Assembly: GCA_017517965.1 (NCBI GenBank)
Contig: JAFWXR010000024.1
Coordinates: 1-64,000, forward strand
Reading direction: 5' to 3'
Length of the DNA: 64,000 nucleotides
From: Clostridia bacterium
GTDB taxonomy: Bacteria > Bacillota > Clostridia > Oscillospirales > Feifaniaceae
A program made the position numbers and the translations under genes. The number at the start of each line of letters is the position of its first letter. The first letter of the stretch is position 1. This document shows positions 1-64,000 of the stretch, in pieces. The notes under the pieces were generated by a model. The model did not search any database, was not told the DNA's origin, and saw only the letters and a program-made list of their open reading frames with translations.

Positions 1-1
1 G

Positions 2-280
2 AAGTGGAATGACCTTGCCGAGGGAATGGACCACATTATGGCAGAGTTTGCACTCTGCATGAGAAAGGACGAAAGTCCTGATTCCGCTGAAGCACAAAAC
101 CTTGTAAAAATGCTGCAGAACCATATCACCGAGAATTACTATCTTTGTACAAACGAAATACTGGCAGGTCTCGGTCAGATGTATGTAGCGGACGAGCGTT
201 TTACAAACAACATCGACAAGCACGCTGACGGTACTGCTACGTTTATCTGTGAAGCAATTGCGGTGTATTGCAGTAAGTAA
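2..280 (+). CDS. TipAS-type antibiotic/ligand-recognition domain protein, C-terminal part only
   Basis: The reading frame is open from the left edge, so the N-terminus, probably a MerR-type DNA-binding domain, lies outside the window. The visible 92 residues match the all-helical TipAS effector-binding fold, with the run NYYLCTNEILAGLGQMYVAD and the FTNNIDKH and GTATFICEAI segments that close this domain. In MerR/TipA family regulators this domain binds drugs or other ligands and switches transcription. An internal ATG at 26 is in frame but is not the true start. A bidirectional terminator follows directly. The domain call is fairly sure; the full architecture is inferred. Confidence 0.75.
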   Translation, partial: KWNDLAEGMDHIMAEFALCMRKDESPDSAEAQNLVKMLQNHITENYYLCTNEILAGLGQMYVADERFTNNIDKHADGTATFICEAIAVYCSK

Positions 281-304
281 ATTCCAATTTGTCGCAAAAT
301 TAAA

Positions 305-338
305 CAGCAGGGCAATTATAAATTGCGCTGCTGTTTTT
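305..338. terminator. Bidirectional intrinsic terminator between the TipAS gene and the AraC regulator
   Basis: A 13-position stem with one mismatch (305-317 pairing with 321-333) has a 3-nt loop and is followed by TTTTT on the plus strand. The minus strand after the hairpin is also T-rich (positions 304 down to about 296). The stop codon of the minus-strand AraC gene (316-318) lies inside the stem, so both convergent genes share it. Confidence 0.85.
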
Positions 339-1095
339 CGTATTTTAAGGGCGAAACGCCCGTATGCTTTTTGAAGGCTCTCGAAAAATCGTAGATGTTT
401 AAATAACCCAGTGATTCAGCTATGTTGGTAAGACTGCCGTGATCGCTCCTGAGCATTTCTTTTGCTTTTTTTATGCGAAGTTCATGCACGTAGGCTATGG
501 GGGAAGTGCCCATAATTTCGGTAAATAATTTCCTAAAATAGACGGTTGATATGTTGCAAAGACCCGCAAGCTCCTCATTTTTGACAGGCTTATCATAGTT
601 TTTGGCGATGTAATCTATGGCGGGGGTGAGTTTGCCGAGTTTTTCGGAAGGAAAATATTTTTTCTGTACCGATTGAACGAGCAATAAAAGAATGGAATAC
701 ACATCACGTATGCTTTCTGCCTTATACATCTGCGTTTTTAAGGTCCTTTTGTATTCTACGTCCTTAAAAAGCTTTAAAAACTTCTCACCGTTAGCAACGG
801 AAAAACGGAAAATATCATCACAGACGCTGTCACTCTGAAATTCTATAATTGAAAAATGCCCCGACTGCGTACAGTGCCATTCGTAAGAGCATCCTTTGGG
901 TAAAATAACAAGATTGTTCATGTCCGAGAGGTAAGTTTTCCCTTTGGACGTGTATACGGTTTCCCCCTCGTGCTTGATTACAAGCGCCCAGTTTTGTCGG
1001 TTGTTTCTTTGGGTTTTTACGTTTTTTTCGGTATACATGGTAGTTGCAGATATAACTCTGGTAATAATCAAATCTGATAAAACATCCAAATTCAT
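316..1095 (-). CDS. AraC/XylS-family transcriptional regulator
   Basis: The 259-residue protein has an N-terminal ligand-sensing half and a C-terminal pair of AraC helix-turn-helix motifs. The first HTH is around ELAGLCNISTVYFRKLF and the second around NIAESLGYLNIYDFSRAFKK, followed by the conserved TGVSPLKY tail. The ATG at 1095 is preferred over upstream GTGs because AAGGAG sits 8 nt before it. It is transcribed divergently from the six-gene operon starting at 1236. The 131-bp gap holds a consensus promoter for it and palindromes suited to its binding. It is probably the substrate-responsive activator of that operon; the inducer is unknown. Confidence 0.9.
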   Translation of the reverse strand: MNLDVLSDLIITRVISATTMYTEKNVKTQRNNRQNWALVIKHEGETVYTSKGKTYLSDMNNLVILPKGCSYEWHCTQSGHFSIIEFQSDSVCDDIFRFSVANGEKFLKLFKDVEYKRTLKTQMYKAESIRDVYSILLLLVQSVQKKYFPSEKLGKLTPAIDYIAKNYDKPVKNEELAGLCNISTVYFRKLFTEIMGTSPIAYVHELRIKKAKEMLRSDHGSLTNIAESLGYLNIYDFSRAFKKHTGVSPLKYEKQQRNL

Positions 1096-1116
1096 TTTCA
1101 CCACTCCTTGCTCATT

Positions 1117-1145
1117 ATTGTAAAATAAGTAAAATAATCTGTCAA
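1117..1145 (-). promoter_or_regulatory. Sigma-A-type promoter of the AraC-family gene
   Basis: On the minus strand a perfect TTGACA (1145-1140) is separated by 17 nt from TACAAT (1122-1117). Transcription would start near 1110, giving a short leader with an AAGGAG site. The palindrome at 1154-1167 lies just upstream of this -35, which would fit autoregulation. Confidence 0.75.
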
Positions 1146-1153
1146 GAATTGAG

Positions 1154-1186
1154 TATCAAATTTGATAAAAAACATCATATTTGATA
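1154..1186. promoter_or_regulatory. Candidate operator pair for the AraC-family regulator
   Basis: TATCAAATTTGATA at 1154-1167 is a perfect 14-bp palindrome. A related imperfect copy, ATCATATTTGAT, lies at 1174-1185, so the half-site TTTGATA recurs about 20 bp apart on the same face of the helix. The pair lies between the divergent promoters, directly upstream of the weak -35 region of the catabolic operon, as expected for an activator site. Function is inferred. Confidence 0.55.
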
Positions 1187-1215
1187 TTTTAATCCGAATT
1201 GCTTTTCTGTATAAT
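1187..1215 (+). promoter_or_regulatory. Activator-dependent promoter of the catabolic operon
   Basis: A perfect TATAAT lies at 1210-1215, but the matching -35 position (around 1187-1192, TTTTAA) is poor. A good -10 with a poor -35 next to repeated AraC-type sites suggests activation by the divergent regulator. AAGAGGTG lies 6 nt before the ATG at 1236. Confidence 0.55.
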
Positions 1216-1235
1216 GGGGGGCAAGAGGTGATTTT

Positions 1236-2051
1236 ATGAAAGCATTATCAAGTTTGCGGGCACCTGCCGTTGCAGGCGTTATCCGCGAAAAAACAGTAAG
1301 AGCCGCAATTGCGGAAATTAAAAATTGCATGTATCACGGTGCAGACATGATAGATTTACATATGTCCTGCCTTGAAAACAGTGATACGGAATCGCTCAGA
1401 AAGATAGTAGAAGGTTCCAAACTTCCGATTCTGGCGCTTAATTACAATAACTTGTATGCCTTTGAAAAAGCAGGTCTTACGGAAGAAGAAAGAGTGGCAA
1501 GTTTCGTACGTGCGGCAGAAGCAGGTGCGGCAGGCATAGATATGCAGGGATACACTTTCCACAGACCGTCAAAAAGCGGTTTCTGCGGTGAGGATAAGTA
1601 TTCTTTCACCAAAGGCAATCCGAAAGAGGTTGTTACGGATGAAGCAATTATTTCAAAGCAGTGTGAATTTATTGAAAAAATTCATTCACTTGGCTCAGAG
1701 GTTCTGCTCTCCTGTCACCCCGGCATCCCGATGAATTGTGAACAGGTGGTTGACCTTGCTCTGTTCCTTGAAAAAAGAGGGCCGGACATCATTAAAATCG
1801 TAACTACGGCACCGACCGAGGAAGACCTTATGGAAAGTATCAGAACGATGACGGTGCTCAAAAAGGAAATAAAGACCCCCATAAGCTACCATACAAACGG
1901 CAAATGGGGCAATTTGTCGAGAATTATCAATCCGCTTCTCGGCGGACAGATTGCCTTCTGTGTCGACAGATATTCAGAAAGCAGTACGATTGAACAGCTC
2001 GATCTGCAGACGGTTAAGGCTGCGGTTGATGCAGTTGAAAGAATAAAGTGA
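1236..2051 (+). CDS. Type I 3-dehydroquinate dehydratase-like (Schiff-base TIM barrel) enzyme
   Basis: This 271-residue protein aligns with type I dehydroquinases (AroD). The catalytic histidine is in VLLSCHPG (His161), the Schiff-base lysine in DIIKIVTTAPTEEDL (Lys187), and an Arg at GNLSRI matches a substrate-binding arginine. The usual EWRxD strand motif is replaced by IDLHMSCLE, so the substrate may not be dehydroquinate. It is the first gene of an operon with two dehydrogenases, a Gfo/Idh/MocA enzyme and an amidohydrolase, with no shikimate-pathway genes. I infer a catabolic retro-aldol or dehydration step on a cyclitol or sugar-acid-like compound. The family call is good; the function is uncertain. 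Confidence 0.7.
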   Translation: MKALSSLRAPAVAGVIREKTVRAAIAEIKNCMYHGADMIDLHMSCLENSDTESLRKIVEGSKLPILALNYNNLYAFEKAGLTEEERVASFVRAAEAGAAGIDMQGYTFHRPSKSGFCGEDKYSFTKGNPKEVVTDEAIISKQCEFIEKIHSLGSEVLLSCHPGIPMNCEQVVDLALFLEKRGPDIIKIVTTAPTEEDLMESIRTMTVLKKEIKTPISYHTNGKWGNLSRIINPLLGGQIAFCVDRYSESSTIEQLDLQTVKAAVDAVERIK

Positions 2052-2062
2052 GGTTAAAATAT

Positions 2063-3058
2063 ATGCAGAATAAGCAGATATTGTTCACGGGTATTCATAC
2101 GGCTGAACTTGTAGAGAAGGAAGTGCCGCAGATAACCGAAAAAGACGTTCTTGTAAAGATGGAATATACCGTCGTAAGCGGCGGCACGGAAAGAGCCAAT
2201 CTTTTGGGACTGACGTCAAAGAAATTCCCCAAGGCTCTGGGTTATTGCGGCGTAGGCTACGTAGAAGAAGTCGGCGCAGACGTTACAAAAGTAGCCGTTG
2301 GCGACAGAGTTGTCGTTTATCACGGCCACCACGCAAAATATAACATCCGTCCCGAAGAAGATATAACGAAGGTTGAAAATGACAAGGTTACGTCACTTGA
2401 AGCGGCGTTTGTCGTTATCGCTTCTATGGGTCTCGGCGGTGTGAGAAAACTCGAAATCGAGCTCGGTGAAAGTGCAATGGTTATGGGACAGGGCCTGCTC
2501 GGAATTTTCTCAACGCAGTTTTTAAGACTTTCGGGTGCAAATCCCGTTATTGCGGTAGACCTTAATCCTGCAAGAAGGGAACTTGCATTACAGCTTGGTG
2601 CAGACTATGCGTTTGACCCGTCGGACGAAGATTTCGTTGAAAAAGTAAAAGAAGTTACAAAAGGCAAAGGCGTTAACGGCTGTGTTGAAGTTACGGGCGT
2701 AGCGCAGGCGATGAATCAGGCACTCGAATGTGCTTCCTGGATGGGCAGAATTTCTCTGCTCGGCTGTACGAGAGTTTCCGACAGCCTCGTTGATTATTAC
2801 AAGATGGTGCACAGACCGGGTATAAAGCTTATCGGCGCACACAATTTTGTACGTCCGAAGGTTGAATCCTATCCGCATCACTGGACGCATAACGATGATT
2901 GCAACGCAATCCTTGATATGATAGCTTCAAAGAGAATTCAGGTTGAACCTATCGTATCACGTATCGAATCACCCCTGAATGCACCGCAGATTTACAATGA
3001 ACTTTGCGATGATAAAGATTTCCCCATGGGCACGGTCTTTGACTGGAGGGACATGTAA
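2063..3058 (+). CDS. Medium-chain (MDR) zinc-type alcohol dehydrogenase-like oxidoreductase
   Basis: The 331-residue MDR protein has an N-terminal GroES-like catalytic domain (YTVVSGGTERANL, GYCGVGYVEEVG, VGDRVVV) and a nucleotide-binding domain with VMGQGLLGIF and an acidic strand end at VIAVDLNPARR. The classic GHE zinc-ligand motif is absent, as in the SGGTE subgroup of sugar or cyclitol dehydrogenases. A GTG at 2048 overlaps the previous stop, but GAGGT at 2050-2054 is well placed for the ATG at 2063, so I use that. It probably oxidises a hydroxyl on the operon's substrate using NAD(P). Confidence 0.82.
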   Translation: MQNKQILFTGIHTAELVEKEVPQITEKDVLVKMEYTVVSGGTERANLLGLTSKKFPKALGYCGVGYVEEVGADVTKVAVGDRVVVYHGHHAKYNIRPEEDITKVENDKVTSLEAAFVVIASMGLGGVRKLEIELGESAMVMGQGLLGIFSTQFLRLSGANPVIAVDLNPARRELALQLGADYAFDPSDEDFVEKVKEVTKGKGVNGCVEVTGVAQAMNQALECASWMGRISLLGCTRVSDSLVDYYKMVHRPGIKLIGAHNFVRPKVESYPHHWTHNDDCNAILDMIASKRIQVEPIVSRIESPLNAPQIYNELCDDKDFPMGTVFDWRDM

Positions 3059-4047
3059 TAAAAAAAGTCAAAATCGGGCAAATTGGCATAGGACATAATC
3101 ATGCAGAGGGAAAAATGCTTGCAGTACGAAAATTTCCTGAACTTTTTGAGGTTGTGGGCTATGCCGAGGAAAACAAAGAGTGGGTTGAAAAGAGGGGCAA
3201 TCTTCCTTGCTACAAGGATTTACAGAGATTAAGCGTCGAAGAAATAATTGAAAAGTCAGATGCAGTTTTGGTTGAATGTGACGTACCGGATTTAACAAAA
3301 TTTGCTAAAAAGTGCATAGATGCAGGTAAACACGTTCATATCGACAAGCCAATAAGCGGTACTTTGGATGAATTTGAAATGCTTTTAACTGCAGCCAAAG
3401 AAAAAAAGCTTACTGTTCAAACGGGATATATGTATCGCTATAATTTTGCGATACAAAAGCTTATGGATATGATAAACTCAGGTGAATTAGGCGAAATTTA
3501 TCAGATAGACGCTGAAATGAGTACGTATCACTCAAAAGAGTACAGACAGTGGCTCAGGCAGTTTAAAGGCGGTTCAATGTATATTTTCGGTTCTCACCTT
3601 ATCGATTTGATTGTAAGTATCTTGGGTGAACCGAAAAAAGTTTATCCGTTTATCAAACAAACCGGATTTGAAGGTGTTTATTCGGATGATAACACTTTTG
3701 CAGTTTTGGAGTATGACAAAGCAATTGCAAAAATAACCAATCTTTCCGTAGAAGTAAACGGCTGGGGAATGAGAAGATTTGCCGTTATGGGAAGTAAAGG
3801 TACCGTTGAGATAAAACCGATTGAGCTTGATGTGGAAATGACTAAATCCACAACAGATATTGCACCAGACAGATATCGGGACATGAAAGAAAAAGTCGAT
3901 GTAAAAGATGTTCCCACCCTTTCCCGATATGATGAAATGATAAAAGATTTTTACGGCTCTGTTATCGGTGAAAAAGCAAATCCATATTCCTACGAGCATG
4001 AATTTGCAGTTCAAAGAACACTTTACAGAGTAGTGGGGGAAAACTGA
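3058..4047 (+). CDS. Gfo/Idh/MocA-family oxidoreductase, apparently starting at ATA
   Basis: Family hallmarks are the Rossmann start KKVKIGQIGIGHNHAEG, the HIDKPISG strand (DKP lysine region) and the downstream sheet domain. The first in-frame ATG (3115) would cut off the first beta strand and the GxGxxxA loop. Between the upstream in-frame stop and that strand there is no ATG, GTG or TTG. GGAGGG at 3045-3050 lies 7 nt before an ATA at 3058, which overlaps the preceding TAA stop. I therefore place the start there (329 residues). A sequencing error or an ATG-to-ATA change is possible. Likely an NAD(P)-dependent sugar or inositol dehydrogenase within the operon. Confidence 0.8.
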   Translation: MKKVKIGQIGIGHNHAEGKMLAVRKFPELFEVVGYAEENKEWVEKRGNLPCYKDLQRLSVEEIIEKSDAVLVECDVPDLTKFAKKCIDAGKHVHIDKPISGTLDEFEMLLTAAKEKKLTVQTGYMYRYNFAIQKLMDMINSGELGEIYQIDAEMSTYHSKEYRQWLRQFKGGSMYIFGSHLIDLIVSILGEPKKVYPFIKQTGFEGVYSDDNTFAVLEYDKAIAKITNLSVEVNGWGMRRFAVMGSKGTVEIKPIELDVEMTKSTTDIAPDRYRDMKEKVDVKDVPTLSRYDEMIKDFYGSVIGEKANPYSYEHEFAVQRTLYRVVGEN

Positions 4048-4048
4048 T

Positions 4049-5113
4049 ATGCCAAAGATACTTATAAAAAACGGCAGGGTCTGGGACGGTGAAAAGTTTT
4101 ATTTTGCCGACGTTTTGACCGATGACGGAAAGATAAGTAAAATTGAACAGAAAATAGACGAAAAAGCAGACTTTAAATATGATGCAGACGGTAAAATAGT
4201 ATCGGCAGGTCTTGTGGATTCTCACGTTCATATGAGGGGGATAAACAGAACGTTCGGCATACATGCTGAACTGAGCAGTATTCCTTTCGGTGTAACGGCG
4301 GCGGCTGACGCGTGGGGCGCCCGTGGCGACAAAGCCTTGCTTGATACGTTTTTGCTTAAGAACGTTATATACGTGCCTGCGGAAATTCGCGAAAACAAAG
4401 CGTATTTTGACAAAGCAGAGAGCTTGCTTGAAAAATACGGCGATAAGGTAGTGGGTTTAAAGGTTTGCTTTGATACTGAGCAGGCTGACGTAAGGGACGT
4501 AAGTCCGCTTCGTGAGGCTGTGGAATACGCCGAAAAGAAGAATCTTATCGTTATGGTACATTCTTCAAATCCTCCCGTTAGTATGGAGGAGCTTTTGAGC
4601 GTGTTAAGAAAAGGCGATATACTCACACATGCGTATCACGGCGGACGAAACAACGTCAGCGATGACGGCTTTGAATGTATAAAGTCGGCAAAAAAGCGGG
4701 GCGTTATTATTGATATCGGATATGCAGGTCACGTACACACGGATTTCAAGGTGCTTGAAGAGGGCATCGCGTGCGGTGCGATTCCCGACGTTATAAGCAC
4801 TGACATAACAAAGTTCAGCGCTTACAAAAGGGGTGGCAGATACGGTATGACCATGTGTATGAACATAGCAAGGCATCTGGGTATGAGTGAAGAAGATATT
4901 TTCCGCTCGGTAACGTCAAATCCCGCAAAGGCACTCGGCAAAGAAAACGAATGGGGATACCTTAAGGTCGGCAGATGTGCGGACGTTGCGGTTTTCAAAT
5001 ATTGTAATGAAGGCTTTGACATGACGGACAAAGCCGGCAACCGTGTTGCAAGTGAAAATGGATACAGATGTGTCTTAACGATTGCAGACGGTGAAGTAGT
5101 TTTTGCAGATTAA
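4049..5113 (+). CDS. Amidohydrolase/deacetylase-family metallohydrolase
   Basis: The 354-residue amidohydrolase-superfamily protein shows metal ligands in the expected order: His59 and His61 (DSHVHM), a candidate carbamylated lysine Lys138 (VVGLKVCF), His171 (VMVHSS), His194 (ILTHAYHG) and Asp252 (ISTDITK). It resembles the dihydroorotase-like group annotated as amidohydrolase/deacetylase metallohydrolases (COG3964 type). The ATG begins 1 nt after the upstream stop. In this operon it could open a lactone or amide ring or remove an acyl group from the substrate; which one cannot be read from sequence. Confidence 0.82.
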   Translation: MPKILIKNGRVWDGEKFYFADVLTDDGKISKIEQKIDEKADFKYDADGKIVSAGLVDSHVHMRGINRTFGIHAELSSIPFGVTAAADAWGARGDKALLDTFLLKNVIYVPAEIRENKAYFDKAESLLEKYGDKVVGLKVCFDTEQADVRDVSPLREAVEYAEKKNLIVMVHSSNPPVSMEELLSVLRKGDILTHAYHGGRNNVSDDGFECIKSAKKRGVIIDIGYAGHVHTDFKVLEEGIACGAIPDVISTDITKFSAYKRGGRYGMTMCMNIARHLGMSEEDIFRSVTSNPAKALGKENEWGYLKVGRCADVAVFKYCNEGFDMTDKAGNRVASENGYRCVLTIADGEVVFAD

Positions 5114-5135
5114 ATTTTGAAAGGAAGATAGAAAA

Positions 5136-6116
5136 ATGAAAGCAATGCTTGTTGATGAAAAACAGAATTTAGTATGGTCGGACGTAGCAGATCCGGTCAT
5201 TAAGGATGATGAGGTGCTTGTAAAAATTTATGCGGCAGCACTTAATCGTGCAGACCTGCTTCAGAGACAGGGTAAATACCCTTCACCTGCAGGCTGTCCC
5301 GAATGGATGGGCCTCGAAATTGCAGGCGTTATCGTTGAAACGGGTAAGGAGGTTACAGGCTGGAAAGTCGGCGACAGAGTTTGTGCACTTTTAGGCGGCG
5401 GCGGATACGCTGAATACGTTGCAGTTAAATACGATATGCTTATGCCCGTACCCAAGGGACTTACGATGGAAGAAGCATCTGCACTTCCCGAAGCATATGC
5501 AACGTCGTATCTTAATCTGTTTATCGAAGGACACCTTGAAGCAGGTCAGACAGCGTTTGTTCCTGCCGGTGCATCAGGTCTTGCATCAGTTGCAATCCCG
5601 ATGGCAAAGGCATTCGGTGCAAGGGTTATAACCTCCGTACTGTCCGATGAAATCGCAGAAAAGATTAAGGATTTAGGTGCTGACGTAATTATCAATTCTA
5701 CCACACAGAGCGTGGAAGAAATATTAAAGGCTGAAGAAGAAAATGGCACACCCGTCAACGTTGCTATGGACTGCTTGAGCGGTGAAACGCTTGGTAAGAG
5801 CCTGCCGTACATGGCAAGAGGCGGCTACTGGATAGTTATCTCGACACTTGCAGGTATAGAAACTAACGTACTTCTCAGACCGCTTCTCACAAAAGGCTTA
5901 CACCTTGTCGGAAGTATGCTCCGCAACAGAACACCCCAGTTCAAGGCGTACATTCTGTCGGAACTTGTTAAGAACGTATGGCCCAAAATCGAAAGCGGTG
6001 CTATAAAGCCGTCCATTTATAAGGTGTTACCTATGGCTCAGGCTGAAGAGGCACATGCAATTCTCGAAAGAAGCGAAAATATAGGAAAAGTAGTTCTGCA
6101 GGTATGTCATGAGTAA
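5136..6116 (+). CDS. NAD(P)H:quinone oxidoreductase-type MDR protein (zinc-independent)
   Basis: The 326-residue protein belongs to the quinone-oxidoreductase branch of MDR enzymes (PIG3/TP53I3-like). It shows ALNRADLLQRQGKYP near the N-terminus, a GWKVGDRVCALL strand, and a cofactor domain with FVPAGASGLASVAI. No structural or catalytic zinc ligands are visible. AAAGGAAG precedes the ATG. It is the second MDR enzyme of this operon and is co-transcribed with the permease that overlaps its 3' end. A detoxification or reductase step with NADPH is likely; the substrate is unknown. Confidence 0.85.
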   Translation: MKAMLVDEKQNLVWSDVADPVIKDDEVLVKIYAAALNRADLLQRQGKYPSPAGCPEWMGLEIAGVIVETGKEVTGWKVGDRVCALLGGGGYAEYVAVKYDMLMPVPKGLTMEEASALPEAYATSYLNLFIEGHLEAGQTAFVPAGASGLASVAIPMAKAFGARVITSVLSDEIAEKIKDLGADVIINSTTQSVEEILKAEEENGTPVNVAMDCLSGETLGKSLPYMARGGYWIVISTLAGIETNVLLRPLLTKGLHLVGSMLRNRTPQFKAYILSELVKNVWPKIESGAIKPSIYKVLPMAQAEEAHAILERSENIGKVVLQVCHE

Positions 6117-6984
6117 GAATAAATCCGTGCCTTATGCACTTTTTGTAATGCTTTTGTGGGGTTCGCTTTACCCCATGGTGAAACTCGGATACGGTGCGTA
6201 TAACATCACGACAACGGGTGACATTCTGTTTTTTGCAGGTGTTCGCTTTACCGTGTGCGGTGCACTTATATGCCTGTATACCCTTATTAAAGACAAGGCT
6301 TCTTTTAAAGACGTCAAAGGCGCAATAGTACCCGTTTTACTGTCAGGTCTTTTTGCAATTATCCTGCATTACGGTTTTATGTACAGCGCGTTGAAACTGA
6401 CGGACAGTTCTAAAACCGCAATATTAAAGCAGGTCGGTGCATTATTCTACGTTTGCTTTTCGTCATTGTTTTTCAAGGACGATAAGCTTACCATAAAGAA
6501 ACTGATTGGCGTAATTCTGGGCTTTGCCGGAATTATTGCAATAAATGCAAACGCTCAGGGAATCAGTTTCAATATCGGTGATGCGCTGATTATTGCCGCC
6601 TCCTTCTGTACCGTTTTCTCAAACGTAATCAGTAAAAAGGTGTTTCGCTCAGTCAAGCCGATTACGGCAACGGGCGTATCGCAGTTTTTCGGCGGTGTCG
6701 TTTTACTTATTGCCGGAAGGCTTTTCGGCGGCAGTATGAGTATTGCTCCCGACAAATCTGCATTTATTATGGTATACATATTCTTCGCATCAATCGTCAG
6801 CTATTGTATCTGGTTTACGATAGTTAAAAACGGTGAGTTGTCGAAACTGTTTATTTTAAAATTTGCAGAGCCTGCATTCGCATGCGTATTCGGTGCAATG
6901 CTTTTGGGCGAAAATATATTCAATATTCAGTATATTCTGGCATTTTTGCTTATCGCAACGGGAATATACGTTTCCAACAAATAA
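6109..6984 (+). CDS. EamA/DMT-family transporter
   Basis: The 291-residue integral membrane protein has about ten hydrophobic helices in two EamA repeats. The first begins at PYALFVMLLWGSLYPMVKLGYG and includes ALKLTDSSKTAIL; the second ends with a LLGENIFNIQYILAFLLIATG segment. The ATG overlaps the end of the upstream gene by 8 nt, so translation is coupled. As the last gene of the AraC-controlled operon it is the likely importer or exporter for the pathway. DMT transporters move many metabolites, so the substrate cannot be named. Confidence 0.88.
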   Translation: MSKNKSVPYALFVMLLWGSLYPMVKLGYGAYNITTTGDILFFAGVRFTVCGALICLYTLIKDKASFKDVKGAIVPVLLSGLFAIILHYGFMYSALKLTDSSKTAILKQVGALFYVCFSSLFFKDDKLTIKKLIGVILGFAGIIAINANAQGISFNIGDALIIAASFCTVFSNVISKKVFRSVKPITATGVSQFFGGVVLLIAGRLFGGSMSIAPDKSAFIMVYIFFASIVSYCIWFTIVKNGELSKLFILKFAEPAFACVFGAMLLGENIFNIQYILAFLLIATGIYVSNK

Positions 6985-6998
6985 TTGTAGCATTATCA

Positions 6999-7035
6999 AA
7001 AACCCGAACACGCAAGTGTTCGGGTTTTCTTTTTT
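6999..7035 (+). terminator. Strong intrinsic terminator ending the catabolic operon
   Basis: A 13-bp perfect stem (6999-7011 with 7016-7028), a GCAA tetraloop and a C followed by TTTTTT. It closes the six-gene operon just after the EamA permease. Confidence 0.93.
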
Positions 7036-7073
7036 GTCCGTTCATGGTATAGTAGTGATAAGGATGTGATTAT

Positions 7074-7886
7074 ATGAAAATAAAGGTGCTTATTGACAAT
7101 ATATCGCAGGGGGAACTGCTCTGTGAGTGGGGACTTGCGATATATATCGAATATAACGGCAAAAAGATTTTGCTTGATACGGGCACGACGGGCGATTTTG
7201 TAAAAAATGCAGATATGCTTGGCGTTGATATTGCCGATATTGATTTCGGGGTGCTCTCCCATGCCCATTACGACCATTCCGACGGTATGCCCTCGTTTTT
7301 TGAAAGGAACAAAAAGGCGGTATTTTATCTTCGCGGAGGTGCTGACGAGAATTGCTATAAGCTGACCGATGAGGGTTATGAGTACATAGGCATAAAAAAG
7401 GGCATTTTAACGGAATATGCCGACCGTATACGTTACGTCAAAGACGATTTCAAGCTTGAAGAAGGGATATATCTTATACCGCATAAGAGCGAAGGTCTTG
7501 ATAAAATCGGAAAAGACGCCTGTATGTACGTAAAATCGGGTGAAAATTACTCTGTTGAGGAGTTTTCACACGAGCAGAGCCTCGTTTTTGAAACGGAAAA
7601 AGGGCTTGTCATATTCAACAGCTGTTCACACGGCGGTGCCGACAACATTATCAAAGAAGTGGAAAAGACCTTTGAAAACAGAAAAATCTATGCAATTATC
7701 GGCGGTTTCCACCTGTTCAGGACGGATGATGAGGGTGTTTACGCCTTTGCAGACAGGGTGTCGGACACGGGTATAGAAAAAATATTTACCGGTCATTGTA
7801 CGGGTGAGCGTGCCATGGATTTATTAAAAGAAAAACTCGGGAATAAGGTGCAGGCATTTTATTCGGGCTTTGAAACAGAAATTTAA
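7074..7886 (+). CDS. Metallo-beta-lactamase-fold hydrolase (COG1237-like)
   Basis: The 270-residue MBL-fold protein carries the signature LSHAHYDHSDG (HxHxDH), an aspartate strand KKILLDTGTTGDF, a downstream histidine at NSCSHGGADNI and a final GFHLF. The arrangement matches the MBL group that includes archaeal ribofuranosylaminobenzene phosphate-pathway proteins (COG1237). It is probably a dinuclear-zinc hydrolase of unknown small-molecule substrate. It lies 74 nt upstream of the RelQ-like gene and may be co-transcribed with it. Confidence 0.85.
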   Translation: MKIKVLIDNISQGELLCEWGLAIYIEYNGKKILLDTGTTGDFVKNADMLGVDIADIDFGVLSHAHYDHSDGMPSFFERNKKAVFYLRGGADENCYKLTDEGYEYIGIKKGILTEYADRIRYVKDDFKLEEGIYLIPHKSEGLDKIGKDACMYVKSGENYSVEEFSHEQSLVFETEKGLVIFNSCSHGGADNIIKEVEKTFENRKIYAIIGGFHLFRTDDEGVYAFADRVSDTGIEKIFTGHCTGERAMDLLKEKLGNKVQAFYSGFETEI

Positions 7887-7960
7887 TATCAGGTTCATTG
7901 TTATATAACAAAAGTGTTGTAAAATGTTATAAAGAGGTGTCTGAAATAGATAAAGAAAAA

Positions 7961-8626
7961 ATGATAGAAAAGTTAATGTCCGATGAGTTTCTCCAATTTG
8001 TTGAAAAGAACACGAAACCGCTTGATACGATGCTTGCCTATTACAGATGTGCGGCTATGGAGGTTGAAACGAAATTCAGGGTTTTGAACGAGCAGTTTTC
8101 GCTTCAATATGACAGAAATCCGATAGAAAGCATAAAGACGAGAATAAAGTCAAAGGACGGTATTATCCGCAAGATGAGGCGTAAGGGCGTGCCATTGAGT
8201 CTTTCGGAGATTGAAAGCAAGATAACGGATATTGCGGGAGTGCGTGTTATATGCTCGTTTCTTGATGATATTTATCTGCTTGCCGACTGGTTGCTTCAGC
8301 AGGATGATATCAGGCTCGTGGAGGTGCAGGATTACATAAAAGACCCGAAGGAAAGCGGTTACAGAAGTTTGCATATTATCGTTGAGATACCGATTTTCCT
8401 ATATAAAGAAAAACGTATAATGAAGGTCGAAATACAGCTTCGCACGATAGCAATGGATTTCTGGGCAAGTCTTGAACATAAACTGAGATACAAGAAAAAT
8501 ATTCCTCAGAGTCAGGTAGAGCAACTGTCAAAAGAACTTATCGAGTGCGCGCAGATAAGCTCGGACCTTGATACGCGTATGGGTGAAATAAGAGAACGCA
8601 TATCAAAAGCAGAATATCTTGAATAG
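7961..8626 (+). CDS. relQ: Small alarmone synthetase, (p)ppGpp synthetase RelQ/YjbM type
   Basis: The protein is about 221 residues and has only the RelA/SpoT synthetase domain. It shows IKSKDGIIRKMRRKGVPL, the ITDIAGVRVIC strand, the KESGYRSLHIIV substrate loop and VEIQLRTIAMDFWASLEHKLRYK. HD hydrolase, TGS and ACT domains are absent, as in RelQ. It makes (p)ppGpp from GTP/GDP and ATP in the cytosol. The start is uncertain: ATG 7961 is used, but AGAGGTG at 7933-7939 points to an ATA at 7946, and a TTG lies in frame at 7898. TTGTTATATAACAA at 7898-7911 is a perfect palindrome. Confidence 0.88.
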   Translation: MIEKLMSDEFLQFVEKNTKPLDTMLAYYRCAAMEVETKFRVLNEQFSLQYDRNPIESIKTRIKSKDGIIRKMRRKGVPLSLSEIESKITDIAGVRVICSFLDDIYLLADWLLQQDDIRLVEVQDYIKDPKESGYRSLHIIVEIPIFLYKEKRIMKVEIQLRTIAMDFWASLEHKLRYKKNIPQSQVEQLSKELIECAQISSDLDTRMGEIRERISKAEYLE

Positions 8627-8627
8627 A

Positions 8628-8656
8628 AAAAGCAGGTGATTTCACCTGCTTTTTTT
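8628..8656. terminator. Bidirectional terminator between relQ and the ABC exporter
   Basis: The stem AGCAGGTG pairs with CACCTGCT around 8631-8650, flanked by A-rich sequence on the left and a seven-T run on the right. It therefore works for both convergent genes. The stop of the minus-strand ABC gene overlaps the T-run. Confidence 0.88.
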
Positions 8657-10442
8657 AATCAAGTTGTGCCGTATATAGTTTGTAATATGCCCCGTGAGCC
8701 TTTAAAAGTTCTTCGTGGGTACCGCTTTCAAGAATGCTTTTGTCTGCAATATACATTATGCGGTCGCAGTTCTTTATAGTTGAGAGACGGTGCGCAATGA
8801 TAAACGACGTTCTTCCTTTGAGAAGATTGTTTAGCCCTTTCTGCACGAGAAGTTCCGTCCTTGTATCCATTGCGGAAGTTGCTTCGTCAAGAATAAGAAT
8901 ACCTGGGTCGGAAAGCAGGGTTCTTGCAAAACTGATAAGCTGTCTCTGTCCTGCGGAGAGGGAAGCGCCTCTTTCACTCACTACGGTATCGTAGCCCTTG
9001 GGAAGTGATATGATAAAATCGTGCGCACAGACGGTTTTTGCGGCGGCAATTGCTTCTTCATCCGTCGCACCAAGTTTGCCGTACTTGATGTTGTCCATTA
9101 TAGTACCCGCAAAAATGAAGGTATCCTGAAGCATAACACCCATCTGTGAACGAAGTGAACGAAGAGTCACGTCGTGAATGTTGTAACCGTCAACGGTAAT
9201 CTTTCCGGATTTGATATCGTAAAAACGGGAGAGAAGGTTGACTATTGTCGTCTTGCCCGCACCCGTGGGACCTACCAGTGCGATTGACTGACCGGCATTT
9301 ACCGAAAAACTCACGTTTTCAAGTATGGGACAGTCTTCTTCGTATTCGAAACATACGTCACAAAATTCTACGTTACCCGTAATGGGAGGCAGTTTTATTG
9401 CACCTTCTTCATCGTGAATGAGACTTGGCGTATCAAGAATCTCAAATATTCTTTCAAGATATGCCGCAACGTCCTGAATCTGATTATAAAGGTTTCCAAG
9501 ATTGATAAGAGGCTGCCAGAAACGCTTGCAATAGGTTGCCATAGCAAGAATTACACCTACGGGCAAAAGCGACGTTCCGCCTATTGCAAAATAGTAGATG
9601 AGACATGTCATAAGTGCTGAAACGAGCTTAAACAAAGGGCTCATCGTATGTTGCAGATATCTCGCATTTATAAGAGAATTTTTACAGTCGGTTGCCATAT
9701 TTTCTGCAATCTGAAGATTTGTATCTTCACGGGAGAAGGACTGCGTTATACGCATACCGTTGATGCTTTCCTGATAATAAGCGTTGATATTTGAGTTTTT
9801 GTTGGAATGTATACGTGCCCTGCGGCGTATTGCCTTTTTCGTGAATATAATGTATACGAAAAACGGAATAAACCCCGTCAGTATAATTACAGATAACTTC
9901 ACGTCTGTCGCAAACATAAAAAATGGAATGATAACAAGACTGAGAAGTTCTATAACGATATTAACGATGCCGTTTGCAAAAAAGTCGGCAATAGTGTTGA
10001 CGTAGTTTACGACACGCACCATAATTTTGCCGTGCGGACGTGAGTCAAAATAATCAAAAGGTAAAGTCTGCAGATGTTCAAACAGATCTTTTCGTATTTC
10101 GGAGACAATCGTCTGCCCTGTTTTGATACAAATTTTGCCTTTAATCTGTGAAGTTACCATTATGACAACCGTAAGCAGAGCACCTATAAGCCCTGTGATA
10201 ATTATGCCTCTTATGTCTTTTGCGGGGATGAACTCGTCTGTTATAAGCATAAGAAGATAGGGGATTGCAAGTGCGGCAAGAATTGAAATCAGACTTGTGA
10301 TAAATGCTGCAATAAGACTTTTTGCATGACGCCTGATATATACTCCGCTACGTTTCAGATGCTCTATACTGAATTCGGATTCAAGTATTTCATCTACGTC
10401 ATATTTGTTGCGGCGGGGAAGTTCGGATGTTTTTGTGCTCAT
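8655..10442 (-). CDS. ABC exporter half-transporter, catalytically competent subunit
   Basis: The 595-residue protein has an N-terminal six-helix type IV exporter domain and a C-terminal nucleotide-binding domain. The NBD has Walker A GPTGAGKTT, signature LSAGQRQ (G to A at the second G), Walker B ILILDEATSAMD with the catalytic glutamate, and H-loop IIAHRLSTI. Its start overlaps the stop of the upstream ABC gene by 4 nt (ATGA). The two together resemble heterodimeric multidrug or lipid exporters (BmrCD, TM287/288, MdlAB), this one carrying the consensus catalytic residues. The substrate is unknown. Confidence 0.92.
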   Translation of the reverse strand: MSTKTSELPRRNKYDVDEILESEFSIEHLKRSGVYIRRHAKSLIAAFITSLISILAALAIPYLLMLITDEFIPAKDIRGIIITGLIGALLTVVIMVTSQIKGKICIKTGQTIVSEIRKDLFEHLQTLPFDYFDSRPHGKIMVRVVNYVNTIADFFANGIVNIVIELLSLVIIPFFMFATDVKLSVIILTGFIPFFVYIIFTKKAIRRRARIHSNKNSNINAYYQESINGMRITQSFSREDTNLQIAENMATDCKNSLINARYLQHTMSPLFKLVSALMTCLIYYFAIGGTSLLPVGVILAMATYCKRFWQPLINLGNLYNQIQDVAAYLERIFEILDTPSLIHDEEGAIKLPPITGNVEFCDVCFEYEEDCPILENVSFSVNAGQSIALVGPTGAGKTTIVNLLSRFYDIKSGKITVDGYNIHDVTLRSLRSQMGVMLQDTFIFAGTIMDNIKYGKLGATDEEAIAAAKTVCAHDFIISLPKGYDTVVSERGASLSAGQRQLISFARTLLSDPGILILDEATSAMDTRTELLVQKGLNNLLKGRTSFIIAHRLSTIKNCDRIMYIADKSILESGTHEELLKAHGAYYKLYTAQLD

Positions 10443-12196
10443 ACGTCCACCTCCTCTTCGTCGGGAGAGTTTGCACCCTGCTGAATGCAGAAGATGTCAT
10501 AATAATATCCCTTTTTCGCTAAAAGTTCTTCGTGGGTACCGCTTTCCGTAATACGTCCGTCCTGAAGAATGTATATTCTGTCAGCATTTTTGACGGAAGA
10601 AATTCTCTGTGCAACGATAAAGGTCGTCTGCTTATTTTTTCTTGAGGCGAGTTGCTCCTGAATATAATGCTCCGTTTCCATATCTACGGCAGAAGTAGTG
10701 TCGTCAAGCACGAGAATGGGTGCTTCGTAAGCAAGTGCACGTGCAAGTGCAATACGTTGTTTCTGTCCTCCCGAAAGTCCCACGCCACGTTCACCTATAA
10801 CCGTGTCGTATTTTTCGGGCATACGCTTTATAAAATTATGCGCATCTGACATTACGGCATAATTTTTAATCTCTTCATCCGAAAGGGATGCGTTTCCGTA
10901 TGCAATATTTGAAGATACGTTATCTGAAAACAGGAATACGTCCTGCATAGCATATCCGACGTGGTGACGCAGACAGTTAAGGTCGTATTTTTTCACGTCC
11001 GTTCCGTCTATGAGAACAGAGCCCTTGTGCACGTCGAGAAATCTTGCAATCAGCATAACGAGGGTGGTTTTACCCGAACCTGTAGGGCCCATAATACCGA
11101 TGGTCTGGCCTTTTTCTGCCTGAAGACAAATATCTTTGAGTACGGTGTGAGAACCGTATGCAAACGAAACGTTTTTGAATTCAACCGTGCCGCTGTTTTC
11201 ATCAGGTTCTTTAACGAGCGGGTTTTCACAGTTTTTGATGTCTGCCACCGAATTGTAGAGCTGAAGAACCTTGTGTGTTGAAGAAAAGAACTTCTGCGAG
11301 TCGTTTATTACTATACCTATAATATTTACAGAGTCGGTAATAAGCCAGCTTAAATTATAGAAGAGGAATAGGTCGGCGAGTGACATAGTATCGTTTATTA
11401 CGAAAATACCGCCGAATACGAGAATGAGAATGTTCAGGGCGTTTGACAGCGCAGCAAGATATGGTCCGTAATGTGCCCATACGCCTGCCGCCTTTATACC
11501 GGCATCACGGTATGCTTCGTTGTGTTTTGCAAATCTGCCTGCCTCATATTTCTCACGGGCAAAGGCTTTGACAATGCGGTTTGCCGCAATATTCTCCTGA
11601 ACGTAAGCATTGAGTGAACTGTTCTTTTCACGCCACTGTCTGTGGTATTTTGAGGAATGTTTACGCAGTTTGTAAACCACGATTGCCATAAACGGCAAGG
11701 TTGTCATAACGATGAGGGTGAGTTTTACGCTTGTGCTGAAAAACACTGCAAAACCGCAGATAAAAAGAAGTACACAGTAAATGAAATGAGACAGTACCCA
11801 TCCCGTAAAATGACGTATTGTATCAAGGTCGCCTGTAAGACGCATCATAATGTCGCCCGTACGTGTGGCACCGAAAAAATTCATCGAAAGGGACTGGAGT
11901 TTTTCGTAGAGTTCACCACGGAATGAGGCAAGCACGTGTGCCCCGCCCATATCCTGCAAAAGTGCATATCCATAATAAGAAACCGCCCCGATTACGCCGA
12001 CAATAAGATACTTTATAAGAAGTGAAACGGCGACGTCGGGATTTCCGTTGGCATACACGGCGTCAATCAGCTCCGAAAGTATCATAGGACCGATAATCAT
12101 GAGCGGTAAAAATACCAGATTATGTAGAATAATACCCATTGCGTATCGCAATCGGCACCCCTTGAGATGTTGAAAAATCCATTTAATTTGTGTCAT
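10439..12196 (-). CDS. ABC exporter half-transporter with degenerate ATPase residues
   Basis: The 585-residue exporter subunit has a transmembrane domain followed by an NBD with Walker A GPTGSGKTT and a full LSGGQKQR signature. Two catalytic residues are altered: the Walker B glutamate is Asp (ILVLDDTTSA) and the H-loop histidine is Gln (IVAQRISS). The same pair of changes is known in the degenerate half of TAP1-type and other heterodimeric exporters. ATG 12196 is preferred because AGAGGTG lies 6 nt before it; the upstream GTG (12205) is part of that site. It is translated first and coupled to its partner. Confidence 0.92.
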   Translation of the reverse strand: MTQIKWIFQHLKGCRLRYAMGIILHNLVFLPLMIIGPMILSELIDAVYANGNPDVAVSLLIKYLIVGVIGAVSYYGYALLQDMGGAHVLASFRGELYEKLQSLSMNFFGATRTGDIMMRLTGDLDTIRHFTGWVLSHFIYCVLLFICGFAVFFSTSVKLTLIVMTTLPFMAIVVYKLRKHSSKYHRQWREKNSSLNAYVQENIAANRIVKAFAREKYEAGRFAKHNEAYRDAGIKAAGVWAHYGPYLAALSNALNILILVFGGIFVINDTMSLADLFLFYNLSWLITDSVNIIGIVINDSQKFFSSTHKVLQLYNSVADIKNCENPLVKEPDENSGTVEFKNVSFAYGSHTVLKDICLQAEKGQTIGIMGPTGSGKTTLVMLIARFLDVHKGSVLIDGTDVKKYDLNCLRHHVGYAMQDVFLFSDNVSSNIAYGNASLSDEEIKNYAVMSDAHNFIKRMPEKYDTVIGERGVGLSGGQKQRIALARALAYEAPILVLDDTTSAVDMETEHYIQEQLASRKNKQTTFIVAQRISSVKNADRIYILQDGRITESGTHEELLAKKGYYYDIFCIQQGANSPDEEEVDV

Positions 12197-12237
12197 AACC
12201 CACACCTCTAAATCAGCAAAATGCTGTTTTCGCGCTA

Positions 12238-12266
12238 AGTATACGATTCTTTCCTTTTAAAAGCAA
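12238..12266 (-). promoter_or_regulatory. Promoter of the ABC exporter operon
   Basis: On the minus strand TTGCTT (12266-12261), a 17-nt spacer and TATACT (12243-12238) form a good sigma-A promoter. The leader is about 40 nt. A small hairpin (CAGCA, loop AAA, TGCTG, about 12214-12226) lies between it and the ribosome binding site. Confidence 0.65.
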
Positions 12267-12353
12267 CCCCTTTGAGAAAAAAACATCACCAAAAATTTTG
12301 GCATAATTTAGACACTTTGACAGAATGCGCCAAACGTATCCGCTACTGTATAG

Positions 12354-12387
12354 AAAAAAGCCTTGGGCGTACTGCCCAAGGCTTTTT
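12354..12387 (-). terminator. Intrinsic terminator downstream of the DUF3221-like lipoprotein gene
   Basis: An 8-bp GC-rich stem (12361-12368 with 12374-12381) is extended by A/T pairs, with T-runs on both strands. On the minus strand it follows the stop codon at 12389 within 2 nt. Confidence 0.88.
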
Positions 12388-12388
12388 G

Positions 12389-13201
12389 TTATGGTCTTAT
12401 TATATATTCGGATTCGTCTGTCACGGTCCATACACCGTCGTTTTTATTGAGGGTAATCTGACGCATATGCTCGTCAACCGTACATGTAAATTCTATTGCA
12501 CTTTTCGGTATCGTGCCGTATACAAGGGGCAGGCTTTCTGGTGTAAGTTCAAAATTGTCTGCCGTTATGCCTTTTTCTGCATAATACGACTTTGCAGCCG
12601 CCTCTGCTGCATTCAGATTGTCGGTAGACCAGCCGTTTTTAATTTCTTCCGTCACGTAGCGGCTCATGGTATCTTCCTGAAACACGTCTATGCTGTACGG
12701 GTCGATAAACTGATATGAATAACCTTTACCGAAGTTTGACTGGTTATTTTCGGTCGGAAACTCGGTGGAATCAACACTTGAAGTTATCTCACCGTCCATC
12801 ACACCGCACCTTGCGGTAATATCGCTTTCAAAACCCGTCGAGTAATAGAGTTTGCCGTTTACCATAACGGAAGGGATTTTAACCGTTTTTTCTTCGGTTT
12901 CGGTAATGTGGACTACGCTTGACACTTCTGCAATGTGTGCAGGATAACTTTCTGCAACCTCACCGCTGTAAGTGATTTTAACTTTGTCACCCGTAGTGAA
13001 ATCCGAAATGTCAATTTCATCGGGAAGCGTGACGTATATTCTGTCGGCAATCGAATAAAGCTTTTCGTCCTCATCGGGTGCAACTAAAAGCATAGATTCT
13101 CTCTTCTCGATTACCGTTGCCTCAAAGTCGGGCTTTGCCTTGTCGCAGGCACAAAGCGCCAGAATGAGCACAACCGACAGTAAAATAGCAAGTTTTTTCA
13201 T
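12389..13201 (-). CDS. Lipoprotein with DUF3221-like N-terminal domain
   Basis: The 270-residue secreted protein has a charged N-terminus, a hydrophobic stretch and a lipobox-like LALCAC with Cys around residue 17-19. Residues about 28-95 (FEATVIEKRESMLLVAPDED, ITYSGEVAESYPAHI) resemble DUF3221/YobA-type OB-fold-like domains of Firmicute lipoproteins. The C-terminal half is not recognised; it contains VNGKLYYSTG and an acidic, Ser/Thr-rich part. It follows the DUF4349 gene with no gap, so the two are co-translated and probably both sit on the outer face of the membrane. Confidence 0.7.
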   Translation of the reverse strand: MKKLAILLSVVLILALCACDKAKPDFEATVIEKRESMLLVAPDEDEKLYSIADRIYVTLPDEIDISDFTTGDKVKITYSGEVAESYPAHIAEVSSVVHITETEEKTVKIPSVMVNGKLYYSTGFESDITARCGVMDGEITSSVDSTEFPTENNQSNFGKGYSYQFIDPYSIDVFQEDTMSRYVTEEIKNGWSTDNLNAAEAAAKSYYAEKGITADNFELTPESLPLVYGTIPKSAIEFTCTVDEHMRQITLNKNDGVWTVTDESEYIIRP

Positions 13202-14134
13202 TTAATTCTCCGTTTTGACAATTTTTTTGCGTTTTTTCCTTATTACGATAACCGTAATAACAACCGCAACTATAATTATAACATAAGGAAGGAGATATAC
13301 AAGTTCAATAAAGAAATTAACAATGCCTCTGCCAAACGCCTTGAAACCGCCGACGAAAGAATCGCCTATTCTCTGCCATACAGAGCGGTTGCCGTAAGTT
13401 ACGTCGGTATAGAGTTCAACTTCTCTGAGATTTACCGTAACGCTCGAGAAAGAAATCTGCTTATCCCAACTACGTTTGGTTGCCTCGTGAGACTCTATTT
13501 CATAACTGAGCTGTGAAAGTTTGTCTTCGATCTGTATAATGGCTTCTATCGTGTCTGCCTTTGCAAGAAGCTCTAAAAGACGCTGCTGTTCAACACGAAG
13601 CGTCTCAAGTCTTATCTCGGTGTCGCTGTACGCCTCTGTAATGTCGTTGCTTGACTTGTTTTTGCCTGTCACGTTGCCGACGTTACCGCTTTCTTCAAGA
13701 AAAGCATCAAGCATACCCGCGGGGATGTTGACTTCATACCAGCCACGTCTGTTCACTATGGTGGCGGTACCCGCTTCCGAATACTGTGTGTTACCGCTGA
13801 CGTCGGAATTTGCTATGTAACCGCCGTATTTTGCAACGAGATTTTCAAGTGCCGTTACACCTTTTTCAAAATCGGTCGTTTCAACGTTTATGTGGGCGGT
13901 ATAGATGATTTTTCTGTCATTAAGGAGTGATTCTTCGGCTTGGGGAACGATACCGTCCGTCTTGCTGTCGGCGGTATAGTTCATCGTGCTTCCGCCTGCC
14001 ATATCGGAATAGGCAGTGTAACTTTCTTCGACTGCATAATCGTCCTGAGCCACTTTGTTTTTGGCATTTGCCCCGCAACCGAAAAGCGAGAGCACCATAA
14101 GTAATGCGAGTAAAATACACAGAGTTTTTTTCAT
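13202..14134 (-). CDS. DUF4349 membrane-anchored lipoprotein
   Basis: The 310-residue protein has a signal peptide with lipobox LSLFGC (Cys about 20), then RKIIYTAHINVETTDFEKG, a GGYIANSDVSG strand, a VPAGML-like NIPAGMLDAFL and a helical hairpin LETLRVEQQRLLELLAKADT. This is the typical DUF4349 arrangement. A C-terminal transmembrane helix (LVYLLPYVIIIVAVVITVIV) is followed by a basic tail KKRKKIVK. The central helices may form a coiled coil. The molecular role of DUF4349 proteins is not established. It is first in a two-gene operon with the DUF3221-like lipoprotein. Confidence 0.85.
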   Translation of the reverse strand: MKKTLCILLALLMVLSLFGCGANAKNKVAQDDYAVEESYTAYSDMAGGSTMNYTADSKTDGIVPQAEESLLNDRKIIYTAHINVETTDFEKGVTALENLVAKYGGYIANSDVSGNTQYSEAGTATIVNRRGWYEVNIPAGMLDAFLEESGNVGNVTGKNKSSNDITEAYSDTEIRLETLRVEQQRLLELLAKADTIEAIIQIEDKLSQLSYEIESHEATKRSWDKQISFSSVTVNLREVELYTDVTYGNRSVWQRIGDSFVGGFKAFGRGIVNFFIELVYLLPYVIIIVAVVITVIVIRKKRKKIVKTEN

Positions 14135-14140
14135 AATATC

Positions 14141-14169
14141 TTGTCCTTTCTGTTTTAATGTGTTAATAT
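14141..14169 (+). promoter_or_regulatory. Promoter of the queT transcript
   Basis: TTGTCC (14141-14146), a 17-nt spacer and TAATAT (14164-14169) would start RNA near 14176. That is exactly at the first stem of the preQ1 aptamer, which supports both calls. Confidence 0.65.
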
Positions 14170-14176
14170 TATCATC

Positions 14177-14219
14177 AGTCAGTTCGAAACCATCCTGACT
14201 TAAAATAAAACTATGGAGG
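14177..14219 (+). promoter_or_regulatory. PreQ1-I riboswitch upstream of queT
   Basis: P1 is AGTCAG (14177-14182) with CTGACT (14195-14200). The loop begins TTCG and ends with a C (14194) directly before the 3' P1 strand, the position of the preQ1-contacting cytosine in class I aptamers. An A-rich tail TAAAATAAAACTA follows. CCAT (14190-14193) can pair with ATGG (14213-14216), forming the pseudoknot and covering the start of the GGAGG ribosome binding site. No terminator follows, so ligand binding should repress translation initiation of queT. Confidence 0.85.
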
Positions 14220-14227
14220 AAAGTTTA

Positions 14228-14749
14228 ATGAGAAAGAATTCACTTCGCCGTATCGTCTACGGCGGTATCATAGCAGCATTGTATATTGCGCTTACACTTG
14301 GTTTTGCACCGATAAGCTTCGGCACGTTGCAATTTCGTGTGTCGGAGGCACTTACGGTACTGCCCTTTTTTATGCCCGAAGCAGTGTGGGGACTCGGTGT
14401 AGGCTGTTTCGTGTCGAATCTGTATACGGGAAACGCCTTTGACATAGTTCTCGGCACGTTTGCAACCGTTCTTGCCGCCGTCATAACCTGTTATATCGGC
14501 AAACGTCAGAAAAGGGAATTCTCTCTTAAAAAAGCGTGGTATGCACCGCTTCCTGCCGTTATTTCGAACGCCCTTATAGTCGGCTACACACTTACGTTTT
14601 TGTACGTAGATGCCGTTTCGGGCGCCTTCCCGATAATTGCTTTGCAGATAGGGGCAGGGGAACTTGCAGTTTGCTATATTATGGGCGTACCGCTTATGTA
14701 TTTTTTTGGCAAGAATAAGTTTTTATCAGGCTCATCCCGTCAGGGATGA
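14228..14749 (+). CDS. queT: QueT-family queuosine-precursor ECF transporter S component
   Basis: The 173-residue membrane protein has about five helices. It starts RRIVYGGIIAALYIALTLGF and shows the QueT hallmarks FRVSEALTVLPFF and GCFVSNLYTG. QueT is the substrate-binding S component of an energy-coupling-factor transporter for preQ1/queuosine precursors. It needs EcfA/EcfT, which are not in this window. ATG 14228 is chosen because GGAGGAAAG precedes it; the ATG at 14213 lies within the riboswitch pseudoknot. The riboswitch upstream independently supports the substrate. Confidence 0.92.
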   Translation: MRKNSLRRIVYGGIIAALYIALTLGFAPISFGTLQFRVSEALTVLPFFMPEAVWGLGVGCFVSNLYTGNAFDIVLGTFATVLAAVITCYIGKRQKREFSLKKAWYAPLPAVISNALIVGYTLTFLYVDAVSGAFPIIALQIGAGELAVCYIMGVPLMYFFGKNKFLSGSSRQG

Positions 14750-14756
14750 GTTTTTT
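14731..14756. terminator. Terminator shared by queT and the anti-sigma-like gene
   Basis: The stem CTCATCCC (14731-14738) pairs with GGGATGAG (14743-14750), with loop GTCA, followed by TTTTTT. The queT stop lies within the 3' arm and the convergent minus-strand gene stops at the T-run. Confidence 0.9.
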
Positions 14757-15336
14757 ATTCGGTTACGAGCGTGAGTTCAAAATTATATTCCGTGTCGCTG
14801 AATTCTTCATCGCTGAGGAGACCGAGAAGTATACAAATCTCGCTGTCTGTTTTAATATCACCGTCGTTTTCGTAGACGTGTGCATCATAACCAAGGGAAC
14901 AAAGCCTTTTACATTCGGCTTCATATTCCGCTTTGGTGAGATTCTCACCGTTTTTGTGTGTCAATTTAAGGCAGTGGAGAAGACGGGCAACGTCGTTTGA
15001 CTCCTCTTCAAGTGTACCGCCGGCAGCCATGCCGTCTTCAACGTAACTTAGTGACGAATCTGCCAGATAGTTTTCAAATTTTGAACTGTACGTCGTCGTT
15101 TTCTCCTTGAAATCCTGCGTTTCAACTACGCTGTTATCGGCTGTTTTGGCACCGTTTTTTGCAAAAGGAACGGCAATTATTACAACAAGCAGAATGCAGG
15201 CTGCAACGGCGGAAAGGGGGTAAAACACGTGCTTTTTAGAGGGTTTTGCAAGGGCTACGCCGTCAATGAGTTTCTGCTCAAGGTCGGGTGAAAATTCAAT
15301 ACTGTCGACCTGAGCAATATAGTCATTTTTATTCAA
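14755..15336 (-). CDS. Putative anti-sigma factor, single-pass membrane protein
   Basis: The 193-residue protein has a cytosolic N-terminal segment of about 40 residues, one transmembrane helix (FYPLSAVAACILLVVIIAV) and an extracellular part with acidic stretches and two cysteines. It is encoded directly after an ECF sigma factor and overlaps it by 8 nt, the usual layout of a sigma/anti-sigma pair. The start is taken as TTG 15336 because GGAGGTG lies 5-6 nt upstream; other candidate starts are inside that site. The sequence itself matches no family I can name, so the role rests on context and topology. Confidence 0.65.
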   Translation of the reverse strand: MNKNDYIAQVDSIEFSPDLEQKLIDGVALAKPSKKHVFYPLSAVAACILLVVIIAVPFAKNGAKTADNSVVETQDFKEKTTTYSSKFENYLADSSLSYVEDGMAAGGTLEEESNDVARLLHCLKLTHKNGENLTKAEYEAECKRLCSLGYDAHVYENDGDIKTDSEICILLGLLSDEEFSDTEYNFELTLVTE

Positions 15337-15793
15337 GCGTATCACCTCCAAGCATAGATTTTAACAGATTTCTGCCCCTGTCAAGCTGTGAACCGACGGT
15401 GGCAGGCTTTTTGCCGAGAATTTCGGCAATTTCTTTTATGGAATATCCCTCGTAATAGTACAGATGAAGGGGGACTCTGTATTTTTCATCGAGGGAAAGA
15501 AGGGCGAAAAGAAGCTCCTTATCATCGCTGACAGGCTGTGAGGCGACAAAATCGGGCATTTCACTTCTCCTGGATATCCAACTGCTTTTCAAATGATTTT
15601 TACATTTGTTGACAGTTACACGTATAAGCCATGCTTTCAGATGCTCGTCACTTTCAAAGGTTTTACCGCTGTTCATAAGCGCAATAAAGACCTCCTGTGC
15701 AATATCCTCCGCATCGGGCACGTTTTTTGTATATGTATATGCAACTTTTGCGACGGTTCGTGCAAAAGTGCTTACAGCATACGAAATATCCAT
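15329..15793 (-). CDS. ECF-type RNA polymerase sigma factor
   Basis: The 154-residue sigma-70 protein has only regions 2 and 4. Region 2 has YTYTKNVPDAEDIAQEVFI and the AWLIRVTVNKCKNHLK helix; region 4 has LSLDEKYRVPLHLYYYEGYS followed by the HTH IKEIAEILGKKPATVGSQLDRGR. It is likely held inactive by the membrane protein encoded downstream and released by an envelope signal. A GGGGTG ribosome binding site precedes the ATG. Confidence 0.93.
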   Translation of the reverse strand: MDISYAVSTFARTVAKVAYTYTKNVPDAEDIAQEVFIALMNSGKTFESDEHLKAWLIRVTVNKCKNHLKSSWISRRSEMPDFVASQPVSDDKELLFALLSLDEKYRVPLHLYYYEGYSIKEIAEILGKKPATVGSQLDRGRNLLKSMLGGDTLE

Positions 15794-15850
15794 TTTTTCA
15801 CCCCTTCACCTATAACACAACTCAAAGTGGAAAAATTTTGCAAAAATATT

Positions 15851-15880
15851 AAAAAAAGCGGTTGGAAACCATCCAACCGC
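15851..15880 (-). terminator. Terminator downstream of pduL
   Basis: The 9-bp stem GCGGTTGGA (15858-15866) pairs with TCCAACCGC (15872-15880). On the minus strand it is followed by seven T's (15857-15851). It begins 12 nt after the pduL stop. Confidence 0.88.
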
Positions 15881-15892
15881 CGTTTTGTTTCT

Positions 15893-16456
15893 TTATTTAA
15901 CTATGTCGCCGTAAACCTGACCTGCAACGCCTGCTGCGTTTGCTTCGTCAGTATCAATGTGCATTGCAAGCGCATAAGTATCGCTCACTCTTACAACGGT
16001 GTTGTCGAAAACAAGCCCTCTCGGACCGCCGACTTTTACAGAAACGATGTCCTTATCCTTAACGCCGTATTCTGCAGCGTCTGCAGTCGTCATATGAATG
16101 TGACGCATTGCGGCAATAGCACCCTCTGCAAGTTCAACCTCGCCTGCAGGACCTACGAGCTTAACGCCTGCGCTGCCCTTCGTGTCACCGCTTTCTCTTA
16201 CGGGAACGGCAATACCGAGCGCTCTTGCATCGGTATATGAAACTTCAACCTGCGTTGCGCTTCTTACGGGACCGAGAATTGACATCTTGAGTTCGCCCTT
16301 GGGGCCTACAACTGCAACCTTTTCTTCGCAAGCGTACTGACCGGGCTGTGAAAGCATCTTTTTAACGGTGAGTTCATAACCCTTGCCGAAAAGCTTTTCA
16401 AGATCTTCCTGTGATACGTGCACGTGACGTGCGGAAACTTCAACTAAAAATGACAT
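15893..16456 (-). CDS. pduL: Phosphate propanoyltransferase / phosphotransacetylase, PduL family
   Basis: The 187-residue PduL-type enzyme has two zinc-binding motifs, SARHVHVSQEDLEKLFG near the N-terminus and AMRHIHMTTADA in the second half, plus the tandem beta-barrel pattern (GPVRSATQVEVSYTDAR). It converts acyl-CoA and phosphate to acyl phosphate and CoA. There is no microcompartment gene nearby and no N-terminal encapsulation extension, so a housekeeping role in acetate formation (acetyl-CoA to acetyl-P) is more likely than propanediol use. AAGGAG precedes the ATG. Confidence 0.92.
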   Translation of the reverse strand: MSFLVEVSARHVHVSQEDLEKLFGKGYELTVKKMLSQPGQYACEEKVAVVGPKGELKMSILGPVRSATQVEVSYTDARALGIAVPVRESGDTKGSAGVKLVGPAGEVELAEGAIAAMRHIHMTTADAAEYGVKDKDIVSVKVGGPRGLVFDNTVVRVSDTYALAMHIDTDEANAAGVAGQVYGDIVK

Positions 16457-16525
16457 AAATATATCTCCTTAAGAATTTGTTACTATATAATCATTTTAAT
16501 ACTTTAAATTACAATTTGCAATATC

Positions 16526-16999
16526 TCATAAAAGTTTTCCGTGTATTGTGAGATTGCCGTTTTCCGCTTCAATTAAAATAAAGGTTTTTTTGCCCGTCCT
16601 GCAACCCGAGGCGGTACCCGGATTTGCAACCCATAAATCTCCCTGCTTTTCGATAAGCGGCAGGTGGGTGTGACCGAAAAGTGCGACGTCTGCACCAAGC
16701 TCTTTCGCACGTTTGACAAGACGCTCCGTTCCACCTTTTACGCCGTAGGTGTGTCCGTGACAGATGAACGGTTTGCAACCGCCTATCTCAAAAAAATCCT
16801 CCTTCGGATAGTCACCGAGTGTAAAATCACAGTTGCCTGCAACCTGTCTCACGGGCAGACCTGTGCATATAGAGGAAAGCAGATCGCCGTCTGCAATATT
16901 GTCGCCCAAGTGAACAACCATTGCGGGATCATATTTTTGTACGGCGTCGACCATACAGCCGACAAGACCGTGTGTGTCAGAAAAAACAAGAATCTTCAT
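16526..16999 (-). CDS. YfcE/MJ0936-family metallophosphoesterase
   Basis: The 157-residue calcineurin-like phosphodiesterase starts MKILVFSDTHG. It shows VVHLGDNIADG, VAGNCDF, FICHGHTYG and LFGHTHLP, which supply the dinuclear metal ligands. YfcE-type enzymes hydrolyse phosphodiesters in the cytosol; the physiological substrate is unknown. The start is firm because the metal motif begins at residue 7. No usable Shine-Dalgarno spacing exists: GAGG lies 1-2 nt from the ATG, and a consensus promoter predicts +1 at the A of ATG, so the mRNA appears leaderless. Confidence 0.93.
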   Translation of the reverse strand: MKILVFSDTHGLVGCMVDAVQKYDPAMVVHLGDNIADGDLLSSICTGLPVRQVAGNCDFTLGDYPKEDFFEIGGCKPFICHGHTYGVKGGTERLVKRAKELGADVALFGHTHLPLIEKQGDLWVANPGTASGCRTGKKTFILIEAENGNLTIHGKLL

Positions 17000-17005
17000 A
17001 CCTCT

Positions 17006-17034
17006 ATTATAATATACAGTGTTACTGTTTTCAA
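17006..17034 (-). promoter_or_regulatory. Consensus promoter giving a leaderless mRNA for the phosphodiesterase
   Basis: On the minus strand TTGAAA (17034-17029), a 17-nt spacer and a perfect TATAAT (17011-17006) are seen. The -10 is followed by AGAGGT and then the ATG at 16999, so a start 7 nt after the -10 falls on the initiator A. Placement of +1 is inferred from standard promoter geometry. Confidence 0.75.
17016..17028. promoter_or_regulatory. Palindrome inside the divergent promoter region
   Basis: ACAGT, a GTT spacer and ACTGT form a perfect 5-bp inverted repeat. It fills most of the 17-nt spacer of the minus-strand promoter and covers the -35 zone of the plus-strand promoter (TATACT at 17043-17048). 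A repressor here would silence both divergent genes. Function is inferred from position only. Confidence 0.4.
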
Positions 17035-17068
17035 GACGGGCATATACTGAAAAAGAGGAGTGGTGTAT

Positions 17069-17305
17069 ATGAATGACAAGACACAAGCAATATTAAATCA
17101 GGTTGAAGAAAAAACGGGTATGAAACTGTCGGATGAGGCAAAGAAAAAACTGTACGATAAGGAGACTATAGGTAAACTTATGCGTTACCTGACACCGTCG
17201 GATTTGACCTCTCTCGCAGGTGCACTCAGCGGTAAAGACGGGATAAATGCTCTTGCACAGAACAAGGAGTTGATAGAAAAAATAAAAAATGCATTGGAGG
17301 AGTGA
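17069..17305 (+). CDS. Conserved small hypothetical protein (78 aa)
   Basis: A helical, charged small protein with no signal peptide. It contains EEKTGMKLSDEAKKKLYDKE, YLTPSDLTSLAGALSGKDG and a C-terminal amphipathic helix. AGAGGAG lies 8 nt before the ATG at 17069; upstream GTGs are part of the ribosome binding site. It is first in an operon with the 119-aa and 45-aa proteins that follow, with start-stop proximity between each. I do not recognise a family with known function. The SLAGALSGKDGINAL segment suggests a soluble helical bundle. Confidence 0.75.
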   Translation: MNDKTQAILNQVEEKTGMKLSDEAKKKLYDKETIGKLMRYLTPSDLTSLAGALSGKDGINALAQNKELIEKIKNALEE

Positions 17306-17307
17306 AA

Positions 17308-17667
17308 ATGGATGATTTCGGCGAATTGCTGTCCTCTGTTTTAAGCGACCCCGAAAGTATGGAGAAAATAAAGGGCATAGCACAGTCTTTGGGAATGTCC
17401 ACTGATGGAGGACAAACGGTTACCCCTCCTGAGCCTGTGGCGATACCTTCTGCAAATAATATGCAAGGTGGGATTCCGTTTGGAATGATGGATAAAATAA
17501 TGCCTCTTATTGCGGCGTATTCAAGGGCGGAGGCTGACAAAAACGTACAACTTTTGAAAGCAATAAAGCCGTATCTGTCGTCCGAACGCAGTGAGATGAT
17601 AGATACGGCAATTCAGATAATGAAGATAATGACAGTTCTGGGAGGAGAGGGTAAAAACGGTAATTGA
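17308..17667 (+). CDS. Conserved hypothetical protein (119 aa), second gene of small-protein operon
   Basis: The N-terminal part is an acidic helix (DDFGELLSSVLSDPESMEKI) followed by a low-complexity Pro/Asn/Gly linker. The C-terminal part, MDKIMPLIAAYSRAEADKNV then LLKAIKPYLSSERSEMIDTA, is the more conserved-looking half. GGAGG lies 7 nt upstream of the ATG at 17308, and the gene starts 2 nt after its predecessor ends. Cytosolic by sequence. The function is unknown. Operon partners suggest a complex with the 78-aa protein and the small membrane protein downstream. Confidence 0.75.
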   Translation: MDDFGELLSSVLSDPESMEKIKGIAQSLGMSTDGGQTVTPPEPVAIPSANNMQGGIPFGMMDKIMPLIAAYSRAEADKNVQLLKAIKPYLSSERSEMIDTAIQIMKIMTVLGGEGKNGN

Positions 17668-17800
17668 ACGTGAAAACAGACCGCGAAAAAAGTTTCAGAG
17701 CGAAGATATAATTCTTGCGGCACTTCTTTTTCTTATCTTAAAAGAGAAAAACTGTGCTTCCTCGGCAATAGTGATTGCAATATTGCTTCTCGCTACATAG
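17663..17800 (+). CDS. Small membrane protein (about 45 aa) without a canonical start codon
   Basis: An open frame encodes a basic/polar head (ERENRPRKKFQSEDI), a hydrophobic stretch ILAALLFLILKEK, and a second hydrophobic segment SAIVIAILLLAT before TAG. The layout resembles tiny two-helix membrane proteins common in Clostridia. The frame opens at 17633 and has no ATG, GTG, TTG or CTG before the protein body. The best candidate start is ATT at 17663, which overlaps the TGA of the upstream gene, or ACG at 17657. GGAGGAGAGG lies at 17641-17650. Expression is inferred, not shown. Confidence 0.5.
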   Translation: MERENRPRKKFQSEDIILAALLFLILKEKNCASSAIVIAILLLAT

Positions 17801-17801
17801 T

Positions 17802-17830
17802 AAACAGACCGTGCACGTCACGGTCTGTTT
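17802..17830 (+). terminator. Hairpin terminator ending the small-protein operon
   Basis: The perfect 12-bp stem AAACAGACCGTG (17802-17813) pairs with CACGGTCTGTTT (17819-17830), with a 5-nt loop. The T-run is short (TTT then GGC), so it may be a weak or factor-assisted terminator. Confidence 0.65.
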
Positions 17831-17850
17831 GGCGGCGTCAATAAATTTGC

Positions 17851-17888
17851 AATTATATATTTAAAAATATATAATTATATGGTATAAT
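17851..17888 (+). promoter_or_regulatory. AT-rich palindrome and promoter upstream of the DUF2232-gdpP operon
   Basis: A perfect 12-bp inverted repeat (17851-17862 and 17865-17876, two central bases) lies just upstream of a perfect TATAAT at 17883-17888. TTAAAA at 17861-17866 could serve as the -35, so the palindrome overlaps the promoter and could be an operator or an UP-like element. Confidence 0.5.
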
Positions 17889-17918
17889 CATAAAATACTA
17901 TTATATGGGAAGTTGGAA

Positions 17919-18839
17919 ATGAGAAAAAACAATTCATTCATTTGGTTTCTTGTGTTTGCGCTTTACTGTATGGCAAACACAGTTTGCATACTCGGTCTTG
18001 CATCGGTGCCTCTTTTAGCCGTGATGTATGTGCTCTGCTGTATATGTACGGGCAGGAATGCGCTTCTTACGGCAGGCATTTCGGCAGTTTTTGCCACGGC
18101 AAGCATATTTTTGAATAAAGGCGTATTTGGAATATTCGTACTCCTGCTGGTAACGGCGCTTTGCTTTGCCGTTTCACATTTACACTCTTTCTGCTACAAA
18201 AAAACCGCATTTATAATTACACTTGTGGTGTGTCTGGGCATCGTATCGGTCGTGGCGCTTGGGGCGTACGAAGCAACGGGTGCTTTGACGGCGGAGTCTG
18301 TGGTGAAATGGATATCCGACGGGTTTGATACGGCAGGCAAGATGTACGTTGATATGCTCAGTGAGGCGTACGGTGCTTCATTTGAAGAGGTTGCAGGTAT
18401 TGCACCGAGTCAGTTGATTAACGTGGTAAAGACGGCATCACTCAATATGCTGACGGGTAGTATTTTACTCATAGCATCTGTGATTGCACTTGTCGGCACG
18501 GCACTTTCGTATAAAATCAAATACGGGAAGCTCAGTCTGCTTGACTCGTACGTGCTGTCACCGCTTGGCGGTATTCTGCTTCTGGTTGCACTCGTTGTTT
18601 TTTCGACTTCGGGCGGAAAATCCATGATAGTCGCAGGCAATATATATATGACGCTTTTGCCTTGGTTTGTCGTTTCGGGCATAAAGGCACTCAGGGGCAT
18701 ATTTGTAAAGAAGCGTCCCGTATCGGTGTTTACCGTTTTTGCGGTGGCAATAATTGCGTTTTCTACGGGAATTCCGGCGGCACTTTCATTTTTGGGAGTG
18801 ACCGACGTTATTCGGGGGTTTGTAAGATATGAAAAATAA
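17919..18839 (+). CDS. DUF2232 (YybS-like) membrane protein
   Basis: The 306-residue polytopic protein has about eight hydrophobic segments. It begins with FIWFLVFALYCMANTVCILG and ends with a helix before GVTDVIRGFVRYEK. DUF2232/YybS proteins are typically encoded directly upstream of gdpP and rplI in Firmicutes, exactly as here; their function is not established, though a transporter-like fold has been suggested. A TTG at 17913 is in frame, but the ATG at 17919 is more likely. The 3' end overlaps gdpP by 11 nt. Confidence 0.82.
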   Translation: MRKNNSFIWFLVFALYCMANTVCILGLASVPLLAVMYVLCCICTGRNALLTAGISAVFATASIFLNKGVFGIFVLLLVTALCFAVSHLHSFCYKKTAFIITLVVCLGIVSVVALGAYEATGALTAESVVKWISDGFDTAGKMYVDMLSEAYGASFEEVAGIAPSQLINVVKTASLNMLTGSILLIASVIALVGTALSYKIKYGKLSLLDSYVLSPLGGILLLVALVVFSTSGGKSMIVAGNIYMTLLPWFVVSGIKALRGIFVKKRPVSVFTVFAVAIIAFSTGIPAALSFLGVTDVIRGFVRYEK

Positions 18840-20847
18840 AAAGAAATACGATTTGCGTATTCTGTGGATAGTGGCAGTAATACTTGTGACGCTTGCCGTT
18901 TCATACCGCATAGGGACAGAGTTTCTTGTCGGCGAAGTTGTAATGCTGGGTGTCATCGTGCTCGTTTTGCTTATTATGGATACGCGTCGTCACATCGGTC
19001 TGTATGCATATTTTGACAAAGGTACAAGGGCAATATCGGCAATAGTACACAATGCCGTTATGGATCTTGGTATCCCGACTTTTATCGTTGGCGAAAACAA
19101 CGTCATAATATGGAATAACGACAGCGCATCCTCCGCAATGAAAAACAAAGAACTCTGCGGTTGCGATTTGACGAGTATTGCGCCCGAAGCAAATCTTTGT
19201 GACTATTCTGTTGATCAGCTTAAAGAAGGCGTTCGCATCAATGCTTACAACGGCAGAGTCTACAGAATGTACGGCAAACTTGAAAAACAAAACAGAAAGC
19301 CTGTCACCATCGTATATCTGCAGGATATAACCGATGCTCAGGAGGCTCTTAATAATTTTGAAAATACACGTCCCGTCGTTGCGATAGTGGTTCTTGACAA
19401 TCTGAGCATTGTTTCAAGAAACGTCAGGGCAGGCGACGTAAGCCGTGCATCTGCCGTGGCACAGGCGGAAGATATACTTTCTGAGTGGATGAATTCGTGT
19501 GGCGGTCTGCTCAAGAAGTTTGATGATTCGAAATACCTGTGTATCTTTGAAAAACAGTACCTTGCCGATTTCAAGGCGGAAAATTTCCCCGTTTCAAACA
19601 AAATAAGCGAGATAAAGATAAACAACTTTGCACTCACGGCATCTATCGGTGTAGGTGTTGACGGCAAGGATTTCGAAACGGCATACAAGTATGCTGAACA
19701 GGCACTTGACACTGCACTTGCAAGAGGCGGTGCACAGACGGCGATAAAGAACAATGCCCGCCGTGATAAAGACAGTTTTGAGCATATCGGCGGCCGTTTC
19801 CAGACGATAGAAAAGTCCTCCAGAGTTAAGTCGAGTTACCTTGCTTCGATGCTCGTATCACATATGAACAAGGCGGACAACATCATCGTAATGGGACACG
19901 CCGCAGCAGACTTTGATGCAATCGGTGCAGCAGTCGGTGTTGCAAGAATTGCGAAAAACTGCAAAAAGCCGGTCAATATCGTATGTAACAGAGGCACGTG
20001 TCTTGCAATGTCGGTGGTGGACAAACTCTCGACACTGCCTGATTACAGGGACGTGTTTGTTGACGGTGCGGTGGCGCTTGACCTGCTTAAGAGGAATACG
20101 CTTCTCGTTATCGTGGATACGCATCTGGCAAGACAGCTTGAAGAACCTATGATATACAGAAATGCAGGTGCGGTGGCGGTTATCGACCATCACAGAAAAA
20201 TGCCTGATGCCATAGATTCAGCAGACATTATGGAGATAGAGTCGTATGCATCTTCGGCGAGTGAACTTGTAACGGAATTTATACAGTTTATTGATATGGA
20301 AGACCCGCTTCTTAAAGAGGAGGCGGATGCACTTCTTGCAGGTATCGTGCTTGATACACACGGTTTCGACTTCAAGTCGGGCGTACGCACGTTTGAAAGT
20401 GCGGCATTTTTACGCAGTATGGGTGCTGACACAACTGAAGTCCGCAAACTTTTCAGAAGTAAGGAAAGGGATTTCAAACTTCTTACCGAGGGTATACGAA
20501 TAGCATCGGTATACAGAAAAAAGACGATTATATCGGCAATAGATGTAGAAGACGATTCGGTATACACGAGAGATATTGTCGGCAAGCTTGCTGATGAACT
20601 GCTTTCTGTTGAAGGGATAGAAGCAAGTTTTGTACTTGTGAGAAGGCCGACGGGTATACAGATATCATCACGCTCTATGGGGCTTATAAACGTGCAGAAT
20701 ATAGTTGAAAAACTTTCCGCTTCAAGCGGAGGGCATTTTACATCGGCAGGCGGAATGTTTGACGGTGATATAGAAGAAGCGGTCGAACTGCTTAAAAAGC
20801 AGATCGACAGATATGCAGAAAATGAAAATATTCAGATGGAGGACTAA
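18829..20847 (+). CDS. gdpP: Cyclic-di-AMP phosphodiesterase GdpP
   Basis: This 672-residue membrane enzyme degrades c-di-AMP. Two N-terminal transmembrane helices (LWIVAVILVTLAVSY, VVMLGVIVLVLLI) are followed by a degenerate PAS domain (about 60-170), a degenerate GGDEF domain (about 170-310, no GGDEF motif) and the DHH/DHHA1 phosphodiesterase. The latter shows MGHAAADFDAIGAAVG, LVIVDTH and VAVIDHHRK, then SGGHFTSAGGMFDG at the end. It sits in the standard DUF2232-gdpP-rplI-dnaB order. It controls c-di-AMP, which affects potassium balance and wall integrity. Confidence 0.95.
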   Translation: MKNKKKYDLRILWIVAVILVTLAVSYRIGTEFLVGEVVMLGVIVLVLLIMDTRRHIGLYAYFDKGTRAISAIVHNAVMDLGIPTFIVGENNVIIWNNDSASSAMKNKELCGCDLTSIAPEANLCDYSVDQLKEGVRINAYNGRVYRMYGKLEKQNRKPVTIVYLQDITDAQEALNNFENTRPVVAIVVLDNLSIVSRNVRAGDVSRASAVAQAEDILSEWMNSCGGLLKKFDDSKYLCIFEKQYLADFKAENFPVSNKISEIKINNFALTASIGVGVDGKDFETAYKYAEQALDTALARGGAQTAIKNNARRDKDSFEHIGGRFQTIEKSSRVKSSYLASMLVSHMNKADNIIVMGHAAADFDAIGAAVGVARIAKNCKKPVNIVCNRGTCLAMSVVDKLSTLPDYRDVFVDGAVALDLLKRNTLLVIVDTHLARQLEEPMIYRNAGAVAVIDHHRKMPDAIDSADIMEIESYASSASELVTEFIQFIDMEDPLLKEEADALLAGIVLDTHGFDFKSGVRTFESAAFLRSMGADTTEVRKLFRSKERDFKLLTEGIRIASVYRKKTIISAIDVEDDSVYTRDIVGKLADELLSVEGIEASFVLVRRPTGIQISSRSMGLINVQNIVEKLSASSGGHFTSAGGMFDGDIEEAVELLKKQIDRYAENENIQMED

Positions 20848-20851
20848 ATAA

Positions 20852-21295
20852 ATGAAGGTAATTTTACAGGCAGATGTCAAAGGACAGGGCAAGAAGGGTC
20901 AGCTCGTCAACGTGAGTGACGGTTATGCCAGAAACTTTCTTCTCCCCAAAAATCTTGCTGTTGAAGCTAATAATGCAAATTTAAACGTTATGAAGACAAA
21001 GGATGCCGCACAGAAGCATAAGATTGAACTTGAAATTGCGGCAGCAAAGGAACTTGCGTCAAAACTTGAAGGAAAAACAGTTAAAATTTCGGCAAAAGGC
21101 GGCTCGCAGGGTAAACTCTACGGTGCGGTGACCACTAAAGAAATTTCAGAAGTTATAAAAAAGCAACTCTCACTTGAGGTTGATAAGAAGAAGATAGTCT
21201 GTGAGGATATAAAAGCATTTTCAACCGTTGAAGCAGTTGCAAAAATATATCCCGAAATCACGGCAAAATTCTTCGTTACGGTAGTGGAAGAATAA
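20852..21295 (+). CDS. rplI: 50S ribosomal protein L9
   Basis: The 147-residue protein has the L9 signature at its N-terminus ([20 protein letters not shown], then [13 protein letters not shown]) that binds 23S rRNA, a long connecting helix around residues 45-75, and a C-terminal domain ([16 protein letters not shown]). It starts 4 nt after gdpP; the GGAGG ribosome binding site lies in the gdpP end. Confidence 0.98.
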
Positions 21296-21327
21296 TTTAT
21301 TTTTAAACGGAAGGGCAGGATATTTAA

Positions 21328-22668
21328 ATGGCAATTGATTTTAATATTGCAAAAATGCCATACGATCTTGAAGCGGAACAGGCCGTTCTGGGCGCTGTCA
21401 TAATAGATCCCGAAAAAATGAGCGACATAGCCGATATGCTGACTAAAAATGACTTCTATTTTGAGAAGAATGCAGGCATATACGAGATAATGACGGGCAT
21501 GTACATAAAGGGTAAAGAGATAGACGTTGTAACCCTGCTTTCCGAAATGAAAAAGGACGGCAGGTACGACGAGGGTGAAAGTAAAGCCTACGTTCTTCAG
21601 CTTGCCGAATTTGTACCAACTTCGACGAACATAAAAAAATATGCACAGATAGTGTGGGAAAAGTCAATCCTCCGTTCACTTATAGGCGCATCACAGGATA
21701 TTGCCCAGCTTTGCGTTGAGGGCGGCGAGGATTTTCAGACTATAATTGACGCTGCCGAAAGAAAGGTGTATGAAATTGCACAGGGCAACAATACCAAGGA
21801 ATTCAAGCCTCTGCCGCAGATACTTATTGACGTATTTGAAAGAATATCGATTATGTCAAAGGGCGGAGATGAATATAAAGGTCTGTCCACGGGCTTTCAC
21901 GACCTTGACAATATGATAGGCGGTCTTTGTAAGAGTGACCTTATAATCATTGCGGCACGTCCCGGTGTTGGTAAGACGTCACTTGCACTCAATATGGCAC
22001 ACCACGTTACGACCAAGCTCAAAAAAGGTGTTGCGGTATTCTCACTCGAAATGTCAAAAGAACAGCTTGTAACGAGGGTTCTTGCAAGTGAAGCACTCAT
22101 TTCGGGTAAGCGTCTGCTTCGCGGTGAGGTGCAGGACAATGAATGGGTAAGACTTACGGAGGCGACAGACGTTTTGTCAAACTGTCATCTGTGTATAGAC
22201 GATAACCCCGTAATAACCGTTGCGGAAATGAAGTCCAAGCTTCGCAGAGAAAAGGGTATAGACCTCGTTATAATAGACTACCTTCAGCTTATGACGGGTG
22301 GCGCAGGAAGAAGCGAAAACCGTGTGCAGGAGGTTTCGAATATTACGAGAAACTTAAAGATTCTGGCAAAGGAACTTGACGTTCCCGTAATTGCGCTGTC
22401 ACAGCTTTCGCGTCCTGCAAAGGGCAAGGAAAATGATTTGCCTCAGCTTTCCGACCTTCGTGAATCAGGTTCAATCGAGCAGGATGCCGATATAGTTCTC
22501 ATGCTGTACAGAAATACGCTTGCAAGCCAGTTTTCTGATGATTACAATATGGCAAAGTGCCGTATTGCAAAGAACAGACACGGTGAGACGGGGGATATAG
22601 ACTTTACGTGGAACGGTGAATACACCCGTTTCTATTCGGCAGAAAAACACCGTGATGAAAATGCATAA
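21328..22668 (+). CDS. dnaB: Replicative DNA helicase DnaB
   Basis: The 446-residue helicase has an N-terminal collar domain (PYDLEAEQAVLGAVIIDP), a linker and a RecA-like motor with Walker A ARPGVGKTSLALN, an FSLEMSKEQL segment, Walker B DLVIIDYLQLM, and LSQLSRPAKGKENDLP followed by LRESGSIEQDAD. It unwinds the fork ahead of the replisome. It follows rplI as in many Firmicutes. Its end overlaps the tilS start by 14 nt. Confidence 0.98.
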   Translation: MAIDFNIAKMPYDLEAEQAVLGAVIIDPEKMSDIADMLTKNDFYFEKNAGIYEIMTGMYIKGKEIDVVTLLSEMKKDGRYDEGESKAYVLQLAEFVPTSTNIKKYAQIVWEKSILRSLIGASQDIAQLCVEGGEDFQTIIDAAERKVYEIAQGNNTKEFKPLPQILIDVFERISIMSKGGDEYKGLSTGFHDLDNMIGGLCKSDLIIIAARPGVGKTSLALNMAHHVTTKLKKGVAVFSLEMSKEQLVTRVLASEALISGKRLLRGEVQDNEWVRLTEATDVLSNCHLCIDDNPVITVAEMKSKLRREKGIDLVIIDYLQLMTGGAGRSENRVQEVSNITRNLKILAKELDVPVIALSQLSRPAKGKENDLPQLSDLRESGSIEQDADIVLMLYRNTLASQFSDDYNMAKCRIAKNRHGETGDIDFTWNGEYTRFYSAEKHRDENA

Positions 22669-23947
22669 TAAGGTAAAACTTTTTATAGAGGAGAATGAAC
22701 TTCTCTCAGAAGAGCATAAAGTGGCAGTTGCCTTATCGGGCGGTGCAGATTCTGTTGCACTTTTAAAGATTTTGCTTTCTCTCGGGTATGATGTCAGTGC
22801 CCTGCACGTCAATCACAATCTTCGTGGCAAAGAATCTGACAGGGATGAGGCGTTTTGCAGAGAACTCTGTGAAAAACTTGGCGTTCCGATTGAGGTTGTC
22901 AGCGTTGACGTAAAAGGCTATGCAAAAGAAAAAGGCGTTTCAACGGAAACGGCGGCAAGGACGCTTCGTTATGAGGCACTGTGTAATACCGATGCCGACG
23001 TTGTTGCAACGGCGCATACGATGAGTGACAATGCGGAAACGGTTATTTTCAATCTTTTAAGAGGAAGTGCATTGTCGGGGCTTTGCGGCATACCGCTTAA
23101 AATAGAAAAAGGCGGTAAATTGTTTGTACGTCCTATTTTGTGCCTTTCGAGAGAGGATACGGAAAAAATAGCAGGCGAGTACGTAACCGACAGCACCAAC
23201 AATGAGGATGATGCCACACGAAACAGAATAAGGCATCATGTGATCCCTCTTTTAAAACGGGAAAATCCGTCTTTAGAGGAATCCGTTTTAAAAAATTCGC
23301 TTATTCTGAGGAGTGAGGATGAGTTTTTAAAGCAGAGTGCAGAGGGTGTTGATTTATCCTGCAAGGCACTGAGAAGTGCGCCCAAGGCACTTGCTATGCG
23401 GAAAATAAAAAATCTGCTTGAAGAAAACGCTCTTCCCGTAAATTCGATTTATATTTCGGATATACTTGCACTTGCGTATTCGGACAACCCTTCGGCATCT
23501 GTTGACGTCGGCGGTGCAAGGGTACGGCGTGAGTATGACAATATAATCGTTGATAAAGGTGAAACTGCACCAAAACTTAACAAAATGACGTTGAGGTACG
23601 GAGAAAACGTTCTTTCTGACGGCGGTAAATTGGTTTTAGAGGAAAAAAGCGGTAAGATTAACAATTTATTCACCACTTTTTACGTGGATAAAGATAAAAT
23701 AAACGGTACACTCAGTGTCCGTTCAAGGCGTATCGGCGATGCGGTGCAGACGCATGCAGGTACCAAAAAAATAAAAAAAGCGCACATAGACAACAAGGTG
23801 CCTAAAGAAAACAGAGGCAGATTGCCGGTCATAACCGACGAAAAAGGTATTGTATGTGCCTTTGGCTGTGGCATCGACGTTAAATATGAAGCAGATTCAA
23901 GTACAAAAAATACTGTCTGTATAAGATATGAGAGGGACGGAGAATGA
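22655..23947 (+). CDS. tilS: tRNA(Ile)-lysidine synthetase
   Basis: The 430-residue enzyme has the PP-loop SGGADSVALLKILLSLG near the N-terminus, LHVNHNLRG and the VATAHTMSDNAETVIFNLLRG segment typical of TilS, and a C-terminal domain that binds the tRNA acceptor region. It converts C34 to lysidine in tRNA-Ile(CAU) using ATP and lysine, so AUA is read as Ile. ATG 22655 is chosen; an upstream GTG would extend it far into dnaB. It overlaps hpt by 4 nt, the common tilS-hpt-ftsH order. Confidence 0.95.
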   Translation: MKMHNKVKLFIEENELLSEEHKVAVALSGGADSVALLKILLSLGYDVSALHVNHNLRGKESDRDEAFCRELCEKLGVPIEVVSVDVKGYAKEKGVSTETAARTLRYEALCNTDADVVATAHTMSDNAETVIFNLLRGSALSGLCGIPLKIEKGGKLFVRPILCLSREDTEKIAGEYVTDSTNNEDDATRNRIRHHVIPLLKRENPSLEESVLKNSLILRSEDEFLKQSAEGVDLSCKALRSAPKALAMRKIKNLLEENALPVNSIYISDILALAYSDNPSASVDVGGARVRREYDNIIVDKGETAPKLNKMTLRYGENVLSDGGKLVLEEKSGKINNLFTTFYVDKDKINGTLSVRSRRIGDAVQTHAGTKKIKKAHIDNKVPKENRGRLPVITDEKGIVCAFGCGIDVKYEADSSTKNTVCIRYERDGE

Positions 23948-24495
23948 GCAATAATATGTTAAACGATATAGAAGAGGTTTTGCTTACCGAAGAACAGATA
24001 GATAAAATCTGTCGTGAAATGGGTGCGCAGATAAGCGCAGATTATGAGGGCAAAAATCTTCTTTTAGTGGGACTGCTTAAAGGCTCAATAGTCTTTATGT
24101 CACAGCTTATGAAGTATATCACAATCCCCTGCAAGATTGATTTTATGATTGCTTCAAGCTACGGCAGCAGCACCGAAACGTCGGGCGTTGTCGAAATAAA
24201 GAAGGATGTAACAACACCTATAGAGGGGTATCATATACTTATTGTAGAAGATATTCTCGACACAGGTGTGACGCTGAGCAACGTATTGCCTCTTCTTTTG
24301 GAAAAGGGTGCAAAAAGTGTAAAAATAGCAACGCTTCTCAATAAACCCGAAAGAAGAAGATGTGAAGTTAAACTTGATTATCAGGGTATGGAGATACCCG
24401 ACAAATTTGTCGTGGGCTACGGCCTCGACTATAATGAGGAGTACAGAAATCTCCCCTTTGTCGGTATTTTAAAGCCTTGTGTATATGAAAAATAA
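23944..24495 (+). CDS. hpt: Hypoxanthine phosphoribosyltransferase
   Basis: The 183-residue type I phosphoribosyltransferase has the PRPP-binding loop ILIVEDILDTGVTLSN, the LVGLLKGSIVFMSQL strand and FVVGYGLDYNEEYRNLPFVG at the C-terminus. It salvages hypoxanthine and guanine to IMP/GMP with PRPP in the cytosol. Its ATG overlaps the tilS stop and a GACGGAG site precedes it. The tilS-hpt-ftsH arrangement is standard in Firmicutes. Confidence 0.97.
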   Translation: MSNNMLNDIEEVLLTEEQIDKICREMGAQISADYEGKNLLLVGLLKGSIVFMSQLMKYITIPCKIDFMIASSYGSSTETSGVVEIKKDVTTPIEGYHILIVEDILDTGVTLSNVLPLLLEKGAKSVKIATLLNKPERRRCEVKLDYQGMEIPDKFVVGYGLDYNEEYRNLPFVGILKPCVYEK

Positions 24496-24507
24496 CGGAG
24501 GTCAGTT

Positions 24508-26355
24508 TTGAAACTCAATAAAAAAGCACTGTTAAGAAGTATTATATTTTACATTGTCGTAGCGATAGTTATCACGATGACTTCAAGTTGGCTGTTTGAC
24601 TCGTCGAGCGAGAAGCCGAGGGCGTATTCCGATATTGTCAGCGAGTTTAAAAATGAAAATGTAAAGGGCTTTACGGTCGATTCCGAAAACGTGATAGAAC
24701 TTACGCTTAAAGACGACAGCAAGGTGACGTACAAACTTGCAAACATATCCATTTTCTATTCGGATCTTGGAGAGACCATAGCACAGCAGGCGGAAAACGG
24801 CATTCTGGAAACATATGACTATGAGCCTGCGAAGGAGCCGTCGTTCTTTGTGTCGATGCTCCCGTATATCATAGAGATACTTCTGTTTGTCGGCATATTT
24901 ATGTTTATGATGAATATGATGGGCGGCAGAGACAATAAGGCTATGTCCTTCGGAAAGAGCAGGGCAAAGCTTTCGGATGACAAGAATAAAAAGACCTTTG
25001 CCGACGTTGCAGGTGCAGACGAAGAAAAGGCAGAACTTGAGGAGATAGTCGATTTTCTTAAATCGCCCGCAAAGTATACCGAGATGGGTGCAAGAGTGCC
25101 TAAGGGCATACTTCTTTACGGCCCTCCCGGAACGGGTAAGACGCTTCTTGCGAAGGCTGTTGCAGGTGAGGCAGGCGTTCCCTTCTTCTCGATATCGGGT
25201 TCTGACTTTGTTGAAATGTTTGTCGGTGTCGGTGCATCCCGTGTGAGAGACCTTTTTGAACAGGCAAAGAAAAATCTCCCCTGTATCGTGTTCATCGATG
25301 AAATTGATGCTGTGGGCAGACACCGTGGTGCAGGTCTCGGCGGAGGACACGATGAAAGAGAACAGACGCTTAACCAGCTTCTCGTAGAGATGGACGGTTT
25401 TGCCACAAATTCGGGAATTATCATAATTGCCGCAACCAACAGACCTGATATTCTTGACCCTGCGCTTTTAAGACCGGGCAGATTTGACAGACAGATTACA
25501 ATATCGGCACCCGATGCAACGGGCAGAGAGGCTATACTCAAAGTGCATGCAAGAGGTAAGCCTATTGCTGAAGACGTTGATTTTAAAACGATTGCTCACG
25601 GTACGGGCGGTTTCACGGGTGCAGACCTTGAAAATCTTCTCAATGAAGCGGCACTTTCCGCTGTGAGAAACAATAGTAAGGTCATAACCATGAAGGACAT
25701 TGAGGATTCAATCGTCAAGGTAATGGTCGGTCCCGAAAAGAAAAAACGCAAGATAACCGAAAAAGAAAACAGACTTACGGCATATCACGAGGGCGGACAC
25801 GCCATACTCGGACATTATCTTGAAACGCAGGACTCCGTACACGAGATAAGCATAATTCCCAGAGGCGGTGCAGGCGGTTACACACTTTCAATTCCCGAAG
25901 AGGAGAAGTGGTATGCAACCAAGACCGAGATGACAGAGGACATTATATCCCTTCTCGGCGGCAGGGCAGCGGAAGAGATAATTCTCGGCGACATTTCGAC
26001 GGGTGCATCAAACGATATTCAGCGTGCAACTAATATTGCCAAGAATATGGTTACAAAGTACGGTATGAGTGAAAAACTCGGCCCCATATCGCTTGGCAGT
26101 CAGCATGAAGAGGTATTCCTCGGCAGAGACTACAACGATATGAAGAATATGAGTGATGCGACAGCTTCACTTATTGATACTGAAACCCGCAGAATAATAG
26201 ATGAAAGTTATTCAAAGGCAAAAGAAATGCTCTTAAATCACAAGGATGAGCTTGAAGCAGTTGCACAGGCTCTTCTCAAATACGAGAAGCTTGATGCAAA
26301 GCAATTTGTCAGCGTGATTGAAGGCAAAGACCCTATGGAAACAACTGAAGAATAA
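24508..26355 (+). CDS. ftsH: ATP-dependent zinc metalloprotease FtsH
   Basis: The 615-residue membrane protease has two transmembrane helices flanking an extracellular domain (first about residues 10-28, second about 110-130). The AAA+ domain has Walker [21 protein letters not shown], Walker [18 protein letters not shown] and the SRH region [20 protein letters not shown]. The protease domain has the zinc motif [12 protein letters not shown]. It degrades membrane and regulatory proteins. The start is TTG 24508 with GGAGG 6 nt upstream. Its C-terminus TTEE and stop region are duplicated about 1.48 kb downstream. Confidence 0.97.
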
Positions 26356-26368
26356 AGAATAAGGTGTC
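26341..26368 (+). repeat. Direct repeat, copy 1 (ftsH 3' end plus terminator arm)
   Basis: This 28-bp segment, covering the TTEE codons, stop and first terminator arm of ftsH, recurs at 27817-27844 with one difference (G to A at 26357). A further shared 15-nt stretch follows each copy on the other terminator arm (26654-26668 and 27849-27863). Confidence 0.9.
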
Positions 26369-26668
26369 AAAGGGTGTGTTCACTTAGGGATTATTCGCTC
26401 AAAAAGCATAATTTTGGCGTATAACTTTGTTAAAAGACCTCCATATCCGTCAGGATTATGGAGGTCTTTTGCCTTGTTCTTCATCCAAAATAATGCTTTT
26501 TGTAGTGCTAAAGCAGTTTTGGGTTAGAAATTTTTCGTTTAGACAAAATAATAAAAATTCCGCAATACTTTGTGTATTACGGAATTTTTTTATGAAGTAT
26601 TAACGGAAAAGTTCAATTCAAAACCGATTCATCCCTAAGCGAACACGCCCAAAGACACCTTATTTTTT
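26358..26668 (+). terminator. ftsH terminator split by an inserted element
   Basis: The arm AATAAGGTGTC (26358-26368) and its exact complement GACACCTTATT plus T-run (26654-26669) are now 285 nt apart. Removing the MITE and one AAA copy restores an 11-bp stem with an AAA loop and a seven-T run, a textbook terminator. Confidence 0.8.
26372..26650. mobile_element. MITE-like non-coding insertion (279 bp)
   Basis: The ends are inverted repeats of at least 20 bp (GGGTGTGTTCACTTAGGGAT at 26372-26391 against 26631-26650, 18 of 20 matching). The element is bounded by a 3-bp direct duplication AAA (26369-26371 and 26651-26653). It has no transposase and no credible reading frame. Inside are two terminator-like hairpins, at 26432-26470 (AAGACCTCCATA arms, T-run) and 26553-26590 (AAAAATTCCG arms, seven T's). 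It is probably mobilised in trans by an IS sharing these ends; a 3-bp duplication fits some IS5-family groups, but the family is not determined. Confidence 0.75.
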
Positions 26669-26696
26669 TGTAAATTAGAGTAAAGTATGTTATGAT
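26668..26696 (+). promoter_or_regulatory. Promoter of the 368-aa exported protein gene
   Basis: TTGTAA (26668-26673), a 17-nt spacer and TATGAT (26691-26696) would start RNA near 26703, upstream of the AAAGGGGTG ribosome binding site. It begins at the T-run of the displaced ftsH terminator arm, so this gene has its own transcription. Confidence 0.65.
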
Positions 26697-26724
26697 AAAG
26701 ACAGTACAACAAAGGGGTGTTTTT

Positions 26725-27831
26725 ATGAAAAAGTTTCTTTTTGTAGTGTTGGCATTAATGTTGTTGCTTTCTCTGACGGCAGTTGCAGAAGGTGGCGAAA
26801 CCATTAACGTCAAGGATATCTCCATAAACGTTACAATGCCTGATTTTCTTCACAGTTATACCAGAGATACACTTAAAGATGACAGCTTTCTGGAGTCCTT
26901 CGGTATGACAGCCGAAAGTCTTGGTCAGTATATGTCACAGACAGACTGTTATTTGGTTTCGTTTGATGAGATCGGTGAATATGAAGTATTGATTACTTCT
27001 GTGGAAAGTGCGTATGACGATTTCAATTTGTTTTCTGAGAAAAAATTAAAGGAATTTATCGAAATAGAAAAGAAAATTTCAGAAGAATCCGGATTGATAT
27101 ATACCTACGTAGGCAAGTATCCGCACAAACAGACAGAGTTTGTAAAAGTGCATGCTACACAGCCGTCAACTTACGGAACGACCTATTATATCAATTATTA
27201 CACGGCTTACAGAGGAGACCTCATAAGTGTGATCGTACGTTCATATTCAAAAGAGGTTGACGACAAGCGCATATTTGATGGCATTGTAGATTCAATTGTG
27301 TTCGAAAAAGAAGCAATTGATTTTGATAAGACAAATGCTGTCAGAACCTTTACCAACGTCGATACGGGAACTACAATTAAAATACCTGACGGTTGGATAA
27401 AGTCGCCGATGAGTGGTTTTTACGGCCCGACACTATTTGAATCGACCGAAAAATACAATTGTATAGCGACGTATATAATTGATAACGAAGAACAAAAGGA
27501 CGGATATATTGACGGGGCTTCAACTACCCAAGAGGTCTATAACGGAAGAATGTATTTCACGTGGATGGACAAGACCGACAGCGGTAGTGACTTAAAAAAG
27601 TGCCTTACTATACATAACGGTTATCTGCATTATTTTACCTATCGTGGAGATATGGACGGTAAATATTATGATCAGTTTGCGGATATGATCGGCTCACTTA
27701 CAGACGGAGAAATAGGTGAACAGAAATCGATTCTACCCACAGTTGCAGTAGTGGTTATTGTAATAGCAGTTTTGGCTGTTGCCATCTGTATTTTCCTGCG
27801 AAAAAAGAAGAAACCTACAACTGAAGAATAA
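26725..27831 (+). CDS. Exported, C-terminally membrane-anchored protein of unknown function
   Basis: The 368-residue protein has a signal peptide (KKFLFVVLALMLLLSLTAVA, cleavage after about residue 21), a long extracellular part with two similar beta-rich halves (NVTMPDFLHSYTRD; TIKIPDGWIKSPMSG), a C-terminal transmembrane helix (TVAVVVIVIAVLAVAICIFL) and a KKKKPTTEE tail. ATG 26725 is chosen over 26692 for the signal peptide and AAAGGGGTG site. It ends in the same TTEE and stop sequence as FtsH. It contains four GATC sites where the rest of the window is depleted, so I infer acquisition from elsewhere. No family recognised. Confidence 0.8.
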   Translation: MKKFLFVVLALMLLLSLTAVAEGGETINVKDISINVTMPDFLHSYTRDTLKDDSFLESFGMTAESLGQYMSQTDCYLVSFDEIGEYEVLITSVESAYDDFNLFSEKKLKEFIEIEKKISEESGLIYTYVGKYPHKQTEFVKVHATQPSTYGTTYYINYYTAYRGDLISVIVRSYSKEVDDKRIFDGIVDSIVFEKEAIDFDKTNAVRTFTNVDTGTTIKIPDGWIKSPMSGFYGPTLFESTEKYNCIATYIIDNEEQKDGYIDGASTTQEVYNGRMYFTWMDKTDSGSDLKKCLTIHNGYLHYFTYRGDMDGKYYDQFADMIGSLTDGEIGEQKSILPTVAVVVIVIAVLAVAICIFLRKKKKPTTEE

Positions 27832-27844
27832 AAAATAAGGTGTC
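27817..27844 (+). repeat. Direct repeat, copy 2
   Basis: This near-identical copy (27 of 28) of the ftsH 3' end is used here as the 3' end of the exported-protein gene, encoding the same TTEE C-terminus. Sequence upstream of the repeat is unrelated between the two genes. Confidence 0.9.
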
Positions 27845-27863
27845 GGAAGACACCTTATTTTTT
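27833..27863. terminator. Intact copy of the ftsH-type terminator
   Basis: The 12-bp stem AAATAAGGTGTC (27833-27844) pairs with GACACCTTATTT (27849-27860), with loop GGAA and a T-run. It has A-runs and T-runs on both sides, so it also terminates the convergent trpB gene. Confidence 0.92.
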
Positions 27864-29079
27864 ATCTAATACCGTAGTTTTCAATTACGTAGTCCATATC
27901 CTTGTCGCCCCTGCCCGAGAGGTTTATGAGAACTGAACCCGTACCCATTGTTTTTGCAAGCTTCATACCGTATGCGACGGCGTGAGCACTTTCGATTGCA
28001 GGTATAATACCCTCCATTCTCGAAAGAGTAAAGAATGCATCAATGGTTTCGTCATCGGAAATAACGTCATATTTAACTCTGCCGATATCGTGCAAAAATG
28101 CGTGCTCGGGACCTGATGAGGGGTAGTCGAGACCGCTTGCAACCGAATATACGGGTGCAGGCTCGCCGTTTTCATCCTTGAGCATAATGCTGTTAAAGCC
28201 GTGCATAATGCCTTCCGTACCGTATTGCAGACTTGCCGCATGGTCACCAAGCTGTGTACCGCGTCCGAGAGGCTCAATACCGTATATATCAACGGGGTCG
28301 TTAAGAAATCCCGAAAACATACCCATTGCGTTTGAACCGCCGCCCACGCAGGCAACGACCGCATCGGGTAAATTACCCGTCATTTCCAGAAACTGCTCTC
28401 TTGATTCAATACCTATAATACTCTGGAAATCACGCACCATCATGGGGAAGGGGTGCGGACCTACTACCGAGCCGATACAGTAGATACTGTTTTTATAATC
28501 TTTTGCATACGCTTCAAACGCCGCATCAACCGCTTCTTTAAGCGTTGCAAGACCGTGTGTAACCTCAACAATGTTTGCACCGAGAATTTTCATTCTCGCG
28601 ACGTTGGGCGCCTGCTTTTTTATATCAACTGCACCCATATATATGTCACATTCAAGTCCGAAGTATGCGGCAGCAGTTGCAAGGGCAACACCGTGCTGAC
28701 CTGCACCCGTCTCTGCGATAACCTTTTTCTTGCCCATATATTTGGCAAGAAGCACTTCACCCATACAGTGATTAAGCTTGTGGGCACCGCTGTGATTTAA
28801 GTCCTCACGCTTTGCATAAAGCTGAACGTTTCCGAGTGAAGCAGACAGCCTTTCAAGATGAGAAATAGGTGTCGGCCTGCCCTGAAACTCTTTTCGGATT
28901 TTTCGCAGTTCACTTATAAATTTGCTTGATTTGCATATGGTAAAATACGCCTCGTTTATCTCCTGCATCGCCTTTTTCAAGTCGTCGGAAATATATGAAC
29001 CGCCGTATTTACCGAAAAAACCGTCCTTATCGGGATAGTTGTTAAAGTACGTATCAAAATTAACTGAATTAAATTCCAT
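27862..29079 (-). CDS. trpB: Tryptophan synthase beta chain (stand-alone)
   Basis: The 405-residue PLP enzyme has the Schiff-base lysine in [11 protein letters not shown], catalytic-loop [10 protein letters not shown] ([20 protein letters not shown]), the [10 protein letters not shown] phosphate loop and SGRGDKDMD at the C-terminus. It condenses indole (or channelled indole) with serine to tryptophan. No trpA or other trp gene is present. It is the last gene of the operon with the exopolysaccharide kinase/phosphatase genes, separated from the upstream gene by 16 nt with an AAAGGTGA site. It may salvage indole, or act with a trpA elsewhere. Confidence 0.95.
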
Positions 29080-29095
29080 CGTTAGTCACCTTTTC

Positions 29096-29791
29096 CTATG
29101 GAAGAAAAATGATATTTGCATTGTTTTTTATTTCGTCGACGGCATCCTCACCGAGAAGCCGACCGAGTTTTATGAAGCCTTCGTGCAGATTTGGCTTTCT
29201 TGTCGTCGTATTATGACAGTCACTTGCAAGAAAATGGAAACAGCCGTGACGGAAAAGTTTTTTCAAAAACATTTTTTCCGTAAGACTCATCGATATAACA
29301 GACTGTGTATCTATCTGGAAAAGACAGCCGATATCACGAAGTTTTTTTATAAGGTCAAAATTTTTGTGTGCCGCAGGGTAAAGTTCTATATGTGCAATAA
29401 TGAAGGTAACACCGAAATTTGCCGACATTCTCTGTATATCGTCTATCATAGCAGTGGTCCAGTCCGCCGAAAAAGGCAGTTCAAGCAACAGATACTGCGT
29501 ATCCTCAATACAGAGTTTTTCTATATCCCCGAGATTTGCAAGGTGGCGTGTGTAAGCAACCTCGGCAGCCCGTTTCAGCAAAATGGGAGACGTAGCCTTT
29601 ATTTTGTCGTACGCCTCGTCACGTTTGCAAAGAAACTCTTCAAACGAAACGGTTTCGGGATAGAAATGGGACGTAAGGACTGCACCCGAAACACCCTGAC
29701 TTTTTTGAAGGTCAAGCATTTCTTTACTCTGCTGAGCATCTGCTGCCCCGTCGTCTATACCCGGTAATATGTGACAATGCAGGTCTACCAT
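29096..29791 (-). CDS. CpsB/CapC-type PHP-domain tyrosine-protein phosphatase
   Basis: The 231-residue PHP-fold metal-dependent phosphatase has the N-terminal metal motif MVDLHCHILPGIDDGA, LTSHFYPE, LLELPFSADW, FIIAHIELYP and FLASDCHNTTTRKP. It dephosphorylates the tyrosine cluster of the partner BY-kinase and so sets capsule or EPS output. It lies directly downstream of the kinase gene, the standard CpsB/C/D trio. Confidence 0.93.
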   Translation of the reverse strand: MVDLHCHILPGIDDGAADAQQSKEMLDLQKSQGVSGAVLTSHFYPETVSFEEFLCKRDEAYDKIKATSPILLKRAAEVAYTRHLANLGDIEKLCIEDTQYLLLELPFSADWTTAMIDDIQRMSANFGVTFIIAHIELYPAAHKNFDLIKKLRDIGCLFQIDTQSVISMSLTEKMFLKKLFRHGCFHFLASDCHNTTTRKPNLHEGFIKLGRLLGEDAVDEIKNNANIIFLP

Positions 29792-29809
29792 ATGAGCACC
29801 CCCGTCAGA

Positions 29810-30604
29810 TTATTTTGATGATTCTGATTTCTTGTGGTCTTTGTTGTAGCCGTAGGATCTGCGATAGTAACCGTATTTGCCGTATCTCTTGTAACCGTAA
29901 TGCTTGTAGTAGCGTGAGTGGTAAACCGAAGAGACATTGTTGTCGACGCTGTTAAAAACGAAGCCGAGAATTTTAATGCCTGCAAATTCAAAGGCTTCCA
30001 CAGCGGAGCTGAGTTCGGGATGTGTTGTAATATTCTGTCTGACAACTATGACAACACCGTCACTGTGAGGAGCAACCGACAGAGCGTCGGAAACGACGTT
30101 GACAGGAGGTGTGTCAAATACTATATAGTCGTATTTTGACGTAAGCGCATCGACAAGCTTTACGAAACGGTCCGAAGACAAAAGCTCGGACGGGTTGGGA
30201 GGTATTGATCCTGCAGTGATAAGGCTGAGATTAGGCTCTGTCGTTTCAAGAACGATATCCTCCTGAGAAGCAGTACCTTCGATATAGTTTGAAAGGCCGA
30301 GTTTATTCTTAAGCTTGAAGAAGGTATGTGTATGGGGCTTACGAAGGTCACAGTCGATAATTATAACTTTCGCACCCGTCTGCGCAAAACCGATAGCGGT
30401 GTTTACCGAGGTAGTACTCTTACCTTCGCCGGCAAATGAACTTGTGATTGTAAGTTTCTTACAGCCTTCCGATTTATGAAGGGCAAAACCGAGGTTGGTA
30501 CGAAGCGCCTTGTAGGACTCAACCGTGTCAAAGGACATTTTGTTGCTGAGAAGGGTATCTTCTCTCTGAATTTTGGTATTTGCAGAATTTTTGGATTTTC
30601 TCAT
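29810..30604 (-). CDS. Bacterial tyrosine kinase (CpsD/CapB/YwqD type)
   Basis: The 264-residue BY-kinase has Walker A TSSFAGEGKSTT (about residues 54-65), Walker A' VIIIDCDLRKP (about 82-92) and Walker B YIVFDTPPVN. It autophosphorylates on its C-terminal tyrosine cluster, here long and basic (YHSRYYKHYGYKRYGKYGYY). Activation needs the membrane adaptor encoded immediately upstream, with which it overlaps by 1 nt. It controls EPS polymerisation or export. Confidence 0.94.
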   Translation of the reverse strand: MRKSKNSANTKIQREDTLLSNKMSFDTVESYKALRTNLGFALHKSEGCKKLTITSSFAGEGKSTTSVNTAIGFAQTGAKVIIIDCDLRKPHTHTFFKLKNKLGLSNYIEGTASQEDIVLETTEPNLSLITAGSIPPNPSELLSSDRFVKLVDALTSKYDYIVFDTPPVNVVSDALSVAPHSDGVVIVVRQNITTHPELSSAVEAFEFAGIKILGFVFNSVDNNVSSVYHSRYYKHYGYKRYGKYGYYRRSYGYNKDHKKSESSK

Positions 30605-31497
30605 TAGTTTTCACCCTCCTCTGTATTTTTAGCATCCGGAGCCGTATAGTAATTTCCGTAAACGTAGTGCTTGTATGCTGAATAGCCTTTTCCGTAACCG
30701 TACTTATACTTGTAGCCGTAGCGGCCCTTCTTGCTCTGATTATCTATACTGAAATTGGGGATAGAGCCAAGCACGGGGTATTTGTGTGCAGATGAAAGAT
30801 CTTCTTCTGTCTTGATGGAAATATCCGAAAGGTCAATTACAACGAATATAACCGTTGCCACAACGGCTGCAAGGAAAGCAAATACAACTGAAAGGAAAGC
30901 TCGGTTTGCATTTGCAACAACAGGCTCTGACGCCGTATCAACTATCGAAACACTTGCATTACTCTTGATATCGCCGATGTAACTGTTTGCAAGTTTTGCA
31001 CAGGCGTTTGCAACGATTTTTGTATCATCCTTGTGTCTTGACGTTATGGTGATTTTGAAGATTTCAGTGTCGTTGACCGTTGAATACGAGGTCATCGTTG
31101 AAATTTTCAGCGGTGAATAACTGCGACCTGCAGATTCGATACGGTCGATAACCACGGTCGTTTCGTTGCCGTCTTCATCCGTAACGGTATCCGTCACGTC
31201 GTAGCCGCCGTTTACGGGGTCTGTCGCTTCAGAAACTAAAGTGTAAAAACGGGTAGAGTTGAACATGGCAATATATGAGTCTACCGCGTTGGTGGCATAT
31301 GCCTGCTGCAAAGATTCGTTCATAGTAGAATCAGACGTGTCAACGTACAGTTTTACAGATGAAGAATAAACGTTATCAATAAAAAACGTACGGTAAGCAA
31401 AACCCGTGCATCCACCTACAAATGCGATTACGAGAATCACCAAAAGATGACGCCAGATTATGCGGATAAGACGTCCCAATGAAAAATCATTATACAT
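30604..31497 (-). CDS. Wzz/CapA-type polysaccharide co-polymerase with tyrosine-rich tail
   Basis: The 297-residue adaptor has one helix near the N-terminus (LLVILVIAFVGGCTGFAYR), a Wzz extracellular domain (YSSSVKLYVDTSDSTMNESL, TDTVTDEDG) and a second helix (AFLSVVFAFLAAVVATVIFV). Its cytosolic C-terminus activates the BY-kinase. That tail is unusual: it carries a Tyr/Gly/Lys-rich run (RYGYKYKYGYGKGYSAYK) much like the kinase's own phosphorylation cluster. ATG 31497 is chosen for GGAGGG 8 nt upstream. It is the first gene of the operon. Confidence 0.9.
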   Translation of the reverse strand: MYNDFSLGRLIRIIWRHLLVILVIAFVGGCTGFAYRTFFIDNVYSSSVKLYVDTSDSTMNESLQQAYATNAVDSYIAMFNSTRFYTLVSEATDPVNGGYDVTDTVTDEDGNETTVVIDRIESAGRSYSPLKISTMTSYSTVNDTEIFKITITSRHKDDTKIVANACAKLANSYIGDIKSNASVSIVDTASEPVVANANRAFLSVVFAFLAAVVATVIFVVIDLSDISIKTEEDLSSAHKYPVLGSIPNFSIDNQSKKGRYGYKYKYGYGKGYSAYKHYVYGNYYTAPDAKNTEEGEN

Positions 31498-31537
31498 TAA
31501 AAATACCCTCCAAAGCATATAGCCATAATATATTCAC

Positions 31538-31566
31538 ATTCTATCATATTTTGGATTTTACTGCAA
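31538..31566 (-). promoter_or_regulatory. Promoter of the EPS kinase operon
   Basis: On the minus strand TTGCAG (31566-31561), a 17-nt spacer and TAGAAT (31543-31538). It drives wzz, the BY-kinase, the PHP phosphatase and trpB, with no internal terminator visible. Confidence 0.65.
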
Positions 31567-31568
31567 TA

Positions 31569-31588
31569 ATATTTAATATATTAAATAT
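31569..31588. promoter_or_regulatory. 20-bp perfect AT palindrome between divergent operons
   Basis: ATATTTAATATATTAAATAT reads the same on both strands. It lies 3 bp upstream of the EPS operon -35 and just before the ribosome binding site of the amidase gene, so a bound protein could affect both transcripts. It contains only A and T, so chance or DNA bending are alternatives. Confidence 0.4.
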
Positions 31589-31599
31589 CGGAGGTAGAT

Positions 31600-32193
31600 A
31601 TGGTAGACGTTTATCTTTCGCCGTCAACACAGGAGTTTAATATCGGGTACGGCAGTTACGGTACCGAGGAAGGCAGAATGAATCAGGTTGCAGACGTCGT
31701 TCAGTACGAACTTGAGAGACACGGAGTATCGGTTGAACGGAATTCCCCCTCGATGTCGCTTCGTGAGGCTGTAGAGCAAAGCAATGCGGTAAATCCCAGA
31801 CTCCACGTTGCGCTTCACTCAAATGCGGGTGACGGGCTTTCAAGAGGTGCCGAGGTATATACACACCGTTTCGGCGGTACGGGGGAGGAACTGGCAGACA
31901 ATCTCTATGAAGAATTACAAATGATTTCACCCACGCAGGGACTCGGCGTAAAAGAATCGGCACCTCTTTTCGGAGGTCAGGGACTCTATGAAATGAGATA
32001 CACGAGGGCACCTGCCGCGCTTGTCGAGGTTGCTTTCCACGACAATCCTGCAGACGCACAATACATTATCAGTAACATTTATCAGATTGGCAGTGCCGTT
32101 GCAAAAGGTATACTTGATACGCTTGAGATACCTTATCAGCAGGATACAGCCGAGAACGTGACTTTTTTGAAAAACAAGTATAACAATGTATGA
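31600..32193 (+). CDS. N-acetylmuramoyl-L-alanine amidase (Amidase_3)
   Basis: The 197-residue zinc amidase has no signal peptide, as often in spore-acting enzymes. It has VYLSPSTQEFNIGYGSYGTE, an RMNQVADVV glutamate region, LHVALHSNAGDG (HSN zinc ligand motif) and a catalytic glutamate in ALVEVAFHDN. It removes stem peptides from peptidoglycan. It heads a three-gene operon with CwlJ-like and GerQ-like genes, overlapping the next by 8 nt, which points to spore cortex processing. CGGAGG precedes the ATG. Confidence 0.88.
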   Translation: MVDVYLSPSTQEFNIGYGSYGTEEGRMNQVADVVQYELERHGVSVERNSPSMSLREAVEQSNAVNPRLHVALHSNAGDGLSRGAEVYTHRFGGTGEELADNLYEELQMISPTQGLGVKESAPLFGGQGLYEMRYTRAPAALVEVAFHDNPADAQYIISNIYQIGSAVAKGILDTLEIPYQQDTAENVTFLKNKYNNV

Positions 32194-32626
32194 TGAGAGA
32201 GAACTTCTTGCCCGCCTTATCCAATGCGAAGCAGGAGGTGAGGGCGACCTTGGTATGAAAGCGGTTGCAGGCACGATAATGAACCGTGTACGTGCAACAG
32301 AGGGGGAATACAGCAGGGTTTCAAAGGGAGGAAGCATAAGAAATATTATATTTCAACCCGGTCAGTACGACTGCGCCTCTGAATACGAAAACGGTGTCTA
32401 TACCCCACAGAATATTTATAATATGAGACCCGAACAGATACATTACGATATTGCCGACTGGGCAATAGCGGGCAACAGATTAAACACGGTCGGTGATTCG
32501 CTGTGGTTTTTCAACCCCTATTCGCCGGAGTGCAGGGATACCTTCCCGAACAATTCGGGCACCTTTGCTGACAGAATAGGGGAGCATTGCTTCTACGACC
32601 CGACTGACGATTATTCATTGACTTAA
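32186..32626 (+). CDS. Cell wall hydrolase, SleB/CwlJ family (CwlJ-like, spore cortex-lytic)
   Basis: The 146-residue protein consists only of the Hydrolase_2 domain. It shows LLARLIQCEAGGEGDLGMKA with catalytic Glu, IMNRVRA, FQPGQYDCASE and a C-terminal DTFPNNSGTF/GEHCFY. It lacks the signal peptide and peptidoglycan-binding domain of SleB, so it resembles CwlJ, which acts on the cortex from the coat side. The downstream neighbour looks like GerQ, the known CwlJ partner. Translation is coupled to the amidase gene. Confidence 0.85.
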   Translation: MYDERELLARLIQCEAGGEGDLGMKAVAGTIMNRVRATEGEYSRVSKGGSIRNIIFQPGQYDCASEYENGVYTPQNIYNMRPEQIHYDIADWAIAGNRLNTVGDSLWFFNPYSPECRDTFPNNSGTFADRIGEHCFYDPTDDYSLT

Positions 32627-32637
32627 GGAGATAAGAT

Positions 32638-33024
32638 ATGGACGATACACAGAGTTATCCTATGTATAACACGGAGCGACCGGAAACGGAAACCTACGTT
32701 CCGATGACCTTTTTTAACGGAAGTTCCGCAGAGCGCCCGATAGACGTCGACAAAACACTTCAGGAGATGCTTGCCGATAACTTAGACAGCTACGTTGTGT
32801 GTGAATTTCTGATAGGAACGCAGAATATGACGACTAAAGAGGGTATTCTGCACGAAATAGGCTCAAGTTTTTTCGTGCTCTATCATCCGCTTGAGGACAC
32901 CTATGAATCGTGTGATTTTTACTCGGTAAAATTTGTCACCTTTTACCGTGATGAACAGAGTAGCACACGCCCACAGACACCCCAGACGCCTATTCAACCC
33001 CGCAGAAGAACAACGAGAAGATAA
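32638..33024 (+). CDS. GerQ-like spore coat protein (tentative)
   Basis: The 128-residue protein has a disordered polar N-terminus, a core (LQEMLADNLDSYVVCEFLIG, GILHEIGSSFFVLYHP, FYSVKFVTFY) and a basic tail QPRRRTTRR. The core order, helix then strands with a final VTF strand, resembles GerQ coat proteins that anchor CwlJ in Bacillus spores. Position next to a CwlJ-like gene supports this. The Tyr/Gln-rich ends fit coat cross-linking. TAAGGAG precedes the ATG. The identification is from memory of the pattern and is only moderate. Confidence 0.6.
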   Translation: MDDTQSYPMYNTERPETETYVPMTFFNGSSAERPIDVDKTLQEMLADNLDSYVVCEFLIGTQNMTTKEGILHEIGSSFFVLYHPLEDTYESCDFYSVKFVTFYRDEQSSTRPQTPQTPIQPRRRTTRR

Positions 33025-33030
33025 CAGTAA

Positions 33031-33058
33031 AAGCAAGGCTGAAAGTCTTGCTTTTTTT
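33031..33058 (+). terminator. Terminator of the cortex-lysis operon
   Basis: AAGCAAGGC (33031-33039) pairs with GTCTTGCTT (33045-33053, one G-U pair), with loop TGAAA, followed by seven T's. Confidence 0.85.
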
Positions 33059-33106
33059 AATGCGTTGTACTACAATATGAATGAAAATAAAAAGTGAGGA
33101 AGTGTT

Positions 33107-33775
33107 ATGGAAATGGAAGTTTTAGAGTTAAACGGAATGCAATACATAAAAACGTACACACAGGGATATGAAAGTGGCAAAAAATATCCCGTTATCATAT
33201 TTTTACACGGTGCAGGAACACGTGGTACCGATATTGAGTTGCTCAAGGGCAACAGTTTTTTCAAAATGATTAACAGGGACTATCCCTTTATGCTGATTGC
33301 ACCCCAGTGTCACAAAAACACGTGGTTTGACCATATGGAAGACCTTAAAAAGCTTGTCAGCACGCTTGCTGAGGATGAATTTGTTGATGAAAAAAAGATT
33401 TATCTTATGGGTAACAGCATGGGCGGTTACGGTACGTGGCAGCTTGCGATGAGTATTCCCGAAATGTTTGCGGCTATCGTGCCCATCTGCGGCGGCGGTA
33501 TGTACTGGAATGCGGCAAGGCTTGCGAACGTTCCCGTATGGGCGTTCCACGGTCAGCGTGATAAAGCTGTTTTTGTTGAAGAATCGCATAAAATGGTGGA
33601 TGCAGTCAACGCAAAAGGCGGAAACGCAAAAATTACCATATATCCCGAACTCGGACACAGATCGTGGGATCCCACTTACAGTAACCCCGAAGTTATGAAG
33701 TGGTTGCTCAGCCACGAAAACAGCGGAAAAGTTGAACTCAACGACGAGTACACAGACATCAAATTACACGGCTAA
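33107..33775 (+). CDS. Alpha/beta-hydrolase esterase (PHB depolymerase/dienelactone hydrolase-like)
   Basis: The 222-residue cytosolic serine hydrolase has the oxyanion strand YPVIIFLHGAGTRG, nucleophile elbow LMGNSMGGYGTW, acid in AFHGQRDKAVF and histidine in PELGHRSWD. It belongs to the group found with carbohydrate esterases and feruloyl/acetyl esterases, so a sugar-ester substrate is plausible. It is a single-gene unit bounded by terminators on both sides. Confidence 0.87.
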   Translation: MEMEVLELNGMQYIKTYTQGYESGKKYPVIIFLHGAGTRGTDIELLKGNSFFKMINRDYPFMLIAPQCHKNTWFDHMEDLKKLVSTLAEDEFVDEKKIYLMGNSMGGYGTWQLAMSIPEMFAAIVPICGGGMYWNAARLANVPVWAFHGQRDKAVFVEESHKMVDAVNAKGGNAKITIYPELGHRSWDPTYSNPEVMKWLLSHENSGKVELNDEYTDIKLHG

Positions 33776-33776
33776 T

Positions 33777-33809
33777 AAAAAACGACAGGAAATACTTCCT
33801 GTCGTTTTT
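33777..33809. terminator. Bidirectional terminator between the esterase and flavin reductase-rubredoxin genes
   Basis: A 14-bp stem (AAACGACAGGAA arms around 33779-33792 and 33796-33809) has A- and T-rich flanks on both strands. Confidence 0.9.
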
Positions 33810-33810
33810 A

Positions 33811-34416
33811 TTATTTCAGCGGTTCGAAATCTTCGGCGCCGTGTTTGCAAATGGGGCAGACGAAATCGGGCGGAAGTTCTTCGCCCTCGTGAACGTATCC
33901 GCATATCTTGCAGACCCAGCCCTTTTTCTTTGCCTGGGGCTTGGGCTTTACGTTTGCAAAATAGTAAGCATACGTCATAGGTGCCGTGTCGGCAATGACT
34001 TCACATTCCTCAACCTGTGCGATGAAAAGCGTGTGTGTTGAACAGTCCTGCTCGGCTATAACCTTTGCCGAGAAAACGGCACACACGTTGTCCTTTACGT
34101 AAACGAGACCGTTTGAGGTACGGTTTTCAAGGTCGGATGGTGTAAATTTGTCCGTATTTCTTCCGCTTGAGAAGCCGTACTTTTCGAATACGGAAAACGG
34201 CGCACTCTCGTCAATAACCGAGGCGTTGAAAACACCCGTTTTCTTTATCATATCGTGTGTATAATTGGTCTTGTTAATTGCAACCGCAATCGTTTTCGGA
34301 TTATCGCTTATCTGAATGACGGTGTTTACAATGCACGCATTGTCCTTTTCCCCGTCCTTTGCCGAAAGTACGAAAAGACCGTATGAAAGTTTGTAAAAAG
34401 CAGTATTATCTATCAT
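33811..34416 (-). CDS. Flavin reductase-rubredoxin fusion (high molecular weight rubredoxin type)
   Basis: The 201-residue protein has an FMN-binding flavin-reductase domain (residues 1-about 150: LSYGLFVLSAKDGEKDNACI, VNTVIQISDNP, NKTNYTHDMI) and a C-terminal rubredoxin-like domain with WVCKICGYVHEGEELPPDFV and CPICKHGAEDF, giving the two CxxC iron sites. Fusions of this kind (Hrb of acetogens) pass electrons from NAD(P)H to flavodiiron proteins for NO or O2 reduction. It is in an operon with a C_GCAxxG_C_C redox protein. Confidence 0.92.
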   Translation of the reverse strand: MIDNTAFYKLSYGLFVLSAKDGEKDNACIVNTVIQISDNPKTIAVAINKTNYTHDMIKKTGVFNASVIDESAPFSVFEKYGFSSGRNTDKFTPSDLENRTSNGLVYVKDNVCAVFSAKVIAEQDCSTHTLFIAQVEECEVIADTAPMTYAYYFANVKPKPQAKKKGWVCKICGYVHEGEELPPDFVCPICKHGAEDFEPLK

Positions 34417-34418
34417 AA

Positions 34419-34811
34419 TTATTCTCCTAACAATTCACCTAATAAGTCACAACCGAAATTTATACATTCGGGGCAGGATACACGTCCGTTTTGCTTTATC
34501 TCACGACATACGAGAGAACCGCATTTTTCAAGAAATTTTTCGGTAAGCTCTCCTGCAATAGCGTAGGTTGATGCCTTTGTTGTGGGGTTTTCGGGATTTT
34601 TGCAACTGTTTGAAAGCGATGCTATATAAATTGCACCCGAAAGGGCACCGCAGGTTGCAATCGCCTTACCCATACCTAAACCAAAGCCCTCCATTGAGGC
34701 AAATGCAACGTCTTGCGAAACGCCGACCTTGTCGCAATAAGCGCAGGCAACAGCCTGTGCACAGTTGCAGCCTCTGTCGTGTAAAATTGCCGCTTGCTTT
34801 TTTCTGTCCAT
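34419..34811 (-). CDS. C_GCAxxG_C_C-family redox protein
   Basis: The 130-residue protein has the family cysteine pattern: GCNCAQAVACAYCD near the N-terminus, ATCGALSGAI in the middle, and CGSLVCREIK and CPECINFGCDLL at the end. Members are membrane-free putative metal- or cluster-binding redox proteins of anaerobes with unproven activity. It starts 2 nt from the downstream flavin reductase-rubredoxin gene, so the two likely act together. Confidence 0.9.
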   Translation of the reverse strand: MDRKKQAAILHDRGCNCAQAVACAYCDKVGVSQDVAFASMEGFGLGMGKAIATCGALSGAIYIASLSNSCKNPENPTTKASTYAIAGELTEKFLEKCGSLVCREIKQNGRVSCPECINFGCDLLGELLGE

Positions 34812-34813
34812 AT

Positions 34814-35983
34814 TTAAAACTCCTTACTCAGATGCTTGATAAGCTGTTCTGCCGCCCTGCCCGAGAGACCGCTGTGGGCAATGCCCCATTCTTTTGCGGC
34901 GGCTTCAAGCGCCTCTCTGCTCATATCAAGACCTGCTTTTTTTGCGAGGTATTCCACCATATCGAAATACTGCGTCTGCATAGGCTTCATAAAGTATATC
35001 TGCAGACCGAATCTGTCTGAAAGTGAAATTTTCTCCTGCATTGATTCGTTTCTGTGAACGTCGTCGTCACCGCGTTCTTTCCAGGTTTCCCTGATAAGAT
35101 GACGTCTGTTCGACGTGGCGTATATCACGAGATTTTTTGGTTTTTCCTCAAGACCGCCTTCAATAATAGCCTTTAAATATTTGTATTCGATTTCAAAGTC
35201 CTCAAACGACAAATCGTCCATATAAATAACGAAGGCGTAACCGCGGTGCTTGATTTTGTCTATTATATCGCCGAGATATTTAAACTGACTTTTCTGCACC
35301 TGTATCATACGGAGACCGTCTTTGTAAAATTCATTTAAAATGGCTTTGATGCAGGTCGATTTTCCCGTACCGCTGTCGCCGTAGAGAAGCACGTTGTTTG
35401 CATCCTTGCCGTTTACGAACGCCCTCGTATTATCGAGAAGCTGTGCCTTCTGCACGTCATAACCCCACAGGTCCGAAAGGGTGACACGGCGGAAATGTGT
35501 GACGGGAACGAGAACACCGTCTTCACTCAACACAAAAGCACGGTAAAGACCGAGCTCACCCACGCCGTAGGCTTCATAAAAATCCGTACATACCTTGAAA
35601 AACTCGTCTGCATTCAATGCATTTTCAAGTTTTTTTGCAAATTCGGATGCAAGAGTGCCTATACAAACCGTTTCTTTGTCGGGCTTTTTCATGGGGACGT
35701 AATCGTCAAAGATTTCATCAAGCACAGAACGGTTAAAAAGCGTATAAAGCTCATCAAAATCAGCCTTCACCGTTTTGGCAAGTGCATTATCGGGCACCTG
35801 CCGTCTTTCACAACCGACGGAAAAGGGATTTTCGTCAGTCATAATAAGATACGCCACAAAGCAGTGCCACAGATTACCGCAGAAAGAGTGTTTTTCCGCA
35901 AGTTCAATCAGTTCTGCAAGACCTTCGTCAGTTTTTATTTTGTTTATTATTTTGTATTCTTTGGTTTTTCCGAGTATTATCAT
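34814..35983 (-). CDS. DUF815 family ATP-binding (AAA-type) protein
   Basis: The 389-residue P-loop protein has Walker A LYGDSGTGKSTCIKAIL, Walker B FVIYMDDLSFEDFE, sensor-like NLVIYATSNRRHL and a winged C-terminal helical part (GIAHSGLSGRAAEQLIKHL). DUF815 proteins are conserved ATPases related to AAA+ loaders with no settled role. It lies between the redox genes and the epimerase gene with only 2-7 nt gaps, so it may share their transcript. Its ribosome binding site is weak. Confidence 0.87.
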   Translation of the reverse strand: MIILGKTKEYKIINKIKTDEGLAELIELAEKHSFCGNLWHCFVAYLIMTDENPFSVGCERRQVPDNALAKTVKADFDELYTLFNRSVLDEIFDDYVPMKKPDKETVCIGTLASEFAKKLENALNADEFFKVCTDFYEAYGVGELGLYRAFVLSEDGVLVPVTHFRRVTLSDLWGYDVQKAQLLDNTRAFVNGKDANNVLLYGDSGTGKSTCIKAILNEFYKDGLRMIQVQKSQFKYLGDIIDKIKHRGYAFVIYMDDLSFEDFEIEYKYLKAIIEGGLEEKPKNLVIYATSNRRHLIRETWKERGDDDVHRNESMQEKISLSDRFGLQIYFMKPMQTQYFDMVEYLAKKAGLDMSREALEAAAKEWGIAHSGLSGRAAEQLIKHLSKEF

Positions 35984-35990
35984 TTTTGTT

Positions 35991-37175
35991 CTATTGCTTT
36001 CTCCATACCATTTTATTTACCACGCCCGTGTAGGATTGAATTATTTTTACAACCTTGGTTGAAACACTTTCTTCAACGTAGTCAGGCACGGGAGTACCGT
36101 AGTCGGCGTTGTCGTTCATATCAACCGCCGTCGTTACTGCCTGAAGCAGACTTTTTTCATCAATACCTGCAAGTATGAAGCAAGCCTTGTCAAGCGCTTC
36201 GGGACGTTCGGTTGAAGTCCTTATACATACGGCGGGGAAGGGGTTGCCTATGCTCGTAAAGAAACTCGATTCTTCAGGCAGCGTACCGCTGTCCGACACA
36301 ACGGCGTAGGCATTCATCTGCAACTTGTTATAATCGTGAAATCCGAGAGGCTCATTCCGTATAACTCTGCTGTCAAGCTTGAATCCGCTTTGTTCAAGTC
36401 TGTTACGGCTTCTCGGATGACAGGAGTACAGAATGGGCATATCGTATTTTTCGGCAAGCTTGTTTATTGCCGTGAAAAGACTGATAAAGTTCTTTTCGGT
36501 ATCAATATTTTCCTCTCTGTGTGCAGAAAGCAAAATGTATTTTTTAGGCTCGAGACCGAGACGGTCAAGAACGTCGCTTTTCTGTATCTCGTCAAGATTC
36601 TGCGAAAGAACCTCTGCCATGGGAGAGCCTGTTACGTAGGTGCGTTCTTTAGGCAGACCGCACTCGTGCAGATAGTGACGTGCCCTCTCGCTGTATGCAA
36701 GGTTTACATCCGAAATAATGTCAACTATCCTGCGGTTCGTTTCTTCGGGAAGACACTCGTCTTTGCACCTGTTGCCTGCTTCCATATGGAAAATCGGGAT
36801 ATGCAGTCTCTTTGCCGCAATTGCCGAGAGGCAGGAGTTGGTGTCACCGAGAATAAGAAGTGCATCAGGCTTTATCTGATTCATCAGCTTGTAAGAGCAG
36901 TTGATAATATTGCCGACCGTTGCACCTAAGTCGTCACCTACGGCATTCATATACACTTCGGGGTCTGCAAGCTTAAGATCCTTAAAGAAAACACCGTTTA
37001 AATTATAGTCGTAGTTCTGTCCCGTATGTGCAAGAATGGTGTCAAAATAAGTACGGCATTTGTTTATCACGGCGGCAAGACGGATTATTTCGGGTCTTGT
37101 GCCTACGATAATAAGCAATTTGAGTTTGCCGTTATCCTTGAATTTTACGTCGGAGTAATCTAATTTCATATCCAT
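35991..37175 (-). CDS. UDP-N-acetylglucosamine 2-epimerase-type enzyme of UDP-L-FucNAc synthesis (CapG/FnlC)
   Basis: The 394-residue non-hydrolysing epimerase has KLLIIVGTRPEIIRLAAVI, AHTGQNYDYNL, ILGDTNSCLSA, HMEAGNRCKDECLPEETNRR and LLSAHREENIDTE. The EAGNRCKDECLPEE variant is the FnlC/WbjD/CapG form rather than WecB. It catalyses C2 epimerisation to UDP-N-acetyl-L-fucosamine. It directly follows the FnlB- and FnlA-type genes, completing the three-enzyme pathway from UDP-GlcNAc. Confidence 0.9.
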   Translation of the reverse strand: MDMKLDYSDVKFKDNGKLKLLIIVGTRPEIIRLAAVINKCRTYFDTILAHTGQNYDYNLNGVFFKDLKLADPEVYMNAVGDDLGATVGNIINCSYKLMNQIKPDALLILGDTNSCLSAIAAKRLHIPIFHMEAGNRCKDECLPEETNRRIVDIISDVNLAYSERARHYLHECGLPKERTYVTGSPMAEVLSQNLDEIQKSDVLDRLGLEPKKYILLSAHREENIDTEKNFISLFTAINKLAEKYDMPILYSCHPRSRNRLEQSGFKLDSRVIRNEPLGFHDYNKLQMNAYAVVSDSGTLPEESSFFTSIGNPFPAVCIRTSTERPEALDKACFILAGIDEKSLLQAVTTAVDMNDNADYGTPVPDYVEESVSTKVVKIIQSYTGVVNKMVWRKQ

Positions 37176-37176
37176 T

Positions 37177-38379
37177 TTATTCTACCGCCTCTCCAAAAGT
37201 ATCGGGATGCTCGGGGTCAAACTGTTCGTTTGCCCACATTAAAGTTACGAGATTTTCGTCTTCTGACAGATTGATTATATTGTGAGTATATCCCGGAAGC
37301 ATATGAATTGCTTCGATTTTGTCACCGCTGACTTCAAATTCGATAACCTCGTCGGTATCAATTTTACGAAGCTGAATCAGACCGTGACCGCTTACCACTA
37401 TGAAAAATTCCCATTTTGTATGGTGCCAGTGCTGACCTTTCGTGATACCCGGTTTTGAGATGTTTACCGAAAACTGACCGCACTTTTCGGTTTTGAGAAG
37501 CTCGGTAAAACTGCCTCTGTCATCAACGTTCATTTTGGGTGTGAAAGAAATTTTTTCCTTCGGGAGATAGGAAAGATACGTGCTGTAAAGTTTTTTCGCA
37601 AAGGAATTATGCGGAATTTCAGGCATAACGAGCGTTGTCGGCTGAAGCCTGAAGGTGTCAAGCAGGTCAACTATTTCACCAAGCGTAACCTTATGCGTGG
37701 TCGGTGCGGCACAGTATTTGCCGTTGTTGCATAAAACGGTATTGATTCCGTCAAATTCGCATCGATGCTCTTTGCCTTCGAGTGCATCAAGCATTTCTGT
37801 CACGAGGTCGTCAATATAAAGCAACTCAAGCTGTACGTTTCTGTCACTTACGGTAATGGGCAGGTCGTTTGCCATATTGTTGCAGAAGGTAGCAACGGCA
37901 GAATTGTAGTTTGGTCTGCACCATTTTCCGAAAAGGTTGGGGAAACGGTATACAAGCACCTTTGCCCCCGTTTCTTTACCGTAGTCAAAGACAAGGTCTT
38001 CACCTGCTTTTTTACTCCTGCCGTATTCACTGTCGTAACGGCCTATACAGGTCGCCTGTATGGAGGATGAAAGCATTACGGGACAGGTGTTGCTGTACGC
38101 TTTGAGCGTATCAAGAAGAGTGCCCGTAAAGCCGAAATTTCCCTTCATAAACTCATCGGGATTATCAGGGCGGTTTACTCCTGCAAGATGGAATACGAAA
38201 TCTGCTTTTGCGCAGTATTCATCAAGCAAAGACGGGTCGGTGTCGATATCATATTCGAAGACTTCACCGATCGAAAGCCCCTGACGTGTCCTGTCCTTGT
38301 TATCACGTATATTTTTAAGGGAGGCACAAAGATTTTTTCCGACAAACCCCTTTGCACCCGTTACAAGTATATTCATCAT
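37177..38379 (-). CDS. NAD-epimerase/cupin bifunctional reductase CapF/FnlB
   Basis: The 400-residue two-domain protein has an N-terminal SDR Rossmann fold (NILVTGAKGFVGKNLC, VFHLAGVNRP, YGRSKKAGEDL with the YxxxK pair) and a C-terminal cupin with metal-binding histidines (KGQHWHHTKWEFFIV, MLPGYTHNIINLS). This fusion is typical of CapF/FnlB, which reduces the 4-keto intermediate to UDP-L-PneNAc/6-deoxytalose form. It overlaps the FnlA gene by 4 nt. Confidence 0.92.
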   Translation of the reverse strand: MMNILVTGAKGFVGKNLCASLKNIRDNKDRTRQGLSIGEVFEYDIDTDPSLLDEYCAKADFVFHLAGVNRPDNPDEFMKGNFGFTGTLLDTLKAYSNTCPVMLSSSIQATCIGRYDSEYGRSKKAGEDLVFDYGKETGAKVLVYRFPNLFGKWCRPNYNSAVATFCNNMANDLPITVSDRNVQLELLYIDDLVTEMLDALEGKEHRCEFDGINTVLCNNGKYCAAPTTHKVTLGEIVDLLDTFRLQPTTLVMPEIPHNSFAKKLYSTYLSYLPKEKISFTPKMNVDDRGSFTELLKTEKCGQFSVNISKPGITKGQHWHHTKWEFFIVVSGHGLIQLRKIDTDEVIEFEVSGDKIEAIHMLPGYTHNIINLSEDENLVTLMWANEQFDPEHPDTFGEAVE

Positions 38380-39419
38380 CTCTCGGCACCTTTTGCAAGC
38401 TCGTCCTGAATATAGGCAAGAGAAGCAATTTTTTCCTTCGTTTCTTCTACCGTAAGAAGCTGAGTGTTGTTTGAGTTGAACTCGGTAAGCGGATTACGCT
38501 CGGTATCACCCTTGCTGAAATACTTGTCGTAGTTGAGGCCTCTTTTGTCACACGGAACACGGTAAAAATCGCCCATATCGATTGCGCCCGCACATTCCTC
38601 GTTTGTGAGAAGCGTTTCATACATCTTCTCACCGTGACGGATGCCGATTACCTTTATGTTATTCTTGTCACCGCCAAACAGTTCACAAACGGCTTCAGCC
38701 TGAGTCTGAATGGTGCATGCAGGTGCTTTTTGCACGAGGATATCACCGGGCTCACCGTGTTCAAATGCAAAGAGCACAAGGTCAACCGCCTCATCAAGCG
38801 ACATAATAAAACGTGTCATTTCGCCGTTTGTTATCGTGATGGGATTGCCGTTTCTTATCTGGTCTATCCAAAGCGGAATAACCGAACCGCGTGAGCACAT
38901 TACGTTGCCGTATCGGGTACAGCAGATTTTGGTGGCAGTCGTCGTGCGTGATTTTGCAACAACAACCTTTTCCATCATAGCTTTTGACGTTCCCATAGCG
39001 TTGACGGGATACGCCGCTTTGTCGGTGGAAAGGCATACGACGTTTTTAACACCTGCTTCGATAGCGGCGGTAAGCACGTTTTCGGTGCCGAGCACGTTGG
39101 TTTTAACTGCTTCAATGGGGTAGAATTCACATGAGGGCACCTGTTTTAAAGCGGCTGCATGGAAAATGTAGTCTACGCCGTACATAGCATTTTTCAGCGA
39201 TGATATATCACGCACGTCGCCGATATAGAACTTGATTTTGTCAGCCACGTCGGGCATTTTTGACTGGAATTCGTGACGCATATCATCCTGCTTTTTTTCG
39301 TCACGGGAAAAAATTCTGATTTCTCCGATATCGGTGCGGAGAAAACGGTTTAACACGGCGTTACCGAAAGAACCCGTGCCACCCGTAATCAATAAAGTTT
39401 TATCAGTAAATAAAGACAT
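38376..39419 (-). CDS. UDP-GlcNAc 4,6-dehydratase/5-epimerase CapE/FnlA
   Basis: The 347-residue SDR enzyme has LLITGGTGSFGNAVLNRFL, IFSRDEKKQDDMRHEF, YIFHAAALKQVPSCEFYP and a catalytic STDKAAYPVNAMGTSK (MxxxK variant of the active site, as in FlaA1/CapE). It makes the first intermediate of UDP-L-FucNAc. ATG 39419 gives the family N-terminus MSLFTDKTLLITGG; the longer frame would overlap the upstream gene. Confidence 0.93.
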   Translation of the reverse strand: MSLFTDKTLLITGGTGSFGNAVLNRFLRTDIGEIRIFSRDEKKQDDMRHEFQSKMPDVADKIKFYIGDVRDISSLKNAMYGVDYIFHAAALKQVPSCEFYPIEAVKTNVLGTENVLTAAIEAGVKNVVCLSTDKAAYPVNAMGTSKAMMEKVVVAKSRTTTATKICCTRYGNVMCSRGSVIPLWIDQIRNGNPITITNGEMTRFIMSLDEAVDLVLFAFEHGEPGDILVQKAPACTIQTQAEAVCELFGGDKNNIKVIGIRHGEKMYETLLTNEECAGAIDMGDFYRVPCDKRGLNYDKYFSKGDTERNPLTEFNSNNTQLLTVEETKEKIASLAYIQDELAKGAER

Positions 39420-39444
39420 TTTTCTTTCCCACTTTCTGAAGAAT

Positions 39445-40692
39445 TTATTTGTTATTCTCAAGTTGACTTTTAATAACGTCTACGTGTTTTTGCGTGCAAA
39501 CGGCTTTTGAAGCGTTGGCAAGCACGTAATCACGACCGCCACAATAGGAGGTTTTGGTATCTTTCATATCAAGAATTGCTTTCGCAAGCAGGTCGGCGTT
39601 TTCGGGTTCAACGGATATGCCTGCATTTGCCGACTTGAGTATGCTACTAAGTTCGCTGTTTTGGTCAACCGTTGCAATAATCGGCGTTTCGCACGCCATA
39701 ATGCTCCACGTTTTAGAGGGCATTGCGCTGTTTCCGACACCCTTTTTCGTGGTAATTATTGCCACGTCACCGAGGCTGTAGACCGAGGGCACTTTGTCCT
39801 GAGGTAAAAGGGGATTTATAATAACGTTTTTAAGATTTTTTTCGGTCACAATGGCTTTCGCTGCCTCAAACTGAGCACCGCCACCGAAAATAACGAACTG
39901 TACATCGTCGTAACCGAGCAGTTTTTCGGCGGCATACAGCACGACGTCGGCACCCTGCGCCTGACCGAAATTTCCCGCATAAACAACCGTGTATTTATCT
40001 GTCGGTATGCCGAATTCTTCAAATAACGGGTTGTCCTGTTTCGGAATATTTTTCGTAACGTCGGTGTCTATCCAGTTGGGTATGAGGGATATCTTGTCGG
40101 CAGGAACGCCCTTATTCATAATGTTTTCACGCATACTCTCGCTAATAACGATAATACGGTCGGCGTTTTGATAGGTGTAATCCTCCATTTTCCGTCCGAT
40201 TTTCCAGAGAATTGAACCCTCTTTTGAAATGCCCGTTGTAACGAGTGAATCGGGAAAAACGTCCTGCAAATTGTATATCAGGGGGACTTTTTTCTTGTAC
40301 TTTTTTGAAAGTTTCTGTGCAATTTTTGCACACAACAGTCCCTGTGTGGGCGGTGTGCTGACTGCATAAATCACGTCAACGCCCCTTGTTTTTACGCCCT
40401 TGTGATACTGAATCAGATTCGTAAGCACATATCGTACGGCACGGCCGATAACGCCTGTACCTTCACGAAACATGGGAAAGCGGTAAATTTTTATTTTTCC
40501 GTCGTATTTTTCTTCATAACGGATTTTTTTGTATTTTTCATAAGTCTGCTTATCTATCCCTCTCGTCGCCGTCGGGGTATGAATATCGACTTCGAAGCCT
40601 GCCTTTGCAAAGGCTTGCTGACGGTCCTCCTCGAGATGTGTACTTGCCGTCAGTTCAGGATAACAGTATGCGGGCACCCTCAGTATTTTCAT
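39445..40692 (-). CDS. Glycosyltransferase family 4, WbuB-like (probable L-FucNAc transferase)
   Basis: The 415-residue GT-B enzyme begins KILRVPAYCYPELTASTHLE, with KVPLIYNLQDVFPDSLVTTG, DRIIVISESMRENI, a UDP-site stretch YTVVYAGNFGQAQGADVVL and a MACETPIIATVD motif. WbuB enzymes add N-acetyl-L-fucosamine and are usually encoded beside fnlABC, as here. ATG 40692 begins the family sequence; 13 nt separate it from the upstream gene. Confidence 0.88.
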   Translation of the reverse strand: MKILRVPAYCYPELTASTHLEEDRQQAFAKAGFEVDIHTPTATRGIDKQTYEKYKKIRYEEKYDGKIKIYRFPMFREGTGVIGRAVRYVLTNLIQYHKGVKTRGVDVIYAVSTPPTQGLLCAKIAQKLSKKYKKKVPLIYNLQDVFPDSLVTTGISKEGSILWKIGRKMEDYTYQNADRIIVISESMRENIMNKGVPADKISLIPNWIDTDVTKNIPKQDNPLFEEFGIPTDKYTVVYAGNFGQAQGADVVLYAAEKLLGYDDVQFVIFGGGAQFEAAKAIVTEKNLKNVIINPLLPQDKVPSVYSLGDVAIITTKKGVGNSAMPSKTWSIMACETPIIATVDQNSELSSILKSANAGISVEPENADLLAKAILDMKDTKTSYCGGRDYVLANASKAVCTQKHVDVIKSQLENNK

Positions 40693-40705
40693 CTGACTTG
40701 TCCTT

Positions 40706-41389
40706 TCATATGTTCCATAAATGGTAAGTAGAGTCGGCACGGACGATTCTCTGTCCGCATGAAATATAAAAATTCAAAGCACCCGTGTTTGTTAGCTGAG
40801 TGCCGACAGAAAGGGTGGTAAGCCCTTTTGAATGGGCAAAGTGTTCAGCTGCCTTAAGGAGTTTTTTGCCGATGCCCTTGCCTCTTGCCTTGTCGGACAC
40901 ACGGATAAGTTCAATCACACAGTTTTTGCCGTCTGCCGAAAAAAGGCAGTAGCCCAAATTGGCAACGTATGCAAAGAATTTGCCTTCCTTGCCGAAGGAG
41001 TTTTTGAGCCACTGTTCGTAAACTTTTGCACCGCCACGGGCAAAAAGTTTTTTATCGTGGAAGAATTTTGAATGCTCAAAAACGGTGAGCTTTAAAAAAT
41101 CCTCATTATAGGGAAGTGCTTCTTGCACGACAACCCCGTCCGGAGATTCGACGTCTTCGACGGGCTTTGAAAGTTGAACGTTGGTGTCTGCAAGAAAAGC
41201 GGTTGTGTCTGCCGAAATTCTTACGGCGTTTGAGGGGTCACAACCCTTGTTTACTATCGAAACAAAGTCATAATCTTTCTGTTCAAGCAGGAATTCTTCC
41301 CACTCTGCATCGGAAAGAGCCCCCTCCAGAATCGCTTTGCCGCATTTCACACCGAAAAAGTCTGTATCCCAATCAAGAAATTTTATCAT
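40706..41389 (-). CDS. GNAT N-acetyltransferase (WecD-like, nucleotide-sugar)
   Basis: The 227-residue protein has a WecD-like start IKFLDWDTDFFGVKCGKAIL and a C-terminal GNAT core with ELIRVSDKARGKGIGKKLLK (acetyl-CoA loop) and GALNFYISCGQRI. WecD acetylates the 4-amino group of dTDP-fucosamine. Beside a DegT aminotransferase and a phosphoglycosyl transferase, it probably acetylates the amino sugar made by that aminotransferase. It overlaps the sugar transferase gene by 4 nt. Confidence 0.85.
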   Translation of the reverse strand: MIKFLDWDTDFFGVKCGKAILEGALSDAEWEEFLLEQKDYDFVSIVNKGCDPSNAVRISADTTAFLADTNVQLSKPVEDVESPDGVVVQEALPYNEDFLKLTVFEHSKFFHDKKLFARGGAKVYEQWLKNSFGKEGKFFAYVANLGYCLFSADGKNCVIELIRVSDKARGKGIGKKLLKAAEHFAHSKGLTTLSVGTQLTNTGALNFYISCGQRIVRADSTYHLWNI

Positions 41390-42006
41390 TTGTCATTACC
41401 CTTTCCGACAGTTGCACCGTCAGTAATGTAAATGTTTTTACGCGAAAGAACAGAGGTTGCAGTTTTTACGATTATTTTTACGTCAAGGACAAAGGAAACG
41501 TTGTCAACATACCAGACGTCACGTGCAAGACGCTCCTTCCACGGAACCGTGTTTCTGACGTATGCCTGAGCGTACCCGGTAATACCCGGACGTACTTCAA
41601 GCTTACGAAACTCGTCGCCCTCGTACATTTCCTTGTGCTCGGGCAGGTCGGGACGGGGACCGACGATGCTCATATCACCTTTGAGCACGTTGAGAAGCTG
41701 AGGCACCTCGTCAAGTGAGGTTTTTCTTATAAATCTGCCCACCTTCGTCAGTCTCGGGTCGTCTTCCGAATTGAAGGTTGAGCCGTCGGCATTTCTTATG
41801 TCGGGGGCGTTCATTTTCATTGAACGGAATTTATACATTTTGAAAATTCTGCCGTCCTTGCCAAGACGGGGGGCGTTATAAAACACACTTCCTCTGTCCG
41901 AAAAATATATCATCGGGGCAATAACGGCGAATATAAGCAGGAAGAAGGGAAGTGCGATAAGACACAGAATTATATCTATCAGCCTTTTAAAAAAGTTACG
42001 GTACAC
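41386..42006 (-). CDS. Monotopic phosphoglycosyl transferase (PglC/WcaJ C-terminal type)
   Basis: The 206-residue bacterial sugar transferase has a re-entrant membrane helix at the start (KRLIDIILCLIALPFFLLIF), GRIFKMYKFRSMKM, DDPRLTKVGRFIRKTSLDEVPQLLNVLKGDMSIVGPRPD (catalytic DE in the SLDE stretch) and the VRPGITGYAQ end. It transfers a sugar-1-phosphate to undecaprenyl phosphate and starts the glycan. The start is probably GTG 42006, 8-9 nt after GGGAG. Confidence 0.92.
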   Translation of the reverse strand: MYRNFFKRLIDIILCLIALPFFLLIFAVIAPMIYFSDRGSVFYNAPRLGKDGRIFKMYKFRSMKMNAPDIRNADGSTFNSEDDPRLTKVGRFIRKTSLDEVPQLLNVLKGDMSIVGPRPDLPEHKEMYEGDEFRKLEVRPGITGYAQAYVRNTVPWKERLARDVWYVDNVSFVLDVKIIVKTATSVLSRKNIYITDGATVGKGNDK

Positions 42007-42021
42007 AAAAATCACTCCCGC

Positions 42022-43212
42022 TCAAATACATTTTGTAAAGGTGTCAATAACGTAGTTTACCTCGTCATCCGTCAGACAGGTGTGAAGAGGCAACGTTATT
42101 TCGTTTTCAAACATACGGTAGGCGTTGGGATAATCCTTAATGTCAAAGCCGAGATTCTTATATGCCGTCATCATCGGAAGGGGCTTGTAGTGTACGTTTG
42201 TCGCAACGCCCTGTTCAGCCATTTTCGTTATAACGGAATTTCTGTATTCGGCATCTTTTCCGTCAAGGCGTACCATATAAAGATGACCGCTTGCGGCAAA
42301 ATCCTCGCCGTAGTGCTTTAAAAGTGTTACGGGCAGGTCTTTGAAAGCTTCGTCATATTTTCGGATGATTTCTTTTCTGCGTGAAAGAATACCCTCGTAT
42401 CTGTCAAGCTGAGCAAGACCCACAGCCGCCATAATATCGGTCATATTGCATTTGTAACCGGGGTATACAATGTCGTATTCCCATGCGCCGAGCCCCGTTT
42501 TTGCAAGCGCATCCTTGCTCTGCCCGTGTAGTGACCAGAGCATAAACTGACGGTAGAGTTCATCATTGTCTACACCCTCAACGTTACGCCAGGTGAGTGC
42601 GCCGCCCTCGGCAGTAGTGAGGTTTTTAACGGCGTGGAAAGAAAAGGAGGTAAAATCTGCAATCGCACCGCATCTTACACCTTTTCTGACAGCCCCCATT
42701 GCGTGAGCGGCGTCACACATAACGATGCATCTGCCGTATGCCCTCTGCAAATCGTTTGAAGGCCTGAAAAGAGCCTTCTTTTTTTCGACAATTTCAAATA
42801 TTCTGTCGTAATCGCACACTATACCCGCAAGGTCAACGGGCACGATAACCTTTGTTTTTTCCGTAATTGCCTTTTCGAGAGCATCGTAATCCATCTCGAC
42901 ACTGTCTTTCTGACAGTCGACAAGAACGACCTTTGCGCCGACGTGGCAGGCAACCGATGCCGATGCCGTATAGGTATAAGCGCAGGTGATTACCTCGTCA
43001 CCCTCACCGACACCGAGGACACGAAGTATCATTTCCATACAAGCGGTGGCGGAATTAAGGCATACCGCTTTTTCCGTACCGCAGTAGAGTGCAATTCTTT
43101 TTTCAAATTCTTTGGTTTTCGGGCCTGTGGTTATCCAGCCCGAGCGAAGTGTATCGGCTACACCGTCTATTTCTTTTTCGGAGATATCCGGAGGGGAAAA
43201 GGGGATTTTCAT
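42022..43212 (-). CDS. DegT/DnrJ/EryC1/StrS-family sugar aminotransferase
   Basis: The 396-residue PLP enzyme has KIPFSPPDISEKEIDGVADTL, CLNSATACMEMILRVLGVGEGDEVI, MCDAAHAMGAV, and a PLP-lysine in TSFSFHAVKNLTTAEGGAL, plus NMTDIMAAVGLAQLDR. It aminates a 4-keto nucleotide sugar (ArnB/PglE/WecE type). It is the first gene of the glycan operon, preceded by AAAGAGGTG. Product identity, UDP-linked bacillosamine-like or 4-amino-fucose, is inferred from neighbours. Confidence 0.93.
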   Translation of the reverse strand: MKIPFSPPDISEKEIDGVADTLRSGWITTGPKTKEFEKRIALYCGTEKAVCLNSATACMEMILRVLGVGEGDEVITCAYTYTASASVACHVGAKVVLVDCQKDSVEMDYDALEKAITEKTKVIVPVDLAGIVCDYDRIFEIVEKKKALFRPSNDLQRAYGRCIVMCDAAHAMGAVRKGVRCGAIADFTSFSFHAVKNLTTAEGGALTWRNVEGVDNDELYRQFMLWSLHGQSKDALAKTGLGAWEYDIVYPGYKCNMTDIMAAVGLAQLDRYEGILSRRKEIIRKYDEAFKDLPVTLLKHYGEDFAASGHLYMVRLDGKDAEYRNSVITKMAEQGVATNVHYKPLPMMTAYKNLGFDIKDYPNAYRMFENEITLPLHTCLTDDEVNYVIDTFTKCI

Positions 43213-43277
43213 AGCTACACCTCTTTAATATAATTATAAAATCATTGTAACATTATTGATAAGTAAAGTAAATAAGC

Positions 43278-43307
43278 AAAGAGCAGGAAATTGTTTTCCT
43301 GCTCTTT
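43278..43307 (-). terminator. Terminator downstream of htrA
   Basis: AAAGAGCAGGAAA pairs with TTTCCTGCTCTTT around 43278-43307, just after the htrA stop at 43314. The minus strand beyond it is TTTGCTTATTTAC, a moderate T-run. Confidence 0.8.
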
Positions 43308-43313
43308 AGGTAT

Positions 43314-44549
43314 TTAATCGTTAGGCATAAGTTTTACGTCAAGGGTGAAATATCTTCCGTTTCTGTACACAAACAGAGTAACCGTGTCACCTGCACTCAT
43401 AGAGCCGATTTTTGCCGAAAGTGCATTGACTGTGGATACTTCTTCGCCGTTCACAGCGGTAATAATATCACCGGGCTGAAGACCTTTTTTGTATGCGTCA
43501 CTGTCTTGACGCACGTCCGTAACGTATACGCCCTTCATGCCGTAGAAGGTGTTTAAATCCTGACCCATTATGCCGATTACGGGTCTGCCCGTAACCCTGC
43601 CGTTTGTGATAAGCTCGTTTACAATCGGGATAGCCGTATTTGCGGGTATTGCGAAACCGAGGCCTTCGCTGTTAGCAAATTTTGCATTGGTGATACCTAT
43701 GACCTGACCGAAGTGGTTGATGAGTGCACCGCCCGAGTTACCGCTGTTGATGGAAGCGTCCGTCTGAATAAGATTAAAGTCAACACCTTCAACGGAAATC
43801 GTTCTGTCAAGACCTGAAACGATACCGCTTGTAACGGAGGCATACAGTTCCATACTTCTCGGATTTCCTATCGCAACTACGGTTTCACCGAGTTTAAGCA
43901 CATCCGAATCGCCGATTTCCACAGCGGGAAAATCCGCGCCTTCAATTTTTATAACTGCGATATCCGTCTGATTGTCGCTGCCGACTATCGTTGCATTATA
44001 CGTTTTCTCGTTGCTGTCGTATACCGTAACGGACTGTGCATTTGCAACGACGTGTGCATTGGTGAGAATATATCCGTCAGCGCTTATAAAGAAGCCGCTG
44101 CCAAAGCCCGATTCCGTAACTATTCCGACAACCGAGGGCTTTACCTTTTCAACAATTTCGGGAACGGCGAGAATGCCGTCTTCGCTTACCGTGTATTCCA
44201 CACCGGGTGTGGAATTCTGCGTTATTTCTGTTGTACCTTCGGGACCTTTTTCTACAAAGTTGGGCATAACTGTACCTGAGTGTCGCAGACTTACCGCTAT
44301 TATAAGACCGCTTGCAATTATTGCGCAGACGAGTATTCCTAAAAATACCCATACGCCCTTGTTGCCTTTTTTCTTTTTCGGCTGTTCTTCTTTCGGGGGC
44401 TGCGCCTCCTCAGTGACAGGTGCTGCCTCTGTGGGTTCAGCCATCTCCTCCGTAACGGGTGTTGCCTCCACGGGCTCGATTATTTCTTCTTCAGGAGTCG
44501 GCGTTACCGTTTCCTGCTGTGTTTCATTTGAGTTTTCGTTTTCAAACAT
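43314..44549 (-). CDS. HtrA/DegP-like trypsin-fold serine protease with PDZ domain
   Basis: The 411-residue membrane-anchored protease has an acidic, Pro/Glu-rich cytosolic N-terminus with a repeated PVTEE-type motif (residues about 20-60), one transmembrane helix (GVWVFLGILVCAIIASGLII), then the catalytic domain: His in YILTNAHVVANA, Asp in DNQTDIAVIK, Ser in SINSGNSGGALINH. One PDZ domain (GVYVTDVRQDSDAYKKGLQP) follows. It handles misfolded exported proteins. It lies 10 nt downstream of the sensor kinase gene, so it is co-regulated with the two-component system. Confidence 0.95.
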   Translation of the reverse strand: MFENENSNETQQETVTPTPEEEIIEPVEATPVTEEMAEPTEAAPVTEEAQPPKEEQPKKKKGNKGVWVFLGILVCAIIASGLIIAVSLRHSGTVMPNFVEKGPEGTTEITQNSTPGVEYTVSEDGILAVPEIVEKVKPSVVGIVTESGFGSGFFISADGYILTNAHVVANAQSVTVYDSNEKTYNATIVGSDNQTDIAVIKIEGADFPAVEIGDSDVLKLGETVVAIGNPRSMELYASVTSGIVSGLDRTISVEGVDFNLIQTDASINSGNSGGALINHFGQVIGITNAKFANSEGLGFAIPANTAIPIVNELITNGRVTGRPVIGIMGQDLNTFYGMKGVYVTDVRQDSDAYKKGLQPGDIITAVNGEEVSTVNALSAKIGSMSAGDTVTLFVYRNGRYFTLDVKLMPND

Positions 44550-44559
44550 AATTATCCTC

Positions 44560-45975
44560 CTACTGCTTAAGCGGAAGTGTAAATGAGAATTCACAGAATT
44601 CACCGTATTTACTGCGGACCATAATATTACCTCCGCTGTTTTCCACTATTATTTTCGTTATATACAGACCGAGTCCGAGACTGCTTTTATCCCTGCCTCT
44701 CGACTTGTCCGTCTTGTAAAAACGGTCGAATATAAACGGAATATCGTCTTCTTTTATGCCCATACCCGTATTATAAACCGTAATTATCGCATGTGTCTGA
44801 TTGACCGAGGTGCTTACCCTGAGTATACCTTCGTCAAATGAGTATTTTATGGCGTTGTCGATAAGATTGTATATTACTCTGTAAATACCGTCTTTATCGC
44901 CTTTGACGTTAAGGGCGTCCATATCAAAATCAAAGTCAAGAGCAAGCTTCTTTCCGTTTATCTTCTGTTCAAACGAAAAGAGTATCTGACTTATTATTTC
45001 GGCAACGTCAAACTCCGTTATCTGCTTGTTTGCACCCGATTTAAGTTCGGAAATATCAAGCAGAGTTGATACGAGTCGTGACAGTCTCTTTGTCTCCTGA
45101 GAAACAAGCCCGAGATAGTATTCCTCTTCTTCCTTCGGAATGGTGCCGTCAAGTATACCGTCAACAAAGCCCGTTATCGTTGTCATGGGCGTACGCAGGT
45201 CGTGTGACACGTTTTGCACAAACGTGTTTCGTGCATCTTCAAGATGTTCAAGACTCTCCGCCATATTGTTGAAGGCGTTGCCCAGTTCGTTTATCTCCTC
45301 GATACGACTGCTTTCAATGCGCACGTCAAACTGCCCTTTGGCGTATTTTTTTGCAGCCTGTGTCATCTGTTTAATGGGGTCAAGTTGTCTGTGGGTTGTA
45401 ACCGCAAAAAGCAACACCGAAACACCGAACACGAATAGTGCAATCATCCAGAAATTTGTGGTAAACCCCTTCAATGACTGATTATATTCTCCTGCTGACG
45501 TGGTTGCAACAGAATAATACAGCGGAACACTGTTTATTTCAAGAGGCTCCATATATACGAACTGTTTTTCGCGGAAAGTTTTGCCGAAATCCGATTGAAC
45601 GAGTCCCTTTTTCTTGTTTGCACGCTGAAGTTCGGGGATGTTTATAATGCCGTCAAGCCGTTCCGTCGTGGTGAAAACTATATTTCCGTGGGCATCGCAG
45701 ATAGTAACGTCAGTATTCGTGTACTCCGTGAGAACCTTTATACTGCGAAACATCTGTCTTTGGTACATTGCGATATAGTCGGCAGGATATACCGACGTTT
45801 CAATCGTTTCAACTACCGACAGGGCGTATGCATTCGTCTGTTCAAGCGTACTTTTCATTCTGCTTTTGACCGTTCGGTTGAGCGTAAATATAAAAAGTGC
45901 GGAAAATGTGATATAACACAGCGACAGAACTATCAGCAGAACGCCGAGGTATCTTGTATGAAGTCTTCTGAGCAT
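44560..45975 (-). CDS. Sensor histidine kinase (HAMP, HisKA, HATPase)
   Basis: The 471-residue kinase has two transmembrane helices (YLGVLLIVLSLCYITFSALF; FWMIALFVFGVSVLLFA) around an extracellular sensor, a HAMP region, phospho-acceptor His in TFVQNVSHDLRTPM, N box NLIDNAIKYSFD and G boxes GMGIKEDDIPFIFDRFYKTD and LGLGLYITKII. ATG 45975 begins 1 nt after the response regulator stop, with GAGGAAT before it. With HtrA downstream it probably senses envelope stress. Confidence 0.94.
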   Translation of the reverse strand: MLRRLHTRYLGVLLIVLSLCYITFSALFIFTLNRTVKSRMKSTLEQTNAYALSVVETIETSVYPADYIAMYQRQMFRSIKVLTEYTNTDVTICDAHGNIVFTTTERLDGIINIPELQRANKKKGLVQSDFGKTFREKQFVYMEPLEINSVPLYYSVATTSAGEYNQSLKGFTTNFWMIALFVFGVSVLLFAVTTHRQLDPIKQMTQAAKKYAKGQFDVRIESSRIEEINELGNAFNNMAESLEHLEDARNTFVQNVSHDLRTPMTTITGFVDGILDGTIPKEEEEYYLGLVSQETKRLSRLVSTLLDISELKSGANKQITEFDVAEIISQILFSFEQKINGKKLALDFDFDMDALNVKGDKDGIYRVIYNLIDNAIKYSFDEGILRVSTSVNQTHAIITVYNTGMGIKEDDIPFIFDRFYKTDKSRGRDKSSLGLGLYITKIIVENSGGNIMVRSKYGEFCEFSFTLPLKQ

Positions 45976-45976
45976 A

Positions 45977-46675
45977 TTATTCCTCTGTCGTTGAGAATTT
46001 GTAGCCCTTGCTCCACACGGTCGCAAGTTCCCACTTGTCCGAAACGCCCTCAAGCTTTTCACGCAGACGTTTTACGTGTACGTCAACCGTTCTTGAGTCG
46101 CCGAAATATTCAAAGCCCCACACCTCGTCAAGAAGTTGATTACGGGTATATACCCTGTTGGGATTGCTTGCAAGATGATATAAAAGTTCAAGTTCCTTCG
46201 GGGGTGTATCCACGAGCTTTCCGTCAACACGCAGTTCGTAATTAGTGAGATTTACTTCGAGTTTATCATACTTCACACATTTTACTGCCGAAGCGTCCCC
46301 CTCGCTGTTTTGTGAGCGTCTGAGAACGGCTTTGATTCTTGCAACGACCTCTTTGGTGTCAAAAGGCTTCGTGATGTAATCGTCGGCGCCGAGTTCAAGA
46401 CCGAGCACCTTATCAAAAACCTCGCCCTTTGCGCTTATCATAATTATGGGACAGTCAGAGGTCTTTCTGATTTCTTTGCATACCTGCCAGCCGTCAAGTT
46501 TCGGCATCATAATGTCAAGCAGAACCATATCCGTCTTGTTGTTGCGGAAAATGGAAAGCGCCTCGCTGCCGTTTGTCGCAGTAAGAACGGTAAAGCCCTC
46601 TTTAACAAGATAGAGGCGAAGAAGTTCGCATATATTTCTGTCGTCATCACAAACAAGGATTTTTATATCTTCCAT
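45977..46675 (-). CDS. OmpR/PhoB-family response regulator
   Basis: The 232-residue regulator has a receiver domain (KILVCDDDRNICELLRLYLV, phospho-Asp in DMVLLDIMMPKLDGW, KPFDTKEVVARI) and a winged-helix DNA-binding domain (LEVNLTNYELRVDGK, RVYTRNQLLDEVWGFEYFGD, TVDVHVKRLREKL). It is transcribed first in the regulator-kinase-htrA operon and divergent from ychF; the 108-bp gap has an AT-rich promoter region with TATAAT on the minus strand. Confidence 0.95.
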   Translation of the reverse strand: MEDIKILVCDDDRNICELLRLYLVKEGFTVLTATNGSEALSIFRNNKTDMVLLDIMMPKLDGWQVCKEIRKTSDCPIIMISAKGEVFDKVLGLELGADDYITKPFDTKEVVARIKAVLRRSQNSEGDASAVKCVKYDKLEVNLTNYELRVDGKLVDTPPKELELLYHLASNPNRVYTRNQLLDEVWGFEYFGDSRTVDVHVKRLREKLEGVSDKWELATVWSKGYKFSTTEE

Positions 46676-46783
46676 TTTTTGTCTTTCACTCCCTGATAAA
46701 TCATTTGTAAAACTGTATACTATCATTATTATACATCTTTATTTCAATTTGGTGAACAAAATTTAAACTTTGGAGGAATTTTA

Positions 46784-47881
46784 ATGAAACTTGGTATCGT
46801 GGGATTGCCCAATGTGGGTAAAAGCACGCTTTTTAATGCTATCACGAATGCGGGGGCACAGTCGGCAAACTATCCTTTCTGTACGATAGAGCCTAACGTG
46901 GGTACGGTTGCGGTGCCCGATAAGCGTCTGGACAAGCTTACCGAAATGTATAATCCCGCAAAAACGACACCTGCTGTTATAGAATTCGTTGATATTGCAG
47001 GTCTTGTAAAGGGCGCTTCAAAGGGTGAAGGTCTCGGAAACAAGTTTTTGTCCCACATCCGTGAGGTTGATGCGATAGTACACGTTGTACGTTGCTTTGA
47101 GGACGGTAATATAACCCACGTTGACGGAAGCATTGATCCTCTTCGTGATATGGAAACGATAAATCTCGAACTCATTTTCTCGGATATGGAGATGATGGAG
47201 AGAAGGATTGACCGTCTTAAAAAGACCATGAAGGGCGGCGACAAGAAAAATCTTGCCGAGTGTGAACTCTGTGAGAAAATACTTGCCGTTTTACAAAACG
47301 GTCTGCCTGCAAGAAGCATTGATTATACGAAGGATGAATTTGAAATTGCCAAAGGTGCAAATCTGCTCACTTTAAAGCCGGTTATTTATGCGGCAAATAT
47401 GAGTGAGGATGATTTCAAAGCGGGTATAGATTCAAACCCCCATTACCAGAAGGTAATTGCAAGGGGTAAAGAGGAAAATGCCGAAGTTCTTCCCATCTGT
47501 GCCGAGATGGAGGCGCAGGTTTCGGAACTTTCCAAAGAGGATAAGGAACTTTTCCTTTCCGACCTTAATCTCACCGAAAGCGGTCTTGACAGAATGGTTG
47601 CATCCTGCTACCGTCTGCTTGGCCTTATAAGTTACCTCACTGCAGGTGAAAAAGAAGTCCGTGCATGGACTATTGAAGAGGGTACAAAGGCACCTCAGGC
47701 GGCAGGTAAAATCCACAGCGATTTTGAGAGAGGATTTATCCGTGCCGAAATCGTGTCATATGACGACCTTATTGAATGTGGCTCTATTGCGGCTGCACGT
47801 GAAAAAGGGCTTTACAGAAGTGAGGGTAAGGAATACGTTATTAAAGACGGTGACGTAGTGCTCTTCCGTTTCAATGTATAG
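46784..47881 (+). CDS. ychF: Ribosome-binding ATPase YchF
   Basis: The 365-residue Obg-related P-loop protein has G1 GIVGLPNVGKSTLFNAITNA, G3 FVDIAGLVKGASKGEGLGNK, an AANMSE motif in place of NKxD (ATP rather than GTP preference) and the C-terminal TGS domain (AWTIEEGTKAPQAAGKIHSD). It binds ribosomes and is linked to stress and translation control. GGAGGAA precedes the ATG. Complete. Confidence 0.97.
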   Translation: MKLGIVGLPNVGKSTLFNAITNAGAQSANYPFCTIEPNVGTVAVPDKRLDKLTEMYNPAKTTPAVIEFVDIAGLVKGASKGEGLGNKFLSHIREVDAIVHVVRCFEDGNITHVDGSIDPLRDMETINLELIFSDMEMMERRIDRLKKTMKGGDKKNLAECELCEKILAVLQNGLPARSIDYTKDEFEIAKGANLLTLKPVIYAANMSEDDFKAGIDSNPHYQKVIARGKEENAEVLPICAEMEAQVSELSKEDKELFLSDLNLTESGLDRMVASCYRLLGLISYLTAGEKEVRAWTIEEGTKAPQAAGKIHSDFERGFIRAEIVSYDDLIECGSIAAAREKGLYRSEGKEYVIKDGDVVLFRFNV

Positions 47882-47892
47882 GAGTGAGAAAA

Positions 47893-49353
47893 ATGAGTTT
47901 TTTATCAAAAAAACAGAATTATACGATGCTCTGTGATTTCTATGAACTCACTATGGGCAACGGTTATTTCCGCAGGGGAATAGGTGACAGAAAAGTATAT
48001 TTTGATATGTTCTTCCGCAAGGTGCCCGACGGTGGCGGTTTTGCCATTATGGCGGGTCTTGAGCAGGTTATAGAGTATCTTAATGACCTTCATTTTTCAA
48101 AGGAAGACATAGAATTTCTGCGTTCAAAGGGTTGCTTTGATGAGGGATTTTTAAAATATCTTGAAGATTTCAAGTTTGAATGTGACGTTTATGCAATTCC
48201 CGAGGGTACACCCATTTTCCCGGGTGAGCCCGTTATAACGGTCTGCGGTCCTGCGGTGCAGGCACAGCTTCTTGAAACGTTTATTCTGCTGACGGTAAAT
48301 CATCAGAGTCTTATTGCCACAAAGGCAAACAGAATAGTCCGTGCGGCACAGGGAAGACCCGTTGCCGAGTTCGGTTCAAGAAGGGCGCAAGGCCCTGCAG
48401 GCGCAGTGCTCGGTGCACGTGCGGCATATATTGCAGGCTGTACGGGTACGGCTTGTGTGCTCAGTGACGAGCTTTTCGGCGTTCCCTGCAGCGGAACGAT
48501 GGCACATTCATGGGTGCAGATGTTTGACAGTGAATACGAGGCGTTTAAAGTATATGCCGAGGAATATCCTGACAATACTCTGCTTCTCGTTGATACCTAC
48601 AACGTGCTTGAAAGCGGTGTTCCCACTGCAATCAAGGTGTTTGATGAGGTGCTCAAGCCTTTGGGCAAGCGTCCTCTCGGAATAAGAATTGACAGCGGTG
48701 ACATCACGTATCTGTCAAAGCGTGCAAGAAAGATGCTTGATGCGGCAGGGTATGAGGATTGCCGTATATTCGTAACGAATTCACTCGACGAGTATATAAT
48801 CAGCGACCTTATATCACAGGGTGCGTGTGTTGACAATTTCGGTGTGGGCGAAAGGCTTATCACCTCAAAGAGCGAGCCCGTGTTCGGCGGTGTGTACAAG
48901 CTTGCGGCGGTTGAGGACAAGGATGGAAACATAGTCCCCAAAATCAAGATCAGTGAGAACGTGGCAAAGATATCGACACCGCATTTCAAGAAGCCGTACA
49001 GACTTTTTGAGCGTGAAACGGGCAAGGCGATTGCCGATCTTATCTGTGTATACGACGAAACGGTAGACGATACGAAACCGCTCGTTCTGTTCGACCCCGA
49101 TTATAAGTGGAAAAAGAAAAAGGTTACGAACTTCGTTGCGAAAGAACTTCAGATACCCGTATTTATCGGCGGTAAGCAGGTATATCAGTCACCCGACATC
49201 AAGGAGATAAGAGAATACTGCGCTCAGCAGGTAGGTACTCTGTGGGATGAAGTTTTAAGATTTGAGAATCCGCACAGTTATTACGTTGACCTTTCACAAA
49301 AACTGTGGGATATCAAGCAGGACCTTCTTGAAAAGGGAGGCGTCAAGGCGTGA
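47893..49353 (+). CDS. pncB: Nicotinate phosphoribosyltransferase
   Basis: The 486-residue enzyme has MLCDFYELTMGNGYFRRG, FFRKVPDGGGFAIMAG, AEFGSRRAQGP, GTACVLSDELFGVPCSGTMAHSW (catalytic His region) and the phosphate-binding GIRIDSGDITYLSK. It converts nicotinate and PRPP to NaMN in NAD salvage. ATG 47893 is chosen with AGGAG 9 nt upstream; an in-frame GTG at 47884 lies closer to the ychF stop. It overlaps the DUF554 gene by 4 nt. Confidence 0.96.
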   Translation: MSFLSKKQNYTMLCDFYELTMGNGYFRRGIGDRKVYFDMFFRKVPDGGGFAIMAGLEQVIEYLNDLHFSKEDIEFLRSKGCFDEGFLKYLEDFKFECDVYAIPEGTPIFPGEPVITVCGPAVQAQLLETFILLTVNHQSLIATKANRIVRAAQGRPVAEFGSRRAQGPAGAVLGARAAYIAGCTGTACVLSDELFGVPCSGTMAHSWVQMFDSEYEAFKVYAEEYPDNTLLLVDTYNVLESGVPTAIKVFDEVLKPLGKRPLGIRIDSGDITYLSKRARKMLDAAGYEDCRIFVTNSLDEYIISDLISQGACVDNFGVGERLITSKSEPVFGGVYKLAAVEDKDGNIVPKIKISENVAKISTPHFKKPYRLFERETGKAIADLICVYDETVDDTKPLVLFDPDYKWKKKKVTNFVAKELQIPVFIGGKQVYQSPDIKEIREYCAQQVGTLWDEVLRFENPHSYYVDLSQKLWDIKQDLLEKGGVKA

Positions 49354-50084
49354 TTCCGGGAACAGGTACTTTGGTAAACGCCGCCGCTATAATAGTGGGA
49401 ACAGTAATTGGAATACTTTTTCGCAAAGGTCTCTCGGAAAAACTCAAAACCAATCTGCAGAATGCGATATTTATCTCGGTCATTATAATGGGTATTGCAG
49501 GTGCGCTTGCAAACTGCATAAAGGTGACCGAAAACGGTATTGAAACGACCGATTTGCTTCTTATGGTAATATCGCTTGCAATCGGCACGGTTATAGGTGA
49601 ACTTTGTAAAATAGACGTCGGTTTTGAAAAAATCGGCAAGGCACTCGGAAATAAGTTTGCAGGACACGGTGACGGTGACACCTTCGTCAAAGGCTTCGTG
49701 TCGGCATCCGTAATTTTCTGTGTTGGTGCAATGGCAATTGTCGGCAGTATTGAAGACGGTATGGCAGGCAATCCGCATATGCTTTACATTAAGGCACTTC
49801 TTGACGGTGTTACCTCGATGATTCTTGCCACAACACTCGGTCTTGGGGTTGCATTTTCCGCGCTGGCGATTATAATATATCAGGGGGCGATAACTCTGCT
49901 GGCGGTAGTTGCTGGAAGTTTTATTCCGGCTGACGTTATATCGCAGATGTCGCTTGTGGGCAACGTGCTCATTATGTGTATCGGCTTTACCACGCTTGAT
50001 ATAAAGAAAATCAACGTTGCAAATATGCTGCCGTCAATATTTATTCCGGCGGTATATGCACTTATTAAAAATATAATATTGTAA
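49350..50084 (+). CDS. DUF554 (YdfK-like) membrane protein
   Basis: The 244-residue polytopic membrane protein starts IPGTGTLVNAAAIIVGTVIG and shows FVKGFVSASVIFCVGAMAIVG, DGMAGNPHMLYIKALLDGV and IMCIGFTTLDIKKINVANMLP, the DUF554 hallmarks. The family is a putative transporter with no established substrate. The start is GTG overlapping the pncB stop (GTGA), with GGAGG 10 nt upstream in the pncB end. Confidence 0.88.
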   Translation: MIPGTGTLVNAAAIIVGTVIGILFRKGLSEKLKTNLQNAIFISVIIMGIAGALANCIKVTENGIETTDLLLMVISLAIGTVIGELCKIDVGFEKIGKALGNKFAGHGDGDTFVKGFVSASVIFCVGAMAIVGSIEDGMAGNPHMLYIKALLDGVTSMILATTLGLGVAFSALAIIIYQGAITLLAVVAGSFIPADVISQMSLVGNVLIMCIGFTTLDIKKINVANMLPSIFIPAVYALIKNIIL

Positions 50085-50089
50085 ATTTA

Positions 50090-50280
50090 CAGGTGTCGAA
50101 TGGGTTTTATACTCGATTCGGTGAAAAGGGAAGCAGGTGTAAGTCCTGCACGAACTCGTCGCTGTAAGTGGGAGGGGTGTTTCATACCATTGGCAATTTG
50201 CCGAGAAGGGAAGCGCTCCGTTGAACACAAGTCAGAAGACCTGCCGGTAGATAATGCATACCACGAGTAATTGGTACAGG
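50090..50280 (+). promoter_or_regulatory. Cobalamin (B12) riboswitch
   Basis: It contains the conserved aptamer blocks in order: GGTGAAAAGGGAAGCAGGTG with AAGTCCTGCA, CGCTGTAAGTGGGA, GCCGAGAAGGGAAG and GTCAGAAGACCTGCC (the B12 box side). A terminator hairpin at 50292-50322 follows and then a ribosome binding site, so adenosylcobalamin or a related corrinoid should cause premature termination. A TATAAT at 50072-50077 is a likely -10. It controls the DUF4430 and S-component genes, giving strong evidence that these concern B12. Confidence 0.95.
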
Positions 50281-50291
50281 CAAACTATTAT

Positions 50292-50322
50292 GGCCTTTTA
50301 CTGTGTGTAAAAGGCCGTTTTT
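50292..50322 (+). terminator. Riboswitch expression-platform terminator
   Basis: The perfect 10-bp stem GGCCTTTTAC (50292-50301) pairs with GTAAAAGGCC (50307-50316), with loop TGTGT and GTTTTTA, lying between the B12 aptamer and the first coding region. This is the transcription-control element of the riboswitch. Confidence 0.92.
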
Positions 50323-50341
50323 ATTTAAAGGAGAGAGAAAT

Positions 50342-50719
50342 ATGAAAAAGATTTTAGGAACATCAGTCGTAGTCATACTTGCAGTTGTAATGGTATTCGT
50401 ATACCTGCACTTCGGGGAGAAAACTGCTGACGGAAGTAAAAACGTAACGGTTGAAGTCACCTCACAGAGCGGAGAGGTGACAAGCTACGACGTTGAAACA
50501 GACGCTCTTTATCTCGTAGAAGTGATGGAGGAGATAGAGGCGCTTACCTTTACGGTTGATGACGGTATGATAATGACGGTAAACGGCGAAACGGCGGATT
50601 ATAACGTAAACGGTGCATACTGGGCACTCTATGTCAACGGGGAATACGGAAACTACGGCGCGGACAGGCAACCCGTAACGGACGGCGACGTATTTGGAAT
50701 TACTTATACGGTGGCATAA
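50342..50719 (+). CDS. DUF4430 (transcobalamin-like) membrane-anchored protein
   Basis: The 125-residue protein has an N-terminal signal anchor (KKILGTSVVVILAVVMVFVY) and an extracellular DUF4430 domain (VTVEVTSQSGEVTSYDVETD; NVNGAYWALYVNGEYGNYGA; GDVFGITYTVA). The WALYVNGEY motif is shared with the beta domain of transcobalamin and intrinsic factor, which contacts cobalamin. Placement directly after a B12 riboswitch and before an ECF S component implies it captures cobamides outside the cell for the transporter. AAAGGAGAG precedes the ATG. Confidence 0.85.
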   Translation: MKKILGTSVVVILAVVMVFVYLHFGEKTADGSKNVTVEVTSQSGEVTSYDVETDALYLVEVMEEIEALTFTVDDGMIMTVNGETADYNVNGAYWALYVNGEYGNYGADRQPVTDGDVFGITYTVA

Positions 50720-50720
50720 A

Positions 50721-51242
50721 ATGGAAAAAACAAAAATAACCTCCCGTGAAATAGTCACGGTCGGTCTTATGGTGGCTGTGATAGAGGTGTGCAAAATTGC
50801 TTTTATGGGCCTTCCGAACATTGAACTGACGTCCTTTTGGATAATCTTGTTTGCACTATATTTCGGAAAAAGCATTTATTTTGCAATTCCCGTATTTATC
50901 GTGATTGAGGGGCTTATATTCGGTATCAATCTGTGGTGGATAATGTATCTTTACACGTGGCCACTTCTTGCAATTGCAGTAAGAATGTTTAAAAAGGTAA
51001 AGTCGGCATTTTTCTGGAGTGTTTTTTCGGGCGTGTTCGGACTTTTGTTCGGTGCACTTAATTCTCTGGTCTATATTTTTCTTGGGGAGACGCTGTCAGC
51101 AGGACTTAAAAGTGCGTTTGCATGGTGGATAGCGGGGATTCCCTATGACCTTATACACGGTGCAGGAAACTTTGTGATAATGCTGATACTATACAAGCCG
51201 ATAACAAATATTATAGAAACATACAAGAAAAAGCAGGGGTAA
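50721..51242 (+). CDS. ECF transporter S component, B12-riboswitch controlled
   Basis: The 173-residue membrane protein has about six helices (SREIVTVGLMVAVIEVCKIA, FWIILFALYFGKSIYFAIPV, IHGAGNFVIMLILYKP) and a short cytosolic tail. Size, helix pattern and the SREIVTVGLM start fit S components of energy-coupling-factor transporters. Being in a B12-riboswitch operon, cobalamin or a precursor is the likely cargo. EcfA/EcfT subunits must come from elsewhere. The ATG lies 1 nt after the DUF4430 stop. Confidence 0.85.
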   Translation: MEKTKITSREIVTVGLMVAVIEVCKIAFMGLPNIELTSFWIILFALYFGKSIYFAIPVFIVIEGLIFGINLWWIMYLYTWPLLAIAVRMFKKVKSAFFWSVFSGVFGLLFGALNSLVYIFLGETLSAGLKSAFAWWIAGIPYDLIHGAGNFVIMLILYKPITNIIETYKKKQG

Positions 51243-51253
51243 ACCCTGCTTTA
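51231..51253. terminator. Bidirectional terminator after the ECF S component
   Basis: The 8-bp stem AAGCAGGG (51231-51238) pairs with CCCTGCTT (51244-51251), with loop GTAAA. It is preceded by A-rich and followed by T-rich sequence and shared with the convergent gene ending at 51251. Confidence 0.8.
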
Positions 51254-51946
51254 TTCTATATCTGTGACGTTTACCGTCATATACGTTCTGCCGTTCATCA
51301 GCGTTTCGCTGCGAAGGACTATACCGTTTTCGGTGGAAATCCAGTACTTTTCGGTCTGCGAAAGGCGTGGATACCTGTATTCGAGATAGATTACTCTCGT
51401 GTTACCGAGTGTGTCAAACCGCATCTGTGACACGTTGGACTCTGCCGCACCGTAAAACCATTCAAGGTCGGGCAGGCCGAGCAGTCGGTCCGAAGTGAAA
51501 ATGCTGTTTGACGGCAAAGTGTAACTTTCGTCCGTCTGATTATCACTCACGTTTACACCCCTTGAGGTTATGGTGTAGGTGGTAAGGAGTTTCTGTCCTG
51601 CACCGTAGTAACGCACGGTTTCACGGGAACCGTTTTTCCTGTATTTGATATAGGTCGTCGACGTGTTTTCCGACGAGGGCGACAGAGTAAAAGTTATATC
51701 CATAGAGAGATTTGAGGGCTTCTCATAACTTTTGAGCATAGCTTCAAGTGACTCTTTATCTATCTCAAGCGTTTCGTAACTATCCTCGTCAACCTCGAGT
51801 TTATCACCCGAAAATTCCGCAGAATCCATCGGCGTTGAGGGCGAAGTCGTCACTATTGTGCCTGCCGAGGGCAGCCACATAAAGAGCAGTACGGATATAA
51901 CCGCAAATATTAAAATTGTAAAAAAGAGTTTGCCTTTCTCCTTCAT
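51251..51946 (-). CDS. Membrane-anchored extracytoplasmic protein of unknown function
   Basis: The 231-residue protein has an N-terminal signal anchor (KGKLFFTILIFAVISVLLFM), an acidic linker (SGDKLEVDEDSYETLEIDKE) and a beta-rich domain (LSMDITFTLSPSS, STTYIKYRKNGSRETVRYYG, YPRLSQTEKYWISTENGIVL, MTVNVTDIE). The repeating strand pattern recalls LolA/outer-membrane lipoprotein-sorting-like folds that bind lipid, seen in some Firmicute lipoproteins. That is inference. It follows mnaA by 14 nt and may belong to the same operon. Confidence 0.6.
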   Translation of the reverse strand: MKEKGKLFFTILIFAVISVLLFMWLPSAGTIVTTSPSTPMDSAEFSGDKLEVDEDSYETLEIDKESLEAMLKSYEKPSNLSMDITFTLSPSSENTSTTYIKYRKNGSRETVRYYGAGQKLLTTYTITSRGVNVSDNQTDESYTLPSNSIFTSDRLLGLPDLEWFYGAAESNVSQMRFDTLGNTRVIYLEYRYPRLSQTEKYWISTENGIVLRSETLMNGRTYMTVNVTDIE

Positions 51947-51960
51947 ACAGTCTCTCCGTT

Positions 51961-53109
51961 TCAGCGGAAATCTTTGGGTGCTTCGCCTTTACCGAAATGG
52001 TAAAGAATAGCCTCTGCAATACGTCTGCTTGCATTACCGTCACCGTAAGGATTTACGGCGTGAGCCATTTTGCTGTAAATTGCCTCGTCTGTGAGAAGCG
52101 TTTCGAGGTCGTTTTCTATATCGGCCTGCTCGATACCCGTCATCTTAACCGTGCCTGCATCGACCGCTTCGGGACGCTCGGTCTCGGTGCGCATAACAAG
52201 AACGGGTCTGCCGAGTGAGGGCGCCTCCTCCTGAAGACCGCCCGAATCTGTCAGAACAAGATAACTTGCCTTGATGAGATTGTGCATATCGTCAGTATCA
52301 ACGGGTGAGGTGAGAAGCACGTTTTCCACGTCCGAGAGCATTTCGTGTGCAACGTTATGCACGTTGGGATTCGGATGAACGGGATATATAAACTGCACCT
52401 CGGGATGCTTTAAAGCAACGTTCTTAACAGCCGTAAAGATGTTAACGAAGGGCTGACCGATATTTTCCCTTCTGTGTGCCGTCATAAGAATTATCTTCTT
52501 GTCCGCGCAGGAAGAAAGACAATCGGCAACGTCCCTGTTTTTGTACTCGTAACCCTCTCTTACGGTGTAGGAGAGAGCGTCAATAACCGTATTACCGGTA
52601 ATTGTAATGCCTTCTTTGACGTTTTCGGCAAGAAGGTTCTTTTTATTGTCGGGTGTTGCGGCAAAGTGAAGGTCAGCAATATCGCTGATAAGCACCCTGT
52701 TCATCTCTTCGGGATAGGGTGAATACTTGTCAAATGAGCGAAGACCCGCTTCAACGTGGCCAACCTTTGCACCGCAGTAGAATGCCGAAAATGCGGCGGT
52801 AACTGCGGTTGTTGTGTCACCGTGAACAAGGACGAGGTCGGGTGCAAAATCACCGTACACGTCAGCCATACCCGAAATAACCTTTGACGATATTCCGCAG
52901 AGCGTCTGTCCCGGTGCCATAATGTCGAGGTCGTAATCGGGCTCTATTTTAAAAAGGTCGAGCACCATATCGAGCATTTCTCTGTGCTGTGCCGTAACGC
53001 AGACACGGCAGTCAATCTGCTCGTATTCTCTGAGTTTTAAAACCAGCGGAGCCATTTTTATTGCTTCGGGTCTTGTGCCGAATACGGCAAGAACCTTGAT
53101 TTTATCCAT
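51961..53109 (-). CDS. wecB: Non-hydrolysing UDP-GlcNAc 2-epimerase
   Basis: The 382-residue WecB/MnaA enzyme has KVLAVFGTRPEAIKMAPLV, VCVTAQHREMLDMVLDLF, LVHGDTTTAVTAAFSAFY, GHVEAGLRSFDKYSPYPEEM and ILMTAHRRENIG. It converts UDP-GlcNAc to UDP-ManNAc for linkage units or ManNAc-containing polymers. It overlaps the TagO gene by 8 nt, so both serve the same undecaprenyl-linked polymer. It is distinct from the FnlC-type paralogue at 36-37 kb. Confidence 0.95.
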   Translation of the reverse strand: MDKIKVLAVFGTRPEAIKMAPLVLKLREYEQIDCRVCVTAQHREMLDMVLDLFKIEPDYDLDIMAPGQTLCGISSKVISGMADVYGDFAPDLVLVHGDTTTAVTAAFSAFYCGAKVGHVEAGLRSFDKYSPYPEEMNRVLISDIADLHFAATPDNKKNLLAENVKEGITITGNTVIDALSYTVREGYEYKNRDVADCLSSCADKKIILMTAHRRENIGQPFVNIFTAVKNVALKHPEVQFIYPVHPNPNVHNVAHEMLSDVENVLLTSPVDTDDMHNLIKASYLVLTDSGGLQEEAPSLGRPVLVMRTETERPEAVDAGTVKMTGIEQADIENDLETLLTDEAIYSKMAHAVNPYGDGNASRRIAEAILYHFGKGEAPKDFR

Positions 53110-54166
53110 TGTTTACATCCTCTTTTTTGTCAAGTTCTTTCTTGTGATAAGCGGCGAGAATAATTCTCACGAAGAATATGCAAAGTATATAGCAGACAAG
53201 CACCGTCCACCACATAGTCGGATTGTAGCCCGTAGCAAGACCGACCGAAATCAGACCGCACACGGCACACATAAAATAAATTATAAGAACGGTTTTTATC
53301 TGTGAAAAACCAAGTTCAATAAGCTTGTGATGCAGATGCGTTTTGTCGGGTGCCATGGGGCTTTTTCCGCTCAGTATACGGCGGATTATTACGAAAGCCG
53401 TATCAAATATCGGAAGTCCCAGTGCAATTACGGGTATAAGGAAAGATATCGTTATGGTGGTTTTAAACATACCGCCGACTGCTATTACGGAAAGCATATA
53501 ACCGAGCAGTGTTGAGCCCGTGTCCCCCATAAATACCGATGCCGGATGAAAGTTGTAGGGCAAAAAGCCGAGACACGCACCTATAAGTGCAGACAAAAGA
53601 ATTATAGAGTTGTACGAAGCACCCGTCAGCACCGCAGTTGCAAGAAGTGATGCACAGGCAATCGTTGAAATACCGTCTGCAAGCCCGTCAAGTCCGTCAG
53701 CAAAGTTTATGGCATTCGTCATACCCACTATCCAGAATATCGTAAGCGGGATAGCAAGCCAGCCCATAAACCAATAACTTTTTTCGGCAACGCCGAAGGG
53801 GTTTAAGAAGTCGATACGAAGACCGCCTATAACGGGAAGTGTCGCCGCTATAATCTGAACTACAAACTTGGGGAGTGCGGGAAGGGCATATTTATCGTCA
53901 AAAATACCCAGTATCACAATGATGGTTGCACCTGCAAGTGTAAAAAGCAGTTTTTTGTCAATATTGCATACAGACAGCGACGTAACTATAAAAGCAATGT
54001 AAATTGCAAGACCGCCCATTCTCGGAATGGGCTTTTTGTGCATTCTGCGGGCATCCTTGGGAACGTCCATAACACCAAAGCGTATAGCAATTTTCTTTGC
54101 AAGCGGTGTGAGCGCAAGAGAGATTAAATATGCTGCAATAATGCACAGAAGAGCAAGTTTTATCAT
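53102..54166 (-). CDS. tagO: TagO/WecA-type undecaprenyl-phosphate GlcNAc-1-phosphate transferase
   Basis: The 354-residue polytopic MraY-family enzyme has about eleven helices, RMHKKPIPRMGGLAIYIAF, the aspartate motif GIFDDKYALPALPKF, NAINFADGLDGLADGISTI, SVFMGDTGSTLLGYMLS and MAPDKTHLHHKLIELGFS. It attaches GlcNAc-1-phosphate to undecaprenyl phosphate as the first step of wall teichoic acid or related polymers. Encoded with the 2-epimerase. Confidence 0.95.
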   Translation of the reverse strand: MIKLALLCIIAAYLISLALTPLAKKIAIRFGVMDVPKDARRMHKKPIPRMGGLAIYIAFIVTSLSVCNIDKKLLFTLAGATIIVILGIFDDKYALPALPKFVVQIIAATLPVIGGLRIDFLNPFGVAEKSYWFMGWLAIPLTIFWIVGMTNAINFADGLDGLADGISTIACASLLATAVLTGASYNSIILLSALIGACLGFLPYNFHPASVFMGDTGSTLLGYMLSVIAVGGMFKTTITISFLIPVIALGLPIFDTAFVIIRRILSGKSPMAPDKTHLHHKLIELGFSQIKTVLIIYFMCAVCGLISVGLATGYNPTMWWTVLVCYILCIFFVRIILAAYHKKELDKKEDVNNG

Positions 54167-54168
54167 AT

Positions 54169-55179
54169 TTATTTTCCTTTCGCCACAAAGCCGACCTTGC
54201 GGTAAACTTTTTCAAGCGTGCGTGATGCAAGCCATTCTGCCTTCTTTGCAGATTCGGTGTATATCTTTTCAAGATGGTCCTTATTCTGAAGAAGATAGTC
54301 CTTCTTCTCCTGAATGGGACGGAGCATTTCTATAAGAGCCTCTGCAACGGCAGTCTTGAAATCGCCGTAGCCTCTGCCCTCAAACTCTTTTACGATTTCC
54401 TCGTCAGTTTTGCCTGCGGCAATTGAGTAAATCGTCATAAGGTTGTTGACACCCGGCTTGTCGTCACGACGGCAGACGAGCGCCTCACTGTCGGTAACGG
54501 CACGTTTTATCTTGCGGTTTATCACGTCGGGCGTGTCGGCAAGAAGAATGTAGCCGTTTTCGTTTGAGTCACTCTTACTCATTTTCTTCGTCGGCTCGGA
54601 CAGACTCATTATTTTCGCACCTGCCTTGGGTATAAACGGCTCGGGCACGGTAAACGTATCGCCGTACACACCGTTGAAACGCTGTGCTATGGTGCGTGCA
54701 AGCTCGAGATGCTGTTTCTGGTCAATGCCGACGGGCACGATATCCGTCTTATAGAGAAGAATATCAGCCGCCATAAGTACGGGATAAGTGAAAAGACCGG
54801 CGTTTATATTATCCGAATATTTTGAACTCTTATCCTTAAACTGCGTCATTCTCGACAGTTCACCGAACATAGTGTAGCAGTTGAGAAGCCACGAAAGCTG
54901 AGCATGCTGAGGCACGTGACTCTGTATATAGAGTACGGTGTCCTCATATTTTTCGGGGTCAATTCCGCAGGCGATGAGCTGTGCAAGCAGCTCAAAGGTC
55001 TGTGCACGGAGTTTTGCAGGCTCCTGCCTTACCGTGATGGCGTGTTCGTCGACGACACAGAAGATGCAACGGCAATCCTCCTGAAAATCAACCCAGTTTT
55101 TAACTGCGCCGAGATAGTTGCCGAGCGTAATTTTTCCGCTTGGCTGTATACCGCTGAATACGGTTTTTTTATCGTTCAT
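54169..55179 (-). CDS. trpS: Tryptophanyl-tRNA synthetase
   Basis: The 336-residue class I synthetase has the HIGH-equivalent in FSGIQPSGKITLGNYLGAVK, FCVVDEHAITV, MAADILLYKTDIVPVGIDQK and the KMSKS loop SLSEPTKKMSKSDSNENGYI. It charges tRNA-Trp. No T-box leader is visible upstream; it follows gltX after 4 nt and is followed by tagO after 2 nt, so it is part of a long minus-strand transcript. Confidence 0.97.
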   Translation of the reverse strand: MNDKKTVFSGIQPSGKITLGNYLGAVKNWVDFQEDCRCIFCVVDEHAITVRQEPAKLRAQTFELLAQLIACGIDPEKYEDTVLYIQSHVPQHAQLSWLLNCYTMFGELSRMTQFKDKSSKYSDNINAGLFTYPVLMAADILLYKTDIVPVGIDQKQHLELARTIAQRFNGVYGDTFTVPEPFIPKAGAKIMSLSEPTKKMSKSDSNENGYILLADTPDVINRKIKRAVTDSEALVCRRDDKPGVNNLMTIYSIAAGKTDEEIVKEFEGRGYGDFKTAVAEALIEMLRPIQEKKDYLLQNKDHLEKIYTESAKKAEWLASRTLEKVYRKVGFVAKGK

Positions 55180-55183
55180 TTAA

Positions 55184-56830
55184 TCACCTGTTTAAAAATT
55201 CTATGGCGTCATCAATTCTCTTAAGCGTTTCTTCTCTGCCGATTATCTGCATTACCGCATACATATCGGGAGAATTCGTGCGGCCTGTTACCGCAACACG
55301 TATAACTGATGAAATGTCGCCGATGTGTCCGTTATATTTCTCGGGCTCTTTCTTGTAATCGCCCGTCTTTTCGGCATAGCCGTATTTAACGCAAATTTCC
55401 TTGATTTTGGAGAACCACGTGTCCATATCGTCGTTCTCATTATAGGTCTTTGCGAAGTCGGAAAGCACTAAAGAAGCCTCTTTCACGTTGTCGGGGAAGG
55501 TGTTTTCCGCCTTGAAAATGGTGGGATAGAAGATGCTCACGTAATCACGTACGTCTTTCCATGCGGACAGGTCTTTTCTCGGCTTGTTACCGCCCCTGCC
55601 GATAGCAAAAATGCTCTTTGCACGGTTTTCGTCTGAAGTGAGTATATCGTAAAGTTCCTTATCGTAATCCTTTGCCCATGCCGTCACCTGTTCGTATACG
55701 GTGTCTGCATCCATTGCGGAGATAACGTTCTTTGAAACGTCGGTCAGCTTATCCTGGTCAAAGAGTGAGCCTGAAACGCTCATCTTCTTGTGTGAGAACT
55801 TAAAGTCTCTCGCGCTTGCCTCTTTATTTGCTCTGCGCCATTCCTCAAAGTTGGAGTTGAGCGTTGTCATAACGTATTCGTAAACCGCATCAACGGGGTA
55901 TCCTTCGCTTCTGTAGAAGGACATTGCAGCCTCAGGGTCCTTACGTTTTGAAAGCTTTCTCTTTGAATCACCGTCCATCTTCATGAGAGGTGATATGTGC
56001 AGGTATTTCGGACGCTTCCAGCCCAGCGTATCAAAAAGCTGAAGGTGGAAGGGGAGTGTTGAAAGCCACTCGTCACCCCTTACGACGTGCGTCGTGCCCA
56101 TAAGACGGTCGTCAACGACGTGCGCAAAGTGATACGTGGGAATACCGTCAGACTTTAAAAGCACGTGGTCAATGTCGTTTTCTGTGAGTTCAAGGTCGCC
56201 TTTTATAAGGTCGGTATGCTTGATTTTATGCTCGACACTGCCCTGAGAGCGAAAACGCAGGACGTAGGGCATACCTTTTGCAAGAGCCGCCTCAATATCT
56301 TCAAGGCTTCTGTCACGCCATTTTGCCCACTGACCGTAGTAGCCGAAGTTTGCCTTCTGCGCTTCCTGCTGTGTATGAATGTCTGCAAGTTCCTCCTCCG
56401 TGCAGAAGCAAGGGTAGGCGTTGCCTGCAAGCACAAGTTCTTTTGCAAATACGTGATATATGTCTTTGCGCTGTCTCTGACGGTAGGGGCCGTAGGCACC
56501 CTTGTCACCGTCTACGGTAGCGCCTTCATCAAATTCAATGCCGTAGTAACGGAAGGTTTCGATAATATCCTCGACACCGCCCTCGACTTCACGCTTTGCA
56601 TCGGTATCTTCGATACGCAGATAGAATACACCGCCGCTCTGCTTTGCAAGTCTTTCACTGGTTATCGTCGGGAACATACTTCCGAAATGAACGAAGCCCG
56701 TGGGTGAGGGTGCCATTCTCGTTACAGCCGCACCTTCGGGAAGCTCTCTCTTAGGGTATTTTGCATATATATCTTCGGGTGTATCGGTAACGTCGGGGAA
56801 GAGTATGTCTGCAAGTTTTTTATAATCCAT
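55184..56830 (-). CDS. gltX: Glutamyl-tRNA synthetase
   Basis: The 548-residue class Ib synthetase has the HIGH region VTRMAPSPTGFVHFGSMFPT, FYLRIEDTDAKREVEGGVED, VHVVRGDEWLSTLP-like THVVRGDEWLSTLPFHLQLF and KMSKS-equivalent GDSKRKLSKRKDPEA. It charges tRNA-Glu. ATG 56830 (MDYKKLADILFPD) is chosen with GGAGAAAT upstream; the longer frame would overlap glnS. Because glnS is adjacent, this enzyme may be tRNA-Glu specific. Confidence 0.96.
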   Translation of the reverse strand: MDYKKLADILFPDVTDTPEDIYAKYPKRELPEGAAVTRMAPSPTGFVHFGSMFPTITSERLAKQSGGVFYLRIEDTDAKREVEGGVEDIIETFRYYGIEFDEGATVDGDKGAYGPYRQRQRKDIYHVFAKELVLAGNAYPCFCTEEELADIHTQQEAQKANFGYYGQWAKWRDRSLEDIEAALAKGMPYVLRFRSQGSVEHKIKHTDLIKGDLELTENDIDHVLLKSDGIPTYHFAHVVDDRLMGTTHVVRGDEWLSTLPFHLQLFDTLGWKRPKYLHISPLMKMDGDSKRKLSKRKDPEAAMSFYRSEGYPVDAVYEYVMTTLNSNFEEWRRANKEASARDFKFSHKKMSVSGSLFDQDKLTDVSKNVISAMDADTVYEQVTAWAKDYDKELYDILTSDENRAKSIFAIGRGGNKPRKDLSAWKDVRDYVSIFYPTIFKAENTFPDNVKEASLVLSDFAKTYNENDDMDTWFSKIKEICVKYGYAEKTGDYKKEPEKYNGHIGDISSVIRVAVTGRTNSPDMYAVMQIIGREETLKRIDDAIEFLNR

Positions 56831-56831
56831 T

Positions 56832-58493
56832 TTATTTCTCCTTTGGTGTGTAACTGTCTTTAAGACCGACGATGAGGTTAAACGTATTGTCGTACTTACT
56901 GTCACGGCAGAAGTAGCCGTTTCTTACGAACTGGAAGCGGTCACCTGCCTTGCTGTCGGCAAGTGAGGGCTCAACGTAAGCGTTGTCAAGCACGGTAAGT
57001 GAATTTTCGTTGAGGTAGTCACCGAAATCGGTGCCCTCTTCCATATCGCCAAGGTCTTCAAGAGTAAAGAGCCTGTCGTAAAGTCTGAGTGAAACGGGCT
57101 TTGCATACTCGCTTGAAAGCCAGTGGATAGTGCCCTTGACCTTTCTGCCGTCGGGTGACGAGCCGTTTCTCGTCTCGGGGTCGTAGGTGCAGTGTACGGC
57201 GGTCACGTTGCCGTTTTCATCCTTGTCACAGCCCACGTATTTGATGTAATAACATCCCATAAGACGTACTTCGCCGTCAGGCTTTAAGCGGAAGAACTTC
57301 GGGGGCGGAACCTCCTCAAAGTCACTTCTTTCAATATAAAGTTCCTTAGTGAAGGGGAGTGAACGAACACCCTCTTCGGGATTTTTCGGGTTGTTGGGGA
57401 TGTCTATATACTCAGTCTGTCCTTCGGGGTAGTTGTCTATGATAACCTTCAAAGGCTTCGTAACAGCAATTCTTCTGGGCGCAGTTTCGTTAAGCTCGTT
57501 TCTGATGCAGTATTCGAGAAGACCGATGTCAACGAGGCTGTATGTCTTTGCAACGCCTGCCCTTGTCACGAATTCTATTATTGACGAGGGAGTGTAACCT
57601 CTTCTGCGGAGGGCGCAAAGTGTGGGCAGACGGGGGTCGTCCCAACCGTCAACGTAGTTTGTCTCAACGAGGTGGCGCAGATAGCGCTTGCTCATTACCG
57701 TATAGGTCACATTAAGACGTGCAAATTCGTACTGATGCGACTTGTGTCCCGCATCAATATTGTTTACCACCCAGTCGTAAAGCGGGCGGTGATTTTCAAA
57801 TTCTATCGAACAGCAGGAGTGTGTAATACCCTCAAGCACGTCCTGAATGGGATGTGCAAAATCGTAAAGAGGATAGATGCACCATTTGTCCCCCTGTCTG
57901 TGATGTGAGGTGTGCACGATTCTGTAAATGGCAGGGTCTCTCATATTCATATTGGGTGACGCCATATCTATCTTTGCACGGAGAACCTTCGAACCGTCCT
58001 CAAACTCGCCGTTTTTCATGCGTTCAAAGAGGTCAAGGTTTTCCTCAACACTTCTGTCTCTGTAGGGTGAATTTTTACCCGGCTCGGTAAGCGAGCCTCT
58101 GTATTCACGCATTTCCTCCTGCGTGAGATCGCATACGTATGCAAGGCCTTTCTTTATGAGAAGCACCGCAAATTCGTAGCACTTATCAAAATAGTCACTT
58201 CCGTAGAAGATACCGCCTGAGGGGTCTTCACCCGTCAGCCATTTTATATCCTGCTCAATAGCCCTGACGTACTCAACGTCCTCCTTGACGGGATTGGTAT
58301 CGTCAAAACGCAGGTTGAAAAGACCGCCGAATTTCTTAGCGGCAGTCGAGTTTATAAGTATAGCCTTTGCACTGCCGAGATGCAGATAACCGTTAGGTTC
58401 GGGAGGGAAACGTGTGTGAACCTTTTTCACTCTGCCTTCGGCAAGATCTTCAGCAATTATTTCTTCAATAAAGTTTCTTGACATTTCTTCCAT
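56832..58493 (-). CDS. glnS: Glutaminyl-tRNA synthetase
   Basis: The 553-residue GlnRS has HTRFPPEPNGYLHLGSAKAIL, NLRFDDTNPVKEDVEYV, DKWCIYPLYDFAHPIQD, the KMSKS-equivalent VTYTVMSKRYLRHLV and a two-barrel anticodon domain at the C-terminus. It makes Gln-tRNA directly, so the organism need not rely only on the GatCAB route. GlnS is not universal in Firmicutes and is often considered horizontally acquired. It overlaps no gene and begins the glnS-gltX-trpS transcript. Confidence 0.96.
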   Translation of the reverse strand: MEEMSRNFIEEIIAEDLAEGRVKKVHTRFPPEPNGYLHLGSAKAILINSTAAKKFGGLFNLRFDDTNPVKEDVEYVRAIEQDIKWLTGEDPSGGIFYGSDYFDKCYEFAVLLIKKGLAYVCDLTQEEMREYRGSLTEPGKNSPYRDRSVEENLDLFERMKNGEFEDGSKVLRAKIDMASPNMNMRDPAIYRIVHTSHHRQGDKWCIYPLYDFAHPIQDVLEGITHSCCSIEFENHRPLYDWVVNNIDAGHKSHQYEFARLNVTYTVMSKRYLRHLVETNYVDGWDDPRLPTLCALRRRGYTPSSIIEFVTRAGVAKTYSLVDIGLLEYCIRNELNETAPRRIAVTKPLKVIIDNYPEGQTEYIDIPNNPKNPEEGVRSLPFTKELYIERSDFEEVPPPKFFRLKPDGEVRLMGCYYIKYVGCDKDENGNVTAVHCTYDPETRNGSSPDGRKVKGTIHWLSSEYAKPVSLRLYDRLFTLEDLGDMEEGTDFGDYLNENSLTVLDNAYVEPSLADSKAGDRFQFVRNGYFCRDSKYDNTFNLIVGLKDSYTPKEK

Positions 58494-58520
58494 TGGACAT
58501 AATCCCCCTTATAATTTGTT

Positions 58521-58550
58521 ATTTTATCATAAGTCGAACCTTTCTTTCAA
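58521..58550 (-). promoter_or_regulatory. Promoter of the glnS-gltX-trpS transcript
   Basis: On the minus strand TTGAAA (58550-58545), an 18-nt spacer and TAAAAT (58526-58521). The leader is about 20 nt with GGGGG before the ATG, leaving no room for a T-box. Confidence 0.6.
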
Positions 58551-58612
58551 TATGTATAGAATATTTTTAATAAATACAGATAAAAATATGCCTGAAAGAC
58601 GGGGTAAGGAAT

Positions 58613-59581
58613 ATGAAAAAAAGGACGATTTTTTTAACGGGTGCACTTGTCATAGCGATAGGTTTTTGTATAACACTCTACACTATAATGGCGGAAAAAC
58701 AGCGTTTTACCGATGCGGCATACGAAAAGGCGCTCGGTGTGCTGACGTCGTCGGCACACAAGGTCGAAAACAGCCTTCGTGACACGCAAAATGCCGATAT
58801 CGACAAAACGTCATCAGCGGTTTCGCTTGCCTGCGGCAGAGCCATAGAAGCACTGTCACAACTGCCTCTTGCTGATTACGATATGCTTCTTCTTGAAGCG
58901 TATTTTAACCGAACGGCAGACTACGTTGCTTATCTTGCGGATAAGGGGATAAAAACAGACCATCAGACACAGGAACTCTCACGGTATGCATCACAGATAA
59001 CGGATGAACTGGATGACATATTGCTTTTACTGAGAAATAAAAAATCAAGTTTTCGTGACGTTGTTACACCAACCGAAAAGAGTAGCGGTTTTCGGCTGAT
59101 TCGAAAGGAACTTGACGATGTCGGTCAGCAACTTTCGGACGCGATAAACGCCATAGAAAGTGTGCCGACCTTAAAATATGATGGCAAGTACTCGCAAGAT
59201 GAAGAAGTGATGTCGCAGCCGTATGAGGATATAGGGGAGGATATGGCACTTGAAATTGCGGGAGACGGCTGGGAAATTTCGGGCAAAAGCGAGGGGAGAA
59301 CACCGAGTTATATTCTTACAAACGGTAACGACACGTTGTGGTTATCGAGAAGCGATGGTAAGCCCGTACGGCTTATGACATCCGACTGTATATGCGACGG
59401 CGAGGCAACTGCCGAGGATATAAGACACAGTGCCGAGGCTTTTCTTAATGAAAACGGATACACCCTTTCGCCCGATGCCGAGATGGATATTAAGGGAGAC
59501 AGATTCGTCATAAAAGATGCCGATATAACCCTTTCCTTCTGCGCAAACTGCGGCCGTCTGCGTGCTTTCGATGCAAAATAA
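58613..59581 (+). CDS. YpeB-like spore germination protein (short form)
   Basis: The 322-residue protein has an N-terminal signal anchor (RTIFLTGALVIAIGFCITLY), a helical region (residues about 30-180), LKYDGKYSQD matching the YPTLIYDGPFS motif of YpeB, and one PepSY-like repeat near the C-terminus (SAEAFLNENGYTLSPDAEMD). YpeB holds and protects the cortex-lytic enzyme SleB in the spore; it is usually about 450 residues with three PepSY repeats, so this copy is shorter. No sleB is adjacent; a CwlJ-like gene lies at 32.2 kb. Confidence 0.8.
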   Translation: MKKRTIFLTGALVIAIGFCITLYTIMAEKQRFTDAAYEKALGVLTSSAHKVENSLRDTQNADIDKTSSAVSLACGRAIEALSQLPLADYDMLLLEAYFNRTADYVAYLADKGIKTDHQTQELSRYASQITDELDDILLLLRNKKSSFRDVVTPTEKSSGFRLIRKELDDVGQQLSDAINAIESVPTLKYDGKYSQDEEVMSQPYEDIGEDMALEIAGDGWEISGKSEGRTPSYILTNGNDTLWLSRSDGKPVRLMTSDCICDGEATAEDIRHSAEAFLNENGYTLSPDAEMDIKGDRFVIKDADITLSFCANCGRLRAFDAK

Positions 59582-59608
59582 AAAAGTGAACTACGGTTCA
59601 CTTTTTTT
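59581..59608. terminator. Bidirectional terminator between ypeB and the acyltransferase operon
   Basis: The 11-bp stem AAAAAGTGAAC (59581-59591) pairs with GTTCACTTTTT (59596-59606), with loop TACG and A/T runs on both sides. Confidence 0.92.
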
Positions 59609-60346
59609 GTACTCTATATAAGCAAAATTGCTGTTTTTACTACGCTCCTGCATTGTCATAAGTACTTTGCTGTGTAAATCTGCCGTTTTATCAGCCACGG
59701 TGTTACCTTTTGCATAGAATGGGCCGTCAAAAAAGACTTCGGTAATCGGTCGCCTGAATAATTTTGATTTTTTGTAGGTGACTGTCATTGCAAATGCAGG
59801 TTTATTGAATTTTACGGGAAATTTGAAGGAGGTGTCGGGGAAAGGGCGAATTTTCGTATAATACTCCCACACGTGAGCTTCGGGATAAATTACAACGGGG
59901 TGTCCTTTTTCGATGCGTGTCCCGATTGCTTTGGTAAGCTCCTTCATGCCGTGAAGCGTATTGACAATCGGAAGTGCGCCTAAGTACGGAAGTATTTTCC
60001 CGATAACGGGTATGCCGTAGTTTGCCGTGCTGACTACCGTATAGATTCTTTTCGGAAGAACGCACAATGCAGGCAGAATTACGTCACCGACGGGTTGCGT
60101 GTGATTGCCGTAAATGAAAAAGTCACCGTTTACGCTTTTAATATTTTTTCTGCCTCTTATTTTTGTATGCAAAAATAATTTACAGTAAAGCCCTCCGAAA
60201 ACGACGGCAAGACCGTAAATAAGATTTGATAAAACCTTTGACAAAACATCATTTCGCACCCAGACGTAATCGTCGGGCAACTTGAAGTTCTGATTTGCGC
60301 TTTGTGTAAAATCGTCGGAAAACGATTGATAATATCTTACTTTCAT
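59591..60346 (-). CDS. Lysophospholipid acyltransferase-like (PlsC superfamily) protein, gene 2
   Basis: The 251-residue protein has FFIYGNHTQPVGDVILPALC as the acyltransferase block I. The His-to-Asp spacing is five residues rather than the usual four, so activity is less certain. Block III-like GHPVVIYPEAHVWEY and a proline block PVKFNKPAFAMTVTY are present. It is the last gene of a four-gene operon with two GT8 glycosyltransferases and another acyltransferase (4-nt overlap). Likely acylates a glycolipid or phospholipid precursor at the membrane. Confidence 0.82.
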   Translation of the reverse strand: MKVRYYQSFSDDFTQSANQNFKLPDDYVWVRNDVLSKVLSNLIYGLAVVFGGLYCKLFLHTKIRGRKNIKSVNGDFFIYGNHTQPVGDVILPALCVLPKRIYTVVSTANYGIPVIGKILPYLGALPIVNTLHGMKELTKAIGTRIEKGHPVVIYPEAHVWEYYTKIRPFPDTSFKFPVKFNKPAFAMTVTYKKSKLFRRPITEVFFDGPFYAKGNTVADKTADLHSKVLMTMQERSKNSNFAYIEYKKSEP

Positions 60347-61206
60347 AACGAGCCTTTCCAGCCTGCAATATCCGAATTCTCAAAAGTGTAGGTCAGCTTT
60401 TTGCCGTAAACTCTTTCGTAGCAGTTTTTCTTGAGATTGTAATCCGCCTCGCAAAGCAACTGCGTGTTTTCTTTTGCCGACTTGCTCTCGTCGGGATACA
60501 AAACGTCCAACACGTGCAGTTTGTATTTTACCTTTTTGAATTCTGTGGTATCATCCTCGTCCTTGTCAATCATTTCCACAAAGCAGGAGACGATAGGGAC
60601 GTTTAGTTTTGCCGCGAAAAAATATGCACCGTTTTTGGGCGGACGGGGTTTTCTGTAGTTGAACCACATTTCCTGCTCGGGATAAAGCAGTACCGCCTGT
60701 TTTTTATCCACCAGTTTTTCTCTCAGCACGGAGAGAAAATTTTTTGCCAGATATCGAGGCTCGGTTGAGAGGGGGATTGTGTCGGCGTAATTCATAAGAA
60801 ATCCTATAATACCCGTCATGGCAAAATTCGAGGTCTGACTTATTATGGCAAGGTCACGCCTGCCAAGCGTATTGGTCAGGTGGCGTATAACCGTGTTTTC
60901 CAGAGGGCTGAAATGGTTGCTCGTTATGAGCATACCGCCGATATTTTCGGGTATTTTTTCAAGACCTATGATTTCGGTGTCCTTGTTTATAAGACGTGTT
61001 GCAGTTTTTGCAAGAAAAACGGCAACAGCCTTTTTTATTCTGAAGGTCGGGGTTTTTCTGTTATTTACATAAAAGTCGGTGATTTCTTTACTCTGAGCGG
61101 GGGTGAGAACGGGATCGTTTAACTCAACTTTTTCGTGAAAATTTCCGCTTTGAGCGAAATCTTTAATATTTTCAATGACTTTTTTTCGGTTGTCACCTAT
61201 AATCAT
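60343..61206 (-). CDS. Lysophospholipid acyltransferase-like (PlsC superfamily) protein, gene 1
   Basis: The 287-residue protein has block I MLITSNHFSPLENTVIRHL, a variant HX4E instead of HX4D, and block III AVLLYPEQEMWFNYRKPRPP. A helical start (KKAVAVFLAKTATRLI) may lie on the membrane. The acid substitution and the paired paralogue suggest a specialised acceptor. It overlaps both neighbours by 4 nt (ATGA), so the four genes are translationally coupled. Confidence 0.82.
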   Translation of the reverse strand: MIIGDNRKKVIENIKDFAQSGNFHEKVELNDPVLTPAQSKEITDFYVNNRKTPTFRIKKAVAVFLAKTATRLINKDTEIIGLEKIPENIGGMLITSNHFSPLENTVIRHLTNTLGRRDLAIISQTSNFAMTGIIGFLMNYADTIPLSTEPRYLAKNFLSVLREKLVDKKQAVLLYPEQEMWFNYRKPRPPKNGAYFFAAKLNVPIVSCFVEMIDKDEDDTTEFKKVKYKLHVLDVLYPDESKSAKENTQLLCEADYNLKKNCYERVYGKKLTYTFENSDIAGWKGSL

Positions 61207-62156
61207 AACCTGATTTTTACTCCGTTTTCGTGCATTTTTTTGAAAGTAATCTCGTTTTCGGGAATTTCCGTGCCTCTGCGTACAAGAAGTTCAAGACATT
61301 CGCCGTCTGCTTTTTTCTTGTCGTCGGTGTAGGCTTTTTTGTATGCGAGAATTTCCTCTATATAACCGCTGTCCTGTGCATACTTCCAGAAAATATCGCC
61401 ATATTGTATCCCGTCATAGCACCACGGTTTTGAAAACAGATTGTAGTGAATGATGCCCGTACGTTCAAGAGGTGGTCTTGCGTCGTTGGGCATAGCGTCC
61501 CAACGTTCGTCAAGATAGAGGATTTTGCCGTTGCACATAGCGTTAAGATAATCCTGGTCGGGTGCAATGCTGTCAAAGTGATAGGTGTTCAAAAGGCTCA
61601 GAAAATGCCCTTCGAGGTCATTTTCACGCATTTTTTTCAGGTTCATAAGCAAAACGCCTGAATTTATGTATTCTTCTGCTTTTACACCAACGGCGTTTTC
61701 GGTATACGCTACGAGAGGCGGAATATCGGCTATCGATAAGTCGTTGCAGGCGGCAATAAAGTTGTCACCCATATCTATATCGAAAAGATTTGCAATGTCA
61801 TCCGTCAAAACCACGTCGCTGTCAATGTATATACCCTTGTCGTACTGCGGAAACATTGCGGGGATAAACAGACGGAAATATATGGTCAGCGTGAAATAAT
61901 CGCAGCGTAGACGGTTACTCATTCTGTCGTCGAGTGCATCAAAATTTGCTTTCATGGGAGTAAGCTCAATTTTGAAGTTTTCCGTTTCGAGTGCCTTTAA
62001 TTTCTGTATATTGGTTTCGTTTAAGCCCTGATGCAAGACGATTGCCCTGTACGTACGGGCGGAATTTGCATTTTTGATTGCGGAATTGAGTGCTACAGCC
62101 AGAAAAGGCGCATAGTTGTCGTCTATGGTGAAAAATATGGGGATTTCTCTATTCAT
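61203..62156 (-). CDS. Glycosyltransferase family 8 protein, gene 2
   Basis: The 317-residue GT-A enzyme has PIFFTIDDNYAPFLAVALNS, the metal-binding DxD in YDKGIYIDSDVVLTDDIANL, FNAGVLLMN-like EYINSGVLLMNLKKMRENDL, DQDYLNAMCNGKILYLDERW and a C-terminal IIHYNLFSKPW (histidine ligand). GT8 enzymes are retaining galactosyl/glucosyltransferases, often for LPS-like or glycolipid products. It overlaps the other GT8 gene by 4 nt. Confidence 0.92.
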   Translation of the reverse strand: MNREIPIFFTIDDNYAPFLAVALNSAIKNANSARTYRAIVLHQGLNETNIQKLKALETENFKIELTPMKANFDALDDRMSNRLRCDYFTLTIYFRLFIPAMFPQYDKGIYIDSDVVLTDDIANLFDIDMGDNFIAACNDLSIADIPPLVAYTENAVGVKAEEYINSGVLLMNLKKMRENDLEGHFLSLLNTYHFDSIAPDQDYLNAMCNGKILYLDERWDAMPNDARPPLERTGIIHYNLFSKPWCYDGIQYGDIFWKYAQDSGYIEEILAYKKAYTDDKKKADGECLELLVRRGTEIPENEITFKKMHENGVKIRL

Positions 62157-62944
62157 TGTTCAATACTCCTTTTATATATATCGTCAAATTCAAAAATTCC
62201 AAGTTCGTTATGAAGCCTGTCGATATGCCACGGCTTTACGGTGACAGACCTGAAATACGGCAGAAATTTAAAGAAGGTCGTAAAGTGCTTGAATACGGTT
62301 GCCTCCTTGATTTTGCCCTGCTCGTTGTATACGGCAGGCACCTTCTTTTTTAGTGCCAGTTTGTTGAGTGCCGACTGATCAGGCATAAACATTTTTTTGT
62401 CACGGCACATCCTTCGGCATTTTTCAAACAGACCGTTTTTACGGATGTTTGCCATATTCATGAGAAGCACGCCTGAATTGAGATAATCGTGTTTAAATAT
62501 ATTACCGAAAAACCATTTTCCGTAACGGTCGGGCACGCCGATGATATCAATATCCGTCATATCCGTGTTATAAAATTTTAAGAAATCTCTGCGACACAGC
62601 ACGTCGGTGTCGAGGTAGAGAATTTTGTCGGGTATCTGCGGTGTTATATCGGCAAACAGCCTTAACATACAAAGCGGTGTAAAGCGTGTTTTTATATTCG
62701 CAATCGGCAGATAGCCGTTAAAGCTTTCGCTTATATCAAGCAGAATCACTCTGTTGCTTCTGCCTTCGCCACGTATTGCAAGACTGAGTTTTTCTGCAAA
62801 ATCAGTGCTTATGGCGTCTTGTCTGCCGGCATTTGCGGTCAGAATATAAAAGTTCAGATCTGCCGTCGTGTTTTTGCAAATGGAAAGTGCGGACATAAAG
62901 ATGCCTTGTCGTACACCTGCATCACCGCAAAAGAGAATATTCAA
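62153..62944 (-). CDS. Glycosyltransferase family 8 protein, gene 1
   Basis: The 263-residue GT8 protein has NILFCGDAGVRQGIFMSALS, a DxD in KILYLDTDVLCRRDFLKFYN, YLNSGVLLMNMANIRKNGLF, DQSALNKLALKKKVPAVYNE and KPWHIDRLHNELG at the end. The start is TTG 62944 with GGAGGTG 7 nt upstream; no ATG begins the domain. It is the first gene of the GT8/GT8/acyltransferase/acyltransferase operon. Confidence 0.9.
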   Translation of the reverse strand: MNILFCGDAGVRQGIFMSALSICKNTTADLNFYILTANAGRQDAISTDFAEKLSLAIRGEGRSNRVILLDISESFNGYLPIANIKTRFTPLCMLRLFADITPQIPDKILYLDTDVLCRRDFLKFYNTDMTDIDIIGVPDRYGKWFFGNIFKHDYLNSGVLLMNMANIRKNGLFEKCRRMCRDKKMFMPDQSALNKLALKKKVPAVYNEQGKIKEATVFKHFTTFFKFLPYFRSVTVKPWHIDRLHNELGIFEFDDIYKRSIEQ

Positions 62945-63030
62945 ACTTCTTCACCTCCTGAGTGCATTATGACGGCATCTTTTTTGAAATAAAACCTATG
63001 ATTGATAGAAATTCGTCTACAAGTTAAAAA

Positions 63031-63114
63031 TCAGCCGTAGAATTATTCTACGGCTGATTCTACGAATCGTAGAGCGGCAAAAACGCCCCGTTTTTAAGGC
63101 AAAACGGGGCGTTT
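63031..63114 (-). terminator. Tandem hairpins downstream of the HTH regulator
   Basis: One perfect 14-bp stem (63081-63094 with 63101-63114) and one 12-bp stem (63031-63042 with 63046-63057) lie between the regulator stop (63123) and the GT8 operon. A third small hairpin, CTACG AAT CGTAG, lies at about 63059-63073. The second is followed on the minus strand by TTTTTAACTT. Together they are likely a double terminator that insulates the GT8 operon. The rest of the gap (62945-63030) holds only the GGAGGTG site and AT-rich sequence. Confidence 0.75.
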
Positions 63115-63122
63115 AAAGCAAG

Positions 63123-63725
63123 TTATTTTTTTGTGGGCTTTTTGATAAAAGCACATAGTATCACAACGATTTGCCCTGCAACACCCAGAAGATATATGAG
63201 GGCAACGTTGATTTTAAAGTGCAGGAAAGTTATGTGTATTGCTGCAAGAACCGACCAGATAAGTGCCGATATAATAAAATAGTTGTTTCGCGGATTAAAC
63301 CAGATTGAATTAAACACCAATCGTATAATCAGCACGACGGGTACGGTATAGACGAAATACAACCATTGAAAAGTTGCTTCTTTCGTTATAAGTGAAGTGA
63401 TGATAAAGGCAAGTATAACGACAAGCCATACCGCACTTTCTGTAATGTAAGAAATCACTTTGCGGTTATATTTAGTTTCCTTCTGCTTGTTCTCTTTGAC
63501 CGCTTCCTCAACGTTTTTGTCCTTGACCAGATAATCGAGAGAAACACCGAAAAGTTCGGCAATTTCAACGAGGACGGAAATGTCGGGAGAAGATTCGGCA
63601 CGTTCCCATTTGGATATCGTCTTGTCCGAATAATTGAGTTTTTCGGCAAGTTCCAGCTGAGTCATATTGTTAAGCAGCCTGAGTTCTGTTATGTTTTTGG
63701 CAACTATGTTCTTTACGTCCTTCAT
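63123..63725 (-). CDS. XRE-family HTH regulator with C-terminal transmembrane helices
   Basis: The 200-residue protein has an N-terminal HTH (NITELRLLNNMTQLELAEKL, YSDKTISKWERAESSPDISV) followed by a linker and about four transmembrane helices (AVWLVVILAFIITSLI; LYFVYTVPVVLIIRLVF; YFIISALIWSVLAAIHIT; VALIYLLGVAGQIVVIL). It is a membrane-bound one-component regulator of the kind common in Firmicutes. It has GAGGTAAT before the ATG. The target is unknown; the downstream GT8 operon is separated by terminators. Confidence 0.9.
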   Translation of the reverse strand: MKDVKNIVAKNITELRLLNNMTQLELAEKLNYSDKTISKWERAESSPDISVLVEIAELFGVSLDYLVKDKNVEEAVKENKQKETKYNRKVISYITESAVWLVVILAFIITSLITKEATFQWLYFVYTVPVVLIIRLVFNSIWFNPRNNYFIISALIWSVLAAIHITFLHFKINVALIYLLGVAGQIVVILCAFIKKPTKK

Positions 63726-63762
63726 GGTATTACCTCATAAATACAACAAAATTGCCCTTCTT

Positions 63763-64000
63763 TTACTGTTGCTTGGTTTCACAATAAATACAACGGTACG
63801 TGCGTTTATCCTTGTCCGTCAATTTGAAAATGTGGGGCAATTCCTGCTCCGTCTGTGTGATACAACGGGGGTTTTTGCAGAAAAGCACGTTTGTCAGTTT
63901 TTCGGGAAGGTCGAGTTTTACCTTTTTTACAAGCTTGCTGTTTTCTATAAAATTGACCGTTGCATCAGGGTCCACGTAGCCGAGAATGTCCATATCCACG
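63763..64000 (-). CDS. pyrI: Aspartate carbamoyltransferase regulatory chain, C-terminal part
   Basis: The 3' end of the gene only; the start lies beyond the right edge. The 79 visible codons give VDPDATVNFIENSKLVKKVKL and the zinc-binding domain LFCKNPRCITQTEQELPHIF with TYRCIYCE, the CX4C and CX2C ligand pairs of PyrI. PyrI gives allosteric control (CTP, ATP) to aspartate transcarbamoylase in pyrimidine synthesis. It could also be the C-terminal part of a PyrBI fusion, which cannot be judged here. Confidence 0.92.
   Translation of the reverse strand, partial: VDMDILGYVDPDATVNFIENSKLVKKVKLDLPEKLTNVLFCKNPRCITQTEQELPHIFKLTDKDKRTYRCIYCETKQQ

Follow-up and report, generated by a model that had tools for sequence, protein, structure and literature searches.

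A cobalamin riboswitch-controlled operon of a DUF4430 protein and an ECF S component in a Clostridia bacterium: a probable member of the known CbrS-CbrT type of systems

The closest characterised system to the operon described here is ECF-CbrT of Lactobacillus delbrueckii, in which the S component CbrT, encoded in the cluster nrdJ-cbrS-cbrT-pduO, binds and transports both cobalamin and cobinamide together with the ECF module (PMC5997447). The same report presents the ECF-CbrT structure (6FNP), gives 9.2 nM for the binding of CN-cobalamin, finds no competition by hemin and describes complementation of E. coli by CbrT together with the ECF module; cbrS is mentioned there as one of the clustered genes (PMC5997447). 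In L. intestinalis the genes run nrdJ, DUF4430, S component, cob(I)yrinic acid adenosyltransferase, a copy located on a Lactobacillus plasmid, and because this order matches that of the L. delbrueckii cluster we name the DUF4430 protein CbrS and take L. delbrueckii cbrS, by synteny, as a DUF4430 gene. A printed table for L. rhamnosus carries the label "Additional lipoprotein component of putative cobalamin ECF transporter", and its source also places a DUF4430 protein next to rtpR, which does not imply that the two are identical (PMC9963975). The type of system is thus already known as a prediction, and its CbrT part is proven. What is new here is a member of this CbrS-CbrT type controlled by a cobalamin riboswitch.

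The window, that is the whole stretch of DNA that was analysed, comprises 64,000 nucleotides of a Clostridia bacterium (GCA_017517965.1, contig JAFWXR010000024.1, positions 1 to 64,000). On its + strand a cobalamin riboswitch is followed by a terminator, the DUF4430 ORF, the ECF S component and a hairpin:

50074..50262, + strand: cobalamin riboswitch aptamer (RF00174), found by cmscan over the full model (1-189) with 102.8 bits, gathering score 31.5, E 1.3e-24
50290..50318, + strand: intrinsic terminator stem-loop of the expression platform, a 12-pair stem with a T-rich tail behind it
50342..50719, + strand: DUF4430 protein of 125 aa (PF14478, 40.8 bits; AF2 model with pLDDT 91.6; Foldseek and VIA matches)
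50721..51242, + strand: ECF S component of 173 aa, CbrT family (profile match to 6FNP chain A; AF2 model with pLDDT 95.0; VIA matches)
51230..51252, both strands: terminator-like hairpin with a 9-pair stem (fold z -5.81 for 51205-51265)

A preceding sequence-only reading had proposed a cobalamin riboswitch with a clear terminator in front of this pair, and both elements are present: the aptamer is full length and scores far above the gathering level, while the stretch 50270-50335 containing the stem-loop folds at -18.1 kcal/mol (z -2.47). Position 50090, given as the start in that reading, falls 16 nt inside the RF00174 match. This match is the sole one found in the genome (1.43 Mb in 60 contigs, 75.7% complete). 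The DUF4430 ORF begins with an ATG at 50342, behind a ribosome-binding site recognised by inspection of the sequence, and the S component ORF with an ATG at 50721; the two genes are coupled, with 1 nt between them as read from the sequence. The hairpin that closes the operon lies between it and a convergent gene at 51251. Ahead of the riboswitch are pncB (nicotinate phosphoribosyltransferase, 47884-49353) and a gene for a DUF554 membrane protein (PF04474, 49350-50084). The riboswitch match overlaps the last 11 nt of the latter, and because of this overlap the promoter may sit in or before the upstream genes; a promoter-like site at 50086-50113, inside the aptamer, is a consensus match only. 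pncB and the DUF554 gene were left out as parts of the system because of their location before the riboswitch, and we know of no link of either to B12.

The assignment of the second ORF as an ECF S component held in both profile and fold comparisons. Searches of its sequence against Pfam and NCBIfam gave no match at E 1. Chain A of 6FNP was the one PDB sequence that a three-sequence S profile matched at E values up to 10 (E 2e-19, hmmsearch), and the single sequence gave the same chain at E 1.9e-12, followed by the next entry at 0.31 (phmmer). In the PDB this chain is labelled just "Membrane protein"; it is presumably the CbrT chain. With the predicted model Foldseek returned nothing at E 0.001; in VIA the 20 best rows, with Z 9.2-14.0, belonged to CbiM, BtuM and ECF S components before Z dropped to 4.9, and 6FNP is absent from the Foldseek and VIA matches listed. 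The window protein is therefore a CbrT homologue with the ECF S-component fold. Like CbrT, with which it shares homology along almost the entire chain (residues 12-173), it is a solitary S component with its ECF module encoded elsewhere and its partner gene directly upstream, whereas its identity to three Lactobacillaceae S matches is low (24-27%). Unlike the L. delbrueckii system, the window pair is under a cobalamin riboswitch and has neither nrdJ nor pduO beside it. EcfT is encoded in the genome (PF02361, E 1.6e-52), in a gene adjoining three ORFs, two of which look like EcfA ATPases and one like TruA, as judged by reading; EcfT and the two adjacent ATPase-like ORFs indicate that a shared ECF module is at hand. 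The substrate of the S component is most probably B12 or another corrinoid.

The protein encoded by the first gene consists of one anchor helix and one domain in its 125 aa. Pfam PF14478 matches at residues 59-123, well over the cut-off of 23.8 bits, and this is the only DUF4430 match found in the 75.7%-complete genome. The motif WALYVNGEY, on which the likeness to animal B12 carriers had been based, is present at residues 94-102. The proposed tethering to the membrane agrees with a hydrophobic N-terminal helix at residues 2-24, seen in the sequence and in the predicted structure, and since the protein has no Cys at all, this helix looks like a membrane anchor and not like part of a lipoprotein. 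The L. intestinalis and E. faecalis DUF4430 proteins differ in this respect, as they have a lipobox-like motif.

In the AF2 model the domain, about residues 32-125, has a fold like that of the transcobalamin beta domain. Foldseek gave 19 matches at E <=0.001, all of them 3U7Z or chains of transcobalamin, haptocorrin and intrinsic factor, and VIA gave Z 15.8 for 3U7Z and 13.4-14.6 for the three animal carriers, with the next row at 7.4. In sequence the signal is fainter. A DUF4430 profile against the PDB found 3U7Z at E 1.4e-33 and haptocorrin 4KKI at E 0.0094; with an 82-row DUF4430 profile the values were 5.8e-26 for 3U7Z, 0.002 for haptocorrin and 0.11-0.12 for intrinsic factor. In the alignment "YG...VNG...YW" of the DUF4430 family stands against "WG...IQG...YW" of haptocorrin. 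The claimed resemblance to the beta domain of animal B12 carriers is thus real at the level of fold and weak at the level of sequence. Human transcobalamin, intrinsic factor and haptocorrin (5NP4, 2BB5, 2PMV, 4KKI) share the beta-domain fold and a weak sequence likeness that includes the YW motif, but they combine this domain with an alpha6/alpha6 barrel, which is lacking in the bacterial, membrane-anchored window protein, and identity is 14-24%. That a beta domain on its own is able to hold a corrinoid is known from human transcobalamin, whose isolated beta domain binds cobalamin and has been crystallised with CNCbl as well as with cobinamide (PMC5599065).

The bacterial relative of known structure, RUMGNA_00854 of Ruminococcus gnavus (3U7Z), has 33-35% identity to the window protein and entered the PDB as "putative metal binding protein"; its name occurs in no paper of the open-licence literature searched. 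The same literature yielded no experimental study of any bacterial DUF4430 protein and nothing on a transcobalamin-like bacterial corrinoid lipoprotein. In the 82-row alignment Trp94 is invariant (82/82), and the Tyr of an "EYG" loop is kept in 78 rows and replaced by Phe in three, being missing, as aligned, only in the window protein, in which this loop is four residues shorter than in the family. The changed loop could weaken the interaction and speaks against tight corrinoid binding by the window copy. The role of a B12-capture domain proposed for DUF4430 is favoured by the beta-domain fold and weakened by the departure of this copy from its family at a conserved loop.

Conservation of the pair was followed by scanning genome contigs with the S alignment, which gave 210 relatives. 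The 80 best, from named genomes and by record title mostly Lachnospiraceae and other Clostridia, were retained. In 79 of them the S match is directly preceded, on its own strand, by a DUF4430 ORF; the remaining locus, L040, is cut off, with 269 nt before the contig end. The distance from the DUF4430 end to the S match ranges from -13 to 323 nt, with a median of 22. RF00174 exceeded the gathering score in front of DUF4430 in 43 of the 80 relatives (42/77 plus 1/3). The two always share a strand, with 40-445 nt between the riboswitch end and the beginning of the DUF4430 match, and RF00174 was found nowhere else in the 737,165 bases of these stretches. No other class of metabolite riboswitch reached the Rfam gathering level (0/80), the remaining Rfam matches being to tRNAs and, downstream of the pair in L022, to a single T-box leader. 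Linkage of the pair to riboswitches for something other than B12, which would have spoken against the sequence-only reading, was therefore not seen among these relatives. A simple pattern found no lipobox-like motif near the start of the 79 DUF4430 matches.

In the stretches of the other 37 relatives RF00174 was not found; in two of them, L040 and L077, the stretch is too short to accommodate it. It was likewise not found at L004 and L005, the two nearest pairs from the same family. Fifteen of the 37 are Butyrivibrio by record title; at Butyrivibrio loci such as L031, L032, L036, L041 and L051 no cobalamin riboswitch was detected with the DUF4430-S pair. An nhmmer search for missed riboswitches, with a DNA profile built from the 42 found and that of the window, added only L025, which Rfam confirmed; a riboswitch-like stretch in L015 (nhmmer E 1.1e-6) was not counted, as it is under the Rfam gathering score. 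The neighbours of the 37 comprise 133 proteins in 121 families, none of which accounts for more than 6 of the 133, and no common neighbour family emerged. Among the 25 families shown of these 121 are CbiB (PF03186) with four proteins, and porphobilinogen deaminase and S-methyl_trans with two each.

In the class to which the window genome belongs, 391 genomes were searched with the S profile and 119 of them gave matches (125 rows), the weaker of which may include other S components. Ninety of the 125 rows were examined: the 30 best, 30 in long ORFs and 30 further shorter ones. Among the 30 best, one of which is the window itself, DUF4430 is on the same strand in 29 and a riboswitch upstream in 14 (nhmmer E <1e-6). 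For the 30 S domains in ORFs of at least 700 aa, DUF4430 occurs within 5 kb upstream in 26 and a riboswitch upstream on the same strand in 5; two of the four loci without DUF4430 (L133 and L160) carry a riboswitch. The 30 further shorter ORFs have DUF4430 on the same strand in 25 cases (21 within 5 kb upstream) and a riboswitch in one. These counts are rough, because one DUF4430 profile was iterated on the same loci and the riboswitch profile was tuned to close relatives.

Within the family of the window, six of eight genomes (the window's own and seven others) have an S match, and in the stretches of this family DUF4430 was found in L012-L015 and not in L016 or L017. In L012 (4062-11465) the DUF4430-S pair follows a PocR-AraC regulator and has RACo and two URO-D family proteins around it, a setting which suggests corrinoid methyl transfer, possibly regulated together with uptake. 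L014 contains a long ORF in which two ABC_tran stretches and PF07155, PF20221 and PF12822 are over the Pfam cut-off, that is EcfA, EcfA' and S in one chain, and before it a CbiQ-like EcfT just under the cut-off and a DUF4430 protein. Over 3693-9609 the same locus runs from an SLH protein, whose likeness to an alpha/alpha toroid is weak (PF13243 with 18.2 and PF00432 with 17.6 bits, both under cut-off), to DUF4430, EcfT and the EcfA-EcfA'-S fusion; the SLH protein and DUF4430 could represent a transcobalamin split over two genes. On the - strand of L015 (9252-17647) an SLH protein with a PQQ-type beta-propeller and cadherin-like domains is followed by DUF4430 and then by ORFs reading as EcfT and as an EcfA-EcfA'-S fusion; the B12-riboswitch-like stretch below the Rfam gathering level lies at 17647-17404. 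In a scan of ten large ORFs, nine of them picked for holding DUF4430, seven contained both SLH and DUF4430. One of the seven (L134) is on the strand opposite to the S gene. Large SLH proteins with their own DUF4430 domain stand in L135, L137, L141, L143, L144 and L150, where a DUF4430 gene and an S domain in a long ORF lie nearby on the same strand.

On an E. faecalis plasmid the genes for DUF4430, an adenosyltransferase and a B12-dependent ribonucleotide reductase share 5.3 kb with one annotated "cobalamin ECF transporter"; there DUF4430 and S are not neighbours and are separated by an IS element and the other genes. In L. curvatus an LPXTG protein, DUF4430, EcfT, an ATPase and S are found together. 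On an L. kefiri plasmid EcfT, an ATPase and a distant S component stand together, and DUF4430 was not found there.

Starting from the riboswitch, terminator, gene order, protein families, folds, conserved pairing and the EcfT gene with its two ATPase-like neighbours, all of which are directly seen, we consider it probable that the operon is a B12-repressed corrinoid uptake unit of the CbrS-CbrT type, composed of a capture domain and an S component. At low intracellular cobalamin the riboswitch would let transcription past the terminator, a direction of regulation that we infer. Outside the cell the membrane-anchored DUF4430 protein would bind or retain corrinoids and hand them over to the adjacent CbrT-family S component, which would dock on the shared group II ECF module (EcfA, EcfA', EcfT) encoded elsewhere, with ATP driving the import. 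Both corrinoid binding by DUF4430 and the hand-over are deduced from homology and gene context.

The earlier claim of a Gram-positive B12 capture system is thus supported by the riboswitch, the fold and the homology to CbrT, although the type is not newly found (PMC5997447, PMC9963975). The likeness to Gram-negative systems lies in the role. The importer class of BtuF/BtuB and BtuG/BtuH differs from that of the window system, and none of these proteins is among the families and folds listed for the window proteins, an absence from a list that is weak evidence. BtuF/BtuB and BtuG/BtuH of Gram-negative bacteria provide extracytoplasmic capture ahead of the importer, which is the analogous function (for BtuG, PMC6143338).

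One competing reading concerns DUF4430 itself, which might be an assembly, docking or stability factor of the ECF transporter that does not bind corrinoids, its likeness to transcobalamin reflecting fold ancestry only. ECF-CbrT transports in E. coli from CbrT and the ECF module, so DUF4430 need not be essential and would there be at most an enhancer (PMC5997447); the changed "EYG" loop of the window protein and the distant long-ORF loci, in which DUF4430 is frequent (26/30) and a detectable cobalamin riboswitch rare (just 5/30), point the same way. We nevertheless judge a pure assembly role unlikely, as DUF4430 also occurs in S-layer-type proteins near such operons (seven of the ten scanned), where a docking factor would not need it, and the fold neighbours above the VIA gap are B12 carriers and 3U7Z.

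As to the substrate, cobalamin riboswitches also control precursor salvage, and the S component might take a precursor or fragment of the corrinoid pathway (cobinamide, cobyrinate or a CblT-like lower-ligand precursor) instead of complete B12. CbrT takes cobinamide as well as cobalamin (PMC5997447), cbrUVT is listed in a review as cobyrinate diamide uptake (PMC8123684), and CbiB (four) and porphobilinogen deaminase (two) among the 133 neighbours of riboswitch-less pairs suggest that some hosts may make or finish corrinoids. On the other hand, the closest solved relative binds CN-cobalamin at nanomolar level (PMC5997447), and the L. intestinalis operon with nrdJ and an adenosyltransferase points to the use of finished cobalamin; import of precursors alone appears to us quite improbable. 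Transport of another tetrapyrrole such as heme, or of another metal complex, has a precedent in the ECF-type heme uptake of Staphylococcus lugdunensis (PMC7299338) and a hint in the metal-binding label of 3U7Z, yet it is very improbable given the cobalamin riboswitch in the window and in over half of the close relatives with no other metabolite class among them, the S profile that matches 6FNP alone in the PDB, and the failure of hemin to compete for ECF-CbrT (PMC5997447).

Returning to corrinoid capture by DUF4430, the S-layer-type proteins invite a wider and much more tentative idea, in which an S-layer-anchored DUF4430 domain catches B12 and passes it to a membrane-anchored DUF4430 protein and from there to a CbrT-type S component, the animal carriers being descended from the capture domain or sharing ancestry with it, and the window operon being a minimal one-step form. 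NEAT domains offer a comparison, as they relay heme across the Gram-positive envelope. Direct proof of corrinoid binding by DUF4430 would be new, as would such a relay. The pair would give DUF4430 a function accessible to assay and connect the B12 carriers of humans with a domain found in bacteria. Since the human beta domain can be produced on its own and retains cobalamin binding, a working model for such an assay exists (PMC5599065). B12 shapes the growth of microbial communities, and many genomes of the class to which the window genome belongs carry the pair, as the S profile counts indicate. A 2019 reconstruction named the identification of B12 transporters in many gut bacteria an open problem (PMC6593275).

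With respect to B12 use in the window's own genome, the B12 enzyme and adenosyltransferase families PF01923, PF02965, TIGR02504, PF08331 and PF02572 gave no match in the 76%-complete assembly. This counts against the proposed uptake role, as do the riboswitch-less relatives, the metal-binding label of 3U7Z and the L. kefiri plasmid with no DUF4430 found. PF02310 was rejected as a B12 enzyme, its match being below the cut-off and located in an ORF whose sequence looks like IMP dehydrogenase. Elsewhere in this genome (G000:C43, L193, 746-3355, - strand) a FecCD-type ABC importer has neighbouring ORFs that look like a substrate-binding lipoprotein and like an ATPase. The genome-wide RF00174 search detected no cobalamin riboswitch at this locus, which could encode a second B12 system or a siderophore system.
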